DNA from: an uncultured Methylococcaceae bacterium
GTDB lineage: Bacteria > Pseudomonadota > Gammaproteobacteria > Methylococcales > Methylococcaceae
Direction of reading: 5' to 3'
DNA length: 64,000 nucleotides
NCBI GenBank assembly: GCA_903859815.1
Contig: CAIOOA010000185.1
Span: forward strand, 1-64,000
Positions 1 through 64,000 of this stretch are shown piece after piece. How positions within the stretch are numbered: the stretch's first letter is position 1; each line of letters begins with the position of its first letter. The position numbers and the translations under genes were made by a program. The notes under the pieces were generated by a model that saw only the letters and a program-made list of their open reading frames with translations, was not told the DNA's origin and made no database searches.

Positions 1-306
1 CCGTCCCGATGTGGAAACTGCCGACTGGAGAGCCGTGTGCGGGAGAATCGCCAGCACGGTTCGGAGGGAGGGGAGGCGTGAGCCTTCCCTACCCCTATCG
101 GCTGTTGTCAAAGCAAGCTTTGACGCTCCGGCTGTTGTCAAAGCAAGCTTTGACGCTCCAACATCTGTCAAACCAAGCCCTTCGGCTTCGCTCAGGACAG
201 GCTTTGAGATTCTAGGTGTTTTTCGCTCAGCATAGCAATAAAAAAACCCGCAAAGCTTTTGGCTCGCGGGTTTTAGAATGTCTTGGTGCAGCTAGGAATG
301 CTTATT
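1..306. repeat. Gene-free spacer with two palindromic repeats and a REP-like piece
   Basis: No credible gene is visible here. Two copies of the window's commonest palindromic repeat (arms GTCAAAGC and GCTTTGAC around AA, followed by GCTCC) lie at about 107-129 and 137-159, with a 30-base period. A third, degenerate start follows at about 167. Bases 173-204 hold a different dispersed sequence (CCTTCGGCTTCGCTCAGGAC), which recurs in inverted orientation near 24220. Open frames across this stretch are translations of the repeats and lack a plausible start. Confidence 0.7.
239..275 (-). terminator. Rho-independent terminator of tRNA-Leu
   Basis: Read on the minus strand, an AACCCGC / GCGGGTT stem is closed by a loop rich in A and followed by a run of seven T. 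It lies about 30 bases past the tRNA-Leu 3' end. This is a standard intrinsic terminator. Confidence 0.75.
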
Positions 307-391
307 TGGTGCCGAGGAGAGGACTTGAACCTCCACGAGTCGCCTCACATGTACCTGAAACATGCGTGTCTACCAATTTCACCACCTCGGC
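307..391 (-). tRNA. tRNA-Leu (anticodon CAG)
   Basis: The minus strand reads a complete class II tRNA of 85 bases. The acceptor stem GCCGAGG pairs with CCTCGGC, followed by discriminator A and an encoded CCA. The anticodon stem CATGT/ACATG encloses the loop TTCAGGT, giving anticodon CAG (reads CUG). A short variable arm and the T-arm GGTTCAAGTCC are visible. It stands alone, with its own terminator downstream. Confidence 0.96.
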
Positions 392-643
392 TAAGGGATG
401 TTGCATTGCTGCTTGGTTTAGACAGGCATTATGAAGTCTGGGCGAATGGAAGTCAACTGCCTAAACCTATTTTCCAGCAAATTCCAGGTAACTTTGCTGA
501 AGGGCATCCTTGTTCCGTTTTACTTTCTAACGTGGCGGAGCGTTAGAGCTTTTGTCAAAATAATGTGAATTGCTGGCCAAGTCTTCGTCGGGTTTGACAT
601 GCCGATAGCTGATGAAGACTTGTTTCATTTGGGAGGGCGATGC

Positions 644-1363
644 TTAATAGGCTTTGGGTTTGAAATTCGCCGGCACGTCCAATTCAAACACTTCGTCGTG
701 GATACGAGCGACATAAAAGCCAGCTTTCAATATCCGCTCCCTCAATTCCTCGGACAAATCAACCGCCGCCAAGATGCCATAAACAGCTTTGTCTTTATGC
801 TCGGGGAAAAACCGGCGGAAGCGTTCCAGAATGGAGCGCAATTGGTTGATGGCTTCTTCCCGCACATGGCTTTTCACTTCCACGACATAGGCTTCGTTGA
901 CTTCGCTATTGGCATAGGCCAGCACGTCGATTTCCATATTCTCGCCTTGTTTCTTCACGCGGACACTGGGGCTGATGACTTCCATGCCGAAGCGCTCGGA
1001 CAATATCTTGGTCATGGAAGGGAGGGCTAAACCTTCGGTGAAGCTGCCAAACTTCTTGCCCAAGCCGCCGATTTGTTTGCCCAGTTCGACGATTTCTTGG
1101 GAGGTTTTGTTTATTACCTGGTCGGTTTCTTTAAACCGCTGGTCAGTTTCCTTAAACCGCTGTGCGGTTTCCTTAAACCGCTGGGCGGTTTCCTTAAACC
1201 GCTGGGCGGTTTCCTTCATTTGCAGATCGGTTTCCTGCATTTTTAGTTCGGTTTCCTTCGATCTGCGGTCGTTTTCTTGGATCATTTTGTCCAGTTGCCT
1301 ATCGGTATCTTGTTGCGCGACAGCCAGACTTGCCACTAATGCCTTTAATTCTTCATCGGTCAT
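644..1363 (-). CDS. DUF3782-like coiled-coil protein with PD-(D/E)XK-like C-terminal domain
   Basis: The protein has 239 residues. The first 45 or so residues are charged and helical. Then comes a run of near-identical 7-residue units (QRFKETA/QRFKETD), encoded by 21-base tandem repeats at about 1130-1215, which should form a coiled coil. The C-terminal ~130 residues contain MEIDVLAYA and AYVVEVKSH, the D...E-x-K pattern of restriction-endonuclease-fold domains in DUF3782-type proteins. I chose the ATG at 1363, which has AAGGTG upstream. The frame stays open for 71 more codons, but these translate the palindromic repeats (VKASFDAP-like), so they are not part of the gene. The function is not known. 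The count of 7-residue units could vary between strains. Confidence 0.75.
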   Translation of the reverse strand: MTDEELKALVASLAVAQQDTDRQLDKMIQENDRRSKETELKMQETDLQMKETAQRFKETAQRFKETAQRFKETDQRFKETDQVINKTSQEIVELGKQIGGLGKKFGSFTEGLALPSMTKILSERFGMEVISPSVRVKKQGENMEIDVLAYANSEVNEAYVVEVKSHVREEAINQLRSILERFRRFFPEHKDKAVYGILAAVDLSEELRERILKAGFYVARIHDEVFELDVPANFKPKAY

Positions 1364-1427
1364 GACATTCACCTTATTCACTGATATTACGTTCGGACGC
1401 AAATATTGTTTATTTTCTAATATGACA

Positions 1428-1571
1428 GGAGCGTCAAAGCTTGCTTTGAGAAGTGTGACAGGAACGTCAAAGCTTGCTTTGACAAGAGAAATAGTAATAA
1501 TAAGTTTGCTTCGCCTGTCAAAGCAAGCTTTGACGCTCCAACCCTGGGCCAAAGCAAGCTTTGACGCTCCA
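1428..1571. repeat. Cluster of four palindromic repeats
   Basis: There are two copies in one orientation (about 1428-1450 and 1461-1483) and two in the other (about 1517-1539 and 1549-1571) of the GTCAAAGC/GCTTTGAC palindrome with its GGAGCG-type edge. They sit directly upstream of the DUF3782-like gene and would form hairpins in a transcript. The remainder of the gap between that gene and rpsT holds no gene. Confidence 0.85.
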
Positions 1572-1740
1572 AACATTATTAAGGAAGGGAGAAGTTTGGA
1601 TAGCGAGGCAGCGAAAACATAACCGCTTATCAGTGGCGATCATTCCCGGCAATTGATTTTAAGACAGCGCATTTTGCGCAAACAGACGCCTATCCCTGAC
1701 TAATAGTTTAATGGGGTGACAAGAACCCGTATAATGGAAT

Positions 1741-1770
1741 GCCAGCGGTGTGGGCAATACCCCCGCTGGC
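1741..1770 (-). terminator. Stem-loop downstream of rpsT
   Basis: GCCAGCGG and CCGCTGGC form an 8-base-pair stem beginning about 13 bases past the rpsT stop codon. No T-run follows in the rpsT direction, so it may be a weak terminator or a 3'-end protecting hairpin. Confidence 0.45.
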
Positions 1771-1782
1771 ACAAAGCTTGGA

Positions 1783-2058
1783 TCAAGCCGTCTTTAAACT
1801 CAACGCCTTGACGCGAGCGCTCAAGCGGCTTTTGCTGCGAGCGGCTTTGTTCCTATGGATCAGACCCTTGCCAACGGAAGAGTCAATCACCGGGGTTGCT
1901 TCGCGGAAAGCCGCTTGGGCCTTCTCAGCATCGCCCGTGGCAACGGCCAGCAGAACTTTCTTGATGTAGGTGCGCAGCCTACTCCGGGCCGCAGCATTCT
2001 GAAGGCGGTTCTTTTCCGAAGTGCGAGCGCGTTTTTTCGCGGATTTAATATTAGCCAA
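1783..2058 (-). CDS. rpsT: 30S ribosomal protein S20
   Basis: The protein has 91 residues (about 87 in E. coli). It begins ANIKSAKKRARTSEKNR after the initiator and ends with basic helices, as S20 does. S20 binds 16S rRNA early in small-subunit assembly. The start is the TTG at 2058: family alignment demands the first residue here, and no ATG is close. E. coli rpsT also starts at UUG, a feature linked to its translational autoregulation. A GGGG stretch lies about 9 bases upstream. The gene is monocistronic and divergent from murJ. Confidence 0.95.
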   Translation of the reverse strand: MANIKSAKKRARTSEKNRLQNAAARSRLRTYIKKVLLAVATGDAEKAQAAFREATPVIDSSVGKGLIHRNKAARSKSRLSARVKALSLKTA

Positions 2059-2209
2059 GGTAAAGCCCCAAACGTGGATGCGGATTAAAAGAGTGGCATT
2101 TTCCCCCATGCGGTAGCCCAATGTCAATATCCTTGTTGAAAATGCTAGGCGCGGCCTTCATGAAAACTTATACTACGCTCTTTTTTGTCAAGCTTGAAGG
2201 GGAACGAAT

Positions 2210-3766
2210 CTGAGCGGACAGTTAATCAAATCGACCGCCATGGTGGGCGTGATGACGCTGATTTCAAGGATACTGGGCTTTATCCGCGATATGGTCATCG
2301 CCCGCTATTTTGGCGCGGACGCAGCCACCGATGCGTTTTTTGTGGCATTCAGGATTCCGAATTTTTTGCGTAGATTGTTCGCGGAAGGCTCGTTTGCGCA
2401 AGCGTTTGTGCCGATGTTGTCGGATTATCGTGAGAACAGCAACCGAGAGGGTTTGCAATCGTTTTTGGATCGGGCATCGGGTTCGCTGGCTTTGATTGTA
2501 TTGCTGGCTTCATTGGTCGGGGTAATCGCCTCACCCGTGTTGATCTTGATCTTCGCCCCCGGCTTTTGGAGCCAAGCAGGACAATTCGACTTAAGCAGCG
2601 CCATGTTGCGGATTACCTTTCCGTACCTGTTTTTTGTGACGATGACTGCTTTCGCCGGCGGCATATTGAATGCCCATGGGCGATTTGCCATTCCTGCCCT
2701 CACACCGGCCTTATTGAATGTGGTCATGATTGCCGCAGCCCTGTGGCTGGCCCCGCAAATGGAAGTGCCGGTCATGGCCTTGGCGTGGGGGGTCTTGTTG
2801 GCAGGCTTTGCCCAATTGTCCTTGCAAGTCCCCGCGTTGATGGCAGCGGGCTTGTTGCCTAGGCCAAGGCTTGCCTTAGCCGATGCCGATGTGCGCCGCT
2901 TGCTGAAACGCATGGCCCCGGCTATTTTTGGCGTGTCCGTGACGCAGGTGAATCTGTTGGTGGACACCTTGATTGCCTCATTCCTAATGAGCGGAAGCGT
3001 TTCTTGGCTGTATTATTCCGACCGCTTAGTGGAGTTCCCACTGGGTGTGTTCGGAGTCGCCATGGGGACGGCGATATTGCCGCATTTGGCGAAAAGCCAT
3101 GCCAAACAGGATACTAGCGGATTCTCCCATGCGATGGATTGGGGCTTGCGCTGGGTGTTGTTGATCGGGCTACCCGCCACCGTCGGTTTGATGGTGTTGG
3201 CGGAACCTTTGATGTCCACATTATTTCAATATGACCAATTCGGTTCCCGCGATGTGGTGATGGCGGGTCGCAGCTTGTTGACTTATTCAACTGGCTTAGT
3301 CGGCTTTATCGCCGTGAAAATATTGGCATCCGGCTTCAATGCCCGTCACGATTTAACCACACCGGTTCGCCACGGGGTTTATTCTATGATCGCCAATCTC
3401 GTGTTTTGCCTGATACTGGTTTACCCCATGGCAAAAATGGAACTGGGACATGCCGCGCTGGCATTGTCCACGGCCTTGGCCGCTTTATTCAACGCGCTGT
3501 TGTTGCTGCTAAAACTCCTTAAAGATGGCGTTTTTATGCCGAAGCAGGGTTGGTTTGCCTTTCTGGCAAGGCTACTAATAGCTAACTTGGGCTTGGGCTT
3601 ATTGCTTGCCTATTTCACGGCGGATTTGCCTTGGCAAGATTGGACCGCCCATGCCAGAGTTGCCAGACTCATGCTGTGGATTGCCATTGGCGGCTTAGGC
3701 TATTTCGCAACGCTGGGCATTTGCGGCTTGCGCCCTGCCCATCTGATGCTGAAGGAGGGTGCTTAA
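2210..3766 (+). CDS. murJ: Lipid II flippase MurJ
   Basis: This is a multi-spanning inner-membrane protein of 518 residues, from the MOP exporter superfamily. It moves lipid-linked peptidoglycan precursors across the membrane. The family N-terminus is clear: STAMVGVMTLISRILGF, then RDMVIARYFGA and FRIPNFLRRLFAEG, followed by about 13 hydrophobic segments. The first ATG (2240) would cut off the conserved QLIKSTA segment. In-frame codons upstream encode SGQLIKSTA after a CTG at 2210, which has an excellent ribosome-binding site (GAAGGGGA) about 7 bases upstream, so CTG is the probable start. ribF follows 2 bases after the stop, which suggests co-transcription. Confidence 0.93.
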   Translation: MSGQLIKSTAMVGVMTLISRILGFIRDMVIARYFGADAATDAFFVAFRIPNFLRRLFAEGSFAQAFVPMLSDYRENSNREGLQSFLDRASGSLALIVLLASLVGVIASPVLILIFAPGFWSQAGQFDLSSAMLRITFPYLFFVTMTAFAGGILNAHGRFAIPALTPALLNVVMIAAALWLAPQMEVPVMALAWGVLLAGFAQLSLQVPALMAAGLLPRPRLALADADVRRLLKRMAPAIFGVSVTQVNLLVDTLIASFLMSGSVSWLYYSDRLVEFPLGVFGVAMGTAILPHLAKSHAKQDTSGFSHAMDWGLRWVLLIGLPATVGLMVLAEPLMSTLFQYDQFGSRDVVMAGRSLLTYSTGLVGFIAVKILASGFNARHDLTTPVRHGVYSMIANLVFCLILVYPMAKMELGHAALALSTALAALFNALLLLLKLLKDGVFMPKQGWFAFLARLLIANLGLGLLLAYFTADLPWQDWTAHARVARLMLWIAIGGLGYFATLGICGLRPAHLMLKEGA

Positions 3767-3768
3767 CC

Positions 3769-4707
3769 ATGTTTTTAGCTCGGGGATTAAGTCGGCTGCC
3801 TGTTCAAGAATCCGGCTATGCGGCAACCATAGGCAATTTTGACGGGGTTCACATCGGGCATAAAGCGGTTATTGAGTCTTTGGCAGATCAAGGCCAGCGC
3901 CTAGGCTTGCCGACCTTGGTGATATTGTTTGAACCCCAACCTAGGGAATATTTTGACCCAGACCATTCGCCGCCAAGATTATCCCGTTTTCGGGAAAAAC
4001 TCACCCAACTGAGTCATTTGCCAGTGGACGGTGTGTTAGCCTTGCATTTCGACCGGCAACTGGCAGAACATACACCTGAACAATTCATCCAATCCGTTCT
4101 GGTTGACGCGCTGCATGTCAAATATCTAGTCGTCGGTGACGACTTCCGCTTTGGCAGGAACCGACGCGGCAATTTTGCCCTGTTGCAGAAGGCGGGTGCG
4201 TTTCACGGCTTCGCCGTGGCCGACACCGGGTCGGTGGTGAAAGCCGGCATCCGAGTCAGCAGCACCATCATCCGACATGCCTTGACCTCCGGGAATATGA
4301 TCGAAGCTGCCCAATATCTCGGCAGGGCTTATTCGATCATGGGTCGGGTATGCCAAGGGGCCAAGCTAGGCCGCCAGTTGGGTTTTCCCACCGCAAACAT
4401 TGCCCTCATGCGCAAAAAGTCTCCATTACATGGCGTGTTTGCCGTTACAATGGACGGTGTAAACGGACGTACTTTGCAAGGTGTGGCGAATGTTGGCTCT
4501 CGCCCCACGGTTGACGGTCGCAGCACCATGCAATTGGAGACTCATTTATTCGATTTCGACGGGGACATTTATGGACGGCTCGTCGAAGTGCATTTTCATC
4601 ACAAACTGCGTGAAGAGCTTCGTTTTCGTGACGTTGAGGCTTTGCGTAAACAAATTGAACGAGATGCCAGCCAAGCGCGGGCCTATTTTGCCAACCGCTA
4701 TTGTTAA
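3769..4707 (+). CDS. ribF: Bifunctional riboflavin kinase / FAD synthetase RibF
   Basis: The protein has 312 residues and makes FMN from riboflavin and ATP, then FAD from FMN. The N-terminal adenylyltransferase part has [12 protein letters not shown] (nucleotide-binding HxGH motif) and [14 protein letters not shown]. The C-terminal flavokinase part has [20 protein letters not shown] and [11 protein letters not shown]. The ATG at 3769 has GGAGGG upstream, at the end of murJ. The order murJ-ribF-ileS-lspA is conserved in many gammaproteobacteria. Confidence 0.96.
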
Positions 4708-4733
4708 GTTTTCAGCATTACATACCTAAAACT

Positions 4734-7553
4734 ATGGACTACAAAGCCACGCTCAATCTTCCAACCACCGATTTCCCCATGAAAGGCAATTTGTCCCAGC
4801 GCGAGCCAGAACAGATCAAGGCTTGGAAGGAAAAAGCGCTGTACCGGAAAATTCGGGAGGCTTGCCAAGGCCGTCCGCGTTTCATACTGCATGATGGCCC
4901 CCCCTATGCCAATGGCGAAATTCATATCGGCCACGCGGTGAATAAAGTGCTTAAGGACATTATCGTCAAAAGCAAAGGACTTTCGGGTTTCGATGCGCCT
5001 TATGTGCCGGGTTGGGATTGCCACGGTTTGCCGATTGAGCTAATGGTGGAAAAAAAGATGGGGAAGGCGGGGGTGCAAGTCGATCCGACCGATTTCCGCC
5101 GTGCTTGCCGTCAATACGCCACCGAACAAGTGGATGTGCAACGTAACGAATTCATTCGCTTGGGTGTCTTTGGCGATTGGGAAAACCCATACCTGACCAT
5201 GAACTTCAAGTTTGAGGCCGATATTATCCGGGCCTTGGGTAAAATCTGCGCCAACGGTCATTTGACCAAAGGGGCCAAGCCCGTCCATTGGTGTACAGAT
5301 TGTGGCTCTGCCTTGGCCGAGGCCGAGGTGGAATATGAAAACAAACGCTCGCTGGCGATTGACGTGCGTTTTCGGGTCGTGAACGAAACAGAGGCATTAA
5401 AACGTTGCCATACGGCTGAAGGCTGTCTCGGTTCCGGTCCTTTATCCGTGGTGATTTGGACAACGACCCCTTGGACCTTGCCTGCCAACCAAGCCGTGGC
5501 CTTGAACCCAGAATTGGATTATGCCGTGGTGCAATTGGAAGAGGCGGGTGAACGGCTGATTCTTGCCGAAGCCTTGATGAAGGATACTTTGCTTCGGGTT
5601 GGCGCTGAAAATTACCGCGTGGTCGCCTATTGCAAAGGTTCGGCTTTGGAAGGCTTATGGCTGCGGCATCCCTTTTTGTCTCGCGAAGTGCCCATCATCT
5701 TGGGTGACCATGTCACCCTTGATGCCGGTACTGGCGCAGTCCACACCGCCCCCGGTCACGGCCAGGAAGACTATGTGGTTGGTTTGAAATATGATTTGAA
5801 GGTGGACAATCCAGTTGGTGATGATGGCGTGTTCCTGCCCGGCACCCAATACTTTGCCGGTCAGCATGTCATGACGGCCAACCCCCAAGTCGTGGAGGTG
5901 CTAAAAGACCATGGCACACTGCTGCATGTCACTAGCATTGAACATAGCTATCCGCATTGCTGGCGGCATAAAACCCCGGTGATTTTCCGTGCCACCCCGC
6001 AATGGTTCATCAGCATGGACAAAGCTGGCTTGCGGGCCAAAACTCTAGCTGAAATCAAACAAGTGCAATGGATTCCCGATTGGGGGCAAGCCCGCATCGA
6101 AGGCATGGTGGATAATCGCCCCGATTGGTGTGTATCCCGTCAACGCAACTGGGGTGTGCCGATTGCTTTGTTTGTCCACAAACAGACTGGCGAAATCCAT
6201 CCCGACACGTTGAATTTGATCGAACAAGTTGCCCTTCGCGTGGAACAACAAGGCATTGATGCTTGGTTTGGCCTAGACGCGAAGGAGTTGTTAGGTTCCG
6301 ATGCCGAGCATTACAGCAAGATGAGTGACACCTTGGATGTGTGGTTCGATTCCGGCGTGACTCATGCCTGCGTATTGAATCGGCGCGAGGATCAACAATT
6401 CCCCGCCGACCTGTATTTGGAAGGCTCTGACCAGCATCGTGGGTGGTTCCAGTCATCTCTGTTGTCTTCGGTCGCGATGAATGGGGTTGCACCCTATCGG
6501 CAAGTCTTGACCCATGGCTTCACCGTGGATGCCCAAGGCAAGAAAATGTCCAAGTCCAAGGGCAATGTCGTCGCACCACAGAAAGTGGTCAAGAATTTGG
6601 GCGCGGATGTGTTGCGCCTTTGGGTGGCTGCAACCGATTACCGGGCGGAAATGTCCGTTTCCGATGAAATCCTCAAGCGCACTTCCGATGTATACCGCCG
6701 CTTGCGCAACACGGCTCGTTATTTGTTGGCTAATCTTAACGGTTTCGATCCTACACAAGACATTGTTGCACCTGAGCGAATGTTGCCGCTAGACCGTTGG
6801 GCCGTGGATAAGGCTTGGCAGTTGCAACAAGAGGTTGTGAATGCTTACGAGACCTACCAATTCCATTTGGTCTACCAAAAAGTCCATCATTTCTGCTCGG
6901 TGGACTTGGGCAGCTTTTACTTGGATGTCACCAAGGATCGCCAATACACCTCCAAGGCCGATAGTTTGGCAAGACGTTCGGCGCAAACCGCCATGTACCA
7001 TATTGCCGAAGCCTTGGCGCGTTGGTTGGCTCCCATCTTGAGTTTCACCAGTGATGAAATCTGGCGCTTCCTGCCCGGTGAAAGGCCGGAGTCGGTGTTT
7101 TTGTCAACTTGGTATGAGTGCTTATATCCGCTAGACGAAAGCAGCACGATGAATCGCGAATTCTGGGATTTTGCCCTGCTGGTCCGCGAAGCGGTCAGCA
7201 AGGAATTGGAAGTGCTGCGCATCCGTAACGAAATCGGATCTTCGCTGGATGCAGAAGTTGAGCTGTATTGCTCGCCGTCGGTGTTGGCCCGCTTGTCGGC
7301 GTTGGAAGATGAGTTGCGCTTTGTCTTCATCACTTCCTATGCGACGGTGTTGCCCGAAGTTGCCGAACATGGCGATAAGCTCCCCACTGAAGTCGATGGC
7401 TTGGAATTGCGGCTACGGGCCAGCGACAAACCCAAGTGCGTCCGCTGTTGGCATCACCGGCACGATGTGGGCACTCACGCCGATCATCCAGAGCTATGTG
7501 GGCGCTGTGTCGAAAACGTTGATGGTCCCGGTGAGTCCCGGTCATACGCTTGA
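4734..7553 (+). CDS. ileS: Isoleucyl-tRNA synthetase
   Basis: This class I aminoacyl-tRNA synthetase has 939 residues and charges tRNA-Ile. The HIGH motif is in [16 protein letters not shown] and the KMSKS motif in [10 protein letters not shown]. The editing (CP1) domain lies between them, with [12 protein letters not shown] and [16 protein letters not shown]-terminal zinc-binding part has CVRCWHH and CGRCV. The start at 4734 matches the family N-terminus ([10 protein letters not shown]). The ribosome-binding site is weak, so translation may be coupled to ribF, whose stop lies 26 bases upstream. Confidence 0.98.
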
Positions 7554-7563
7554 GGATTGAACC

Positions 7564-8034
7564 ATGTTGAAATGGCTTTGGCTGACGGCGCTGGTCATTG
7601 TGTTGGATCAAGCCAGTAAGTTAATGGTCGACCATGCAATGGCTTTGTACGAAAGCGTTCCGTTGATCCCCTTTTTCCAATTGACCTATGTGCGTAACAC
7701 CGGCGCGGCCTTTAGCTTCTTGGCCCAAGCCGGAGGCTGGCAGCGCTGGTTTTTCATTGCGTTATCCCTGTCCGCCAGCATTGCCATTGCTTATTGGCTA
7801 AAAAACATGCCCAAAGACCGGCATTGGGAAGCCGCTGCTTGGGCCTTGGTGTTAGGCGGCGCTTTGGGCAATTTGATAGACCGCATCAGCTACGGCTATG
7901 TGATCGATTTTCTCGATGCTTATTATCAACAATGGCATTTCCCGGCATTCAACGTGGCCGATTCCGCCATCACCGTAGGTGTAATTATGTTGCTGCTGGA
8001 TGTGGTGTTGGCGTCCCGACGCACCCAACCGTAG
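7564..8034 (+). CDS. lspA: Lipoprotein signal peptidase (signal peptidase II)
   Basis: This inner-membrane aspartyl protease of 156 residues cleaves prolipoproteins before the lipidated cysteine. Four hydrophobic segments are visible. The conserved blocks VRNTGAAFSFL, GALGNLIDRI and FNVADSAI contain the two catalytic aspartates (NLIDR and NVADS). It lies 10 bases after ileS, closing the murJ-ribF-ileS-lspA cluster. Lgt, the preceding enzyme of lipoprotein maturation, is encoded at 45.9 kb. Confidence 0.97.
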   Translation: MLKWLWLTALVIVLDQASKLMVDHAMALYESVPLIPFFQLTYVRNTGAAFSFLAQAGGWQRWFFIALSLSASIAIAYWLKNMPKDRHWEAAAWALVLGGALGNLIDRISYGYVIDFLDAYYQQWHFPAFNVADSAITVGVIMLLLDVVLASRRTQP

Positions 8035-8063
8035 GGGAATTAGGTACGTTTAAAATTGATACA

Positions 8064-8119
8064 GGAGTGCAAGGCTTGCCTTGCGATGGCATGTTCAGGC
8101 AAGGCAAGCCTTGCACTCC
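8064..8119. repeat. Inverted pair of GCAAGGC-type palindromic repeats
   Basis: One element (GGAGTGCAAGGCTTGCCTTG) is followed after a 14-base spacer by its inverted copy ending GCACTCC. Each element is itself palindromic, and the pair could fold into one long hairpin. It lies between lspA and ampD, whose 3' ends converge, and so may act as a two-way terminator. Confidence 0.8.
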
Positions 8120-8157
8120 CCCGATTGTTTGTGTGTATCACTATCCCGCTCGCAAAT

Positions 8158-8712
8158 TCATTGGTCAAGCAGCTTAAACAAACGCTCCCAATGGAAAGAC
8201 GGGCCGGGGTCGGTCTTCCGCCCTGGGGCAATATCACTGTGTCCGGCGATGGTTTCACGTGATAATCTTGGGTAATGGGCCAGTAGTGCTAGGATCACAT
8301 TGGCCAAGCGCTGATATTGGGCATCGGTGTATTCCACAGCTTCAGTGCCTTCCAATTCAATGCCTATGGAAAAATCATTGCAAGCTTCGCGTCCGCAAAA
8401 ATTGGACACTCCCGCATGAAAAGCCCGTAAGTGAAATGGCACGTACTGGGTGACAGTGCCATTGCGGTGAATGAGTACATGGGCAGCCACCCGTAGATGG
8501 TGGATACCCTCGAAATAAGGATGAGTGTCTTGAGGTAGGGTATTGGTGAACAAGCGGTCAATCCAGCCACCCCCAAACTCTCCGGGCGGCAGACTGATAC
8601 AATGGACAACAATCAATGAAATATCGGCATCATCGGGTCTTTCGTTGCAATTGGGTGAGGGGATTATCCTCTCGGCATCTTCCAGCCACCCATTGGAAAT
8701 GTTTACAATCAT
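8158..8712 (-). CDS. ampD: 1,6-anhydro-N-acetylmuramyl-L-alanine amidase AmpD
   Basis: This cytoplasmic zinc amidase of 184 residues strips stem peptides from anhydromuropeptides during cell-wall recycling. Family motifs are VVHCISLPPGEFGG (first zinc histidine), HLRVAAHVLIHRNG, RAFHAGVS, NDFSIGIELEGT (catalytic glutamate region) and AGHSDIAPGRKTDPG (last ligands). There is no signal peptide, which separates it from periplasmic AmiD. AmpD loss often raises AmpC beta-lactamase in other bacteria. No ampE is adjacent. Confidence 0.95.
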   Translation of the reverse strand: MIVNISNGWLEDAERIIPSPNCNERPDDADISLIVVHCISLPPGEFGGGWIDRLFTNTLPQDTHPYFEGIHHLRVAAHVLIHRNGTVTQYVPFHLRAFHAGVSNFCGREACNDFSIGIELEGTEAVEYTDAQYQRLANVILALLAHYPRLSRETIAGHSDIAPGRKTDPGPSFHWERLFKLLDQ

Positions 8713-8856
8713 GTCTTAGCAGCAGTTAATGTGTCAAATGAATAGGATAACAAATGGCCCGTCCCAATGGCCGGGAAATTTAATGCAGGAACGGTTGAAC
8801 CTAGTTTTTCGCTGAGTGGAAGCTTAAGCGAACCGACTACAACATCGGAACATAAA

Positions 8857-9096
8857 ATGACGGTAAGAGTACGCTATTTCGCCAGTTTGCGAGAAAAAAT
8901 GGGCCGCATCGATGACACCTTGGTCTATGAAAATATTGCCACGGTAGATGACGTTTGGAGGGCAGTCAGTAGTGGGCGTCCCATCCCTGACCAACTGCTA
9001 TGCGCGGTCAATATGGAATATGCCGATCCACAATCCCTCGTCAATGATGGCGATGAAGTGGCCTTTTTCCCACCCGTGACCGGAGGTTCAGGATGA
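8857..9096 (+). CDS. moaD: Molybdopterin synthase small subunit MoaD
   Basis: This ubiquitin-like sulfur carrier has 79 residues. As a C-terminal thiocarboxylate it donates sulfur to precursor Z in molybdopterin synthesis. The fold signature VRYFASLREKMG and the C-terminal DEVAFFPPVTGG are clear. The start at 8857 matches the family; an upstream in-frame ATG at 8767 would add 30 unrelated residues. The stop overlaps the moaE start (ATGA). The sequence does not end at GG: two codons, Ser-Gly, follow before the stop. Canonical MoaD must end in GG for adenylation, so this needs checking. Confidence 0.9.
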   Translation: MTVRVRYFASLREKMGRIDDTLVYENIATVDDVWRAVSSGRPIPDQLLCAVNMEYADPQSLVNDGDEVAFFPPVTGGSG

Positions 9097-9530
9097 CAGT
9101 GACAGTTTGTCATATCCCTTTCTCGCCTTATGCCGAAGTGGAAGCTTATCAACAGTTAATGGGCGATGAAGTGAGGCGTTTTGGAGCAACGGCTATCTTT
9201 GTCGGCACGATGCGTGACCTCAACCTAGGTGATGAGGTGACTCACATGGTCTTGGAGCATTACCCCGGCATGACCGAGCGTCAATTGGAACAAATCGTCG
9301 CCGAAGCCCAAGCCCGTTGGAATTTGCTGGATGTGTTGGTGATTCACCGCGTGGGTGAAATTACGCCCGGAGACAGCATTGTCCTTGTCGCCGTGTGGAC
9401 CCTGCATCGAGGTGAAGCCTTTGAAGCTTGCCGGCATATCATCGAAGCCCTCAAACACAACGCCCCGTTTTGGAAAAAAGAAACCGTCAGGGACGGCGAG
9501 CGGTGGGTGGAAAGTAATACCAAGGGGTAG
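9093..9530 (+). CDS. moaE: Molybdopterin synthase catalytic subunit MoaE
   Basis: The protein has 145 residues. It forms the MoaE2-MoaD2 complex that inserts the dithiolene sulfurs into cyclic pyranopterin monophosphate. Family blocks GATAIFVGTMRD, LEHYPGMTERQL, VIHRVGEITPGD and HNAPFWKKE are present; the last contains the catalytic lysines. It is translationally coupled to moaD by an ATGA overlap. moaA, moaB and moaC are not in this window. Confidence 0.96.
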   Translation: MTVTVCHIPFSPYAEVEAYQQLMGDEVRRFGATAIFVGTMRDLNLGDEVTHMVLEHYPGMTERQLEQIVAEAQARWNLLDVLVIHRVGEITPGDSIVLVAVWTLHRGEAFEACRHIIEALKHNAPFWKKETVRDGERWVESNTKG

Positions 9531-9539
9531 ACATAGGCC

Positions 9540-9743
9540 ATGAATACTGTACTTCACAATCAAGATTTTTATGCTTGGACACAACAACAACTCGACCTAT
9601 TAAGGCAGGGTAATTTCGCACAGATTGATTTAAAAAACCTAATTGGAAACGCTGTAAATTGCTATATGAACGAGCTACATTTCCCTTCTAACCCAATTCC
9701 AACTTTCCCCGGCAATCCTTGCCGGGGCATTCTCTGCTGTTAG
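9540..9743 (+). pseudogene. Truncated DUF29-family gene
   Basis: The first ~35 codons (NQDFYAWTQQQLDLLRQGNF, then DLKNLI) match the start of DUF29 proteins, which are common accessory proteins of unknown function in cyanobacteria and proteobacteria. The family is normally about 140-150 residues. Here the match ends after LKNLI and the remaining ~30 codons are unrelated, so the gene is a 5' remnant. It begins 9 bases after moaE. Confidence 0.6.
9707..9727 (+). terminator. GC-rich hairpin after moaE and the DUF29 remnant
   Basis: CCCCGGCAA and TTGCCGGGG form a perfect 9-base-pair stem with a 3-base loop. Only a poor pyrimidine run (CATTCTCTG) follows. It may be a terminator for moaDE. A second inverted repeat, CTAGATTTT/AAAATCTAG, lies at 9777-9805; that stretch holds no gene. 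Confidence 0.5.
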
Positions 9744-9852
9744 AGACGGGGTAGGAATTAGCGGATTTGCTCACGACTAGATTTTCGGTAACTCTCAAAA
9801 TCTAGCCTTCAGAAATTGACCCCAAAATGTATCGATTCCGCGATAAAGTGAC

Positions 9853-10116
9853 TTAATCACACAGTGTAGGGCCACCGCATCTTTTGGGGACGCTTTCTTT
9901 GCATTTATCAAAATAGGCTTGGCAAGCCGCCGCACCGTCTTTGCTCGCGCATAACTTGAATTCACCTTCGCAGGTAGCCGTCAGCTTCTTCATGCAAAGA
10001 TCGCATTTCGCCTCGTCTTTAGCCAAGACTAAAGGCGCTTCTGCGGAAAAGGCGGGTGAAGGGATGGCTAATGCCAAGAATAAGCCTAGTGTCAAAGTGA
10101 TGGATCGGAAATTCAT
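9853..10116 (-). CDS. Small cysteine-rich secreted protein
   Basis: The precursor has 87 residues. A signal peptide (MNFRSITLTLGLFLALAI, cleavage after AFSA) precedes a mature part of about 60 residues with eight cysteines, including CDLCMKK, ATCEG, KLC, KC and RCGG. These could form four disulfides or bind metal. The ATG at 10116 has GAGGG about 7 bases upstream, better than an in-frame ATG 12 codons earlier. I do not recognise the family. Confidence 0.65.
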   Translation of the reverse strand: MNFRSITLTLGLFLALAIPSPAFSAEAPLVLAKDEAKCDLCMKKLTATCEGEFKLCASKDGAAACQAYFDKCKESVPKRCGGPTLCD

Positions 10117-10317
10117 TGTGTTGCCCTCAGCGTTGTTATGTTTTGTGGACAATGAAACGGGTAACGCGCCATTGCCGTTATTGTGGGTGTAACAAGCCTT
10201 GCTGGACTTTTGAATGCTTTTCCTTTTGCAGTTACGAACAAGCGCAACTAAAAAGTTTAGGGTATGGGGAAAGTCTTATCGAATTGGTTTTTCAATAAGA
10301 CTATCCGATTTCCAGTG

Positions 10318-10620
10318 CTATTGGGGAGGGGTTGAGTCTTTCGCCCCGCATTGGTCTGAAGAGTCCTTGAACTTCACCCCTGTCTGCATGGCCTTCAACG
10401 TGCATTGCCATTGTTCCAAGGTCCGTTTGCTCTGGGCGATATGGCAACTTCCAAGGAGTCGTTTGCGGTCCCGCTCATAAACCGTGGCTTGGGTCATGTA
10501 AAGCTTCATGACTTCTTGGCAAGCGGCGATGCGTTTTTCGGCTTCGACATTGATTGGGTCTTGGGATTCGCAGCCTGTCATTGTCAATAATGCAGCGATT
10601 AGGAAGAGGATTGTTTTCAT
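10318..10620 (-). CDS. Small putative lipoprotein
   Basis: The protein has 100 residues. The N-terminus MKTILFLIAALLTMTGC is a type II signal peptide with a lipobox (TMTGC, Cys17), so it should be lipid-anchored. The mature part is polar and predicted helical, with four more cysteines (AACQE, GSCH, WQCT, DQCGA). No domain was recognised. Downstream of the TIR genes and separated from them by about 55 bases. Confidence 0.65.
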   Translation of the reverse strand: MKTILFLIAALLTMTGCESQDPINVEAEKRIAACQEVMKLYMTQATVYERDRKRLLGSCHIAQSKRTLEQWQCTLKAMQTGVKFKDSSDQCGAKDSTPPQ

Positions 10621-10675
10621 TGTTATGCCCCTGATGAATTGGTTGAAAGAACTATCTTATATTGTTTGATGTAAA

Positions 10676-11047
10676 TCAAGCCGCTACAGATAAACCAGCT
10701 AGATTGACAACTTGGACATTTGCAGAATCAAAGTTTGCGGGTAACGCTGGAGAATTTTCGTCGGGACGCACGACGATAATCCGTTTTCCTAAGGCATCAG
10801 CCATGCCTGCTTCGTAATTGACCCAGTCTGAGCGAGCGCCATCTGGTGTCCACACGACAACCACTGTATCTGCTTGTGAGATGGAACGCTTGATTTCTTG
10901 CCGGGAATCCTCGAATTCCTTGGGTTCATGTGTCATAACCGATAGTTCATTGCCTCCATACAGTTCCTGTTGGCTCAGATTCTTTATGATAGCTGGAATC
11001 TTACTTTCATCTTGTTGAGAATAAGACAAAAAAATATGGTTGGTCAT
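10676..11047 (-). CDS. TIR-domain protein (second of a pair)
   Basis: The protein has 123 residues and is almost exactly one TIR domain. The first strand and BB-loop region are HIFLSYSQQDESKIP, and TVVVVWTPDGARSDWVNYEAG carries the glutamate that is catalytic in NAD-consuming TIR enzymes. RIIVVRPDE forms a later strand. No receptor, effector or membrane part is attached. Its ATG overlaps the stop of the upstream TIR gene (ATGA), so the two are translated together. Bacterial TIR proteins often act in antiphage defence as NADases or second-messenger synthases; that role is inferred here, not shown. Confidence 0.82.
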   Translation of the reverse strand: MTNHIFLSYSQQDESKIPAIIKNLSQQELYGGNELSVMTHEPKEFEDSRQEIKRSISQADTVVVVWTPDGARSDWVNYEAGMADALGKRIIVVRPDENSPALPANFDSANVQVVNLAGLSVAA

Positions 11048-11469
11048 TATGTCACCTGCTTTGAATTGGAATGGAAGATGTTTCGTATATCTTCTGCCAG
11101 TCTACGCCATTGGTCTGAATCATTACATTGGCCGGAAAGCAACAAAGGTGGGGCATTTCGGGATTTTAACTCATCGTACTTGATTTGATGCATTAGGATG
11201 AATGTCGGAATATCAAAAGCATCAGCATAAGCCAACTCCATCCATTGCGTGGCCCCTTTGTTTAGAGTGTTAGGTGTAACAAGAAAAACAACAGCTTTGG
11301 ATTGTTTAACCTGGGCTTTTAGGCTTCGTGCGATGGCTTTCTCGTCACGGGCCTGATCACGTTGATAAGTCCATACCCTCGCATCTAAATCTTGAAGCAA
11401 AGCCTCATATGCAAATTGAAGCAATTCAGCTTCAAAGGCATGTTCGCTCGAATAAGAAAGAAAAATCAT
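11047..11469 (-). CDS. TIR-domain protein (first of a pair)
   Basis: The protein has 140 residues. MIFLSYSSEHAFEAELLQFA begins a TIR fold, AVVFLVTPNTLNKG is the central strand, and ATQWMELAYADAF has the glutamate expected at the NADase active site. It is clearly different in sequence from its partner, so it is not a recent duplicate. It lies 16 bases downstream of rlmB on the same strand, so the pair may be carried on the rnr-rlmB transcript. No ThsA-type SIR2 effector is adjacent, so this is not a textbook Thoeris system. Confidence 0.82.
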   Translation of the reverse strand: MIFLSYSSEHAFEAELLQFAYEALLQDLDARVWTYQRDQARDEKAIARSLKAQVKQSKAVVFLVTPNTLNKGATQWMELAYADAFDIPTFILMHQIKYDELKSRNAPPLLLSGQCNDSDQWRRLAEDIRNIFHSNSKQVT

Positions 11470-11485
11470 GATGCCGATTGCCTTG

Positions 11486-12232
11486 CTAAAATTTACTCCG
11501 TTGCCTCACCGCCTCAAACAATACTATACCTGTCGCCACGGAGACATTCAAACTCTCGACTTGCCCCAACATGGGTATTTTAACCAGAAAATCACAGTTT
11601 TCCCGAGTCAGTCGCCTCATGCCTTTTTCTTCCGCTCCCATGATTAAAGCCAAAGGCATATTCAGGTCGGTTTGATAGATGGTTTTTTCCGCTTCCCCGG
11701 CAGCGCCAACAATCCAGATGCCGGCTTCTTTCAACCATCCCAAGGTACGGGCTAGATTGGTCACTTTATAAAGCGGGACGGTTTCTGCCGCCCCCGAAGC
11801 CACCTTGGCGACGGTGGGAGTGATGCCGACGGATTGGTCTTTGGTGATGATGACACCGTTCACCCCTGCCGCGTCGGCGGTGCGTAGGCAAGCGCCCAAG
11901 TTATGCGGGTCTTGCACATGGTCTAGCACGAGGTAAAAAGCTTGCCCCTGTAAAATATCCAAGGCATCGCGCAAATCGGATTCGCCCAGTTCATGGGCCA
12001 TTTCCAACTCAATGATGACACCTTGATGGTTGCGGCCCTCGGACAACCGATCCAGCTCTTTGCGATTGGCAATATGGATGCTGACCCCGGCAAGTTCCAA
12101 TTCTTGTTTGATTCGGGTCAACTTGGCATCCATCCGACCAATGTCCAACCATGCAGCCGTCAATTTGTCAGGTGTGTGCTCCAACGCTGATTGGGCGGCG
12201 TGTAGGCCGACGATGCGACGCTTCCCGCTCAT
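11486..12232 (-). CDS. rlmB: 23S rRNA (guanosine-2'-O-)-methyltransferase RlmB
   Basis: This SpoU/TrmH-family (SPOUT) methyltransferase of 248 residues modifies a guanosine (G2251 in E. coli) of 23S rRNA. An N-terminal substrate-binding part (KRRIVGLHAAQSALE) is followed by motif 1 DHVQDPHNLGACLRTADAAG, motif 2 LALIMGAEEKGM and motif 3 IPMLGQVESLNVSVATGI, which form the trefoil-knot SAM site. Its start overlaps the rnr stop (ATGA); rnr-rlmB is a conserved gene pair. Confidence 0.97.
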   Translation of the reverse strand: MSGKRRIVGLHAAQSALEHTPDKLTAAWLDIGRMDAKLTRIKQELELAGVSIHIANRKELDRLSEGRNHQGVIIELEMAHELGESDLRDALDILQGQAFYLVLDHVQDPHNLGACLRTADAAGVNGVIITKDQSVGITPTVAKVASGAAETVPLYKVTNLARTLGWLKEAGIWIVGAAGEAEKTIYQTDLNMPLALIMGAEEKGMRRLTRENCDFLVKIPMLGQVESLNVSVATGIVLFEAVRQRSKF

Positions 12233-14595
12233 GACGGCTTCTTGGCACTGCTACGGCTGCGACGCTTGCGTGGCTTGCCTTCGGATTTCTCCTTGGTTTT
12301 GACCGCAGATTTTTCCTGAGGTTTGACTTTGGGCTTTTCAGGCTCTTTTGCTTCGACTTGACTGGCGGTCTTTTTCCCCGTTCCGCTCTTTTTCTTCTTC
12401 TCTGACGAAATCAACTCAAAATCAATTTTCCTTTCGTCCAAATCGACACGGGCCACTTTTACCCTTACTTTATCGCCTAGCCGATAAACCACCCCACTGC
12501 GCTCGCCTTGTAAACGATGGCCAATCGGGTCATAGTGGAAATAATCACGGTCTAAGTTGGAGATATGCACCAAACCTTCGACAAAAATATCCTTGAGTTC
12601 AACGAAAAAGCCAAAGGAGGTGACAGCAGTGATAATGCCGTTAAACTCTTCACCCAAACGGGATTGCATGTACTCGCACTTGAGCCAAGCCACGACATCA
12701 CGGGTCGCATCATCGGCGCGGCGTTCGGCGGCGGAACAATGCTCTCCGAACTGCACCATTTGCGGTTGGGAATAGCCAAAGGTTTCAGGCGGTCGACCTT
12801 CAAAGATGTATTTGATGCCACGATGAACCAATAAGTCAGGATAACGACGGATGGGCGAAGTGAAATGGGTGTAGGATTCCAATGCCAGCCCGAAGTGGCC
12901 TTTCTTTTCCGGGCTGTACACCGCTTGCGATAATGAGCGCAATAGCACCGTTTGAATTAAATGCTTATCCGCCCTGTCGCCGAGTTGTGAAAGCAAATGG
13001 AAATAGTCTTTGGGCGATGGCTTTTCTTCACCTCCCAGCCGCAGTCCTACCCCACCCAAGAAAGTACGCAGATCGGCAAGCTTTTCGGCTGAGGGGCCGT
13101 CATGGTTGCGCAATAAATGGGGGATTTTTGCCTTACTAAGGAATTTTGCCGCTGCGGTATTGGCAGCCAACATGCATTCTTCGATAAGGCGGTGGGCATC
13201 ATTACGATTGACAGGCACGATATTTTCGATCTTGCGATCCGGGCCGAAGACAATCTTAGATTCTTGACTGTCAAAATCCATCGCCCCGCGCTCTTCCCTG
13301 GCTTTGTGCAGCACTTGGTAGACCGCATACAGATTTTCCAAATGCTTCAGCAGGGGTTTGCGCTCAGCCCTAAGCTTTTTATCCCTTTCCACCAGAATCT
13401 TGGCCACTTCCGTATACGTCAGTCGTGCGTGAGAGCGCATCACGGCAGGGTAGAATTTTGTTCGAATGGTCTTGCCTTCGCCATTCAACAGCATTTCACA
13501 CACCATGCATAGACGGTCTTCCTCCGGGTTGATGGAACACAGCCCATTGGACAGAATTTCCGGCAGCATCGGTATGACACGTTCGGGAAAATAAACCGAG
13601 GTTCCACGCTTTTGCGCTTCCCTGTCAAGAGCAGTGCCGGGGCGGACATAATGCGACACATCGGCAATGGCAACGTAAAGCCTCCACCCTTTCGGTGTGG
13701 ATTCGCAGTACACCGCATCGTCGAAATCCCTGGCATCCTCGCCATCTATCGTGACCAACGGAAGTTTGCGAATGTCAATCCGGCCGTCCTTGGCTTCTTC
13801 CGGCACTTCCCTCGTCAGGCTGGCTATTTCCTGCTCCACTTCCTCAGGCCAGACATTGGGCAGGTCATGGGCACGGATAGCCACTTCGATTTCCATGCCA
13901 GGAGCCAGATGCTCGCCCAACACCTCGACAACCCGGCCTATCGGCTCCCGACGGCGGGAGGGGTATTCAAGGATTTCCACCACCACAATTTGCCCGTGCT
14001 GGGCGTCGCCTAGCCCTTCTTCGGGAATCAAAATGTCATGGGTGATATGTTTATTATCCGCGCTGACACTGGCGATGCCACTTTCCCGGTAAAGCCGCCC
14101 GACTAGGTGTTTCGTATTGCGTTCCAATACCTCAATGATAGAGGCTTCGCGCCGGCCTCGCCGGTCCACCCCGCGCACACTGGCAACCGCACGGTCTTCG
14201 TGCATCAATTGCCGCATTTCGGAGGGGGGAATGAATAAGTCGTCGCCGCCTTCATCGGGCCTGAGAAACCCGAAACCGTCGGGATGCCCAAGAACCCGCC
14301 CGGCAATCAAGTCTTTTTGGTTGACTTGGCAATAGCGGTCTCGCCGATTGCGTAAGATTTGACCATCCCTTTCCATGGCCTTGAGCCGCCGGTGCAAGGA
14401 TTCGATGTCCTCCTCTTCGAACACCCCCAACAAGGGGGCCAGTTCTTCCAGTCTGAGCGGAACGCCTTGTTCCTTCAACACTTGGAGAATGAGTTCCCGG
14501 CTTGGAATCGGGCGTTCGTATTTTTGCGCCTCTCTTTCAGCGTAGGGGTCGGTATATTTGAAGTCTTTTGCCTTCGTTTTAGAAGGTGATGTCAT
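12229..14595 (-). CDS. rnr: Ribonuclease R
   Basis: This 3'-5' exoribonuclease of 788 residues degrades structured RNA. An N-terminal winged-helix part (SRELILQVLKEQGVPL) is followed by cold-shock domains, and the catalytic RNB domain has TIDGEDARDFDDAVYCE, whose aspartates bind Mg2+. HFTSPIRRYPDLLVHR is the conserved late RNB block. A C-terminal S1 domain (GIITAVTSFGFFVEL) is followed by a Lys-rich tail that may aid RNA unwinding. It heads the rnr-rlmB-TIR-TIR gene string. Confidence 0.97.
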   Translation of the reverse strand: MTSPSKTKAKDFKYTDPYAEREAQKYERPIPSRELILQVLKEQGVPLRLEELAPLLGVFEEEDIESLHRRLKAMERDGQILRNRRDRYCQVNQKDLIAGRVLGHPDGFGFLRPDEGGDDLFIPPSEMRQLMHEDRAVASVRGVDRRGRREASIIEVLERNTKHLVGRLYRESGIASVSADNKHITHDILIPEEGLGDAQHGQIVVVEILEYPSRRREPIGRVVEVLGEHLAPGMEIEVAIRAHDLPNVWPEEVEQEIASLTREVPEEAKDGRIDIRKLPLVTIDGEDARDFDDAVYCESTPKGWRLYVAIADVSHYVRPGTALDREAQKRGTSVYFPERVIPMLPEILSNGLCSINPEEDRLCMVCEMLLNGEGKTIRTKFYPAVMRSHARLTYTEVAKILVERDKKLRAERKPLLKHLENLYAVYQVLHKAREERGAMDFDSQESKIVFGPDRKIENIVPVNRNDAHRLIEECMLAANTAAAKFLSKAKIPHLLRNHDGPSAEKLADLRTFLGGVGLRLGGEEKPSPKDYFHLLSQLGDRADKHLIQTVLLRSLSQAVYSPEKKGHFGLALESYTHFTSPIRRYPDLLVHRGIKYIFEGRPPETFGYSQPQMVQFGEHCSAAERRADDATRDVVAWLKCEYMQSRLGEEFNGIITAVTSFGFFVELKDIFVEGLVHISNLDRDYFHYDPIGHRLQGERSGVVYRLGDKVRVKVARVDLDERKIDFELISSEKKKKSGTGKKTASQVEAKEPEKPKVKPQEKSAVKTKEKSEGKPRKRRSRSSAKKPS

Positions 14596-14860
14596 GGATA
14601 GCTTGTCCTGTGATAAATCGCATTTCTGTCAAACCTTGGTCGGTCTTGACTTTTCCAGTGGGGTATAAGTTCGTTGTGTAATGATAAATCAGTTCGAGTC
14701 GTTTGGCGCGAAAGCGAAGAAAGAAAAATAAAATATCTGAAGAAATAGGTCTATGAGCCAAGATATGGAATAATTTGCAGCGTAGTCCCCGCTCACCCAA
14801 ATGAGGGGACAACCAACAAGCGACTTTTCACTCTCACAACATTGTTCAGAGATTTAACTT

Positions 14861-15241
14861 ATGCAGAGCAAAAAAAAATCGCCTGACCACAGCAAGCTGG
14901 ATCGCGTTGTGGCCGAAGCTAGGCGTAATCAAGAAGAGCGCGAGCGCGGCTACCGCGAACAAGCGCTCAAACTCTATCCCTGGATTTGCGGTCGCTGCGC
15001 ACGAGAATTTGACCTGAAGAACGTGCGTGAATTAACCGTACACCACAAGAACCACAACCATGACGACAATCCATCGGACGGCAGTAATTGGGAATTATTG
15101 TGCCTCTATTGCCACGATGAAGAACATAGAAGATATATCACGGCGGGTACTTATGGCGGCTCCAACACCGACAAACCCAAAGACCTAGGCGGCGGTCACA
15201 AACCGTTCGCCGATTTGGCCTCTTTGTTGACCAAAAAGTGA
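14861..15241 (+). CDS. yajD: YajD-like HNH nuclease
   Basis: The protein has 126 residues. An HNH nuclease domain with a zinc knuckle is visible: CGRCAREFD...LTVHHKNHNHDDNP...NWELLCLYCHDEEH, giving CxxC, HH, N and CxxCH. Length and motif spacing match YajD. The substrate is not established for this family. The ATG at 14861 lies 11 bases after a weak GAG stretch. Monocistronic, divergent from rnr. Confidence 0.88.
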   Translation: MQSKKKSPDHSKLDRVVAEARRNQEERERGYREQALKLYPWICGRCAREFDLKNVRELTVHHKNHNHDDNPSDGSNWELLCLYCHDEEHRRYITAGTYGGSNTDKPKDLGGGHKPFADLASLLTKK

Positions 15242-15378
15242 CGCAGAAGCCGTGAGACCAAATTTGCTTGGATGCTGTAAAGCAGTCACAGCTTGCCCTA
15301 GTGAACCCCATATGGAACTCGTCTCAATGCCCTTGGAATTTAGCATAAACATTAATCTGAAATACTGGAGAACCTAAA

Positions 15379-15780
15379 ATGATCAATCGACTTGCACCTA
15401 TGCTGCTCTCCCCGATACTCCTAGCACTAACCCTGAGTCCTTCCAGTTCATGGGCTTATGGTGGCGGAGGCGGAGGTGCGGCAAGTTGCGCAGAGGCAAA
15501 ATTTTACGATGAAACCCCTGCCAGAAACTCGGCCCTCCCATCGCTTGGAGATATTGCGATAGTGGCTTCGGACAATACGGAAATTCCTTCCTTGGACATG
15601 CAAGTCAATGGCAAAACAATTAAGCCTGAGGTAACCCAGCGAAGATCGGGAGAATGGGAATTAAAAGCCAAATTACCTGAACCCATTACCCAACCCGGCA
15701 AAGTACGCATCACGCTATCCGCAAAATCCAAGGAAGGCTGCGCGACTTTTTTCCCCTATTATCTTGAAATCAAACAATAA
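15379..15780 (+). CDS. Exported protein of unknown function
   Basis: The precursor has 133 residues. A signal peptide (MINRLAPMLLSPILLALTL, cleavage near SSWA) is followed by a YGGGGGG tract and a compact beta-rich domain with two cysteines (ASCAEA and EGCATF) that may form a disulfide. The alternating polar pattern after residue 60 suggests an immunoglobulin-like sandwich. TGGAG lies about 7 bases before the ATG. The family is not recognised. Confidence 0.65.
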   Translation: MINRLAPMLLSPILLALTLSPSSSWAYGGGGGGAASCAEAKFYDETPARNSALPSLGDIAIVASDNTEIPSLDMQVNGKTIKPEVTQRRSGEWELKAKLPEPITQPGKVRITLSAKSKEGCATFFPYYLEIKQ

Positions 15781-15848
15781 TCCAAGCAGGGGAAAACCGA
15801 CCTATGGAGGCATGGCCGGCACACTCGATGTTTGCTAAATGCTAAGCT

Positions 15849-16373
15849 TTAATGTAGGCCACCGGGAGCTGTCTTGGCATCCCCCTTAACGGGTAGTAGA
15901 CCAACAAATCTCCCCTCCGCCTCGGAAAACAAGCGGTAATTCGGCTCGCCGAATGTCCGCTTTTTTTTCGACGCCCCTTTGGGCTTGATGGGCATTTGCG
16001 CAAGCCATAATCCGTGGCGCGTCTCGACGGATATGGTGACAATATCGACCCGATACGGCGAGGCGGCAATTGATCCATAACGCTCCAAAATAGCTTTATA
16101 ATTTCGTGCCTTATCCTCCGGCAATGACCATGCTTCCATGATGACGGCAACAAAGTCGGCTTCCAACTCTTGTGCGGCTTGGCGAATGCCCATGGACGAA
16201 TTGTCTTTGGCTTCGGCTGTGGAGGTGTCAAATAACACTGGCACGGTGATGCCTGTGGTGAAATTGCCAACAAACGCCACTGGATGTAAAGACTGCCCTT
16301 CTTCCATAAATTTTCTTGCGGTCTCAATTAATGGATTTAAGGTGTCCAAGTAGGCTTGAGGGATGGTGCTCAC
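15849..16373 (-). CDS. Hypothetical protein, 174 residues
   Basis: No signal peptide or membrane segment is present, so it is probably cytoplasmic. The N-terminus is predicted helical (LIETARKFMEEGQSL), followed by a mixed alpha/beta part (AFVGNFTTGITVPVLFD, ADFVAVIMEAWSLP, RVDIVTISVETRHG). The start is the GTG at 16373, with GGAG about 7 bases upstream. No family was recognised. Codon use and a clear ribosome-binding site support it as a real gene. Confidence 0.6.
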   Translation of the reverse strand: MSTIPQAYLDTLNPLIETARKFMEEGQSLHPVAFVGNFTTGITVPVLFDTSTAEAKDNSSMGIRQAAQELEADFVAVIMEAWSLPEDKARNYKAILERYGSIAASPYRVDIVTISVETRHGLWLAQMPIKPKGASKKKRTFGEPNYRLFSEAEGRFVGLLPVKGDAKTAPGGLH

Positions 16374-16431
16374 AGTTTATCTCCGAGATAGGTCACAGAT
16401 AGTATTGGTTTCGGGCCAAGAGAGGGAAGAA

Positions 16432-16719
16432 TTAAGGGTTTGGTGTCTTGTTGAGATTGTCCGGGTTGTCAGGGTGTTTGCGTATCCTCTTGGAAAGCCT
16501 TTGTAATTGTCGAAACATTTGTTGACGTTTGTGCTGCGGGACATACGTCCCATCGGGATACCTCCAATCCCACACACTAGAATTCAGTGTATCTTTCTCT
16601 TGAACCAAGTCTTCATAGGAATGTCTTCTGAGATGAAGGATATTCCAGCGATAAATCCATGCAACAGCCGCTATCGACAACACTAAAAAAAAAATAAAAT
16701 AATACCAGATTAGTTGCAT
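16432..16719 (-). CDS. Small single-pass membrane protein
   Basis: The protein has 95 residues. One hydrophobic segment at residues 3-22 (IWYYFIFFLVLSIAAVAWIY) is followed by a basic, polar tail (RRHSYEDLV, QQMFRQLQRLSKRIRKH), so it is probably a membrane-anchored cytoplasmic peptide. A-rich sequence lies upstream of the ATG. The family is unknown, and the call rests on open frame, start and composition only. Confidence 0.45.
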   Translation of the reverse strand: MQLIWYYFIFFLVLSIAAVAWIYRWNILHLRRHSYEDLVQEKDTLNSSVWDWRYPDGTYVPQHKRQQMFRQLQRLSKRIRKHPDNPDNLNKTPNP

Positions 16720-16763
16720 TGGATAGTTCTTATTATAATTATTAAAAACTTGTCAATTCACTA

Positions 16764-17792
16764 TTATTGTGGTTTTTTACCATGGCTTCCAACCATTAGC
16801 AGCAAGCCTCCCAGTAAAAAACAAAACAAAGTTGATGGTTCGGGTATCACACCGGCAAGCCCCGCAAGGGTGGCAACCCCCATGCGGGTAATATCAGTGG
16901 CATAAGCAAAATCCAGATAAGCGGTGGTGTCTGTCGTTTGGTGATAATTCGGATTATGTGAGGGAATGCTGCTGGGTGCAGCCTCAATGGCAAACGCAGA
17001 GGACGACCCTGGAAAAAAACTGGAATGAAAGTAATAATGATCACTCCCATACAAATTGCTATAGTTCAAGGTAGTCGTCAAGTTGGTGTATTTTAGGCGA
17101 TTTCCCTCCATTGCATTCACTAAATTTGGATCGCCCGCCAAAAATACATTTTTGGCCCCACTATTGCCGGGATAGGCTATCATGTCGAAATTCAACATGC
17201 CAAGAACCTGTTCGCCACTGGCTTTCGCCTTCGCAGCGTAAGCTTGGCTACCTCTCAATCCCTGTTCTTCTAGATTAAATCCGAAAAATTTAATCGTCGC
17301 ATCAAAAGCATAGCCCACCATGGCCCTTGCCATTTCCAATACAGCCGCCATGCCACTGGCATTGTCATCGGCCCCTGGCGCACTGGCCGTAGGGTTAGAA
17401 AATGTGGTGGAGTCCATGTGCGCCCCGACGATGTAAACCTGTTCAGGATGGGTTTTCCCCGGCAGCGTGGCAACCACATTGTTGTAGGAATTCCCGTTAT
17501 AAGTGAAGAGATCATAGCTAACATCTAAGCCGAAACCAAAAAATGTATCCCGTATATATTTGAGGGCATCAAGATTGCCTTGCGTGGTGTAATAACGAGT
17601 TTGGAAATCCTGTAAATCTTCCACATAACCGGTATAGTCAGTTTGGGAAATTTTCCCCACGATGCCATCTATCGGACTTGCAAATAACGACCTGACAGGT
17701 AAAAGCAGCATCCACAAAAGGAAGATAAAGCAAAATTGAACCCTAGGCTTAGAAAAATAATTCTTCGATAAACAGCTTGAATTTAAAGACAT
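16764..17792 (-). CDS. M28-family zinc peptidase with PEP-CTERM anchor (copy B)
   Basis: The protein has 342 residues. A signal-peptide-like segment (about residues 17-38) precedes an M28 aminopeptidase domain. Visible metal-ligand blocks are VGAHMDS (His, Asp), PGADDNASG (bridging Asp), NLEEQGLRGS (catalytic Glu and ligand Glu) and NFDMIAYPG (Asp). The C-terminus is a PEP-CTERM sorting signal: IPEPST, a hydrophobic stretch, then GSHGKK. It should therefore be exported and processed by an exosortase. It is nearly the same as the gene at 18077-19108, from which it arose by tandem duplication. Confidence 0.88.
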   Translation of the reverse strand: MSLNSSCLSKNYFSKPRVQFCFIFLLWMLLLPVRSLFASPIDGIVGKISQTDYTGYVEDLQDFQTRYYTTQGNLDALKYIRDTFFGFGLDVSYDLFTYNGNSYNNVVATLPGKTHPEQVYIVGAHMDSTTFSNPTASAPGADDNASGMAAVLEMARAMVGYAFDATIKFFGFNLEEQGLRGSQAYAAKAKASGEQVLGMLNFDMIAYPGNSGAKNVFLAGDPNLVNAMEGNRLKYTNLTTTLNYSNLYGSDHYYFHSSFFPGSSSAFAIEAAPSSIPSHNPNYHQTTDTTAYLDFAYATDITRMGVATLAGLAGVIPEPSTLFCFLLGGLLLMVGSHGKKPQ

Positions 17793-17865
17793 CAGTATCT
17801 CCTAGTGGGTTGGAAATCAGCGCAAGATCGTCATGGGTTGTCATCCATTGTAGCGCAAAGCAAGT

Positions 17866-18102
17866 TTACAAACTTTCACTAACGCTGCAAAAGAAAGCTT
17901 TAAGATAATCGGTTTCAGGTATTGCCGGGTGTATGGGATGGTTCGGGCCTTGCCCCCCTTGGACAATGAACGCCATGTGACGGTCACCATGGCGGGCAGC
18001 GGCGCGGAGGATGTCATGCAGCACTTCCCTGTGCAGATGATGCGAACAGGTCGCCGACATCAAAATACCACCTGGCTCAAAGTTTTTTACCACGGCTTCC
18101 AA
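17866..18102 (-). pseudogene. Duplicated 3' fragment of the rlmI-like gene
   Basis: From GGILMSATCSHHLHREVLHD to the end ETDYLKAFFCSVSESL this frame repeats the last ~65 residues of the gene at 19180-20376 with only a few differences (for example SATC for SASC, IVQG for IAQG). The upstream bases instead come from the 3' end of peptidase copy A, so the copied unit joins at about 18076. It lacks the SAM-binding site and cannot be an active methyltransferase. Confidence 0.85.
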
Positions 18103-19108
18103 CCATTAACAATAAACCTCCCAGTAAAAAACAAAACAAAGTTGATGGTTCGGGTATCACACCAGCAAAATCCGCAAGGGTGGCAACCCCCATGCGGGTA
18201 ATATCAGTGGCATAAGCAAAATCCATATAATTGCTGGTGTCCGTGCTGTCCGTTGTTTTATGATAATTCGGATTATTTAAGGGTTCCGCCTCAATGGCAA
18301 ACGCGGAGGTCGACCCTGGAAATAAACTAGAATGGAAGTAATATTGATCACTATCATCAAAATTGTTGTAGCTTAAGGTAGTCGTCAATTTAGTGTATTT
18401 CAGGGCATTTCCCTTCATTGCATCAACTAAATTTGAATCGCCCGCCAAAAATACATTTTTGGCCCCACTATTTCCGGGATAGGCTATCATGTCGAAATTC
18501 AACATGCCACGAACCTGTTCGCCACTGGCTTTCGCCTTATCTGCGTAAGCCTTGCTGCCTACCAGATCCTTTTCTTCTAGATTAAATCCAATAAATTTAA
18601 TCGTTGCATCAAAAGCATAGCCCACCATGGCCTTGGCCATTTCCAATACAGCCGCCATGCCGCTGGCATTGTCATCGGCCCCTGGCGCGTTCATGTTCGT
18701 TGGGTCATCCCTATCGGATATGGAGTCCATGTGTGCCCCGACGATGTAAACCTGTTCAGGATGGGTTTTCCCCGGAAGCGTGGCAACCACATTGTTGTAG
18801 GTACTCCCGTTATAAGTGAAGGGATCGTAGCTTACATTCAAACCGAAACCCAAAAATGCATTCTGTATATATTCGAGGGCATCAAGATTGCCCTGCGTAT
18901 TGTAATACCGAGTTTGGAAATCCTCTAAATCTTCTACATAACCGGTATAGTCAGCTTGGGAAATTTTCCCCACAATGCCATCTATCGGACTTGCAAACAA
19001 TGACTTGACAGGCAAAAGCAGCAAGCATAAAAGTAAGATAGTGCAGAATCGACCTATGCACCCAGAAAAATTTTTATTCAATAAACAGGTTGAATTTAAA
19101 GACATCAT
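18077..19108 (-). CDS. M28-family zinc peptidase with PEP-CTERM anchor (copy A)
   Basis: The protein has 343 residues and the same layout as copy B: signal peptide, M28 domain (VGAHMDS, PGADDNASG, NLEEKDLVGS, NFDMIAYPG) and a C-terminal PEP-CTERM tail (IPEPSTLFCFLLGGLLLMVG, then SRGKK). It lies 71 bases downstream of the intact rlmI-like gene, so this is likely the original locus. Copies A and B differ mainly in short loops (DRDDPTNMN against TFSNPTAS) and near the C-terminal peptidase edge, so they have begun to diverge. Substrate unknown. Confidence 0.88.
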   Translation of the reverse strand: MMSLNSTCLLNKNFSGCIGRFCTILLLCLLLLPVKSLFASPIDGIVGKISQADYTGYVEDLEDFQTRYYNTQGNLDALEYIQNAFLGFGLNVSYDPFTYNGSTYNNVVATLPGKTHPEQVYIVGAHMDSISDRDDPTNMNAPGADDNASGMAAVLEMAKAMVGYAFDATIKFIGFNLEEKDLVGSKAYADKAKASGEQVRGMLNFDMIAYPGNSGAKNVFLAGDSNLVDAMKGNALKYTKLTTTLSYNNFDDSDQYYFHSSLFPGSTSAFAIEAEPLNNPNYHKTTDSTDTSNYMDFAYATDITRMGVATLADFAGVIPEPSTLFCFLLGGLLLMVGSRGKKL

Positions 19109-19179
19109 TATCTCCTTTGGAGGTTGGGAATCAACGCAAGAGGGTCATTTATTTTCTTTCATTTTGGCGCATGGCAAGA

Positions 19180-20376
19180 TTATAAACTTTCGCTGACGCT
19201 GCAAAAGAAAGCTTTGAGATAATCGGTTTCAGGTATTGCCGGGTGGATGGGATGGTCCGGGCCTTGCCCCCCTTGGGCAATGAACGCCATGTGACGGTCA
19301 CCATGGCGGGCAGCGGCGCGGAGTATGTCATGCAGCACTTCCCGGTGTAGATGATGCGAACAGGACGCTGACATCAAAATACCACCCGGTGCAAGCAGTT
19401 GCAGCGCGCCTTGATTCAGGCGACGGTAAGCCTCAAGGCCAGCCTTGACATCTTTCTTGCGTTTGATTAAAGCGGGTGGGTCGAGGATGATTAGGCCGTA
19501 TTTGCGCCGCTCTTCCCTTGCCAGTTTAAGGAAGTCGAATACATCGGTATGTTCATAGCTGACGACATCGGACACTCCGTTCAATTTTGCATTTTCCCTC
19601 GCCAAGCCAATCGCCGACTCCGAGCCTTCCACGCAGTCCACCTCCGCTGCCCCGGCTGCCGCCGCTTGAATTCCCCATCCGCCAGTGTAAGAAAATAAAT
19701 CAAGGACTGCCTGACCTTTCGCCAATTGGGAGGCCATCACCCGGTTGCTGCGATGGTCGAAAAACCAGCCCGTTTTCTGACCGCCCATGACATCGACGCG
19801 GAATTTGACCCCATTTTCTTCGATTTCCACCGGTCCTGCCAATGTGCCGCTGACCAGCTTGGTATACTCCTCCAAGCCTTCAAGTTGACGCAAGCTGGAC
19901 GTGTTTTTCAATACGATGGCTCGTGGCGAGAGGAATTTTTCCAAGCTGGCAATGATGACGGGTTGCAACAATTCCATCCCGATAGTGTTAGTTTGCACGG
20001 ACAGGACATCGCCAAATCGATCCACCACCAAACCCGGCAAGCCATCGCTTTCCCCATGCACTAGCCGATAGAAAGGTTTATCAAAAAGCTTTTGGCGCAG
20101 GGCCAAGGCCACCTCGTAACGGTGCAAGAAATATTTTTCGTTAATCTTCATCCGCGGGTCGCGGCTGAGCAGTCGGGCGCAGATCAAGGTGTCCGGGTTG
20201 ACGTAAGCCACCCCAAGAGCTTGCCCCTTGACATCTTCCACCAAGGCCAAATCGCCCCGCTGGAAGCCTTTTAGCGGAGTTTGTGCGATGTCCACCTCAT
20301 TGCTAAAAATCCACAAATGCCCGGCACGCAGACGTTTTTCTTCATTTTTTGCCAAGCGGAGCGGGTTCATTTTCAT
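19180..20376 (-). CDS. rlmI: Class I SAM-dependent 23S rRNA methyltransferase, RlmI-like
   Basis: The protein has 398 residues. An N-terminal PUA domain (KRLRAGHLWIFSNEVD) and a central EEHEH part (HGESDGLPGLVVDRFG) precede a Rossmann methyltransferase domain: KTGWFFDHRSNR, VLDLFSYTGGWGIQAAAAGA (SAM-binding motif I), LIILDPPALIKRK (DPPA active-site block) and LMSASCSHHL. RlmI makes m5C1962 in 23S rRNA in E. coli. The start at 20376 has AAGG about 7 bases upstream. Its 3' end is duplicated 1.3 kb downstream. Confidence 0.93.
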   Translation of the reverse strand: MKMNPLRLAKNEEKRLRAGHLWIFSNEVDIAQTPLKGFQRGDLALVEDVKGQALGVAYVNPDTLICARLLSRDPRMKINEKYFLHRYEVALALRQKLFDKPFYRLVHGESDGLPGLVVDRFGDVLSVQTNTIGMELLQPVIIASLEKFLSPRAIVLKNTSSLRQLEGLEEYTKLVSGTLAGPVEIEENGVKFRVDVMGGQKTGWFFDHRSNRVMASQLAKGQAVLDLFSYTGGWGIQAAAAGAAEVDCVEGSESAIGLARENAKLNGVSDVVSYEHTDVFDFLKLAREERRKYGLIILDPPALIKRKKDVKAGLEAYRRLNQGALQLLAPGGILMSASCSHHLHREVLHDILRAAARHGDRHMAFIAQGGQGPDHPIHPAIPETDYLKAFFCSVSESL

Positions 20377-20414
20377 AGCATACCTTGTTGTTAATGGGTG
20401 GCTTCGCTCGGCGG

Positions 20415-20657
20415 TCAACCTTGCGGGGGAGTGCAGCACTGTCCCTTTATTGTATCAGCTTGTATGGGCGGGCACGGGGTGTCGCCATAAGAACAAAACA
20501 CGCAGCAATCCCCTGACTTGGGTTTCAACAGGGTTTTACAACCGGGGCATTCCCAAAAATAAAGGCAAGCGTCCACTGGCATCGTTTCAAGACTGCTTTG
20601 CCCACAGACAGGGCAAGTCAGGGTCGATTGGGTTGTAATAGGCTGTTGTTTCATCAT
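20415..20657 (-). CDS. Small cysteine-rich zinc-ribbon-like protein
   Basis: The protein has 80 residues and ten or more cysteines: CPVCGQ, ECPGCKTLLKP, then the striking block GDCCVFCSYGDTPCPPIQ. The last block is typical of a small conserved proteobacterial family whose members are found beside diverse genes; its function is not established. Two zinc-binding knuckles are likely. The start overlaps the slyX stop, so both genes are co-translated. Confidence 0.7.
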   Translation of the reverse strand: MMKQQPITTQSTLTCPVCGQSSLETMPVDACLYFWECPGCKTLLKPKSGDCCVFCSYGDTPCPPIQADTIKGQCCTPPQG

Positions 20658-20866
20658 CAGTAATGCGGGGGTTTTTCGTCAACTGGCTTGGTTGCGGACA
20701 ATTGAGCTTCCGACAAAAGCCGGTATCGCTCAATCAACAATTTCAAAGCTTCCTCAAGCTGTTCGATCTGCTTCTGTTGCCGCGTCACCACGTCGTTCAG
20801 CGATTGGATGGCATCTTCTTGGAATGACAGCTTGGTTTCGATTTCGATTAGGCGATCCGGGTTCAT
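20657..20866 (-). CDS. slyX: SlyX family protein
   Basis: The protein has 69 residues and is mostly one heptad-patterned helix: IETKLSFQEDAIQSLNDVV, then RQQKQIEQLEEALKLLIERY, ending in the PPHY motif typical of SlyX. A coiled-coil dimer is expected. The function of SlyX is not established. It is followed immediately (1-base overlap) by the zinc-ribbon gene. Confidence 0.92.
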   Translation of the reverse strand: MNPDRLIEIETKLSFQEDAIQSLNDVVTRQQKQIEQLEEALKLLIERYRLLSEAQLSATKPVDEKPPHY

Positions 20867-20886
20867 GGTATTGAGTCTTCAGTATC

Positions 20887-21552
20887 TCATTTCTGCCTAG
20901 GTTTGACTGTCCACCACTTTCCATTCGCATCCGCTTTCCGTTCTTTATCGCAACGTTGCACTTTCCAAAGATATTTGGTCCCCAGCGGCAATTTCATCCA
21001 AACAACTTTGCCATTAGGCTTCATCCATTCCGGCAATTTCTCCAGCTTAAGACGTTCGGGTTTTTGTGGAGAGACAATGGCAAAGTGGAGAAAAACACCT
21101 TTGTAACATTTCTCATCGCTAACCAAAATTTTGTCAATTTTGTCTAAATGAGCCGCTTTCGAGATAAGTTGTTTATTGGTCCAGCCAGTCACTCCTTTTA
21201 CCTCAAGCAAAACAATATGGGTCTCCTCACCTTTATCAAATGCAATGACGAAATCAATATCTTCTTGAGTAGCCTCTATGTCATTTTTTAGATTTTGAAA
21301 TTTGGGAAGATCTTTATCTTCAGAAAGCTCCCATCCGGGATATTTTTCAAGCACCAAACTCGCTAACAACCAATCAAGATGGTAATCCATTGCGACAAAT
21401 GGTGGCGATTCTGGCAATTCAAGATTAAGCGCCTCAGAGACAACCTTGCGGAACTCATCTGAAAGTTCAAATCCGCCTTTGGTCGCATAATTCACTAGGA
21501 AATATCTTTCCTTTGAATTAAATCGCTTTAAATTTTCGATTAAACTGGACAT
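20887..21552 (-). CDS. PD-(D/E)XK-like nuclease family protein of unknown role
   Basis: The protein has 221 residues. The N-terminal ~70 residues (RFNSKERYFLVNYATKGGF) belong to a recurrent hypothetical family. The central part has DIDFVIAF followed by HIVLLEVKGVTGW, i.e. the D...E-x-K active-site pattern of restriction-endonuclease-fold proteins. The C-terminus is basic (KVQRCDKERKAD). I chose the ATG at 21552 over a TTG four codons upstream because of a GGA about 8 bases ahead. No methyltransferase is adjacent, so it is not an obvious restriction system. Confidence 0.7.
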   Translation of the reverse strand: MSSLIENLKRFNSKERYFLVNYATKGGFELSDEFRKVVSEALNLELPESPPFVAMDYHLDWLLASLVLEKYPGWELSEDKDLPKFQNLKNDIEATQEDIDFVIAFDKGEETHIVLLEVKGVTGWTNKQLISKAAHLDKIDKILVSDEKCYKGVFLHFAIVSPQKPERLKLEKLPEWMKPNGKVVWMKLPLGTKYLWKVQRCDKERKADANGKWWTVKPRQK

Positions 21553-21604
21553 ATTAATTTCCAAGATTGTGTGAATAACCGATGTTACGCATCGGTCTAG
21601 GGTA

Positions 21605-21654
21605 GGAATGTCAAAGCTTACTTTAACAGGTTTGGCAAGCTCCGCTTTGCTTCT
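21605..21654. repeat. Degenerate palindromic repeats
   Basis: This stretch holds a decayed copy of the GTCAAAGC/GCTTTGAC palindrome (GTCAAAGCTTACTTTAAC) and then a related GGCAAGCTCCGCTTTGC element. It lies between suhB and the nuclease-like gene. Confidence 0.6.
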
Positions 21655-21669
21655 TTCCGGCCCAACCTT

Positions 21670-22491
21670 CTAGTCCCCCAACGGCGCTTTATAGCGCAAA
21701 GCATCGGTGACATAAGGCCGGATGGCATCCAGCATTAACGGATGCAATTTCGGGTTCGCGGTCAACACATTGCCGGTTTCCAAATATTTTGTCCCTCCCT
21801 CGAAATCGGTGACGATGCCACCCGCTTCCTGAACCAACAAAACCCCGGCGGCAATGTCCCAAGGCATCAGGCCAATCTCCCAGAATCCATCCATCCTGCC
21901 ACAAGCCACCCATGCCAAATCCAACGCGGCGGAACCGGCGCGGCGTATGCCGGCAGTGTCCTTCATCAACTCACGAAACATGCCAAAATAGGCATCATTG
22001 TGCCGCTGGTCTTTGAATGGAAAACCCGTGCCTAGCAACGCACCGGTAAAGGCTTTTTGCTTGGTCACGCGCAAGCGACGGCTTTCCAAGGTTGCGCCGC
22101 TCCCCCGTTTGGCGGTGAACAACTCCTGCCGCATGGGGTCGTAGATCACGCCACATTCGATATTGCCCCGATGAATCAAGGCAATGGACACGGCAAATTG
22201 AGGAAAACCATGGAGAAAGTTGGTCGTGCCGTCTAGGGGGTCGATAATCCAAGTGTATTCGCCCTTGGGTAAATTATGCCGACCGCCCTCTTCTCCTAAG
22301 AATGCATGGCTGGGATAGGCTTTGCTCAAAATGCCCACAATTTCTTGCTCGGCGAGTGCATCCACCTCGCTAACAAAGTCGTTGCGGCCTTTGGCCGAAA
22401 TATTTAGCGTGTCGATTCTATCGACATAACGGACGATTAAATCACCGGCGGCGCGTGCGGCGCGCACCGCCATTGTCAACATTGGGTCCAT
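21670..22491 (-). CDS. suhB: Inositol-1-monophosphatase family protein SuhB
   Basis: The protein has 273 residues and belongs to the Mg2+-dependent inositol monophosphatase family. FLGEEGG (metal-binding Glu), WIIDPLDGTTNFLHG (metal-binding Asp pair) and PWDIAAGVLLVQEAGG are the family signatures. In E. coli SuhB also joins the rRNA transcription antitermination complex. It is divergent from trmJ, with about 100 bases between the starts. Confidence 0.95.
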   Translation of the reverse strand: MDPMLTMAVRAARAAGDLIVRYVDRIDTLNISAKGRNDFVSEVDALAEQEIVGILSKAYPSHAFLGEEGGRHNLPKGEYTWIIDPLDGTTNFLHGFPQFAVSIALIHRGNIECGVIYDPMRQELFTAKRGSGATLESRRLRVTKQKAFTGALLGTGFPFKDQRHNDAYFGMFRELMKDTAGIRRAGSAALDLAWVACGRMDGFWEIGLMPWDIAAGVLLVQEAGGIVTDFEGGTKYLETGNVLTANPKLHPLMLDAIRPYVTDALRYKAPLGD

Positions 22492-22592
22492 GGTTCACCA
22501 TTAAGGTTAAAATACACAAAGGGATAGTAAAATATCTGCTAGTATTTTACCCCTTTTGTTCACAATGCTCTCACTTGCTTAGGTTAATAGAC

Positions 22593-23342
22593 TTGCTGTC
22601 GAATATTCGCATACTGTTGGTTGCCACCACACACCCCGGCAACATCGGCGCGACCGCCCGCGCCATGAAGAACATGGGGCTTACCGATCTGGGTTTGGTC
22701 ACACCCAAAATTTTCCCCAGCGATGAAGCGGATGCCCGTGCAGCCGGGGCTGAGGATATTTTGCAAAACGCCCAAGTGTTTAATTCACTAGACGAAGCGC
22801 TAGCCGACCGCCAGCAGATCATCGGGGCCAGCGCCCGTCTGCGCGCAGTCACTTGGCCACAGCTAAACCCCAAACAATGCGCGGAGAAAGTCATCGCCGA
22901 CAGCCATCTCAAAACCGCGATTTTGTTCGGGCGCGAGCGCACCGGATTGAGCAACGAGGAACTGGAACGCTGCCATTATTTGCTGCACATCCCTTGCAAC
23001 CCGGCATTCAGTTCGCTCAATGTCGCCGCTGCCGTGCAAGTGGTGGCCTATGAACTGTTCCAAGCAGCCTTGGAGAAAAGCTCCGCCAGCCCAATGCCTA
23101 TCACCGACGAGGAAAAAGCCAACGGCGAGGAAATGGAATCTTTCCACGAACACTTACTGGAAACGCTGTTTGCCATCGGTTTTTTGCACGAAAGAAAATC
23201 GTCCCCCATGTTGATCCGTCGATTGCGGCGAATTTTCAACCGTTCCGCCTTGGAAAAAACCGACATCCACATCCTGCGTGGCATACTTGCCACCATCCAG
23301 AAAAAGACCAGTCGCCACCAGACACCCATCAACACGCCTTAG
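22593..23342 (+). CDS. trmJ: tRNA (cytidine/uridine-2'-O-)-methyltransferase TrmJ
   Basis: This SPOUT methyltransferase of 249 residues ribose-methylates position 32 of tRNAs. Motif 1 is HPGNIGATARAMKNMGL, motif 2 is AILFGRERTGLSNEEL and motif 3 is IPCNPAFSSLNVAAAVQVVAYE. The start is probably the TTG at 22593, giving LSNIRILLVATTHPGN, which matches the family start; the frame is open upstream but unrelated. TTAGG lies about 9 bases ahead. It is followed by cysE after 18 bases, a common gene order. Confidence 0.94.
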   Translation: MLSNIRILLVATTHPGNIGATARAMKNMGLTDLGLVTPKIFPSDEADARAAGAEDILQNAQVFNSLDEALADRQQIIGASARLRAVTWPQLNPKQCAEKVIADSHLKTAILFGRERTGLSNEELERCHYLLHIPCNPAFSSLNVAAAVQVVAYELFQAALEKSSASPMPITDEEKANGEEMESFHEHLLETLFAIGFLHERKSSPMLIRRLRRIFNRSALEKTDIHILRGILATIQKKTSRHQTPINTP

Positions 23343-23360
23343 TCAGGGAAAACTTGAACC

Positions 23361-24137
23361 ATGCTGAACAAATTCAAAGAAGAACTCGATTGCATCTTCG
23401 AGCGCGACCCGGCGGCACAGACCTACTTTGAAATTCTGACTTGCTATCCCGGCATACACGCCCTGCTCATCCATCGCTTGAGCCACCGCCTTTGGGCTTT
23501 GCGGTTGCGCTGGCCTGCCCGGTTCTTGTCACATATCGCGCGTTGGCTGACCGGCATCGAAATCCACCCCGGTGCGAAAATCGGTTGCCGCGTGTTCATC
23601 GACCACGGCATGGGTGTGGTGATAGGCGAAACCGCAGTCATCGGTGACGACTGCACGCTGTATCACGGCGTCACCTTGGGTGGGACGAGTTGGAAAAAAG
23701 GCAAACGCCACCCGACTTTGGGCAACGGCGTGGTGATAGGCGCAGGGGCAAAGATTCTCGGTCCGATTACTGTGGGGGATGGCGCAAGGGTAGGCTCGAA
23801 TTCCGTGGTGTTGAAAAACGTGCCAGCCGGGGCTACGGTGGTTGGCATCCCCAGCCACCGGGTCAATCCTGACCGCAAGGCGCAAGATGCGCAACGCCAA
23901 GCCATCGCCGATAAAATCGGTTTTGATGCCTATGGCATGACCGCTGATATTTCAGACCCAGTCGCCAATGCCATCGATCACTTGTTGGAACATATTTTGA
24001 AATTGAAGGAACAAGTGGAAAGCCTACAAGAGGCCGTGCAGGCCAATGGCATTGCCATCCACGACACCCCGGAGCCGCCACAAAGTTGGGATGATTGCCG
24101 GGTCGATTGTCAGGAGGACGAGAGGGATAGTGGTTAG
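23361..24137 (+). CDS. cysE: Serine O-acetyltransferase
   Basis: The protein has 258 residues. It makes O-acetyl-L-serine from serine and acetyl-CoA, the first step of cysteine synthesis. An N-terminal helical part (short form) leads to a left-handed beta-helix of hexapeptide repeats: [31 protein letters not shown] is split over several turns, with the catalytic His in [24 protein letters not shown] is the acetyl-CoA loop. After the helix, a tail of ~80 residues ends in acidic sequence. It is probably co-transcribed with trmJ. Confidence 0.96.
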
Positions 24138-24603
24138 TGGTTAGTGGTTAGTGGTTAGTGGTTAGTGGTCAGCAAGAGTTTCGTCATTCCGGCATGGAAC
24201 GCCGGAATCCATTGCCATGCCTGTCCTGAGCAAAGTCGAAGGGGACGGTAACGGGTCGGTTACATAAGTGTCTGATTAAGCCCTGTGAGTAAACCCAAGT
24301 ATCACGTACATGTGACTGGATACATTCGGAACATCCCTGTCCCGAACCCTACGGGCGTCTTGCCTAAGCAAATCGGCTGTCCTGCCGATTTGTCCTGTAT
24401 CCCGGCAGGAATGACGGGTTACGTGTCAACTCTTTACCTCATAATGAGAATTGCTGAAACGGAGCGCCAAAGCTTGCTTTAGCAGTCAAAGCAAGCTTTG
24501 ACGCTCCGCCACTCAATCGATGCGAAGAGTATTGTTTGCAAAACCGCGCCCGACCCGAGTAAAATTTTCAAACAACCAATTTACGGCTTTAAGGAACAAA
24601 CTC
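24128..24603. repeat. Repeat-rich gene-free spacer (minisatellite, REP-like and palindromic repeats)
   Basis: No gene is visible. Bases 24128-24169 are about five copies of the 7-mer TAGTGGT. Bases 24181-24210 carry a REP-like inverted repeat (TCATTCCGGCATGGAACGCC, continuing GGAATCC). Bases near 24220-24245 hold the GTCCTGAGCAAAGTCGAAGG sequence also seen near 180. Bases 24461-24507 hold two palindromic repeats in opposite orientation. AAGGAA just before 24604 is the ribosome-binding site of the next gene. Confidence 0.75.
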
Positions 24604-27600
24604 ATGCCAGCATACGCCGCCGACCCATTACACCTGAAGGTTTTCATCGGCTCACCCAGCGATGTCAACGACGAACGCCAAGAAGCGTGGAAAGTACTCA
24701 CCCTACTACCCTCCCGACCAGCTTTTCGAGGCAAGGTCTTCTTTGAGGCAGTGGCTTGGAACCTACCACTCGGTAAGATTCCATTGTTGGCGAACATACC
24801 CCCGCAAAGCTCAGTGAACTGGATTAAAGGCGAACCCGCCACCTGTGATGTTGCGATCATCATCCTATGGTCGAGGTTAGGCACAGCCGCGCAAGGGACT
24901 GACTATGCCAAACCCGATGGCGGTTTTTTTACCGGCACGGAATGGGAATTTGACAACGCCATGAAAGCCAGTGTCGCATCGGGCCGGCTTCGCCCCAAGG
25001 TATTGCTCTATCAGCGTAAAGACGAACTTCCCGACAAAATAAAGCTGGAAAATAAAACCTCGATACTCAAACACATTGAAGATTTGGAGCAGGTGGAAGT
25101 TTTCATACGGAATTGTCGTGAACGCGGCATTGCCATTAACGAATACCAAGGAGGGGCCAGTGAGTTTGCCAGCCTGTTTGAAATACAATTGGAAGAAATC
25201 GTTTGTAAACTGTTAGAAGAACATACCCCGGACAACGGCAAGGATTGGAACGAGGAACAATCCAACAGCATTGACCCAAATGCAATCGCAGAACCCTTCT
25301 GGACAGGCTCCCCCTTCCCCGGCTTACGCCCCTTCACCGTCAAAGACTCGCCCATTTTTTTCGGCAGGGGGCGGGAAACCGACGAACTGCTGTCCCGATT
25401 GCGCGACCCGGACCAACGGTTCATCGCCGTGGTGGGTGCATCCGGTTCCGGCAAATCATCCTTGGTGTGGGCCGGGTTGATCCCAAGATTGATGAATGGC
25501 GCATTGGAAGGCAGCGAGGATTGGGCATGGGTGCGCTTCACGCCGGGGCAGTTGGGGGACAACCCATTCATCGCCCTCGCCAACGGTTGGAAAGACACTT
25601 TGGAAGCAACCGGAAAATCCATACGTGAATGTGCCGACACGCTGCAACAAAACCCGGAACAATTGGATGGGTGGTTGCAAATGGCCTTGGCAAACCGCCC
25701 CGCCGCCGCCCAACTGCTACTGTTCATCGACCAGTTTGAGGAACTGTTCACCATCGTCAAAAACCCTGATGCACGCACCGCGTTTGTCCGATTTCTGCTG
25801 GCGGCATCAAACTCAACACGGCTAAGAGTCGTCATCAGTGTGCGGGCTGATTTCTATGCGCAATGCGTGGAGCAAGGCTTGGCGGAGGTCTTGAAAATTG
25901 GCTCGTATCCGTTGGCTGCACCCGGTTCGTATGCCTTGTCGCAGATGATCGCCAAACCCGCCGCCTTGGGTGGCTTGGAGTTTGAAGCCGGTTTGGTGGA
26001 TGCCCTCCTTGAAGACACCGGCAACGAACCTGGCGCATTGCCGCTGCTGGCTTTCGCGCTGGAACGGATGTACCAAGGTCGCACGGAGCAAGGCTTGCTG
26101 ACTTTTGAAGCCTATAATGGCTTCGGCAGGGTACAAGGGTCCATCGGTCAACAGGCCGATGCTATTTTTTCCAAGCTGCCTGACGACGTGCAAGCCACAT
26201 TCACGCATGTCTTCCGCGAATTGGTCGAAGTGGACGAGCGCGGCGTACCGGCACGTCGAAGGGCCAAGCTTGGGGACACGACAAATTTCACAACTCAAAG
26301 CAGCTTGAAAAGCGACGACGATAGAATGAACCGTCATACCGGGAGGGAGCGTCGGTATCAAGATTGCATGGACGCATCAAAAGCTAACCAACCCTGGAGC
26401 CTAGGTTCCGGCAATCCCTGCCGTAACGACGAAATAAACCCAAATCCATCATCGTCGGCCCTTAACGACGCGCTCATCAATGCCCGGCTACTGGTCGCCG
26501 ACGGCGAAGGCGAGGAAGTCACCCTCGAAGTGGCCCATGAAGCCCTGTTCCGCAGTTGGGGCAAGCTGGCCGAATGGGTGACGCAGACCGCCGACGACCA
26601 CAGGCTGAGGCGGCAAATCAGGCAACTGGCCGACTATTGGGACAAGAACCAACGCAAGGACGAACATCGCTGGCCCGACGAGCGGGTGAAGGAAGTGGCG
26701 CAAATGCTGGAACACCTTGGCATGACACTGGAAGACTTTCCCGAATCGGAACAGGCGTTTTTGGGCCCTATCAACCCAGTTGACATGCTCAAAGCCATCG
26801 AGCAGCCCAAAACCCCCCACGAGCGACGGGTGATGATCGGGGTGCGCTTGGATCGCCTCGGCGATACCCGCAAAGGCGTGGGCCTGCGTGAAGACGGCCT
26901 GCCGGATATCGACTGGGTTCACGTACCCGGCGGCGAGGTGACGATTGAAATCCGCACCGAATCCAACGATCCGGATTCGGCGGTGGCTAAAACCGTGACT
27001 CGCACCGTGGAAACCTGTTGGCTGTCTCGCTATCCGGTCACAGTTGCCCAATTCCAAGCCTTCTTGCGTGAATGCCATGACGGGCAGCGTTGGCAATTGC
27101 CTCAAGGCGCACCGATCAATTTGCCAGACTCCTACTCTCTGCCTAAACCATGGGCAGCAAGGCTTGGCAACCATCCCATGGATTCGGTCAACTGGTACGA
27201 TGCAGTGGCCTACTGCCATTGGCTCAGTGTCAGTCTGGGTTACGAGGTCAGGCTGCCCACCGAATTTGAATGGCAGTGCGCTGCCATAGGGGGAAATGAC
27301 CATCATTCCGGCATGGATCGCCGGACAAATCCGTCAAACCAACACTACCCATGGGGAGAAGATTGGAACCCTGCTCAAGAACCTTGGCGAGCCAATACCT
27401 ACGAAAGTGATTTGAGCCGTTCCACTGCCGTCGGGATGTATCCTGGTGGAGTTTCAGAATCCGGTTTATATGACCTGTGCGGCACGGTGTGGGAGTGGTG
27501 CCTCAATGCCTTCGACAACCCGGACAATGTGAGTATGGATACAAACCCTAAAATCACCCGAGCGATGCGAGGCGGATCTTTCAATAATCCTAGGCGTAAC

Positions 27601-27693
27601 TGCCGAGCCTCCTTCCGCAACGACTTCCACGCAGTTAACCGTAGTTATAGCGGCGGTTTTCGCTTGTTGTGTCTATCCCCTATCATTGAATAG
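24604..27693 (+). CDS. DUF4062-like / nSTAND NTPase / FGE-sulfatase-domain protein
   Basis: The protein has 1029 residues. Residues ~8-190 begin KVFIGSPSDVNDER, the start of DUF4062/TIR-like sensor or effector domains. From ~237, FPGLRPF and FFGRGRETDELL introduce an nSTAND NTPase with Walker A GASGSGKSSLVWAGL (~278) and Walker B LLLFIDQFEELFT. A helical region follows. From ~769, IDWVHVPGGEVTIEI starts a formylglycine-generating-enzyme (C-type-lectin-like) domain running to the end, with YPWGEDW, GLYDLCGTVWEWC and MRGGSFNNPRRNCRASFRND. Start: ATG 24604 with AAGGAA. Two REP-like repeats are embedded in frame (26391-26432, 27301-27324). STAND proteins of this build are linked to conflict or signalling systems; a role in defence is inferred. 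Confidence 0.85.
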   Translation: MPAYAADPLHLKVFIGSPSDVNDERQEAWKVLTLLPSRPAFRGKVFFEAVAWNLPLGKIPLLANIPPQSSVNWIKGEPATCDVAIIILWSRLGTAAQGTDYAKPDGGFFTGTEWEFDNAMKASVASGRLRPKVLLYQRKDELPDKIKLENKTSILKHIEDLEQVEVFIRNCRERGIAINEYQGGASEFASLFEIQLEEIVCKLLEEHTPDNGKDWNEEQSNSIDPNAIAEPFWTGSPFPGLRPFTVKDSPIFFGRGRETDELLSRLRDPDQRFIAVVGASGSGKSSLVWAGLIPRLMNGALEGSEDWAWVRFTPGQLGDNPFIALANGWKDTLEATGKSIRECADTLQQNPEQLDGWLQMALANRPAAAQLLLFIDQFEELFTIVKNPDARTAFVRFLLAASNSTRLRVVISVRADFYAQCVEQGLAEVLKIGSYPLAAPGSYALSQMIAKPAALGGLEFEAGLVDALLEDTGNEPGALPLLAFALERMYQGRTEQGLLTFEAYNGFGRVQGSIGQQADAIFSKLPDDVQATFTHVFRELVEVDERGVPARRRAKLGDTTNFTTQSSLKSDDDRMNRHTGRERRYQDCMDASKANQPWSLGSGNPCRNDEINPNPSSSALNDALINARLLVADGEGEEVTLEVAHEALFRSWGKLAEWVTQTADDHRLRRQIRQLADYWDKNQRKDEHRWPDERVKEVAQMLEHLGMTLEDFPESEQAFLGPINPVDMLKAIEQPKTPHERRVMIGVRLDRLGDTRKGVGLREDGLPDIDWVHVPGGEVTIEIRTESNDPDSAVAKTVTRTVETCWLSRYPVTVAQFQAFLRECHDGQRWQLPQGAPINLPDSYSLPKPWAARLGNHPMDSVNWYDAVAYCHWLSVSLGYEVRLPTEFEWQCAAIGGNDHHSGMDRRTNPSNQHYPWGEDWNPAQEPWRANTYESDLSRSTAVGMYPGGVSESGLYDLCGTVWEWCLNAFDNPDNVSMDTNPKITRAMRGGSFNNPRRNCRASFRNDFHAVNRSYSGGFRLLCLSPIIE
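27570..27672 (+). other. Candidate diversity-generating-retroelement variable region
   Basis: This is the last ~35 codons of the nSTAND-FGE gene. FGE domains normally carry Asn-rich motifs here. In this copy TTC (27580, 27613, 27625), GAC (27622), AGT (27643), TAT (27646) and AGC (27649) stand where AAC or AAT is usual. All differ from AAY only at the two adenine positions, which is the signature of adenine-directed mutagenic retrohoming. No reverse transcriptase or template repeat was found in this window, so any retroelement would have to act in trans or be elsewhere. Confidence 0.4.
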
Positions 27694-27699
27694 CTGTCC

Positions 27700-27737
27700 A
27701 TTGTGAGTGCCGCGCCAGCGGCACTCACAATTTTTTT
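27700..27737 (+). terminator. Strong intrinsic terminator after the nSTAND gene
   Basis: A perfect stem of about 14 base pairs (ATTGTGAGTGCCGC with GCGGCACTCACAAT) and a 4-base loop is followed by seven T. It starts 7 bases after the stop codon. A hairpin just past a variable region is also a feature of some diversity-generating retroelements, so it could have a second role. Confidence 0.9.
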
Positions 27738-27804
27738 CAATACCCTTCAATTTTCCTCATACTAAAATTGCAAGATTCGGCTTGCGGGGTCGCCTTAGAC
27801 TTGC

Positions 27805-28494
27805 TCACAATTCAATCTTATACCCCACCCCATAAACCGACACAATCGGGTCTAAGGCCGGAGAGATACCCGATAGTTTCTTGCGGATATTCTTAATATG
27901 GCTATCCACCGTGCGGGTGGTGACAATGCGGTTGTCTTCATATATCTGGTCTAGCAATTGATCGCGTGAAAACAATCGCCCCGGTTGTTTGATTAAGCTT
28001 GTCAGCAACCTGAATTCCACGGCGGTCAAATCGAGCAATACCCCAGTGAACTTGATTTCCATCCGCTCGGCATCGACTGAAAAAACCTTGTCTGACTCGT
28101 CGGCTTTCCCTGCCGAATTGACGCGCCGAAATATCGCTTTAACCCGTGCAACCACTTCCCTAGGGCTATAGGGCTTGCAGACATAATCATCTGCCCCCAG
28201 TTCAAGCCCAAGTAAGCGGTCTATTTCCTCTACCCGTGCCGTAGTCATGATGATTGGAACATTGGAAAACCGCCTGAGGTCACGGCATATATCGATGCCA
28301 TCTTTCCCCGGCAACATTAAATCGAGCAAAATCAGATCGATTGAATTGTCTTTAATCCATGGTATCACCTCCAAGCCATTACTCAAGCGATGCGTAGAAA
28401 AGCCCGATTGCACCAAATAATCATTGAGCAATGAAGCCAGTTTTGGCTCGTCTTCGACGATTAATATTTTTTTTGCATCAACACCATTGTTCAT
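27805..28494 (-). CDS. OmpR-family response regulator, BaeR-like
   Basis: The protein has 229 residues. The receiver domain has KILIVEDEP, the phosphoacceptor aspartate in LILLDLMLPGKDG, the switch threonine in IIMTTAR and the lysine in YVCKPYSPRE. The C-terminal OmpR/PhoB winged helix has LTAVEFRLL, RLFSRDQLLDQIYEDNRIV and RTVDSHIKNIRKKL. The nearest family is BaeR. The ATG at 28494 is preferred to a TTG four codons earlier. The partner kinase is encoded upstream, separated by a cluster of palindromic repeats. Confidence 0.92.
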   Translation of the reverse strand: MNNGVDAKKILIVEDEPKLASLLNDYLVQSGFSTHRLSNGLEVIPWIKDNSIDLILLDLMLPGKDGIDICRDLRRFSNVPIIMTTARVEEIDRLLGLELGADDYVCKPYSPREVVARVKAIFRRVNSAGKADESDKVFSVDAERMEIKFTGVLLDLTAVEFRLLTSLIKQPGRLFSRDQLLDQIYEDNRIVTTRTVDSHIKNIRKKLSGISPALDPIVSVYGVGYKIEL

Positions 28495-28516
28495 GTCGTT
28501 TTTCAATTATTATATT

Positions 28517-28657
28517 GGAGCGTCAAAGCTTGCTTTGACAAAAAAGCTTGCTTTGACAATAAAAGCTTGCCTTGACAATAAAAGCTTGCTTTGACAAACA
28601 AATATTGTTATCACAATACAAACTTGCTTTGCGTGTCAAAGCAAGCTTTGACGCTCC
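28517..28657. repeat. Array of palindromic repeats between the kinase and regulator genes
   Basis: About five to six full or partial copies of the CAAAGCTTGCTTTGAC palindrome lie in the ~170 bases between the sensor kinase stop and the regulator start. Short spacers of A/T-rich sequence (AATAA) separate them, and the outer edges are the GGAGCG and CGCTCC ends in opposite orientation. In a shared transcript these would fold into hairpins and could set the ratio of kinase to regulator. Confidence 0.85.
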
Positions 28658-28661
28658 TAAT

Positions 28662-30197
28662 TTATATCGAGGGCAAACTTACCCGTATCCATAGCCCACC
28701 ATACTCACACTGTTGGGCGGTAATCGTACCGCCGTGAGCCTCGATAATATTTTTAGCTATCGAAAGCCCCAAACCCGACCCACCCAAATCCCGGCTTCTC
28801 GATTTATCCACTCGGTAAAGCCGATCAAATAGTTTTGGCAAATCCTCATCAGCAACACCGGGTCCAGTATCGCGGAAATTGACGGCAACGGTTTGATCAG
28901 CATTATCCACGGAAATTTCACATAATCCGGGACTATCAGTATATCGGCAGCTATTTTCCAGCAGATTCGAAAACAATTGCGATAATCGGCTGGGGTCGGC
29001 AAATACCGGGTAGATGGCATCGGCTGCAACCCTATTAACCAACTTAAGCCCGCCATTGGCGAATCGCTGGGCAAATTGTTCGGACACTTCGCGCAATACC
29101 TCCGCCAAATCGGTTTGCTCACGGCGGTAATTCATCGCCCCCATATCGGATACCGACAATTCATGCAAATCACCCACCAATTTGGTGAGCGCCGAAACCT
29201 CTCCATGCAAGGAGCGCAAGCTGTCCGGGGTAGGCTGTCGGATGCCATCCTGCATGGCCTCAATCTCGCCTTTTAAAATGGCCAATGGGGTGCGCAACTC
29301 GTGGGCAATATCGGCAATCCATTGACGGCGGGCTTTTTCATTGCTTTGCAGGGTTTGCGCCAATAGATTGAAATGTCTAGCCAATTGTCCCAACTCGTCA
29401 CGGCTGGACGGGGTAATTTGGGTGTCATATCGGCCTTCGGCCAAGGCTTGCACCCCGTTGGCTAAACGTCTGATGGGAGCCAAAAACACCCGAGCCAAGA
29501 TTAGGGATACGAGCATCGATAGCCCCAATGCCAGCGCAAAAATCAGGGTGTTCGCCCGTTTTTGTTGTTCAAGAAAAGAAAGCACCAAACGATCAGTGAA
29601 TGCCGTGATGGGGCGAACCGCCAACCAACCGACCGTGACACTGTCTAGCACAATAGGGCGAAGAACCTCATCTTTGCCGTCATAATGGGGACCGATCACG
29701 TGCAATCGGTTTTCGTCCAATAGCCGCAGCCGCCTACCCAAAAACACGGGATCATGTGGAAGCGGGCCTCCCCGACGATGACGGTGCTGTTCAGGATTTT
29801 CCATGAAAGGCGGCGGGGGCAAAGGGCTCTCCCAATCGGGTGGGACCAAGGGAGGTGGCGCAAAGCCCTCCGCTTCGGGAGAGTGTGGTGGCGGCGGCGG
29901 TTCTGGCATTTCCTCATGCGCTTCCCCATCTTTTCTGCTCAATTTCCCCAAACCTTGATCCAACAGCCCAATCCAAACCCGACGGTTTCCTCGCAGAAAC
30001 AACCAACTGCCATTGTCTTGATAGGCTTGCGCCAATACAGGGATCAGCATTTCAACCCGCTCAAGTTCGACCTTTTGAATGTATTCGGACAAGCCTTTGC
30101 GAAAACTCCAAAAGGTGGATGCCATCATGGCACCCACCACAATGGTCATGCTGAGTAGCATGGCGAGAAAGAGTTTGAAAAAGATATTAAATTTCAT
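28662..30197 (-). CDS. Sensor histidine kinase, BaeS-like, with Pro-rich periplasmic part
   Basis: The protein has 511 residues. Membrane segment 1 is near residues 8-30. A periplasmic part carries a proline/histidine-rich tract (PEPPPPPHSPEAEGF, PPLVPPDWESPLPPPPF, HRHRRGG) that is unusual for BaeS. Segment 2 (NTLIFALALGLSMLVSLILA) is followed by HAMP. The HisKA box is IADIAHELRTPLAILKGEIE (phosphorylated His), and the ATPase part has LLENSCRYT, DTGPGVADEDLPKLFDRLYR and GGSGLGLSIAKNII. The Pro/His tract might bind metal ions; that is a guess. Confidence 0.92.
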   Translation of the reverse strand: MKFNIFFKLFLAMLLSMTIVVGAMMASTFWSFRKGLSEYIQKVELERVEMLIPVLAQAYQDNGSWLFLRGNRRVWIGLLDQGLGKLSRKDGEAHEEMPEPPPPPHSPEAEGFAPPPLVPPDWESPLPPPPFMENPEQHRHRRGGPLPHDPVFLGRRLRLLDENRLHVIGPHYDGKDEVLRPIVLDSVTVGWLAVRPITAFTDRLVLSFLEQQKRANTLIFALALGLSMLVSLILARVFLAPIRRLANGVQALAEGRYDTQITPSSRDELGQLARHFNLLAQTLQSNEKARRQWIADIAHELRTPLAILKGEIEAMQDGIRQPTPDSLRSLHGEVSALTKLVGDLHELSVSDMGAMNYRREQTDLAEVLREVSEQFAQRFANGGLKLVNRVAADAIYPVFADPSRLSQLFSNLLENSCRYTDSPGLCEISVDNADQTVAVNFRDTGPGVADEDLPKLFDRLYRVDKSRSRDLGGSGLGLSIAKNIIEAHGGTITAQQCEYGGLWIRVSLPSI

Positions 30198-30270
30198 GCG
30201 TCCATATTACCGCAATGCAAACCATGGCGCACTTGGTCAAATCCTATTGATACCTATCTCCAGAAGTCCT

Positions 30271-30311
30271 GTAGGGGCGAATTCATTCACCATTGTTTTT
30301 TTCGCCCCTAC
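30271..30311. repeat. Inverted repeat with TAGGGGCGAA arms
   Basis: GTAGGGGCGA and TCGCCCCTAC flank about 20 bases. It lies between the kinase gene start and the 3' end of the EF-hand gene. It may serve as a terminator for the EF-hand gene, although no T-run follows in that direction. Confidence 0.6.
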
Positions 30312-30351
30312 CTTTAGCCTTTCACAATAGAACTGAAATGTCCACCGACTA

Positions 30352-30924
30352 TCAACGTCTACCCGTCTGGCCAGATGAAGGGGGGGCAGGTACGTCGGTT
30401 GAACCCCCGTGTCTATAATGTTTAGCCGGAGGGGTCATATATTCTGATTGTGAAATCTGACTGTCTCCGTCAGTGTCTAGGCGGGCAAAATGCAATATCA
30501 GATTATCCAAGCCGCCCATGGTCTTAAACTCCGCCAAAGACAAACTACCGTTGCCATCGGCATCTAACAGCTTGAAGATTCTGACACCGACGTCCGTCGG
30601 TGCATTTTTCGGCTTGCCCGCTAAAAACTCTGCTTCTGTCAGTGAACCGTTTGCATCAGTATCAAGCTTATTGAAGCGGGTGGTTTTTTGTAGATCAGCC
30701 CAAGTTTGCAGTTCGGCAAAACTGATGAAACCATTGCCGTCCGTATCGATTTTTGGGAACTCGGCAGCTCGTGCGGCTTGGACTTCTTCCGGGGTGATTT
30801 GCCCGTCGCCATTCAAGTCGTAATCCGGGTTTTGCGGGTGATGTGGAAATGCCGCCGCTGTCATGGGTAATACGCTGGTGAGAACCAGGCCGGTGATTAG
30901 TAATAAAGTTTTACGGGTTAACAT
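30352..30924 (-). CDS. Exported EF-hand calcium-binding protein
   Basis: The precursor has 190 residues. A signal peptide (MLTRKTLLLITGLVLTSVL, cleavage near TAAAF) is followed by five EF-hand loops: DLNGDGQITPEE, DTDGNGFISFAE, DTDANGSLTEAE, DADGNGSLSLAE and DTDGDSQISQSE. The C-terminus is Pro/Gly-rich. It should be a periplasmic or secreted calcium-binding protein. The ATG at 30924 has GGAG about 8 bases upstream, better than an ATG four codons earlier. It lies upstream of the BaeRS-like genes on the same strand, so it may belong to their regulon. Confidence 0.88.
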   Translation of the reverse strand: MLTRKTLLLITGLVLTSVLPMTAAAFPHHPQNPDYDLNGDGQITPEEVQAARAAEFPKIDTDGNGFISFAELQTWADLQKTTRFNKLDTDANGSLTEAEFLAGKPKNAPTDVGVRIFKLLDADGNGSLSLAEFKTMGGLDNLILHFARLDTDGDSQISQSEYMTPPAKHYRHGGSTDVPAPPSSGQTGRR

Positions 30925-31227
30925 GATCGTCTCCAATATTCAGTGGTCTAGGGTTGTTCAAACCGGCAAGCTCAAGTTGCTGCTGCCTTGGTGTAAAGAA
31001 TGCACCCCGAAAGTGGAGGAAATGTGTGGCAATTGTGGAATTCAAGACAGCAAGCGTAGCGGGATTAAAACGGCTAGGCAAGCCACGGACTTTGCTACAC
31101 CATGCCTAGGCTACGCTGGCTTATCAGCAGCAACTGATGTGTAACGGAATGGGGCACATCAGATTTTCGGGATTGGATGATGCGCTTCGCAAGCTCGCCG
31201 CATACTATGGTTATGGGGTCTCTAAGT
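30925..31227. other. Gene-free spacer
   Basis: No gene is supported in this stretch. It holds fragments resembling the dispersed GCTAGGCAAGCC / CTAGGCTACGCTGGCTT type of intergenic repeat around 31060-31125. A related piece (CCCGGATTGCGCCGCAGAGC) occurs at about 31926-31945, beside the PEP-CTERM gene. The control region of mazEF begins at 31228. Confidence 0.5.
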
Positions 31228-31267
31228 TTGACACTTCATGAGCGATGTAATAATATTGTTATTACAT
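31228..31267 (+). promoter_or_regulatory. mazEF promoter overlapped by a palindromic operator
   Basis: TTGACA at 31228-31233 and TAATAT at 31251-31256 are separated by 17 bases, a near-consensus sigma70 promoter. A perfect inverted repeat, ATGTAATAA / TTATTACAT with a 5-base centre, spans 31245-31267 and covers the -10 box. Antitoxin binding here would repress the operon, the usual autoregulation of MazE-type systems. Confidence 0.7.
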
Positions 31268-31290
31268 TCATTTGTTCATGACGCAAAACC

Positions 31291-31539
31291 ATGCGAACAA
31301 CAATCCGCAAAATGGGTAATTCCCAAGGTGTGCTTATTCCCAAGGCACTGCTTGCTCAAACTGGCATCGAACAAGCCGCAGACATATCCGTTGAAAATGG
31401 GGCTATCGTATTGCGTAAACCTAGGCAAAACGGCCGCCAAGGTTGGGCCGATGCCAGCAAAGAAATTGCCTTGTTGGGTGACGATGCCTTGGCTTGGCCT
31501 GATTTCGCCAATGAGAGCGATGAAGAATGGCAATGGTGA
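31291..31539 (+). CDS. mazE: MazE-like antitoxin (AbrB/SpoVT fold)
   Basis: The protein has 82 residues. The N-terminal swapped-hairpin DNA-binding domain is clear (TTIRKMGNSQGVLIPKALLA, then DISVENGAIVLRKP). The acidic C-terminus (WPDFANESDEEWQW) is the kind of tail that wraps MazF and blocks its RNA-binding site. It overlaps the toxin gene by 13 bases. Confidence 0.92.
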   Translation: MRTTIRKMGNSQGVLIPKALLAQTGIEQAADISVENGAIVLRKPRQNGRQGWADASKEIALLGDDALAWPDFANESDEEWQW

Positions 31540-31853
31540 AACGGGGCGAGGTCTGGCTTACCTGCCTTGACCCAACAGTGGGGAGCGAAATCCAAAAAAC
31601 ACGGCCTTGCGTTGTGATTTCACCGCCAGAACTGCACGATTATCTGCGGACTGTCATCGTCGCGCCGATGACGACAGGGAGCAAAGCAGCCCCTTTCAGA
31701 GTACCTGCGGACTTTGAGGGGAAGTTAGGTTTGATCTTACTGGATCAAATAAGAACACTCGACAAAACGCGCCTTATCCGCAGGCTTGGAATGGTCGATG
31801 TAAAAACCTTAACCGAGACACTCGTGGTGTTGCAAGAGTTGTTTGCGCCATAG
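31527..31853 (+). CDS. mazF: MazF/PemK-like endoribonuclease toxin
   Basis: The protein has 108 residues and is a full-length MazF-fold toxin: VKRGEVWLTCLDPTVGSEIQ, KTRPCVVISPP, VIVAPMTTG and LILLDQIRTLDKTRLI contain the conserved arginine and threonine positions used for RNA cleavage. MazF toxins cut single-stranded mRNA at short sequences and stop growth when the antitoxin decays. The gene looks intact. ATG codons at 31527 and 31533 are both possible starts. Confidence 0.93.
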   Translation: MAMVKRGEVWLTCLDPTVGSEIQKTRPCVVISPPELHDYLRTVIVAPMTTGSKAAPFRVPADFEGKLGLILLDQIRTLDKTRLIRRLGMVDVKTLTETLVVLQELFAP

Positions 31854-31951
31854 CGTACCCCGATTCATGCTGCCATAACCCACAAATCACAACACGGAGA
31901 CCGCCTGGGTTTGTGCCACGTACACCCGGATTGCGCCGCAGAGCGGCAACA

Positions 31952-32614
31952 TCAGGGCTGAACTACGCTGGCTAGTTTTTTAAATCGGCAAAAACTCGCC
32001 AAAACACCTGAGAAAAAAAGCCAAATTGTTGAAGGCTCGGAAATTTTCGTTAGAACTGCATTGTCGACGAAAAAATCTCCACCTGTTGTAAAGTTTGCAC
32101 CAGTATTGTCGTAAACAACAAACGTCAAGGGCATTCCTGTAACGTCAACAGAAGGAAGATTAAGCTTTTGCCATTGACCTACAGCATTCAACGTCATACT
32201 AGTTAATGGATTGCAACAATCCGAACCATATAATGCAAAATATACTTCACCGAAATTTATATAAATATCTACTGATGCAGACACATACCCAGAGACGGAT
32301 AATTTTTGATAAATCCCAACTGAAGGTCCATCTTGAGTAACATGAATCATGTAGCCAGTACCAGCAGGATCAGTTGTAGATAGTAACTCTGTAGACGCAT
32401 TTGAGCGAGAATTATAATTCCAATCTTGTGCAGAAGAGTCACCATTTGCACCATAACCGATTAGGGATGTGGCGTAGTTTGGTGCTGAAAGTCCCGATCT
32501 TGGAGTATTAAAATCTCCATTCAATAGAAGGTTGGCTTCGGCGTTTGTTGTGATTACTAAAAATAAGCATAAATAACAAAAAAATTTAACGCTGATGAAC
32601 TTAAATCTCAACAT
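31952..32614 (-). CDS. PEP-CTERM exported protein of unknown function
   Basis: The protein has 220 residues. A signal peptide (FKFISVKFFCYLCLFLVITT) is followed by NLLLNGDFNTP, the start of many carbohydrate-binding-module-like beta-sandwich PEP-CTERM proteins. The C-terminus has SEPSTIWLFFSGVLASF and then basic residues, a slightly divergent PEP-CTERM (SEPST). The ATG at 32614 has GGAGGAG about 6 bases upstream, which decides the start. It is the third PEP-CTERM protein in this window, so the genome should encode an exosortase. Confidence 0.8.
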   Translation of the reverse strand: MLRFKFISVKFFCYLCLFLVITTNAEANLLLNGDFNTPRSGLSAPNYATSLIGYGANGDSSAQDWNYNSRSNASTELLSTTDPAGTGYMIHVTQDGPSVGIYQKLSVSGYVSASVDIYINFGEVYFALYGSDCCNPLTSMTLNAVGQWQKLNLPSVDVTGMPLTFVVYDNTGANFTTGGDFFVDNAVLTKISEPSTIWLFFSGVLASFCRFKKLASVVQP

Positions 32615-32727
32615 TACACTCCTCCCATTGGCTTTCATTTTATGATAGAATGATGATAGATTAGAGTCTTATTTAAATTTTTGCCACCAACTCAAAGTTT
32701 TATTTTCCTAACTATTAGTGTGTAATC

Positions 32728-33135
32728 ATGCCCATCCATGAAAAAATTCGGCTGCTTCGGCAAGTGAAGGGGTTGACGCAGGAAGAGGTGGCGGACAAGT
32801 TGAATTTGTCGGTGAATGGGTATGGCAAGATAGAACGCGGCAATTGTGATATTAACCTACACCGCTTGGAACAAATTGCCGAAGTATTTGGTGTTGAAAT
32901 TGTCGATTTATTAGGATCAACAGATAGGTATGTTTTTAATCTGTCTTGTACCAATAACATGGACACACAAAATAACCTTAATTATGCCCCAACTTCAAAT
33001 ATTGAACTCCAATCCGAACTCGAAAAACAGCAGTTTATCATTCAACTGAAAGACAAAGAAATAGAATTAAGGGACGAGAAAATCCGCCATTTGACGGAAG
33101 TGGTCGAGTTGCTTAGGGCTAAGGATTCACTGTAA
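32728..33135 (+). CDS. XRE-family transcriptional regulator
   Basis: The protein has 135 residues. The N-terminal ~65 residues form a Cro/CI-type helix-turn-helix: EKIRLLRQVKGLTQEEVADK and LNLSVNGYGKIERGNCDINL. The C-terminus is a predicted coiled coil (ELEKQQFIIQLKDKEIEL, EKIRHLTEVVELLRAK), probably for dimerisation. Its target is unknown. It lies between a PEP-CTERM gene and an Rpn-like gene and may be an orphan antitoxin. Confidence 0.85.
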   Translation: MPIHEKIRLLRQVKGLTQEEVADKLNLSVNGYGKIERGNCDINLHRLEQIAEVFGVEIVDLLGSTDRYVFNLSCTNNMDTQNNLNYAPTSNIELQSELEKQQFIIQLKDKEIELRDEKIRHLTEVVELLRAKDSL

Positions 33136-33203
33136 AGGCTTTGGTCATGGATTTAATTTGTTGAGCCAGCGTAGGGAAACGATAACCCAAATACTAAACT
33201 ACC

Positions 33204-34049
33204 ATGAAACACCGCATAGACCCTAAGATAGATTGCGTATTCAAGGCTCTGCTCGGTTCTGTGGAAAACCGCAATCTGCTGGTGCATTTCCTCAATGCCA
33301 TATTGACCAGCGATTTGACTGTGCCGATAACCGAAGTGGAGATTCTCAATCCCTACAACGACAAGGAATTTCTAGACGATAAACTGAGCGTGGTGGATGT
33401 CAAAGCCAAGGACAGCGAGGGACGGCTGTACCAGATTGAAATCCAGTTATTGACCTATCGGCATTTGCCAGAGCGGATGGTTTACACATGGTGCGACATC
33501 ATCAGCCAGCAACTGCAAAGCGGCTATGATTACAGCCTGTTAAAGCCGGTTTATAGTATCTGGCTGTTGGCGGAAAACCTACTGCCCGGTGAAACCGACT
33601 ACGCCCATGAATATAAACTGCAAAACCGCCAAGGCCGCAGTTTGGCGGAGTTGGGCGGCATCCATCTGTTGGAACTGAATAAATTCACGGCGGAACGGAT
33701 TGAAACCGAGGAACAACGCTGGCTACAGTTTTTCAAAGAAGGTGAGCAACTGGACGAGGCGGCATTACCGGATTGGATGAACACTGACGAAATGAGGCAA
33801 GCCATGAAAACCCTGAAACTGTTTTCCGATAAAGAACGCGATTACCACGCCTACCAAGCGCGGCAAAACTATCTGCGTGAACAGCGGACTATACAAATAG
33901 AAAGGGAGGAGGATCAACGTGAGATAGAAAAGATGCAACAGGAATTAGAAAGGGAAAGGATGGAAAAACAAGCGGCTTTACAACGTGAGCAATCTTTGCA
34001 AGAGGAAAATGAGCGGCTTAAAGCACTGCTGGCTCAATCAACGCGGTAA
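33204..34049 (+). CDS. Rpn-family PD-(D/E)XK nuclease / putative transposase
   Basis: The protein has 281 residues. MKHRIDPKIDCVFKALLGS and ENRNLLVHFLNAIL are the start of the PDDEXK_2 (Rpn) family, and VVDVKAKDSEGRLYQIEIQL has the D...QxEIQ active-site block. The C-terminal ~70 residues are a long charged coiled coil (REEDQREIEKMQQELERE). Rpn proteins promote RecA-independent recombination in E. coli. Intact by inspection. Confidence 0.88.
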   Translation: MKHRIDPKIDCVFKALLGSVENRNLLVHFLNAILTSDLTVPITEVEILNPYNDKEFLDDKLSVVDVKAKDSEGRLYQIEIQLLTYRHLPERMVYTWCDIISQQLQSGYDYSLLKPVYSIWLLAENLLPGETDYAHEYKLQNRQGRSLAELGGIHLLELNKFTAERIETEEQRWLQFFKEGEQLDEAALPDWMNTDEMRQAMKTLKLFSDKERDYHAYQARQNYLREQRTIQIEREEDQREIEKMQQELERERMEKQAALQREQSLQEENERLKALLAQSTR

Positions 34050-34082
34050 GTCGGCTTCTACATTTCGTATACAGGCGGAAAT

Positions 34083-34343
34083 ATGACCACCCACCAAGCC
34101 ACGTTTGAAATCCCTGAAAAAGTCTTATTGGCAGAAAAGACCGATGCCGCCAGTTTTGGTCGTGAAATGCAGATGCTCGCTGCGGTCAAGTTGTTTGAAA
34201 TGGGCAGACTCTCCTCCGGGCGGGCAGCAGAACTGGCCGGTATGCCACGGGTTGAATTCTTGCTCAATTTGAGCCGGTACAAAGTTTTCCCCTTGACTGC
34301 CGAACTTGATGATTTGGAAACCGGGCATGTCCAAAGCCATTAG
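34083..34343 (+). CDS. UPF0175-family antitoxin-like protein (first)
   Basis: The protein has 86 residues. SFGREMQMLAAVKLFEMGRL and SSGRAAELAGMPRVEFLLNL are the UPF0175 signature, a helix-turn-helix-like fold usually paired with a DUF3368 PIN toxin. The expected toxin start follows in overlap (MSKAISNTSPLLYL) but is cut short by a stop, so this antitoxin appears to be orphaned. Confidence 0.85.
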   Translation: MTTHQATFEIPEKVLLAEKTDAASFGREMQMLAAVKLFEMGRLSSGRAAELAGMPRVEFLLNLSRYKVFPLTAELDDLETGHVQSH

Positions 34344-34371
34344 CAACACGTCACCATTACTCTATCTGTAA
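34327..34371 (+). pseudogene. Truncated DUF3368 toxin remnant (first)
   Basis: The ATG at 34327, overlapping the end of the UPF0175 gene, begins MSKAISNTSPLLYL and then meets TAA. SNTSPLLYL is the usual N-terminal block of DUF3368 PIN-domain toxins, which carries the first active-site aspartate/asparagine region. The remaining ~140 residues of the family are absent, so the toxin is dead. Confidence 0.65.
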
Positions 34372-34445
34372 AGAAAACTCAAAAAACTCGCCAAAGTGAT
34401 CTAGAATTAACCCGCCGTCGCTATCGATCCATCGGAGATTGAACT

Positions 34446-34535
34446 ATGAACTCCCAAGAAGCCAATATTACTGAATCTTCTGACAACGTGTTTTAAGACC
34501 TCATAAACTCTTTCAATGGCAATATGGCAATGAAT
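34446..34535 (+). pseudogene. Possible remnant of a helix-turn-helix antitoxin gene
   Basis: The ATG at 34446 encodes MNSQEANITESSDNVF followed by an in-frame TAA and then DLINSFNG. ESSDNVF-x-DL resembles the N-terminus of HigA-like XRE antitoxins (typically NVFADLG), with the x codon turned into a stop. Only this short piece is recognisable. Confidence 0.35.
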
Positions 34536-34808
34536 ACCGAAACCGTTTCCTTCGAAATATCCCAAGCTATCTTGGCTTCCTTGAAAGTGGGAACTGTGGA
34601 GTTGGCAAGCAATATTCGCCTACTTGCCGCCATTGCTTATTTTAGGGATAGAAAACTCTCTTTGGGTAAGGCTGCTGAGTTTGCCGGGATGGGTCGCATG
34701 GATTTCATGGATATTTTATCGAATAAAGGCATCGTGGTTTTCGATTATGACGAATCCATGCTGGCTAGTGAATTGGACGGCATTGACCAATTGAACTCAA
34801 TCAGATGA
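34524..34808 (+). CDS. UPF0175-family antitoxin-like protein (second)
   Basis: The protein has 94 residues. ELASNIRLLAAIAYFRDRKL and SLGKAAEFAGMGRMDFMDIL match UPF0175 and are related to the gene at 34083 but well diverged, so this is not a recent copy. The stop overlaps the DUF3368-like start (ATGA). An in-frame ATG two codons downstream (34530) is an alternative start. Confidence 0.85.
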   Translation: MAMNTETVSFEISQAILASLKVGTVELASNIRLLAAIAYFRDRKLSLGKAAEFAGMGRMDFMDILSNKGIVVFDYDESMLASELDGIDQLNSIR

Positions 34809-35026
34809 CCGTTATTAGCAATGCCACACCGTTTGATGAATTGACTGGGAGAAAGGTAGCTGAATCTCTCGATCTTAAAGTTTGTGGTTCGGTTGGTCTT
34901 TTGATCAGGGCTAAGCAAATGGGCGACATTACCGCCGTCAAGCCGCTAATGGATGAGATGAGACAGCAGGGTATTTATTTCGGGCAAAGGTTTATTGATG
35001 CCGTTTTACTGTCGGTTAGCGAATAG
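34805..35026 (+). pseudogene. Internally deleted DUF3368 (PIN-like) toxin gene
   Basis: The frame encodes 73 residues; the family is about 155. It begins MTVISNATP, the DUF3368 start, then jumps at FDELTGRKVAESLDLKV to the C-terminal part (VCGSVGLLIRAKQMGDI, KPLMDEMRQQGIYF). The central ~80 residues with most PIN acidic residues are missing. The reading frame is kept across the deletion, so a short protein could still be made. Confidence 0.7.
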
Positions 35027-35077
35027 GAGACGTCAAGTCGAAAAATCGAAAGTCTAGTGAAACCTGATACCACAGAG

Positions 35078-35114
35078 CGGGGCGGAATTTACAATTCCGC
35101 CCCAAACTTTTTAT
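35078..35114 (+). terminator. Hairpin with T-run between the DUF3368 remnant and ahcY
   Basis: GGGGCGGAATT and AATTCCGCCCC form a perfect stem with a 3-base loop, followed by AAACTTTTT on the plus strand. It can end transcription from the toxin-antitoxin side and may also protect the 3' end of the converging ahcY message. Confidence 0.7.
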
Positions 35115-35179
35115 GCTTAGTTTTTATTCACTTAGCATGTGCCGACGGGATAAATCATTCCGCCGATATTGAACTCAAA

Positions 35180-36601
35180 TCAATACCGATAATGATCGGT
35201 CTTGTATGGTCCTTCCTTAGGCACACCGATATAATCGGCCTGTTCAGTGGTAAGTTCGGTCAACTGTGCGTTGAGCTTCTTCAACTGCAAACGGGCAACC
35301 TTCTCGTCCAAGTGCTTCGGCAAGGTGTAAACGCCGACCGGGTATTTGCCGGAATTACGCTCGGTCCACAGTTCGATCTGGGCAATGGTTTGGTTGGCGA
35401 AGGAGGAACTCATCACATAAGACGGATGACCCGTGCCGCAACCTAAGTTCACCAAACGGCCTTTCGCCAACAGGATGATGCGCTTGCCATCGGGGAAGAT
35501 GACATGATCGACCTGCGGCTTGATTTCTTCCCACTGATATTTTTCAATCGCGGCGACTTCGATTTCATTGTCAAAATGGCCGATGTTGCAAACAATGGCC
35601 TGATCCTTCATCTTCGCCATGTGGTCATGGGTGATGACATGGTAGTTGCCGGTGGCGGTGACAAAAATGTCGGCCTTGTCAGCGGCATAATCCATCGTCA
35701 CGACGCGGTAGCCTTCCATTGCCGCTTGCAGGGCACAGATCGGGTCAATTTCAGTGACCCACACTTGCGCGGACAAAGCGCGCAGGGCTTGGGCAGAACC
35801 CTTGCCCACGTCGCCGTAACCAGCCACCAAGGCCACCTTGCCGGCCACCATGACATCGGTGGCGCGTTTGATGCCGTCCACCAAAGACTCACGGCAACCA
35901 TAGAGGTTGTCGAATTTGGACTTAGTGACGGAATCATTGACGTTGATGCCGGGGAATTTCAATTCGCCCTTGGCATGCATTTGGTACAAGCGGTGAACGC
36001 CGGTGGTGGTCTCTTCAGTCACGCCTTTGATTTGCGCCAGACGGGTGGAATACCACTTGCCATCCACAGCAAGTTTAGCTTTGATCGCAGCGAATAGAAC
36101 GCGCTCTTCTTCTACGCTAGGATTGGCAAGCACAGAAATGTCAGACTCGGCACGAGCACCCAAATGCAGCAACAGGGTCGCATCGCCCCCGTCGTCGAGA
36201 ATCATATTGGAATAGCCGCCGTCGGCCCATTCAAAAATGCGGTGGGTGTAATCCCAATATTCTTCCAAAGACTCGCCCTTGACGGCGAAAACCGCGATGC
36301 CTTGGTCGGCAATGGCAGCGGCGGCGTGGTCTTGCGTGGAGAAGATGTTGCAAGAAGCCCAACGCACTTCCGCGCCAAGTGCGACGAGGGTTTCGATCAG
36401 CACGGCGGTTTGGATGGTCATGTGCAGCGAACCAGTGATGCGGGCGCCTTTCAGCGGCTGGCTGGCGGCGAATTCTTCGCGGATGGAGACCAAGCCCGGC
36501 ATTTCGGTCTCGGCAATGCGGATTTCCTTATGACCCCAAGCGGCCAAGGACAAATCGGCAACTTTGTAGTCGGTGAAATTAGATTTTAGAACAGCGTTCA
36601 T
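35180..36601 (-). CDS. ahcY: S-adenosyl-L-homocysteine hydrolase
   Basis: The protein has 473 residues, the long proteobacterial form with an insert of ~40 residues (about [20 protein letters not shown]). It splits S-adenosylhomocysteine into adenosine and homocysteine using bound NAD+. Signatures are [33 protein letters not shown] (NAD site), [11 protein letters not shown] and the C-terminal KTDHYRY. It removes the product inhibitor of methyltransferases and closes the methyl cycle with MetK (43.8 kb). An SAH riboswitch precedes it. Confidence 0.98.
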
Positions 36602-36683
36602 GGTTTCGTATGCTCCTTAAAGCAGTTGAAATCCATCTTTCGCATGGGGGGTACGAGTCTCGATACACCGCCATCGGAAGATG

Positions 36684-36757
36684 GGTGATCGAGCGCGGTT
36701 GACATTGAAGCACCACTCCGAGCCTGGCGGGAGAACCGTCGCAACGCTCCTCGAAGT
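36684..36757 (-). ncRNA. SAH riboswitch upstream of ahcY
   Basis: Read on the minus strand, the leader contains CGAGGAGCGTTGCGACGG, then CCGCCAGGCTCGG, GTGGTGCTTCAA and CCGCGCTC in the order and spacing of the S-adenosylhomocysteine riboswitch consensus. GAGCG and CGCTC pair as P1, and CGAG/CTCG belong to the inner stem and pseudoknot. It sits 83 bases before the ahcY ATG. Between them CCATCTT and AAGATGG can pair and could act in the expression switch. SAH binding is expected to turn ahcY on. Confidence 0.85.
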
Positions 36758-36794
36758 AGTATAATCTAAGCTTTCGGATTATACAGAGGTAAGG

Positions 36795-37034
36795 GTGAAA
36801 AACGCAAACGATAATTTGTTGGGGGGCCTCAATTCCGACAAAAGACATGACATCATTTGCACTTGTAGCGGGACAACGACCTCGCAAATCAAGAAACAAA
36901 TCGACAAAGGCATCCAAGACTTGGACGGCATATCGAGAGCCACGGGTGCTTGTTCCGGTTGCGGGGCTTGCGATTATGAGGTTCTAGCCTTTATGGCTGA
37001 ATACATTTCATCATTTTCGGGCGACTCCGCCTAG
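36795..37034 (+). CDS. BFD-like [2Fe-2S]-binding protein
   Basis: The protein has 79 residues. IICTCSGTTTSQIKKQIDKG and ATGACSGCGACDYEV give the CxC and CxxC pattern of bacterioferritin-associated-ferredoxin-like domains that bind one [2Fe-2S] cluster. The start is the GTG at 36795 with AGAGG upstream. True Bfd frees iron from bacterioferritin, but this copy has a ~15-residue N-terminal extension and no bfr neighbour. It is divergent from ahcY. Confidence 0.8.
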   Translation: MKNANDNLLGGLNSDKRHDIICTCSGTTTSQIKKQIDKGIQDLDGISRATGACSGCGACDYEVLAFMAEYISSFSGDSA

Positions 37035-37161
37035 CGGTGGAGCTTGCAAGGTAAAACGGTCTTTATGATCGCCAAATATTTATCACCTTATGCTACTGCT
37101 TCAATTCCGCGTATAATTCCCGACAAATGGAACAGTTGTGATGATAACCTGAGGTATTCCA

Positions 37162-37647
37162 ATGAACTGGCAAGAAGTCTGTGACGATCCACTTTTGCGC
37201 GATTTGCCTTTTAAGATAGAACTGAACGAATGGGGTAAAATTGTCATGAGTCCGGCATCAAGTCGTCATGTATTATTACAGGGGCTTATTCATGATGCGC
37301 TTAGAAGGGCTACAGCCGAAGGGTTCATTTTGCCGGAATGCCCCATCCAAACCGCCAAAGGAGTAAAAGCTGCCGATGTTGCTTGGGCATCAGAGCTTTA
37401 TATGGAAGCGCACGGTCAGGAGAATCCGTATTTGAAAGCCCCTGAACTTTGCATTGAGGTATTGTCGCCATCCAATTCTTTAAAAGAGATGGAGGAAAAG
37501 CGCGAGTTGTATTTTGCTCGCGGCGCGTTAGAAGTTTGGCTTTGCGACGAACAAGGCAATTTAAACTTTTTTGATTGTACGAGACCACTTCCCTCCTCGC
37601 ATTTGTTTCCCGATATTACCCGAATTGAATCTAAACATTTGCATTAA
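37162..37647 (+). CDS. Uma2-family (DUF820) nuclease-like protein
   Basis: The protein has 161 residues. FKIELNEWGKIVMSPA, ADVAWAS, PELCIEVLSPSNS and KRELYFARGALEVWLCDE are the Uma2 signature, with the D...E-x-x active-site layout of the PD-(D/E)XK fold. Uma2 genes are very numerous in cyanobacteria and some proteobacteria; their role is not established. A remnant of a second Uma2 gene lies at 41299-41368. Confidence 0.9.
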   Translation: MNWQEVCDDPLLRDLPFKIELNEWGKIVMSPASSRHVLLQGLIHDALRRATAEGFILPECPIQTAKGVKAADVAWASELYMEAHGQENPYLKAPELCIEVLSPSNSLKEMEEKRELYFARGALEVWLCDEQGNLNFFDCTRPLPSSHLFPDITRIESKHLH

Positions 37648-37673
37648 TCACTCATATAACCTTGGAGAGCCGA

Positions 37674-38570
37674 ATGATCATAAACGGCGTACAGATCGAT
37701 CAAACCTTCGCCGAAGCCTTTCCGATGAGGGCCACACGGGTCATCATCACTGCCCAAAACCACAAATGGGCGCACATTTCCGCCCAGGCTTTCACTGGCT
37801 TTGCCACTTCGGTGATTGCCTGCGGCTGCGAGGCGGGGATAGAACGGGAACTTGACCCCTCGGAAACCCCGGATGGAAGGCCCGGCGTGTCGGCGATGAT
37901 TTTTGCGATGGGCGGCAAGGGGCTGGCAAAGCAATTGGAAACCCGTGCCGGTCAATGCGTGTTGACTTCGCCGACTTCGGCCTTGTTTGCTGGACTGAAT
38001 GAAGGCGACCCTATCGCCTTGGGTAAAAATTTGCGCTATTTTGGCGATGGCTTCCAAATTTCCAAGCGCATTGCGGGCAAGCGTTATTGGCGAGTGCCAG
38101 TGATGGACGGCGAATTTCTGGCCGAGGAAACCACAGGCATGGTGAAGGCCATCGGCGGGGGTAATTTCTTGGTGCTGGCCGAGTCACAACCCCAAGCCTT
38201 GACGGCTTGCGAAGCGGCTATCGAGGCGATGAAACAAGTGCCTAATGTCATCATGCCGTTCCCCGGCGGTGTGGTGCGTTCCGGTTCCAAAGTCGGTTCC
38301 AAGTATAAAACACTGAATGCATCGACCAACGACGCTTTCTGCCCAACCTTGAAAGGCCAAACTAAGACCGAGCTATCGCCGGAAATCGAGTCAGTGATGG
38401 AAATCGTCATTGACGGCCTGACCGAGGAAGATATTAAAAAATCCATGCGGGTGGGCATACAAGCGGTGTGTGACTTGGGTTCCGCCAATGGAATTCGGCG
38501 GATTAGCGCCGGAAATTATGGAGGCAAGTTGGGACCGTTTTTATTCCACTTACAGGAAATCATGGCTTAA
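37674..38570 (+). CDS. ftr: Formylmethanofuran-tetrahydromethanopterin formyltransferase
   Basis: The protein has 298 residues (also called FhcD). It moves the formyl group between H4MPT and the methanofuran-like cofactor; in methylotrophs it works with FhcABC to release formate from formyl-H4MPT. Family blocks: VIITAQNHKWAHISAQAFTG, GCEAGIE, PDGRPGVSAMIF and MPFPGGVVRSGSKVGS. The ATG at 37674 has GGAGAG about 6 bases upstream. fhcC follows after 14 bases with GGGAGG, so the two form an operon. fhcA and fhcB are not in this window. Confidence 0.97.
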   Translation: MIINGVQIDQTFAEAFPMRATRVIITAQNHKWAHISAQAFTGFATSVIACGCEAGIERELDPSETPDGRPGVSAMIFAMGGKGLAKQLETRAGQCVLTSPTSALFAGLNEGDPIALGKNLRYFGDGFQISKRIAGKRYWRVPVMDGEFLAEETTGMVKAIGGGNFLVLAESQPQALTACEAAIEAMKQVPNVIMPFPGGVVRSGSKVGSKYKTLNASTNDAFCPTLKGQTKTELSPEIESVMEIVIDGLTEEDIKKSMRVGIQAVCDLGSANGIRRISAGNYGGKLGPFLFHLQEIMA

Positions 38571-38584
38571 CGGGAGGAACTAGT

Positions 38585-39400
38585 ATGACCGAATTAACAT
38601 TTACGCTGAAAATCAATCCGCAACAGAGGGTGGATGTCTCTCCACTCACTCCAGACAATCTGAACGGTAAATCCTTGCCTGACATTGCCGCCATCGAGTT
38701 ACAAACGGGCAACCGCAAAATTCGTGTTGATGAGCTGTTTGCAATCTCAGGTGAAGATGCCAGCACGATTGTGATTAAGCAAGCCAGTAATAAGCTAGAC
38801 TACCTAGGTAAAGGCAATGGTAGCGGGGAAATCATCGTCGAAGGCGATGCTGGTGCTTATCTTGGTTTCCAATTGAAAGGCGGGGTCATCAAGGTATCAG
38901 GCAACGTGGATGCTTATGCCGCCTGTGAATTGAGGAACGGGGAAATCAATATAGACGGAAACGCGGGTGATTTTTTAGGGGCTGCATTACCCGGCAACAA
39001 GAAAGGGATGCAAGGCGGGGTGGTCATCGTCAAAGGCAATGCGGGTGATCGCGTTGGCGACCACATGCGACGGGGAGCGATATTGATCGAAGGCAACGCA
39101 GGCGCCTATCTCGGTTCCCGCATGACGGCCGGCACCATCGGCGTTTTAGGCGATGTAGGTGCATTGCCTGGCTACGCCATGAAGCGGGGTACATTATTAT
39201 TGCTGAAGAAACCCACAAATCTGACCGCGACTTTCAATGATTGCGGTACGCATACCTTGGGTTTTCTGCCACTATTGCTCAAAGGTTTTCAGGGGTATAA
39301 CACCCAGTTTGGTGGATTGTCCGATAAAATTAAACGGGTGCGGCGTTATGCAGGGGATATGTCCGGGGCCGGCAAAGGCGAAATATTAGTGGCTGTGTAA
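38585..39400 (+). CDS. fhcC: Formyltransferase/hydrolase complex subunit C
   Basis: The protein has 271 residues and is homologous to FwdC/FmdC. It contains a row of Gly-rich turns of a beta-helix (VEGDAGAYLGFQLKGG, VSGNVDAYAACELRNG, IDGNAGDFLGAALPGN, VKGNAGDRVGDHMRRG, IEGNAGAYLGSRMTAG), the glutamate-synthase-C-like fold. In the Fhc complex it holds together the formyltransferase and hydrolase parts. It follows ftr closely and marks H4MPT-dependent C1 oxidation. Confidence 0.96.
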   Translation: MTELTFTLKINPQQRVDVSPLTPDNLNGKSLPDIAAIELQTGNRKIRVDELFAISGEDASTIVIKQASNKLDYLGKGNGSGEIIVEGDAGAYLGFQLKGGVIKVSGNVDAYAACELRNGEINIDGNAGDFLGAALPGNKKGMQGGVVIVKGNAGDRVGDHMRRGAILIEGNAGAYLGSRMTAGTIGVLGDVGALPGYAMKRGTLLLLKKPTNLTATFNDCGTHTLGFLPLLLKGFQGYNTQFGGLSDKIKRVRRYAGDMSGAGKGEILVAV

Positions 39401-39563
39401 TGGCTAATGGATCAATCAAAGAGTCGGATTGTTTTTTCGGTCACGAAACTTATTGGTTGATGAAGAGTTCTCTCGCTTTAGCGTGGAGTTATGCACCAGC
39501 GTCACTAACATTATCGCAATTGCGAACGAAGATTAGTCATCCTAACACTTAATGATAAGCCAT

Positions 39564-40091
39564 ATGAAACGTGTCATAGTTTTTTTTGATTACAGCAATT
39601 TTCATCAAACCTTAAGCAAACTGACCAAAGGAGATTTTCCCGACCAGATAAGGTTTGACTTCAAGGGGTTTGTGGAAACGCTCACGTTTGGCATGGACTT
39701 AATCAAGGTCTATTTTGTTTGTTCTAGCGGACCCAATAGTGGTCCCGGGCAGCAGAGGTTTTTCGATTGGCTGGATGGTCAGGATTTCTTTTATGTGAAA
39801 CAATTCGAAAGAAAGACCAATAACCAAGGGGAACAACGGGAAAAGCAGGTTGATGTTTATCTTGCCACCCAAGTCGTCGCCTTAGCCTATGAAAACGCTT
39901 ATGATATAGCCATTATTGTCAGCGGCGATGAAGACTATGTCCCGGCGATTGAGATTGTCCAACAAAAGGGCAAAATTGTGCAGGTGGTTTCTGCCTCGAC
40001 TATTTTGAGCGATGTTTTGAGGAAAAAGGCAGACCGCGTGTTATTGATAGACACCGATGGAGAACTGAATTGTGATCACTTCCTCTCGTAA
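39564..40091 (+). CDS. NYN-domain (LabA-like) putative RNase
   Basis: The protein has 175 residues. KRVIVFFDYSNFHQ carries the first conserved aspartate, KQVDVYLATQVV the second and AIIVSGDEDYVPAIEIVQQK the SGDxDF-type block of PIN-like NYN nucleases. The family usually cuts RNA. An ATG four codons upstream (39552) is also possible; neither has a clear ribosome-binding site, and 39564 gives the usual MKR start. The 150 bases before it hold nothing recognised. Confidence 0.82.
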   Translation: MKRVIVFFDYSNFHQTLSKLTKGDFPDQIRFDFKGFVETLTFGMDLIKVYFVCSSGPNSGPGQQRFFDWLDGQDFFYVKQFERKTNNQGEQREKQVDVYLATQVVALAYENAYDIAIIVSGDEDYVPAIEIVQQKGKIVQVVSASTILSDVLRKKADRVLLIDTDGELNCDHFLS

Positions 40092-40127
40092 ATACTCATT
40101 TTTATAGAAAATCAAGAGTAAACTGTC

Positions 40128-41300
40128 ATGGAATTTCGGGATTATTTAGTGTTATTGGCGCATGGTGACGGATCAGACTTGTTCTTGACGGCGGGAGCCT
40201 CGCCTGCGGGCAAGTTTCAGGGGAAAATAATGCCATTGGAAGTGGCAAAACTAACCCCTGGCCGAATCAAGGAGATTGCTTATAGCATTATGAGCGAAAA
40301 GCAACGGGCCGAGTTTGATGAAAAACCTGAAATGAATTTGGCCATCACCGAGAGAGGGGTTGGTCGGTTCCGGGTCAATGTTTTCAAACAACGCAATAGT
40401 GTCGCGATGGTGGTCAGAAATATTAAGACAGACATACCTTCGGTAGACACGCTCGGCCTGCCGCACATATTAAAAGATGTCATCCTTTCCAAACGCGGTT
40501 TGGTGCTTTTTGTAGGGGGCACTGGGTCTGGAAAGTCAACTTCATTGGCCGCGTTGATTGACCATCGCAACAGTACCATGGACGGTCACATCATTACCAT
40601 TGAAGACCCCATCGAATTTGTCCATCCGCACAAGAAATCCCTAGTCAATCAACGAGAAGTGGGAGTCGATACCGATTCCTTCGAGGATGCGCTAAAAAAT
40701 ACCCTGCGCCAAGCCCCCGACGTGATTTTGATCGGCGAAATTCGTGCCAGGGAAACCATGGAACATGCGATAGCCTTTGCCGAGACTGGGCATTTGTGCC
40801 TGTCAACTCTTCATGCGAACAACTCCAACCAAGCCTTGGACAGAATCATCAACTTTTTCCCAGAAGAGCGTCGCAATCAGTTGTTGATGGATTTGTCCTT
40901 GAATCTTCGTGCTTTCGTGTCTCAGCGCTTAATACCGTCTAGGGAAGGGAAGCGTGTTGCCGCCATTGAAATTTTGCTCGGCACACCGCTGGTCACCGAT
41001 CTAATCAGAAAGGGCGAAGTCCATCTAATCAAGGAAGTCATGGAAAAATCTGAAGAACTGGGCATGCAGACTTTCGACGCCCATTTATTCTATTTGTACA
41101 AGCAGGACAAAATTACGCTGGAAGAAGCCTTGCGCAATTCGGATTCCCCTAATAACTTGAAGTTAAGGATCAGCCTGAGTGAAAATCGGAGTGGGGAAGG
41201 GGATGGCGACCCAAAACATCCAAGTCTAAAAGGCAATAAACCCGATGGGCTTTCGTTGACCCCGATAGCACAAGATAATACCGAAGAAAAAAAGCCATAG
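40128..41300 (+). CDS. pilU: Twitching motility ATPase PilU
   Basis: The protein has 390 residues. This is a hexameric retraction ATPase of type IV pili: Walker A GGTGSGKSTSLAALID, Asp box ITIEDPIEFVHPHKKS, Walker B APDVILIGEIRARETMEHA and His box HLCLSTLHANNSNQA. PilU rather than PilT is favoured by LVLFVGGTGSGKS, GVDTDSFEDALKNTLRQAP and the long C-terminal tail. pilT is not adjacent, which is unusual; it is normally just upstream. Confidence 0.93.
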   Translation: MEFRDYLVLLAHGDGSDLFLTAGASPAGKFQGKIMPLEVAKLTPGRIKEIAYSIMSEKQRAEFDEKPEMNLAITERGVGRFRVNVFKQRNSVAMVVRNIKTDIPSVDTLGLPHILKDVILSKRGLVLFVGGTGSGKSTSLAALIDHRNSTMDGHIITIEDPIEFVHPHKKSLVNQREVGVDTDSFEDALKNTLRQAPDVILIGEIRARETMEHAIAFAETGHLCLSTLHANNSNQALDRIINFFPEERRNQLLMDLSLNLRAFVSQRLIPSREGKRVAAIEILLGTPLVTDLIRKGEVHLIKEVMEKSEELGMQTFDAHLFYLYKQDKITLEEALRNSDSPNNLKLRISLSENRSGEGDGDPKHPSLKGNKPDGLSLTPIAQDNTEEKKP

Positions 41301-41368
41301 CTGTCTAGTTCAATTTTATAAGGTAAATCCTTTAAGGATTTGTCGGTAATGACTTCGGACCATTGCAT
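41299..41368 (-). pseudogene. 5' remnant of a Uma2-family gene
   Basis: The ATG at 41368 encodes MQWSEVITDKSLKDLPYKIE followed by LDSYG, which closely parallels the N-terminus of the Uma2 gene at 37162 (NWQEVCDDPLLRDLPFKIE). After ~22 codons the frame runs into the complement of pilU. The rest of the gene has been lost. Confidence 0.65.
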
Positions 41369-41403
41369 GATTCATTTTCCTGAAGCTCAAAGTTAAATTT
41401 TTT

Positions 41404-41667
41404 TCAAGTATTATCCGGGCCAATTTCTGGGAAGTATTCCAACACCTCGTCGCGAATTGCTTCCAATTCCTCCCATTTTGCAATCTTGCGCATTCGCACA
41501 TTGGCTTCATCAACATCCTGCTTGTCAAAGAATGTAAAGATAGGGCGAAAGGATTCCCGGTAAAGGTAATTGCGGAAGTAATGCATCTCCGATTCGCCTT
41601 TGATCCGCCGGTAAATCTCCCGAACCAATTCCGCGTCAGGGACTTGTGTTAGGTCAATCATGGCCAT
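41404..41667 (-). CDS. Small hypothetical protein next to a HicB-like gene
   Basis: The protein has 87 residues, is highly charged and predicted helical: MAMIDLTQVPDAELVREIYRR, then RIKGESEMHYFRNYLYRESF and DEANVRMRKIAKWEELEAIR. No family was recognised. It begins 22 bases after the HicB-like stop, so the two probably form one transcript; it could be the partner of that gene, but it does not resemble HicA. Confidence 0.5.
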   Translation of the reverse strand: MAMIDLTQVPDAELVREIYRRIKGESEMHYFRNYLYRESFRPIFTFFDKQDVDEANVRMRKIAKWEELEAIRDEVLEYFPEIGPDNT

Positions 41668-41688
41668 GGCTTCTCTTGCATGGTTCAG

Positions 41689-41853
41689 TCAATTGCACGA
41701 CTTAATTTCAATCGCTTCCCTCAGCGTGATGCGAAGAGATTCAATAAGTTTTTCCCTAGTTTCCTCTTGGCAATTGACACCGGGGACTACCTCTATCCAG
41801 CCGACCCAGAAATCATCATCTTGTTTTATAACGGCGGTATATTCAGAGTGCAT
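41689..41853 (-). CDS. HicB-family antitoxin-like protein
   Basis: The protein has 54 residues. EYTAVIKQDDDFWVGWIEVV, PGVNCQEETREKLIESLRIT and LREAIEIK follow the HicB partial-RNase-H fold pattern. No DNA-binding tail is attached. AGAGAAG lies just upstream of the ATG at 41853. HicA is not next to it; the gene downstream is of an unknown type, and the PLD-family gene ends 30 bases upstream. Confidence 0.75.
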   Translation of the reverse strand: MHSEYTAVIKQDDDFWVGWIEVVPGVNCQEETREKLIESLRITLREAIEIKSCN

Positions 41854-41882
41854 GTTCTTCTCTGGGAATGATATATTACATT

Positions 41883-43064
41883 TTATTCTTCATAAAATAT
41901 GGCATCAAGCATGGCGGCACGTCCCATCCAAACCCGAATGGCTATTGGGTTATTAGGTCTAGGCTCATTCCACCAAACCGAATCAAGAACTCTACAAACA
42001 ATATCATTCCAGTATCGATCATAAGTCATGCCCGTCTGTTTGATACCGAAACCTTTACAAAGCTGTGTTTTATTTTTTGCGTCTAAGCAAACAAAATAGT
42101 CTGGGCGCTTTAGTGCCAGAAGCCGACTAGCGAGACCTACGCCATCGCCTCCTTTAGGAAATGCCTCTTTGAACTCATCAACATACGAATCAAAATGCAC
42201 ACGATCTAAAGCCCCATCCATTGGGATACAATCGAGTGCCGCAGAGAGATGAGGATTATTGTCATTAACCACACTGTAGAATCTGCCTGCTCCTCTCATG
42301 CTACCGAACCAGCCCCAATGTTCGTTAAAATCATTTGGCAAACCAGCAATAGTCTTGCGAACACCTCTTTCCATTTCTGAGTAATGGCCTATTCTTCTAA
42401 ACTCCTCTCTAACTAGGTCAAGCAAATCACAACGCCCGTTGAATCCATGATAAGGATCAGCTTGAACTGCATTAAAAAACGATGTCCACGACATAGACAT
42501 AATTTTGCTGTGAATGGGGGATTTGCTCTGGGTGTCGTTTGAATATTCCCCAGAAACACGCTTCAAAGCTGCTTGTTGCAATTTCCACAACTTGCGATAC
42601 TTTAACGCTGATTCTTCGGTGACAACTTCACCCTTGCTCCAATACTCTTTTATTTGAACTTGTAGCTGTGACTCAATATCGGTATCAGTATCATCAGATG
42701 AAAGGTGGAGCATTAGCTCACTATTTTTCCTTAATGCACCAGCCGTTAGATTGGCACTACCTATCAAGATATCCCATCTCGCTGCGGTCCAAAAAAGATA
42801 CACTTTTGGATGGAAAACGCCTTGCGGCTGGAGTATGAATCGAACTTTATCACAGTCAATGAAATTTTCAAGGACATCCGGGTGTGTTTGGTAGAAATGG
42901 GTGCCAATTATTGCCCAACGGATTTTATTCTGGTGTTTCTTGAGCAGCTTAATAACTTCCGTCCCTGCGCTCGCCCATGCAACGGCAATAGCCACATGAT
43001 TGTGAGCATTAATAAGTTGAATGAGCTTTTCACTGAGAAAAGAACCGCCAGTTAGCAGATGCAT
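41883..43064 (-). CDS. Phospholipase-D-family nuclease-like protein
   Basis: The protein has 393 residues. The N-terminal ~140 residues form one PLD-like half: AIAVAWASAGTEVIKLLKKH, VRFILQPQGVFHPKVYLFWT (HxK motif) and WDILIGSANLTAGAL (GSANLT). The C-terminal ~230 residues are a helical domain (SMSWTSFFNAVQADPYHGFN, HWGWFGSMRGAGRFYSVVN, KRPDYFVCLDAKNKTQLCKG) that recurs in uncharacterised PLD proteins of accessory regions. A single HKD motif suggests it acts as a dimer on DNA. Role in defence is possible but unproven. Confidence 0.78.
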   Translation of the reverse strand: MHLLTGGSFLSEKLIQLINAHNHVAIAVAWASAGTEVIKLLKKHQNKIRWAIIGTHFYQTHPDVLENFIDCDKVRFILQPQGVFHPKVYLFWTAARWDILIGSANLTAGALRKNSELMLHLSSDDTDTDIESQLQVQIKEYWSKGEVVTEESALKYRKLWKLQQAALKRVSGEYSNDTQSKSPIHSKIMSMSWTSFFNAVQADPYHGFNGRCDLLDLVREEFRRIGHYSEMERGVRKTIAGLPNDFNEHWGWFGSMRGAGRFYSVVNDNNPHLSAALDCIPMDGALDRVHFDSYVDEFKEAFPKGGDGVGLASRLLALKRPDYFVCLDAKNKTQLCKGFGIKQTGMTYDRYWNDIVCRVLDSVWWNEPRPNNPIAIRVWMGRAAMLDAIFYEE

Positions 43065-43177
43065 CTAGAGTTCTCCAAGAAGTATAGCTTTGTAATTGAG
43101 AAGTACGGAGCAGCAGAAAATATATAAAACACAATATTCGGTGTTGCCATCAAGTACAAGTTCTTATGTGGCAATAA

Positions 43178-43465
43178 TCATCGCTTTTCTTTGCTATGCC
43201 AAACCCTAACAATAACGACATCACCTTGACTGGTAAGGCGATAACGCAAAACATAACCCCCATGACCAAAGCTTGCAATTAACTCCCGGTAGTTTGCCTG
43301 TTTGCTCAATGGTCTGCCAATTTGCGGAAAATCTTCTAATTTTCTTGCTGCGCTAATGATCGATTGACTACAGCGATAAGCTGCATTCGGGCTATTATCG
43401 AATAAAAATTCAAAGAGCCTATCAATATCCTGCATGGCATCTTTTGACCATGTTACTTTGGGCAT
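43178..43465 (-). CDS. ParE/RelE-family toxin
   Basis: The protein has 95 residues. VTWSKDAMQDIDRLFEFLFD, LEDFPQIGRPLSKQANYREL and GGYVLRYRLTSQGDVVIVRV, ending WHSKEKR, match ParE-type toxins, which act on DNA gyrase, or RelE-type ribonucleases of the same fold. It overlaps the upstream antitoxin gene by 13 bases. Intact by inspection. Confidence 0.88.
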   Translation of the reverse strand: MPKVTWSKDAMQDIDRLFEFLFDNSPNAAYRCSQSIISAARKLEDFPQIGRPLSKQANYRELIASFGHGGYVLRYRLTSQGDVVIVRVWHSKEKR

Positions 43466-43704
43466 GGCCGACGTTCACCTCGCCCCAAAGCTTCCAACCA
43501 TGCAATTGCAGCTTGGTTTTCTATGCCGCCGTTTTCTAGACAATCTAAATAACGGGCATCATCCTCTAATGCTTCCTGCTCAGTCTCCAGAAAATCTTTA
43601 ATGGCTTGCTTGATAAGCTCACTAACCGACTCGGCTTTAGTGTCAGCAAGTCGGCTTAGGGAATGAAGTGTGGAATCTTCAAGTTCAAGGGTTAGATTGG
43701 TCAT
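43453..43704 (-). CDS. Ribbon-helix-helix antitoxin (CopG/ParD-like)
   Basis: The protein has 83 residues. TNLTLELEDSTLHSLSRLAD and TKAESVSELIKQAIKDFLET form a ribbon-helix-helix DNA-binding domain, and the C-terminal part (DARYLDCLENGG, IAWLEALGRGE) should bind the toxin. It overlaps the ParE-like gene, the standard arrangement. Confidence 0.86.
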   Translation of the reverse strand: MTNLTLELEDSTLHSLSRLADTKAESVSELIKQAIKDFLETEQEALEDDARYLDCLENGGIENQAAIAWLEALGRGERRPCPK

Positions 43705-43760
43705 GGCGATTGCCTCGGCATGGAAAAAAATGACGGATTCTTGTTGTTATTCTATAACAG

Positions 43761-43784
43761 ATAAGGGGCGCAAGCGCCCCTTAT
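43761..43784. terminator. Bidirectional-type hairpin after metK
   Basis: ATAAGGGGCG and CGCCCCTTAT form a perfect 10-base-pair stem with a CAAG loop, 65 bases past the metK stop. There is no long T-run on either side, so it is a probable but weak terminator that separates metK from the downstream toxin-antitoxin pair. Confidence 0.6.
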
Positions 43785-43848
43785 ACATCAATCATTTTCC
43801 CTTGGAAGAATGATTATTTGGTGAAGTCTCCGCTTCAACCATTATTGC

Positions 43849-45015
43849 TTACAAACCCGCGCCAGCACGTAACGCTTCGGCCTTGTCGGTCTTCTCCCAG
43901 GAGAATTCCGGCTCTTCGCGGCCAAAGTGACCGTAAGCGGCGGTTTTTTGGTAGATCGGGCGGAGCAAGTCGAGCATATTGACGATGCCCTTAGGACGCA
44001 GGTCAAAATGTTCCAGCACCAGTTCGGTGATCTTTTCGTCACTGATTTTGCCAGTGCCGTAAGTTTCCACCATGACGCTAGTCGGTTTTGACACGCCGAT
44101 GGCGTAGGAGATTTGAATCTGGCAGCGTGAGGCCAAGCCGGCGGCGACGATGTTCTTCGCCACATAACGGCCCGCATACGCAGCGGAACGATCCACCTTG
44201 GACGGGTCTTTGCCGGAGAAAGCACCGCCACCGTGAGGCGCGGAACCGCCGTAAGTGTCCACGATGATCTTGCGCCCGGTCAGGCCGCAGTCGCCTTGCG
44301 GACCGCCGACGACGAAACGCCCGGTCGGGTTGACCAGATATTTGATCTCGCCCTTAATCAGTTCCGGCGGTAGGATGGGCTTGATGATAAGCTCAATCAC
44401 TGCCTCACGGATTTGCGGGAGTTCAATTTCTGGAGCATGTTGGGTGGAGATGACTACCGTGTCAATGGCATCCGGCTTGCCGTCCACATAGCGGACAGTC
44501 ACCTGGCTCTTGGCATCAGGGCGCAGCCAAGGCAGTTCACCAGCCTTGCGCAGTTGCGACTGACGCTCAACCAAACGATGCGACAGGTAAATGGGCAGCG
44601 GCATCAGCACGGGTGTCTCGTCGCAGGCAAAACCGAACATCAAGCCTTGGTCGCCAGCCCCTTGGTCGAGGTCATCGTCATAAGCCTTGTTAACCCCTTG
44701 GGCAATGTCGGGCGACTGCTTGTCATAAGCCACCAATACCGCACAACCTTTGTAATCAATGCCGTATTCGGTGTTGTCGTAGCCTATCTGTTTAAGGGTG
44801 TCCCGCGCCACTTTGATGTAATCGACAGTGGCGTTAGTGGTGATTTCACCCGCCAAAACGACTAATCCAGTGTTGGTCAGCGTTTCCGCAGCGACTCGCG
44901 AATGCTTGTCTTGATCGAGAATTGCATCGAGGATGGCGTCGGAAATCTGATCGGCCACTTTGTCGGGATGGCCTTCAGACACGGATTCTGAGGTGAAAAT
45001 GAAATTCTTGCTCAT
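43849..45015 (-). CDS. metK: S-adenosylmethionine synthetase
   Basis: The protein has 388 residues and makes S-adenosylmethionine from methionine and ATP. Signatures: [56 protein letters not shown] and [20 protein letters not shown]. The start at 45015 fits the family. AhcY at 35.2 kb handles the later step after methyl transfer. A candidate promoter lies about 55 bases upstream; no SAM riboswitch was recognised in the short leader. Confidence 0.98.
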
Positions 45016-45067
45016 GGATGAATATTCCTAAAACGAGTTGTGTGCCGATAAAAATATAAAGTTTGAC

Positions 45068-45095
45068 ATTATATGGCATTAATGAGGTTTTACAA
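45068..45095 (-). promoter_or_regulatory. Candidate metK promoter
   Basis: On the minus strand TTGTAA (45090-45095) and a perfect TATAAT (45068-45073) are separated by 16 bases, about 50 bases upstream of the metK ATG. It lies immediately after thyA. Confidence 0.45.
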
Positions 45096-45103
45096 AATTT
45101 TGA

Positions 45104-45898
45104 TCAAACCGCAATCTCACCCTTAATATGGGGGTGAGCCTGATAGCCAAGCACCTCGAAATCCTCAAAGCGGTACTGGTCGATGGCAGATGGTTTGCGC
45201 ATGATCCGCAATCTGGGCAGCGGATAAGGTTCCCTTTCAATCTGCAAGCGCACTTGGTCAAGGTGGTTCTTGTAAATATGCACATCGCCACCTGTCCAGA
45301 CAAATTCGCCCGGTTCCAGACCGCATTGTTGCGCAAGCATGGACAATAACAGCGCATAACTGGCGATATTGAAGGGCAAACCAATGAACACATCGCAAGA
45401 ACGCTGGTAGAGTTGCAAATGCAATCTGCCATTGCTCACGATGGTTTGGAATAGGCAATGACAGGGGGCTAAGGCCATGTCGCCCAACTCGCCGGGATTC
45501 CATGCAGTGACTATTTGCCGCCGGGATGCGGGATGCTGGATGATTTCCGCAATCAAGCCGGCGATTTGGTCAATATGCCGACCATCCACGCTCACCCAGT
45601 CGCGCCATTGCTTGCCATACACGGGACCCAAATCGCCGTTTGCATCGGCCCATTCGTCCCAAATGCTCACACCGTGGTCTTTCAGATAGGCGATATTAGT
45701 GTCGCCGTTCAGGAACCACAGTAATTCATAAATGATGGAACGCAAATGCAGCTTCTTAGTGGTGACTAAGGGAAAGCCTTGTTGCAGGTCAAAGCGCATT
45801 TGATGACCGAAGATTGCCAAAGTGCCAACCCCGGTGCGGTCAGACTGCTCGACTCCTTCAGCTAAGATGCGGCGGATCAGGTCATGGTACTGTTTCAT
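45104..45898 (-). CDS. thyA: Thymidylate synthase
   Basis: The protein has 264 residues, the same as E. coli ThyA. It makes dTMP from dUMP with methylene-tetrahydrofolate. [50 protein letters not shown] (catalytic Cys) and [20 protein letters not shown] are diagnostic. It follows lgt after 12 bases; lgt-thyA is a conserved pair. Confidence 0.98.
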
Positions 45899-45910
45899 GG
45901 AATGAAATAC

Positions 45911-46705
45911 TCAAGCTAACTTCTCGGAGGGTTGGCGGTAGGCAAGATAAATCACCCAGAGGCCGATTAAAATCATCGGCACACTCAACACTTGCCCCAT
46001 AGTCAGCCAACCGAAGGCCAGATAACCAATTTGCTCGTCAGGCAAACGCACGAACTCCACGGCAAAGCGAAACAGCCCATAAAATAACATGAACATTCCC
46101 GATGCCGCCATGCGCGGACGGGGCTTGCTGATGAACCCATTCAGGATGATATACAGGATTGGCCCTTCCAAGATGGCTTCATACAGCATGGAAGGGTGGC
46201 GTGGCAAGGGTCCGGCACCGGGGAACACCATCCCCCAAGGCAGGTCGGTGGGTTTGCCCCATAACTCCGCATTGATGAAATTGCCTATCCGCCCTGCACC
46301 CAAACCAATGGGTACCAAAGGGCCAATGAAGTCAGACAAATAGAAAAACCCAGTCCCCAATTTGTGCCCATACCACCACATCGCGGCAAACACGCCCAAC
46401 ATGCCGCCATGATAAGACATGCCGCCTTCCCAAATGCGGAAAATGATCGAAGGCTGCTCGATAAAGGCCGGTAAATTATAGAAAAACGTATACCCCAGCC
46501 GCCCCCCCAGAATCACGCCCAAGGCGCAATAAAAGATCAAGTCTTCGACTTGCGCCGCCGTCAGGTCAACCTGGCCTCTTTCTGCCCGCTGGCGTGCCAT
46601 CCACCAGGCACCGCCGATGCCAACCACATACATCAGCCCGTACCAGTGGACATGCAGCGGCCCTAAGCTGAAGGCAACCGGATCAATGTTAGGATAAGCA
46701 AGCAT
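45911..46705 (-). CDS. lgt: Prolipoprotein diacylglyceryl transferase
   Basis: This inner-membrane enzyme of 264 residues transfers diacylglycerol to the lipobox cysteine of prolipoproteins. HWYGLMYVVGIGGAWWMARQ, GGRLGYTFFYNLPAF, MSYHGGMLGVFAAMWWY and GAGRIGNFINAELWGKPTD contain the conserved His, Tyr, Arg and Asn positions, among seven membrane segments. LspA (7.6 kb) takes the next step. Confidence 0.97.
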   Translation of the reverse strand: MLAYPNIDPVAFSLGPLHVHWYGLMYVVGIGGAWWMARQRAERGQVDLTAAQVEDLIFYCALGVILGGRLGYTFFYNLPAFIEQPSIIFRIWEGGMSYHGGMLGVFAAMWWYGHKLGTGFFYLSDFIGPLVPIGLGAGRIGNFINAELWGKPTDLPWGMVFPGAGPLPRHPSMLYEAILEGPILYIILNGFISKPRPRMAASGMFMLFYGLFRFAVEFVRLPDEQIGYLAFGWLTMGQVLSVPMILIGLWVIYLAYRQPSEKLA

Positions 46706-46804
46706 GAGGCTCCCATTACAATGCTGTTAGATTAGGATTGCCATAGTAGCGTAAGCCAAGCCAAAAAGGGGAGACTTCTCGCCATGGATGGTCTCTTTCC
46801 ACAT

Positions 46805-46851
46805 GGAACGTCAAAGCTTGCGTGAATTGACAAGGCTAACGTTGCCACTCC
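46805..46851. repeat. Degenerate palindromic repeat
   Basis: GGAACGTCAAAGCTTGC begins as the GTCAAAGC/GCTTTGAC family but breaks into CGTGAATTGACAAGGC before a CACTCC edge. It lies upstream of lgt. Confidence 0.5.
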
Positions 46852-46875
46852 AAATATATCCAAATGAACTTAGGG

Positions 46876-47373
46876 TCATGCGGTCTTGACGGCTTTACCT
46901 GAAAATTCTGCCACCCACAGATCCAAGCCATGGATCGTCTTGCCCCGGTAGGCATAGCCGTGACGTTGGAAGCTGCGCGCCATGCCCGTTCGCATCAGCT
47001 TGGGGTTTTCGGTAATGATGTAGATGCCCGCCGTAGGCGTGTCGGGATGGGTGAAGTCGCGTAGGAAATCCCGCGTCCCGTCAGTGACGGCCCACATCAA
47101 ATAAGGCATCCGATCCTGTGGGCGCAGAAACATGCGATAGGCATAATACACTCGCCCGTCTTGCATCCGCGTCAGTCCAACCGTACACAGCCCAGACAAC
47201 TCTCCGGCGGCGTTGCGCACCATGAACACGACCTCATGGCTGCGCCGAGCCCGCTCCGCCGGGTCAGGCACTGCGCCCTGTTGCTGCCATAGGGCCATAA
47301 TCTCGGCGCGTTGGGCGTCGGTGGTGCGCAGATAGACGTTTTCGAGTAGATAATCGTTGAACCGCAAATTCAT
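46876..47373 (-). CDS. GNAT-like acyltransferase family protein
   Basis: The protein has 165 residues. RRSHEVVFMVRNAAGELSGL, RVYYAYRMFLRPQDRMPYLM and TENPKLMRTGMARSFQRHGY are compatible with a GNAT-fold N-acetyltransferase, the last block resembling the end of the fold (N...R...GY). The start at 47373 has GAGGGG about 5 bases upstream, better than an ATG seven codons earlier. It lies 54 bases downstream of the sulfotransferase gene on the same strand and may be linked with it. Fairly unsure of the family. Confidence 0.6.
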   Translation of the reverse strand: MNLRFNDYLLENVYLRTTDAQRAEIMALWQQQGAVPDPAERARRSHEVVFMVRNAAGELSGLCTVGLTRMQDGRVYYAYRMFLRPQDRMPYLMWAVTDGTRDFLRDFTHPDTPTAGIYIITENPKLMRTGMARSFQRHGYAYRGKTIHGLDLWVAEFSGKAVKTA

Positions 47374-47427
47374 AAACCCCTCACCCCGGCCCATCTCCCG
47401 CAGTGAGATGGAAATAAGCCTCCAGGG

Positions 47428-48276
47428 CTATGGCTTTTGATAGAGCTTCCAAAACTGCGCCACGCTTTCGATGGTTTTCCATGACGGGCTTTGGAACACC
47501 GCATCATCGAACACCCTAGGCCATTGCGGCGGCTGGGGTTCGACTTTTTGGCGGATGATGTGCAAATCCTTGAAGCCATAGACGGAATCGTCCTCGAAGG
47601 TCACCTGCTCGACATGGTTGTAATCATGCTGGCAGGGTTCTTCGCCGAGGAAGCGATAAACCTTTGCCATGGTTTCGGCAGGACGGGCGGTCAAATCGTC
47701 GTAATCGATGAAATGCATCCGGTCTTTCCAGCCCCGCGTCACCGCGTCGCGGATGGCGTTGTAGGCGCGGCCCACCGGCTGGCTGTCATCGATGAACACT
47801 TGCACCCGGCCTAGCGCGGTCTTGAACTTCAGCGCCAGCGCCGCCTCTTGCGGCAATTGGCCCATCGCCGAAGTCGTCCGGTACAGCCGCTCGAAGGAAG
47901 CCAGCACGTCGCGCACATCGCGCACCGTCACCAGCACCTTGACCTGCTCGCGCCCGCCCGTCAGCGCCGCGCCCATTTCCAAAAACTCCGCCCAATAGCG
48001 GTTCTTGTCGAAGCAGACCGGCCTGTCCGTATGATCAAAATAAGCTTGTAGCATGGAACGCAGCACGTCGCCCTTGACCTGTTCGGACAGGTGTCGATCC
48101 ATGGCGCGGAAGGCATCGTTGGAATCCCAACCGTTGCGCACCTGCACCAGCATGTCGACGATGCCGGAAGTGGGCGTGACATAATGGCGCGGGTTTTGGG
48201 CGAGGATGTTGGCGAGCAGGGTCGAGCCTGAGCGCGGCAGACCGGCGATAAAATAGATGGTTTTGTCGGAAGCCAT
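47428..48276 (-). CDS. Sulfotransferase family protein
   Basis: The protein has 282 residues. IYFIAGLPRSGSTLLANILA is the 5'-phosphosulfate-binding loop of PAPS-dependent sulfotransferases, and VLVTVRDVRDVLASFERLYR corresponds to the 3'-phosphate-binding block. MHFIDYDDLTARPAETMAKV, then YRFLGEEP, is the conserved C-terminal part. The start at 48276 gives MASDKTIYFIAG; the upstream in-frame codons add an unlikely tail. The acceptor is not predictable from sequence. Confidence 0.85.
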   Translation of the reverse strand: MASDKTIYFIAGLPRSGSTLLANILAQNPRHYVTPTSGIVDMLVQVRNGWDSNDAFRAMDRHLSEQVKGDVLRSMLQAYFDHTDRPVCFDKNRYWAEFLEMGAALTGGREQVKVLVTVRDVRDVLASFERLYRTTSAMGQLPQEAALALKFKTALGRVQVFIDDSQPVGRAYNAIRDAVTRGWKDRMHFIDYDDLTARPAETMAKVYRFLGEEPCQHDYNHVEQVTFEDDSVYGFKDLHIIRQKVEPQPPQWPRVFDDAVFQSPSWKTIESVAQFWKLYQKP

Positions 48277-48333
48277 GATGATTGAATTGTCTGGGTATGG
48301 ATGAAGCCAGGAGGCGGAAGAAGCCATCATAGT

Positions 48334-48403
48334 GGAGTGCAAAGCTTGCCTTGCCGGTATTAATAGGTAGTTGGGAAACCTTGCAAGGCAAGCCCTGCAC
48401 TCC
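48334..48403. repeat. Inverted pair of GCAAGGC-type palindromic repeats
   Basis: GGAGTGCAAAGCTTGCCTTG opens and GCAAGGCAAGCCCTGCACTC closes an inverted pair separated by ~28 bases. It is the same family as the pair at 8064-8119. It lies between the DNA methyltransferase stop and the sulfotransferase start. Confidence 0.8.
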
Positions 48404-48451
48404 GTCCGTGCCTCACTTAATGGATGGCAGGGCCGCTGAAACGTTGGGCGA

Positions 48452-49957
48452 TCAAAACAATACCCCCTGATTGCTGGCCTTTTTTTCCTTGGCGATTTTC
48501 TTGAACGTATGCGCCCCTTGTGCTAAATCGGGTGGTAAATTGGCCTGTACAGAACCTTTCAGCAAGTCCTCTACCGTCAGGATTTGCAACTTGGGGAATT
48601 GTTTGTCGGGGAAGCTAGGGGACACATAATACCCCGCCTTGACCGCTTCGGTCTGCATGGGCTTGGTCGGTTCCTTGAGGGTAACAAACAGGCCAATCAC
48701 GGCTTTTTCACTTGCCACGACATGGCCAAGCTCACGAACCATGGCAACGGAAACGTTTTCCCCGCCTTTTACCGAAACAATGACTTTTTTCGCCGCGTTT
48801 TCGCTGTCAATCTGGTCTTGAAAGAAAATCAACCCATCAATGCCGCCGTCTGCGCCCTTTTTCTTATTCTGGGCTGGCCGTGCGTTGACCAACGAACAGG
48901 CCCAATACTGGAATTGGTACTTGTCGCGATTTGCCAAATCTCGCGCCCCCTCAAGGTCTTTTGGTGTGCCGTGAACTTCAAACTTTATCCCTTTAAATGC
49001 GTCTTTTAGGCGTTTTTCAATCAACGCAATGGCAAGGTGGGTGATGTCGATGCCTATCCATTGCCGACCAAGCTTGTGGGCCGCGTGTACCGCCGTGCCA
49101 CAACCGCAAAACGGGTCTAGTATTACGTCATTTTCATTGGAACTGGCTTTGACGATTCGTTCCAATAGGGCAAGCGGTTTTTGTGTGGGGTAGCCTAGAC
49201 GCTCGTTGGAGGCGGCATTTAACAGTGGGATGTTCCAAACGCTATCGATTGGCTTTCCCGCCGAAATCACATCTTCTACTAGCCGCTTATATCTTTCCCC
49301 CGGTTTTCCCCCATCTGTCCAAATATATTCAATGCCATTTTCGTCTACCAACACATCATGACGATTGGACAAGAATTGTTCCTTGTCCCATGTTTCTGAA
49401 ATCGGATTGAACGTACTCAGGTCGGATTTTGCGTAATAAAATAGGATGTCGTGCTTGCGGCTAAAATGCTGTTTGTGAAATGCGGTACGCTGTCCATAAT
49501 GCCAGACAATTTCATTACGGTAGCCTTTCTTGCCGAATACTGCATCCAACACGATTTTTAGGTAATGGCTTGCAGACGGGTCGCAATGCAAATACACCGC
49601 CCCCGTGGGTTTTAATACCCGGTACATTTCGAGCAAGCGATTTGCCATCATCACCAGATAAGCCATCATATCATTCTCGCCTAGAAAACCACGCAATGCA
49701 GCCATCATCTTGGCAACATCGGTGTTGCTTTGATGAAGTAACTCTTTAAATTCTCGTTCGGCTTGTTCTCCCCATTCCCATGTGTCCTTGAATGCTTCAA
49801 TTTGCGCTTGGCTATTTTGGCCTTTCGGGGTTTGAAAAAGGATGTTGTAATTTGCCTTGGAATTAAATGGAGGGTCTAGGTATGTCAAATCAACGGATTC
49901 ATCTTTGATGTGTTCGCGCAACACAGAAAGGTTGTCCCCGTAAAAGAGGGCGTTCAA
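48452..49957 (-). CDS. DNA adenine/cytosine-N4 methyltransferase fused to a nuclease-like domain
   Basis: The protein has 501 residues. The beta-class methyltransferase order is seen: motif IV DLTYLDPPFNSKANY near residue 27, a target-recognition part in the middle, then VILDPFCGCGTAVHAA (motif I, FxGxG-type) and QWIGIDITHLA. The C-terminal ~170 residues contain KKGADGGIDGLIFF and KKVIVSVKGGENVS, a Mrr-like PD-(D/E)XK layout in which the usual E/Q-x-K is S-V-K. The start is a TTG at 49957 with GGGAG about 8 bases upstream. No separate restriction subunit is next to it. Confidence 0.88.
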   Translation of the reverse strand: MNALFYGDNLSVLREHIKDESVDLTYLDPPFNSKANYNILFQTPKGQNSQAQIEAFKDTWEWGEQAEREFKELLHQSNTDVAKMMAALRGFLGENDMMAYLVMMANRLLEMYRVLKPTGAVYLHCDPSASHYLKIVLDAVFGKKGYRNEIVWHYGQRTAFHKQHFSRKHDILFYYAKSDLSTFNPISETWDKEQFLSNRHDVLVDENGIEYIWTDGGKPGERYKRLVEDVISAGKPIDSVWNIPLLNAASNERLGYPTQKPLALLERIVKASSNENDVILDPFCGCGTAVHAAHKLGRQWIGIDITHLAIALIEKRLKDAFKGIKFEVHGTPKDLEGARDLANRDKYQFQYWACSLVNARPAQNKKKGADGGIDGLIFFQDQIDSENAAKKVIVSVKGGENVSVAMVRELGHVVASEKAVIGLFVTLKEPTKPMQTEAVKAGYYVSPSFPDKQFPKLQILTVEDLLKGSVQANLPPDLAQGAHTFKKIAKEKKASNQGVLF

Positions 49958-50358
49958 TGATTAGGCTCCCGCAGTGGAGGCAGACGGCAAGAAGGGCGGT
50001 GGTTGCGGTCTGCACAGCGCAACCGGGCCAGAATGTGGATACAATCTATTCCATCATCTTTCCATGTCCTATGCAATGTAGCATAGCGCGTTGGGCGCGG
50101 CTTCATTCCGCCCAACAAGTTAACGCTTTTGTCGGGCACTGATGTTACTCAGCGGCCTAGGATAGGAGCGTCAATGCCTGCTTTGATAGGCGAAGCAAGT
50201 TCGCATTCCCAATCCCGGGTCAAAGCAAGCGTTGACGCTCCGGTCATGCAACTTCCGCGTCGGTGCATAACATCAGATAGGTAATCCTGTAAATCCTTTC
50301 AACGTGATGGGTGATGAGATCGAGTGCAACAGAACCCACGCGATTGGTAAAACCCTAT
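49958..50358. other. Gene-free spacer with palindromic repeats
   Basis: No supported gene. An inverted repeat TTGGGCG...CGCCCAA lies at about 50091-50115. Two degenerate copies of the GTCAAAGC palindrome in opposite orientation span 50165-50241, with GGAGCG and CGCTCC outer edges. The remaining bases show nothing recognisable. Confidence 0.6.
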
Positions 50359-51303
50359 TTACGAAAGTTGCACCGTCACTGCCTCCGAAGGCTGGCTTTC
50401 CCCCGCATCATTGCGGGAGGTGATGGCAATTTTTAGATGAGTTCCAGCCGGCAAACCGGTAAACACCGCTTCGCTATCGTAGACCAACTTTTCAGCTATG
50501 GATTGGCCGGTGGCGACATCAAACAACACGGCGCGATAGCTATCGGCGCGGCGGGCATCATCCCATTCTACGAATAAACTATCATTGCCGGCCGTTCCCA
50601 CGGTCGCGGTGACATGGGCGGGGATGGCGGGGATTTGCGAATCATTGGGCCGGTCAAAACCGAAGGCATACCAGCGGGCATCGTCCGGGCCTAGCAGCAG
50701 GGCAAGCTCATGGCGTAAACCGGTGAGGCGGGTTTTTGCATTGGCAATGGCTTGTTCTAGGTGTTGCTTGGCTATACTGGCTTCGGCATTGCTGGCTTGG
50801 CTTGTCGTTTTCGCGGCATCAATGGCTTCGGCTGCCACTTGGCAGGCAGCCGCCGTGCAGGCAAACCGGTCAGACAGGTTTGGCACTTCGTAATCAGGAT
50901 GGGCGAGCAATAAGCTCCGCAATTGCAGCAAAATGGCATGGGGATGGTCGGGAATGTGCAAAGTACCTTGACTGAACCCCGCCTCATGCCATTGGGCATT
51001 CCATTGGGAGCCGAGGCGCAATTTCAATACCCCGACGATGGCCATGACCAAGGCCCGCCCCCTGCTTTCCACTTCGCGCAGCGCAGCGGTCGCGGCCACT
51101 TTACGGGATTTGGCAGTGTTCCAAGCCCCTTTCGCACCGAGCTGGCTTTCTGTCCCCGCCAAGGCATCCAGCAGTGGGCGCAAAGTGGCTTCATCGTTTT
51201 GTTTCAAGCCCACTTCCTCGCCGTGGTCACGCGCACCCGCCACGGCATTATGCAGCAACGTGACGATAGGATCATAACTAACAGGAATTTTATTGTTTGC
51301 CAT
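50359..51303 (-). CDS. Helical protein with C-terminal fibronectin-III-like domain
   Basis: The protein has 314 residues and no signal peptide. Residues 1-220 are Ala-rich and helical (VAATAALREVESRGRALVMA, EASIAKQHLEQAIANAKTRL), followed by a linker with WYAFGFDRPNDSQIP. The last ~85 residues (VTATVGTAGNDSLFVEWDDA, YRAVLFDVATGQSI, SRNDAGESQPSEAVTVQLS) have the FN3 beta-sandwich pattern. Family and function are not recognised; similar helical-FN3 proteins occur in several environmental bacteria. Start at ATG 51303 (MANNK). Confidence 0.7.
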   Translation of the reverse strand: MANNKIPVSYDPIVTLLHNAVAGARDHGEEVGLKQNDEATLRPLLDALAGTESQLGAKGAWNTAKSRKVAATAALREVESRGRALVMAIVGVLKLRLGSQWNAQWHEAGFSQGTLHIPDHPHAILLQLRSLLLAHPDYEVPNLSDRFACTAAACQVAAEAIDAAKTTSQASNAEASIAKQHLEQAIANAKTRLTGLRHELALLLGPDDARWYAFGFDRPNDSQIPAIPAHVTATVGTAGNDSLFVEWDDARRADSYRAVLFDVATGQSIAEKLVYDSEAVFTGLPAGTHLKIAITSRNDAGESQPSEAVTVQLS

Positions 51304-51375
51304 ACGAAACACCTCTTAAGTTTCTACAATAGATATAAACAGTAGGCCAACCAGCCTATTCGCTTTAGGTAGATG

Positions 51376-51922
51376 ATGAACAGCACAGGCGTTGACTGTC
51401 ATAGCCACGGCTTTCAGACATTACCAAACGACGATTACCATTTCTTAAGGACCCGTCGCAAACTCCATGAACGACGTGTTGCACTATTTTGGACGCGCCG
51501 AAAAAGTGCTAAACGTCGTACAGGGTTTCTCCGAACCCGTCGCAAACTCTATGAACGACGTGTTGCACTATTTTGGACGCGCCGAAAAAGTGCTAAACGT
51601 CGTACAGGGTTTCTCCGAACCCGTCGCAAACTCTATGAACGACGTAATGCACTATTTTGGACGCGCCGGAAAAGTGCTGAACGTCGTAAAGTGTTTCTCC
51701 GGCCCCGTCGCAAACTCTGTGAACGACGTGATGCACTTTTTTGGACGCGCCGGAAAAACACTGAACGTCGTTCAAAGTTTCTTAGACCCGGTCGCAAACT
51801 CTATAAACAACGTCATGCAAGCTTTTGGATGCGTCGGAGAAACACTAAACGACGTTGCAGGCCATTATATGCTTTGGAAGCTTGACATTTCCCGAAGCGT
51901 CCCTTTGCCCATGGAAATTTAA
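51376..51922 (+). pseudogene. 84-bp tandem-repeat gene, apparently frameshifted near its start
   Basis: Five units of 84 bases run from about 51449 to 51868. In the frame opened by ATG 51467 each unit gives 28 residues, itself two related 14-residue halves (NDVLHYFGRAEKVL and NVVQGFSEPVANSM). Differences between units at P, V, L and S codons fall mostly at third positions in this frame (CCC/CCG, GTG/GTA/GTC, CTA/CTG), so it was the coding one. A better-placed start (51376, AGG upstream) lies in another frame; a related 14-residue-type unit at 51427-51466 has one extra base, which suggests a frameshift near 51440-51451. Function unknown. Confidence 0.55.
51448..51868. repeat. 84-bp tandem repeats (5 units)
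   Basis: The first two units differ at one base only (CTCCATG against CTCTATG); units three to five drift progressively. Each unit contains two half-units of 42 bases that share AACG(A/T)CGT. The gradient from identical to divergent units suggests recent expansion at the 5' side by slippage or unequal crossover. Confidence 0.95.
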
Positions 51923-52153
51923 TGGGTAGAAACGCTAACATCGGCAAGCTTGCCTGTCAATGACAAGCATAAACTTTCAGCAATGAGAATTGCTGCAAAC
52001 TCAGCGCCCGACGTGACCCACGACTGAGACCACAACAAAAAAGCCCTGCTAAATGCAGCTAAAGTTAACCCCGCATTTCCAGCAAGATGAAAAAAAATCA
52101 CCGTTGCAAACCGCTCCCACCCGCCTGTTACAACTAAGCAACAGTCCATGTCG

Positions 52154-52182
52154 TTGATCTTTTTCATGCCGATTGTTATTAT
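52154..52182 (+). promoter_or_regulatory. Candidate promoter of the ATP synthase operon
   Basis: TTGATC (52154-52159) and TATTAT (52177-52182) are 17 bases apart, 28 bases before the atpI start. Both boxes are one or two bases from consensus. The stretch from 51923 to here holds no other recognisable feature. Confidence 0.5.
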
Positions 52183-52209
52183 TCCGTCATATTAAGAGGG
52201 TGTCGAATT

Positions 52210-52581
52210 GTGAGCCTGTTCAAACTGGTGAAAAGAGTGCTTCAGCTTCAAATGCTGACTGTGTTGCTGGTTGTGGCCGGGGCATGGGCGCTAGGCGGTG
52301 ACAAACAAGGCATTTCGGCATTGCTAGGTGGTTTGATCGGTTTCTTGCCCAATTTGGTTTTTGCTTTCCTTTTTGGTCGCAAAGACCCCGGCAAGTCGGC
52401 CAATCAAGTGGTCAGGGCTTTCTATTTTGGCGAAGGGCTAAAATTAGGCTTGACCGTCCTCTTGTTTATGATTGTTTTCCAATTGCCAGGCATAGCGGCC
52501 TTGCCTTTATTCATCGCATTCGTGGCTGTCATGGCGGTTTTTTGGTTTTCCCTTCTGTTAAGCAACTATCAGAATTTATAG
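52210..52581 (+). CDS. atpI: ATP synthase protein I
   Basis: The protein has 123 residues and four hydrophobic segments (LTVLLVVAGAWALGG, ISALLGGLIGFLPNLVFAFL, LKLGLTVLLFMIVF, LPLFIAFVAVMAVFWFSLLL). AtpI helps assemble the c-ring and may move Mg2+. The start is a GTG at 52210. First gene of the atp operon; it ends 9 bases before atpB. Confidence 0.9.
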   Translation: MSLFKLVKRVLQLQMLTVLLVVAGAWALGGDKQGISALLGGLIGFLPNLVFAFLFGRKDPGKSANQVVRAFYFGEGLKLGLTVLLFMIVFQLPGIAALPLFIAFVAVMAVFWFSLLLSNYQNL

Positions 52582-52584
52582 TGA

Positions 52585-53367
<783 letters not shown>

Positions 53368-53383
53368 AATCTATTTTTTTTAA

Positions 53384-53668
<285 letters not shown>

Positions 53669-53728
53669 TTATTCGGAGCAGACGATGGCGTCATCGTCAC
53701 TTTTGTTCAAAGCTATGAGGAAAGCGCT

Positions 53729-54208
53729 GTGAGTATAATCGCCACTCTTATCGGGCAGATGATCACCTTCGGGCTTTTGGTGTGGTTCACCATGAAGTTC
53801 GTCTGGCCGCCCTTGATGCAAGCCCTCGAAGAGCGCAAGAAAAAAATTGCCGATGGACTCGCGGCAGGTGAAAAAGGCAAGCAATCATTGGAGCTTGCCG
53901 ATAAAAAAGCCAAGGTTTACATGAAAGAGGCCAAAGAACAAGCGGCCGAAATCGTCAACTTGGCCCAGAAGCGAGCCAATGATTTGGCCGAAGAAAAAAG
54001 GGAAGCTGCAAAACAGGAAGGGGAGCGCATCATCCTTCAGGCTAGATCGGAAATTGATCGTGAAATCCAACAAGCCAAGGAAGAACTTCGCCAACAAGTG
54101 GCAGCGCTTGCCGTTTCTGCTGCCGAGCAAATCTTGAGAAAGGAAGTCGATATCAACAAGCACAAGGAAATTGTTAACAATCTTGGCAATCAACTGGGTC
54201 AAGCCTAA
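53729..54208 (+). CDS. atpF: F0 ATP synthase subunit b
   Basis: The protein has 159 residues. One N-terminal membrane helix ([20 protein letters not shown]) is followed by a long charged helix ([40 protein letters not shown]) that forms the peripheral stalk dimer. The start is a GTG at 53729; the stop overlaps the atpH start by one base. Confidence 0.95.
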
Positions 54209-54744
54209 TGAGCGAATTAGCGACATTGGCTAGGCCATATGCAACGGCGGTCTTCAAGCGGGCCAAGGAAACAGGAACGACCCCACAATGGTCGGATGCC
54301 TTGGAATTTCTGTCCGCAGTCATCTCGGACCCACAGATTGAACGGGCGGCAGAAAACCCAGTAGCCAGCAAAGATAAATTCACTCAGGCTTTGCTAGACC
54401 TATGCCGGGGCAAGATAGACGGCGAGGGCGAAAACTTTGTACGCCTCTTGATCGCCAACAAACGATTGGGACTGATAAAACTCATCAGTGAACAGTTTGA
54501 ACAATTGCGGGCGGACGAAGAAGGCTACATCGTGGCGGAAGTCCATACGGCCTACCCCCTTGACGTCGCGGAGATCAACCAACTCACCACATTATTGCAG
54601 CAAACACTAGGCAAACAGCCAAGGCTGCATATTCTAGTGGACGAAACCTTGATTGGCGGTGTTTTGATTAAAGCCGGGGATCGTGTGATTGACGCATCCG
54701 TCCACGGACAAATTCAGCGCTTGGCCAAGCGACTCTACAACTAG
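54208..54744 (+). CDS. atpH: F1 ATP synthase subunit delta
   Basis: The protein has 178 residues. It joins the b-subunit stalk to the top of F1. [16 protein letters not shown] begins the helical domain, [20 protein letters not shown] and [17 protein letters not shown] the second, and [20 protein letters not shown] is the C-terminal family block. It overlaps atpF at ATGA-type coupling. Confidence 0.96.
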
Positions 54745-54760
54745 AGCGAGAAACAGAATC

Positions 54761-56302
54761 ATGCAATTAAACCCCTCTGAAATCAGCGACCTCATTAAAA
54801 GCAAAATCGAGAATTTCGATGTAGGCGTTGAGTCCCGCACCGAAGGAACTATCGTCAGCTTGACCGACGGCATCGTCCGTGTTCATGGATTGAGCGACGT
54901 GATGCAAGGCGAAATGTTGGAATTCCCCGGCAATACCTTTGGCATGGCACTTAACTTGGAAAGAGATTCGGTCGGTGCTGTCGTACTAGGCTCTTATGAC
55001 CACTTGGCGGAAGGCGACACCGTAAAATGCACTGGCAGGATTCTTGAAGTGCCGGTCGGCGAACAATTGCTAGGCCGCGTGGTGGATGCCTTGGGCAACC
55101 CCATCGACGGCAAGGGTCCGATCAATGCGACGGAAACCTCGCCCATTGAAAAAATCGCCCCCGGCGTAATCGCCCGCCAGTCCGTCAGCCAACCGCTGCA
55201 AACCGGACTTAAGGCCATTGACTCAATGATCCCAATCGGTCGCGGACAACGCGAATTGATCATTGGCGACCGCCAAACCGGCAAAACCGCCATCGCGATT
55301 GACACCATCATCAATCAAAAAGGCACTGGCGTTAAGTGTATTTATGTCGCCATCGGACAGAAACAATCGTCCATCGCCAACGTGGTGCGCAAGCTGGAAG
55401 AACACGGTGCCTTGGCCCATACCATCATTGTGGTAGCCTCCGCTTCGGAATCTGCCGCATTGCAATTCATCGCTCCCTACAGCGGCTGCTCCATCGGAGA
55501 ATATTTCCGCGACCGTGGCGAAGATGCGCTCATCATTTATGACGATCTGACCAAGCAAGCCTGGGCTTATCGCCAAGTCTCGCTACTGCTACGCCGTCCG
55601 CCAGGCCGCGAAGCCTATCCCGGCGACGTGTTCTACTTGCATTCCCGCTTGTTGGAGCGTGCCTCACGCATCAACCCGGAAGAAGTTGAAAAGCTGACGG
55701 GCGGTAGGATCAAAGGCAAGACGGGTTCCCTCACCGCTTTGCCCATCATCGAAACACAAGCGGGCGACGTATCGGCATTCGTACCCACCAACGTGATTTC
55801 CATCACTGACGGGCAGATTTTCTTGGAAACCAGTCTGTTCAACTCAGGCATACGCCCTGCGGTGAACGCCGGCCTTTCCGTGTCCCGAGTCGGTGGTGCG
55901 GCCCAGACCAAAATTGTCAAGAAGCTTGGCGGCGGTGTCCGATTGGACTTGGCGCAATATCGTGAACTGGCAGCTTTCGCCCAATTTGCATCGGACTTGG
56001 ACGAAGGCACTCGCAAGCAGATTGAGCGAGGCCAACGCGTAACCGAAGTCATGAAGCAAAACCAATATGCGCCTTACAGCGTCGCGCAGATGGCGATTTC
56101 CCTGTATGCCGCTAACGAGGGCATGCTCGACGATATTGAAGTCAATAAGATTCGTGATTTCGAAGAAGCGATGCAAAACTATATGAAAACCGAACATGCT
56201 GACTTGTTGGACTCGATTAACACATCGGGTGACTACAACAATGACATCCAGTCCGCCATTGATTCGGCGATTAAGAAGTTCAAAGCAACGCATGCCTGGT
56301 AA
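54761..56302 (+). CDS. atpA: F1 ATP synthase subunit alpha
   Basis: The protein has 513 residues. It carries the non-catalytic nucleotide sites of F1. [20 protein letters not shown] is the family start, Walker A is [15 protein letters not shown], and the conserved blocks [20 protein letters not shown] and [20 protein letters not shown] follow. The start at 54761 is chosen over an in-frame ATG 24 codons upstream, which lies inside atpH. Confidence 0.98.
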
Positions 56303-56313
56303 GGGTTAAAAAC

Positions 56314-57177
56314 ATGGCCGTAGGTAAAGAAATTCGAGTGAAGATTGCGAGTATTAAAAATACTCAGAAAATCACACGAGCGATGGAAAAGGTGGCAACC
56401 AGCAAAATGCGCAAGACGCAAACAAGGATGCTCGCCACCCGCCCCTACTCCAAAAAGATTGCACAGATCATCCACCATTTGTCCCACGCCAAACCGGAAT
56501 ACACCCATCCGTTTATGGTGGAAAGGCCGATAAAGCGAGTGGGTGTCATCGTGTTGACATCGGATCGCGGACTGTGTGGCGGGCTAAACTCCAATCTGTT
56601 TAGAATGGCCCTGCGCCAGTTTCGCAGTTGGGGCAAAGACCATGTCGAAGCACAAATTTCCGTCATAGGTCAGAAAGGTTGCTCTTTCTTTCATGGAATT
56701 GGGGCTAAAATCATCGCCCAAGCAACCAAGTTGGGCGACAGTCCGCACCTTGAAGACATCATCGGCGTGATCAAAGTCATGTTGGATGATTATCGCGACG
56801 GCAACATAGACGAACTTTATGTCGCCTATAACGAGTTCGTCAACACCATGACGCAAAAGCCGAAGTTATTGCAATTACTGCCGATCAAATGCGATGAACT
56901 GACTCCTGAATTGGCCGGGCATTGGGATTATATCTACGAGCCTGATGCCAAAGAAGTATTGGATGACTTGTTGGTTCGCTATGTTGAGTCCTTGGTGTTC
57001 CAAGGCTTGGTGGAGAATAATGCTTGCGAACAGGCGGCGCGTATGGTTGCCATGAAGAGCGCATCGGATAACGCGGGAAAGCTTATCAGCGAATTGCAGT
57101 TGATTTACAACAAAGCCCGCCAAGCGGCCATCACCCAAGAAATTTCCGAAATTGTCGGTGGCGCGGCTGCGGTTTGA
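56314..57177 (+). CDS. atpG: F1 ATP synthase subunit gamma
   Basis: The protein has 287 residues and forms the rotating central shaft. N-terminal helix [20 protein letters not shown] and C-terminal helix [20 protein letters not shown] with [20 protein letters not shown] make the coiled coil; the Rossmann part has [19 protein letters not shown]. It lies 11 bases after atpA. Confidence 0.97.
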
Positions 57178-57210
57178 TAAGCCCCCCTCTCATCATTGGG
57201 AGGGAGTTAA

Positions 57211-58626
<1,416 letters not shown>

Positions 58627-58653
58627 CAAAATAAAGTTCGGAGTACTGCACCC

Positions 58654-59073
58654 ATGGTTATGACAATCCATGTCGATATTGTCAGCGCGGAGGAGAAAGT
58701 ATTCTCCGGGCTTGCAGAACTAGTGATTGCTCCTGCCGAGGAGGGTGACGTGGGTATCGCAGCCCGCCATGCGCCTATGCTCACTAGGCTAAAGGCGGGG
58801 GAGGTCAGGGTTAAAGTTAACAATTCCGAAACCTTGCCATTCTATGTCTCTGGCGGTGTCTTGGAAGTGCAGCCTCATGTAGTGTCGGTGTTGGCCGACA
58901 GGGCTGTCAGGGCCAAGGACATAGACGAGGCTGCTGCCGTGGAAGCCAAGCGCCGCGCAGAGGAAACCTTAAGCGACCGTTCTGGCAAGCTTGACTACGC
59001 CAAAGCGCAATTGGAATTGATTGAAGCCGTGGCTCAACTGCGGACACTAGACCGTTATCGTAAAAACCGCTGA
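58654..59073 (+). CDS. atpC: F1 ATP synthase subunit epsilon
   Basis: The protein has 139 residues. An N-terminal beta barrel (MTIHVDIVSAEEKVFSGLAE, GDVGIAARHAPMLTRLKAGE, PFYVSGGVLEVQPHVVSVLA) is followed by two C-terminal helices that can inhibit rotation. It is the last gene of the operon and is followed by a terminator. Confidence 0.97.
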   Translation: MVMTIHVDIVSAEEKVFSGLAELVIAPAEEGDVGIAARHAPMLTRLKAGEVRVKVNNSETLPFYVSGGVLEVQPHVVSVLADRAVRAKDIDEAAAVEAKRRAEETLSDRSGKLDYAKAQLELIEAVAQLRTLDRYRKNR

Positions 59074-59089
59074 AATCCTCTCAAAGCAA

Positions 59090-59138
59090 CCCAGTGTGCC
59101 ACGGAATTTCTTATTCTCGCATGGCTCACTGGGTTTTT
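59090..59138 (+). terminator. Terminator of the atp operon
   Basis: CCCAGTG-T-GCCA pairs with TGGC-T-CACTGGG (11 base pairs with one opposed T) around a 25-base loop and is followed by TTTTTG. It ends 16 bases after the atpC stop begins the spacer to glmU. Confidence 0.8.
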
Positions 59139-59160
59139 GTGTTACAGGAGACTGGCGACC

Positions 59161-60564
59161 ATGAAAAAACTGGCTAAACGGAACGATGATTATATGAAAT
59201 TGCAAACTATCATTTTAGCGGCAGGCCAAGGCACACGGATGCGCTCGTCCATGCCTAAAGTCTTGCATAAAATTGGTGGCAAAGCCTTGTTGGCTCATGT
59301 CTATGATTTGGCCATGCAATTGGCTGACAATTCCGTCAACATCATTTACGGTCACGGGGGCGAGCAAGTCTTAGCCACACTGGCCGGAATTAACGCCTTA
59401 TGGACGGAACAAAAGCAGCAATTGGGCACGGGCCACGCCGTGATGCAAGTGGCTGACTGGATAGAAGATGCCAGCACAGTCTTAATCCTTTACGGAGACG
59501 TACCGTTATTGCGGTTGGAAACGGTCACCAAACTAACAGGGTTTGCCGATCAAAAAAATATGGGCTTGTTGACGGTCAACCTTGACGATCCGACTGGCTA
59601 TGGTCGCATCGTCCGCGATGAAGGTGGCAAAGTGCTGGCTATTGTTGAGGAAAAAGATGCCAATCCTCAACAACGCAGCATACATGAATCCAATACGGGC
59701 ATTCTTGCTGTCAACGGTGGATTGTTGAAATCTTGGCTTAACCGGCTGGACAATCAAAACGCCCAAGGCGAATATTATTTGACCGATGTCATCGGTTTGG
59801 CAGTCTCTGATGGAATTCATGTTCACACCGTTCAACCCATTGATGATTCCGAGGTGATGGGCATCAACAATCGTCTGCAACTGGCCCAGTTGGAACGTGT
59901 ATATCAAATGCGAATTGCCAACAAATTAATGGAAAATGGCGTAACCTTGTTCGACCCTGCCCGCTTCGATCTGCGGGGAGAAATCTTGTCTCACGGGCAA
60001 GACATTGAAATCGATGTGAATGTGGTTCTTCTAGGCAAGATAAAGTTGGGCAATCGGGTTAAAATCGGGCCTAACGTATTCATCAAAGACAGCGAAATCA
60101 AAGATGATTCAGAAATTTTTGCCAACTCTGTCATTGAGAATGCTGTCATTGGTTCCGATTGCCGGGTAGGCCCTTTTGCCCGGGTTCGTCCTGACAGTCA
60201 TATCGGCAACCATGTCCATATTGGCAACTTTGTCGAAATCAAAAAGTCGAATATTGGCGAAGGCACAAAAATCAACCACTTAAGCTATGTAGGCGATGCA
60301 AAAGTTGGAGTCGGGGTGAATCTGGGTGCGGGGACGATCACCTGCAATTACGACGGTGTCAATAAACATATGACGGTCATTGAAGATGGCGCGTTCATTG
60401 GCTCGGACACTCAGTTGGTGGCCCCCGTAAAAGTCGGTAAAAATGCCACCATCGGAGCGGGTTCAACCATCACCAAAGATGCGCCTGAGGGTGAATTGAC
60501 CGTAAGCAGACCTAAACAAGTCACTATACCGGGATGGCAACGTCCTGTAAAACAGAAGGTTTAA
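59161..60564 (+). CDS. glmU: Bifunctional UDP-GlcNAc pyrophosphorylase / GlcN-1-P acetyltransferase
   Basis: The enzyme acetylates glucosamine-1-phosphate and then makes UDP-GlcNAc. The N-terminal part has IILAAGQGTRMRSSMPKVLH (nucleotide-binding and catalytic Arg) and GTGHAVMQVADW. The C-terminal left-handed beta-helix has RVGPFARVRPDSHIGNHVHI, NHLSYVGDAKVG (catalytic His) and NYDGVNKHMTVI. AGGAG lies 10 bases before ATG 59161, giving 467 residues; an in-frame ATG at 59194 gives 456, equal to E. coli, but has no clear ribosome-binding site. Start is therefore uncertain. glmS follows directly. Confidence 0.96.
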   Translation: MKKLAKRNDDYMKLQTIILAAGQGTRMRSSMPKVLHKIGGKALLAHVYDLAMQLADNSVNIIYGHGGEQVLATLAGINALWTEQKQQLGTGHAVMQVADWIEDASTVLILYGDVPLLRLETVTKLTGFADQKNMGLLTVNLDDPTGYGRIVRDEGGKVLAIVEEKDANPQQRSIHESNTGILAVNGGLLKSWLNRLDNQNAQGEYYLTDVIGLAVSDGIHVHTVQPIDDSEVMGINNRLQLAQLERVYQMRIANKLMENGVTLFDPARFDLRGEILSHGQDIEIDVNVVLLGKIKLGNRVKIGPNVFIKDSEIKDDSEIFANSVIENAVIGSDCRVGPFARVRPDSHIGNHVHIGNFVEIKKSNIGEGTKINHLSYVGDAKVGVGVNLGAGTITCNYDGVNKHMTVIEDGAFIGSDTQLVAPVKVGKNATIGAGSTITKDAPEGELTVSRPKQVTIPGWQRPVKQKV

Positions 60565-60568
60565 TCTA

Positions 60569-62401
60569 ATGTGTGGTATTGTCGGGGCCGTTGCCCATCG
60601 AATCATTACACCCGTTCTCATTGAAGGGCTGCGCCGCTTGGAATATCGTGGCTACGACTCTGCCGGAATTGCTGTCATTTCCGCTAACAACGAAATTGAT
60701 CGCATCCGTAGTCTCGGTAAAATCAGGGAGTTGGAAAAATTATTGGCTAAGATGCCTGTGGCAGGCAAGGTTGGAATAGCCCATACACGCTGGGCCACGC
60801 ATGGCGTTCCTGCCGAGCGCAATGCCCATCCTCATTTATCGCGGAATGCTGTCGCCGTGGTGCATAACGGCATCATCGAGAACCACAATGAACTCCGTAA
60901 GTCATTGGAACAACAAGGCTTTGAGTTTACATCTGAAACCGACACGGAAGTCATTGCCCATCAAATCCAATATTTCATCGAACAAGGTCACGCCATTCTT
61001 GATGCCATTCGCAAAACCACCAACATGCTCGAAGGTGCTTACGCAATTGGTGTGATCAACACTGGCAACCCTAACACTCTATATGCCGCTCGCCATGGTA
61101 GTCCATTAGTGGTAGGGCTGGGTGACAGCGAAAATTTCATCGCATCCGATATTTTTGCCTTAGTCGGGGAAACCAAGCGTTTTATTTTTCTTGAAGACGG
61201 GGATATCGCTGTTCTCAACACGGAGAACGTGCATGTTTTTGACAAGGACGATCATCAAGTTGAACGGGAAGTCAATGAGACGAAACTGTCAGCGGACTCG
61301 GTCGAACGCGGTCATTACCGACATTACATGCAAAAGGAGATTCACGAACAACCGGTGGCGGTCGAAAAATGCCTGGACGGGCGCATACACGCTGGCAAAA
61401 TCTTACCCGCGACATTCGGGTTAAAGGCGGAACAAGCCTTCGACAGTATCAAGGCCGTGCAAATCGTTGCTTGCGGAACTAGTTACCATGCGGGCATGGT
61501 GGCTCGTTACTGGATGGAAGATATTGCTGGTATTCCTTGCAACGTGGAAGTGGCCAGTGAATTCCGTTATCGCAGGAATGTCGTTGCCCCCAATACGCTG
61601 TTCGTAACGATTTCCCAGTCAGGGGAAACCGCCGACACTCTGGCAGCATTAAAGGAAGCTAAAAAACTGGGATATGTCCATACCCTAGCCATCTGCAATG
61701 TACCTGAAAGCTCCATTGTTCGGGAGTCTGACTCTAATTTGATGACCCGTGCCGGACCTGAAATCGGTGTCGCCTCCACCAAGGCATTCACCACGCAACT
61801 GACCGCCCTGCTATTGTTGGTAGTGGCGCTCGGCCGTCGTAACGGGCTTGCACCCGAGGAAGAGCTCAGAATCGTGGATGAATTGCGGCGTTTGCCTAAC
61901 CAAATAAGGCACGCCCTTAGATTGGAAAACGAAATCGAACGATGGGCGGAGCTATTTGGCGATAAAGAACATGCACTTTTCTTAGGACGTGGCGCACAGT
62001 ATCCAGTCGCCATGGAGGGTGCGCTTAAACTTAAGGAAATATCCTATATTCATGCCGAAGCCTATCCTGCTGGGGAATTGAAGCATGGGCCACTGGCATT
62101 GATTGACAGCCAAATGCCTGTCATCTCGGTCGCCCCCAACAACGACCTTTTGGAAAAGCTAAAATCCAACCTCCAAGAAGTCCATGCAAGAGGGGGGCAG
62201 TTATTCGTTTTCGCGGATGCCGGTGCATCCATGGAAAGTGTCCCCAATGTCAAATTGTTAAGGGTGGCCGCTACCCAAGAAGTCATAGCCCCCATTGTAT
62301 ATACCATCCCTTTGCAGTTACTCGCCTATCATGTGGCCCTAATTAAAGGAACGGATGTTGACCAACCTAGGAATCTAGCCAAATCGGTGACAGTGGAATA
62401 G
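60569..62401 (+). CDS. glmS: Glutamine-fructose-6-phosphate aminotransferase
   Basis: The protein has 610 residues and makes glucosamine-6-phosphate. The glutaminase domain starts at Cys2 (CGIVGAVAHR), with RRLEYRGYDSAGIAV and HTRWATHG. Two SIS domains follow (ACGTSYHAGMVARYWMED, TISQSGETADTLAALKEAKK, FLGRGAQYPVAMEGALKLKE), with the C-terminal NLAKSVTVE. It lies 4 bases after glmU; together they feed peptidoglycan and lipopolysaccharide synthesis. The ~60 bases around 62446-62510 contain an imperfect inverted repeat that may end transcription. Confidence 0.98.
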   Translation: MCGIVGAVAHRIITPVLIEGLRRLEYRGYDSAGIAVISANNEIDRIRSLGKIRELEKLLAKMPVAGKVGIAHTRWATHGVPAERNAHPHLSRNAVAVVHNGIIENHNELRKSLEQQGFEFTSETDTEVIAHQIQYFIEQGHAILDAIRKTTNMLEGAYAIGVINTGNPNTLYAARHGSPLVVGLGDSENFIASDIFALVGETKRFIFLEDGDIAVLNTENVHVFDKDDHQVEREVNETKLSADSVERGHYRHYMQKEIHEQPVAVEKCLDGRIHAGKILPATFGLKAEQAFDSIKAVQIVACGTSYHAGMVARYWMEDIAGIPCNVEVASEFRYRRNVVAPNTLFVTISQSGETADTLAALKEAKKLGYVHTLAICNVPESSIVRESDSNLMTRAGPEIGVASTKAFTTQLTALLLLVVALGRRNGLAPEEELRIVDELRRLPNQIRHALRLENEIERWAELFGDKEHALFLGRGAQYPVAMEGALKLKEISYIHAEAYPAGELKHGPLALIDSQMPVISVAPNNDLLEKLKSNLQEVHARGGQLFVFADAGASMESVPNVKLLRVAATQEVIAPIVYTIPLQLLAYHVALIKGTDVDQPRNLAKSVTVE

Positions 62402-62543
62402 CCAAATTGGAATTTGACAATATCCTCCATCTATTCTACATTCTGAGGATTATTCTGTTCCTGCCTAGGTCTTCGCCCTTTTCAGCAGGAATAATTCCAA
62501 CTCTGGATTCTAGGGAATGTCTTGCTGAAGGTTGCCAAGATCA

Positions 62544-63884
62544 ATGAATTTACTTAAAGACTTGTTCGGCATAGACACCGATCTGGATGAAGCCTATAAA
62601 CCGGAGGAATTATCCTATAAGCCTGATGGGTTCTCCTACAAACCCATGGCGATCTCACCAGAGATTCTTCAACGGCTCATTCCCATCAGAAGTTTCCCTA
62701 CTGAAGAATTACAGTCTTTCGCTTGGAGCCGCACCGCCGAGGTTTTTTGCCCTGGAAGCGTATTATTCAAACGCGATCAGTTGGCAAGATACCTTTTCTA
62801 CCTACTCGAAGGTGTGGTGCGCATTGAAGTGGATGACCACAACTCCTACGAGATTTCCGCTAACAGCGAGTTAACCAAGTTTCCGATATGCGGTGGGGTA
62901 AGCTACAGTGCGACTTGCATTGCGGCGACAAAAATTCAAGTATTACGAATTTCACATAAGGTTTTAGGATGGCAGGGTTATAACTCGACATTGCCACCGA
63001 CAAGTTATGTTGAAATCGACGAGGAAACTATTCCAGAACAAACCCGATCCAGTCAATTTTATCAAGTATTCTATCAAGACTTCCGAAGCGAAAATTTACG
63101 GATACGCACCATCCCGGAAGTCGTTCAGAAATTAAAACTGTTGTTAGCACGGGAGGTAGGTTTTAAAAAAGCCATACAAGCCATGCAAGTGGAGCCTACC
63201 ATCGCATTGAAGCTGGTGCAATTGTCGAATAGTGGCCTATATCTTCCTGGCCACCCTGTGAACAACTGCCATAATGCCGTGTATCGATTGGGATTGTCGG
63301 CGACAAAAAACCTGGTGATTGACTACTGTTTGAACGAAACATTTTCAATGCACGACGAATTTCTGTCGCAATTGATTCGCGATGAATGGGTGAACAGCCT
63401 TTATCTTTCCAAAATTTGCAGGGTGATGGCCGAACAAATCCCCGGGGTCAACCCAAAAAGCGCCCAACTTGCCGGATTGATAGCCAACATAGGCAAACTC
63501 CCCATCTTAGCCTTTGCCGAAAACTTCCCTCACGAATACTGGACTCCCGAGGATATTTTCAATGTGCTTGAGGCTTTGCAAGGCAGAGTAGGCTCCTATG
63601 TGTTGGCCCACGCCGGATTTCCCCAAGAGTTAGTTGAAGTGCCCATGCTTGCTGAAAAATGGAAGCATAACAGCGGTCAACAGACGACCTTAAGTGATGT
63701 TGTGGTTTTATCCAAACTTCATTTCCTATGGGGGACGCAAAGCAAGCGCCACCTACCCCCATTAAAATCCTTGCCTGCTTACGCAAAGCTAGCCCCAGGC
63801 ATGTTATCCCCCGAAAGTTCCCTGCACATATTAAATTTTGCCAAGGCGAAAGCCTCCAGTGTGCTCAAAGTATTCAACGCCTGA
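62544..63884 (+). CDS. Cyclic-nucleotide-binding-like / HDOD-domain protein
   Basis: The protein has 446 residues. The N-terminus has three YKP repeats (AYKPEELSYKPDGFSYKP). Residues ~45-140 look like a cNMP-binding jelly roll (FCPGSVLFKRDQLARYLFYL, then LEGVVRIEVDDHNSYEI). Residues ~185-400 are HDOD: LLAREVGFKKAIQAMQVEPT, IALKLVQLSNSGLY, CHNAVYRLGLSATKNLVIDY and SAQLAGLIANIGKLPILAFA. HDOD proteins act in signalling without phosphodiesterase activity. ATG 62544 is chosen (MNLLKDLFGI); a TTG four codons upstream is an alternative. The final ~115 bases of the window hold nothing recognised. Confidence 0.82.
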   Translation: MNLLKDLFGIDTDLDEAYKPEELSYKPDGFSYKPMAISPEILQRLIPIRSFPTEELQSFAWSRTAEVFCPGSVLFKRDQLARYLFYLLEGVVRIEVDDHNSYEISANSELTKFPICGGVSYSATCIAATKIQVLRISHKVLGWQGYNSTLPPTSYVEIDEETIPEQTRSSQFYQVFYQDFRSENLRIRTIPEVVQKLKLLLAREVGFKKAIQAMQVEPTIALKLVQLSNSGLYLPGHPVNNCHNAVYRLGLSATKNLVIDYCLNETFSMHDEFLSQLIRDEWVNSLYLSKICRVMAEQIPGVNPKSAQLAGLIANIGKLPILAFAENFPHEYWTPEDIFNVLEALQGRVGSYVLAHAGFPQELVEVPMLAEKWKHNSGQQTTLSDVVVLSKLHFLWGTQSKRHLPPLKSLPAYAKLAPGMLSPESSLHILNFAKAKASSVLKVFNA

Positions 63885-64000
63885 ATCTCAGCGTTTCCAG
63901 TCTCTCACACTATTTTTCAAAATCCGGTAATTTTTCACAGTTTTGTTTTCGTCAACTGTGTAAAGTGTAAACCGAATGAAGTGGCAGAAAGTCATCTGGC

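Follow-up and report, generated by a model that had tools for sequence, protein, structure and literature searches.

A probable former target of a diversity-generating retroelement at the C-terminus of an nSTAND1/FGE protein in Methylococcaceae

Introduction

Diversity-generating retroelements (DGRs) are mostly known from live targets. The DNA analysed here, hereafter the window, is a stretch of 64,000 nucleotides on contig C185 of an uncultured Methylococcaceae genome (G000; Table 1). It contains a gene whose last codons had been interpreted, in a sequence-only reading, as a variable region left by adenine-specific mutagenic retrohoming. Is the end of this gene a DGR target, and, if so, is it still being rewritten? 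G000 is a fragmented MAG (5.8 Mb in 315 contigs, 99.06% complete), and we compared it with a genome set holding one genome per species; the comparisons below are between species.

Results

Domain architecture and setting of the gene

The family assignment made earlier, an nSTAND protein with a C-terminal FGE domain, was borne out by Pfam profile searches of the window protein, which gave strong matches to nSTAND1 (PF20703; E 3e-104, 350 bits) and to a C-terminal FGE-sulfatase domain (PF03781; E 8e-39, 134 bits). The nSTAND NTPase is flanked by an N-terminal domain on one side and by a sensor-type domain at the C-terminus, which is the layout of STAND conflict receptors; PADLOC returned only weak matches to the protein (E 4e-4 and worse). 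Homologues at E <= 1e-60 occur in 9 of 151 genomes, counting G000 itself. Named relatives (six loci) come from uncultured Methylococcaceae MAGs and Candidatus Methylumidiphilus alinenensis and, more distantly, from a Competibacteraceae MAG. The linker between NTPase and FGE domain carries a copy of a dispersed repeat of ~100 bp, for which we found 14 further sites in G000 (E <= 0.001), some of them partial. The genes around are those we take to be cysE, trmJ, suhB and two-component genes, and two small overlapping ORFs at 31291-31853 resemble what is presumably a toxin-antitoxin pair of the MazE/MazF type.

Table 1. Features of the gene and its 3' flank, in window coordinates
Feature	Position	Strand	Remarks
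DUF4062-like / nSTAND1 / FGE protein	24604..27693	+	single ORF, 1029 aa from ATG at 24604
N-terminal DUF4062-like domain, probably TIR-like effector	24604..25308	+	AlphaFold2 pLDDT 76.7; GTEWE motif
nSTAND1 NTPase domain	25312..26280	+	residues 237-559
Dispersed-repeat copy, ~100 bp, in frame within linker	26331..26432	+	
FGE-sulfatase (C-type-lectin-like) domain	26911..27666	+	residues 770-1021
Segment equivalent to DGR variable region (GGSF...GFR)	27571..27663	+	diversification signs: none
Site corresponding to class-C 3' motif GGYTTYCGTTGCGCCCGA	27655..27672	+	motif absent
Terminator-like hairpin and T-tract	27700..27731	+	kept in G002 orthologue

The N-terminal domain matches DUF4062 with 18.6 bits, below the Pfam cut-off of 24.7, and we therefore call it DUF4062-like only. 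Both Glu residues of its GTEWE motif are invariant across eight aligned N-terminal sequences. For the AlphaFold2 model built from eight sequences, the top row of the VIA-align comparison was the TIR domain 3ozi_A (Z 9.0, rmsd 3.7, 135 aligned), followed by further TIR rows, with homoserine dehydrogenase and other Rossmann-type rows close (8.1-8.9). A plain Foldseek search with this domain was uninformative, none of the first 50 rows being a TIR domain. The model suggests that the domain is probably TIR-like, a fold that is likely rather than proven since Rossmann-type proteins score close behind the TIR domain. DUF4062 domains are presented as TIR-like NADases in antiphage defence in a 2026 preprint (PMC13174449). 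Going by the parts of that preprint available to us, the window protein shares with these NADases, and with Swarozyc, the DUF4062-like domain, the conserved Glu in GTEWE and probably the TIR-like fold; it differs in that its DUF4062 match falls under the Pfam cut-off, nSTAND1 and FGE accompany the domain, and its NADase activity is putative. The gene is best read as encoding a conflict receptor of the STAND type, probably antiphage, in which a TIR-like effector of the DUF4062-like kind would be coupled through an nSTAND1 NTPase switch to an FGE/C-type-lectin sensor; its antiphage role would be that of an NADase.

The flagged codons

The case for diversification had been built on seven codons near the end of the gene (27580, 27613, 27622, 27625, 27643, 27646 and 27649), said to occupy Asn positions and to be reachable from AAC or AAT with the third base kept. 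All seven are present as described. We compared them with 14 template-like blocks of the genus, defined as having the 24-codon spacing with 9 or more Asn in it, some of which are near-copies from sister genomes (the 22-codon block of L089 and the L176 block stand outside this count, and L088, L095, L098 and L102 are among the RT loci with no such block in the stretch examined). Four of the codons do correspond to template asparagines: 27625, 27643, 27646 and 27649 are AAC or AAT in 14, 14, 13 and 14 of the 14 blocks. The correspondence is looser at 27613 (AAC in 10/14) and slight at 27622, where AAC occurs in just 2/14 and AGG in 12/14. The TTC at 27580 is not at an Asn position at all, its counterpart being TGG in all 14 blocks and in 84/88 aligned template/variable blocks.

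Reachability from AAC or AAT does not serve as a mark of DGRs either, being a property of any codon that ends in C or T, and thus of 53.5% of the gene's codons. The variable core does hold many such codons (23 of its 26, with a maximum of 19 in any other 26-codon stretch of the gene); its amino acids alone would predict 20.0 of 26 (P = 0.08). Taken alone, the codon pattern is a weak sign of DGR activity.

DGRs in the genome and the genus

A profile search of G000 for RVT_1 gave two matches at E <= 1, on contigs C30 and C274, in agreement with the earlier statement that the window itself, on C185, holds no reverse transcriptase (RT). The match on C30 (L014, 841-2487) is a group II intron RT/maturase with RVT_N and GIIM domains and an HNH match just below cut-off. 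C274 carries a complete DGR (L016, 5163-9945), composed of an nSTAND/FGE target, an Avd gene (NF033474, 97.7 bits against an NCBIfam cut-off of 80), an RT and a template; the end of the RT region and the template overlap. This RT contains IGNLTSQ and YVDD, motifs that we take to be significant, and its top sequence match in PDB is 8ub7, 'Reverse transcriptase' (1.9e-49), presumably a DGR RT; an RT 95% identical to it, with template, is found in G001 (L087). The C274 target (5163-8294, 1043 aa) is built like the window protein: the N-terminal domains are similar (30% identity), and an nSTAND-type middle and an FGE end follow. Avd, RT and template adjoin this target, which differs from the template at 14/30 adenine and 0/63 non-adenine sites, whereas the window gene has none of these.

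A second template lies on C157 (L047, 7716-11710), where RT and Avd are reduced to a deletion remnant, a 94-residue ORF in which the start of the RT (62 residues, 95% identical to that of G002) runs on into the last part of an Avd-like ORF (32 residues, 100%). Its targets on C157, C153 and C251 show mismatches at 21/28, 19/28 and 14/28 adenine sites and at 1/65, 0/65 and 4/65 others; a gene on C154 is more distant (14/28 adenine and 13/65 other mismatches). Variable regions match this template despite the RT/Avd remnant, so the loss may be recent, or the C274 RT may serve the template in trans.

There are 36 FGE matches in G000, 35 of them above cut-off, and the two templates account for 2. 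Variable regions of a further class, C, occur on C116 (L032) and C120 (L033). Template C was not found in G000, although the C116 region matches the template C of G002 at 66/66 non-adenine sites, and thus templates can be missing from this MAG; the two C120 regions miss 7/66 and 11/66. Among the seven genus genomes searched (G000-G006), six have template-like blocks rich in Asn at RT loci of the DGR type, and G006 alone has six such loci. The proposed link of the family to DGRs therefore stands insofar as DGRs of the genome and genus act on the FGE tails of nSTAND and NACHT-type proteins.

Search for a template of the window region

A region of this kind could still be active, rewritten in trans by a template and RT missed in the assembly, with G000 and G002 alike here since diversification is rare. 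Such an arrangement would have precedents, as remote targets exist in the genus, C116 fits a template C that G000 lacks, and an RT and Avd are at hand on C274. The search that the earlier reading had proposed, for a near-copy template beside a DGR RT, succeeded in its second half only: the RT is the one on C274, and a template for 27571-27663 was not found. With BLAST, this segment matched only itself in G000 (the next match had E 1.08), and across the seven genus genomes (E <= 1) it matched the G002 orthologue and pieces of ~15-46 bases, several of them from FGE cores or hairpins, with no template. A pattern requiring the same base or A at each site, with 3 mismatches allowed, also retrieved only the segment itself from the seven genomes. 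Against the 14 template-like blocks, the region shows 26-32 mismatches at 63-68 non-adenine sites.

We could reject several candidates individually. G000's own templates 1 and 2 mismatch the region at 30/63 and 32/65 non-adenine sites. Template C of G002 is out as a present template, with mismatches at 26/66 non-adenine and 12/27 adenine sites and no adenine excess (Fisher P = 0.54; P 9e-3 to 1e-8 in the five relatives tested). An origin from 'class V', with the tail GFRLVCVAPIL, has relatives in the genus and is left standing as a possibility; the window mismatches the constant codons of this class, and the class template was not seen in the genus. The missing template may be an assembly gap, given that the MAG is fragmented and lacks template C though C116 and C120 carry class-C regions. 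The non-adenine changes that the region has accumulated speak against continued activity, for rewriting would erase them.

Relatives with class-C variable regions

We built a tree of 12 rows from the homologues with the variable region excluded and a midpoint root, leaving out L065 and L071, which have no long enough ORF with an FGE tail. The window gene groups with L060 of G002 (100/100), and this pair is joined by L061 of G001 (99/99). The other members of the clade are L062, L063, L064, L068 and L074; L074 is long-branched and may be wrongly placed. All six rows other than the window and L060 carry class-C DGR variable regions, matching the class-C template at 82-92 of 95-96 non-adenine sites and keeping 10-19 of 30-31 adenines. 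L063 of G006 fits the template of its own genome, on a different contig, with mismatches at 0/66 non-adenine and 16/27 adenine sites, which by sequence makes it a remote DGR target; it is the only member of the clade shown to match a template of its own genome at every non-adenine site. The other five match their nearest class-C template at 82-86 of 95-96 such sites. Within G002, the paralogue L068 misses 7/66 non-adenine sites of template C and the window orthologue L060 misses 25/66; L068 and rows like it may use other class-C templates, or may be slowing down too.

In the FGE core, five of the six class-C rows are nearest to the window protein (58-61% identity), and L116 of Competibacteraceae comes next (44%); the sixth row, L074, has 40%. 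L060 has the same flanks as the window gene on both sides; the G001 locus (L061/L114) has three upstream neighbours in common with it but not the downstream two-component genes.

These relationships bear on a further explanation, that DGRs never acted on the window gene in its own lineage, either because an ordinary FGE tail replaced its last ~45 codons by recombination or because the relatives gained class-C tails independently. In its favor, the FGE core is 65% identical to that of L061 but the last 44 codons (41 aligned) only 37%, and neither the terminator nor the tail RLLCLSPI resembles class C. The presence of class-C regions in six other rows of the clade makes independent gain unparsimonious. 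Searches of the genus turned up no donor DNA apart from the L060 orthologue, and the window region lines up with the templates in its 24-codon spacing, in the motifs RNCR and NR and at four template-Asn positions. We consider it unlikely that the window lineage escaped DGRs altogether.

Comparison of orthologues with a live target

The window protein and L060 are 93% identical and syntenic, and L060 is the one close orthologue available for comparison. All seven flagged residues are the same in both, the only change there being a silent TTC/TTT at 27613. The two genes differ at 1/31 template-adenine and 11/95 other sites. In a control pair, the C274 target of G000 and its counterpart in G001, the pattern is the opposite, with differences at 19/31 template-adenine and 5/95 other sites. 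Between window and L060, dN/dS is 0.23 for the gene as a whole; the 26 codons of the variable core taken separately give 0.32. For the control pair, dN is 0.251 and dS 0.067 in the variable region (40 codons), against 0.087 and 0.560 upstream, where only 121 codons were compared; as the divergence of this pair exceeds that of the test pair, rates are comparable only within each pair. In the last 44 codons of window and L060, all four amino-acid differences (27592, 27595, 27610 and 27631) lie in the variable core, along with three silent changes, and only 27595 is at a template-adenine codon.

Hence the comparison with a relative that had been suggested as a check gave ordinary substitutions outside the flagged codons and no focus on adenines. 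Adenine-directed diversification of this copy, the central claim of the sequence-only reading, fails on this pair as on the absent cognate template. Such a pattern is opposite to that of a target being rewritten, and we regard continued activity of the region as very improbable.

The 3' end of the region

Homing of the Bordetella phage DGR requires an IMH at the 3' end, a downstream hairpin and homology between template and variable region, according to the passages we draw on (PMC3240598). Within class C, the 3' motif GGYTTYCGTTGCGCCCGA is intact in 26/27 regions and absent from the window and L060, which again argues against an active region; it would act as the IMH equivalent. The window tail GFRLLCLSPI is closer to that of another DGR class (GFRLVCVAPI) than to class C (GFRCARVQS), so that the class of its last template is uncertain. 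Exchange, rather than drift, may account for the 3' end.

The hairpin noted earlier just past the stop is real. It has a 14-pair stem, the loop GCCA and a T-tract, and the L060 copy shows changes in both loop and stem. Hairpins at phage DGR targets are described, in the sources as far as available, as having a GRNA loop and a stem of 7-10 bp. Given the longer stem, the T-tract and the different loop, the hairpin looks like an intrinsic terminator.

Discussion

The region at the end of the window gene is best explained as a former DGR target whose rewriting ended before the split of G000 and G002 and which has been under purifying selection since, a reading to which we give a probability of roughly 0.8. 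The diversification itself would belong to the ancestry of the window lineage. In related species of this Methylococcaceae genus, of the Methylumidiphilus type, the last ~31 codons of the homologues form a variable region overwritten from a DGR template of class C, which in at least one of them (G006) lies at a remote locus. In the lineage of G000 and G002, the region would have lost both its match to the template and the class-C 3' motif; retrohoming would then have ended, and the sequence written last would have stayed on as an unchanging tip of the sensor. The stop would presumably be due to the loss of that motif, although motif loss, template divergence and exchange of the 3' end may have come in any order. 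Thus, among the options raised before, a system acting in trans, a distant one or a lost one, it is the last that survives; the observation was partly confirmed and its interpretation partly supported. More tentatively, the receptor could have been 'retired into the germline', one written variant having been fixed through loss of the homing signal and preserved by selection while homologues, and other receptors in the same genome, still diversify.

The kind of system is already known. FGE domains accompany DGRs in conflict systems (PMC7159879), and in Thiohalocapsa PB-PSB1 nSTAND1/FGE sensors are reported to be diversified by DGRs, with targets at remote sites and one target that no longer diversifies (PMC10907252). 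In the portions of that paper considered here, PB-PSB1 and the DGRs of clade 5D resemble our case in combining nSTAND1 with a C-terminal FGE/CLec domain and in having several DGRs per genome, remote targets and disrupted loci. No diversification was observed in the target of PB-PSB1 DGR 1, as in the window region. That target still fits a template at all non-adenine sites (PMC10907252), whereas the window region fits none of the templates compared, and our comparison runs between species rather than within a population. A global survey of DGRs scores some as inactive and, going by the sections available, would miss remote targets (PMC8144416). None of the papers listed by a text search names both Methylumidiphilus and diversity-generating retroelement. 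To judge by titles and the beginnings of abstracts, papers joining DGR and 'methanotroph' include none on these bacteria, and those on inactive or orphan DGR regions include none addressing the point. The detail that we did not meet in the passages of the cited papers is a copy kept frozen by purifying selection alongside homologues of class C.

The RT-locus template-like blocks in six of the seven genomes point to a methanotroph genus rich in DGRs. For the recognition of such elements, the lesson of this locus is that codons merely reachable from AAC or AAT are weak evidence of DGR activity. For their biology, a frozen target and diversifying homologues within one small genus raise the question of when evolution halts random rewriting and keeps one binding tip, a parallel to the fixing of an antibody specificity in the germline.
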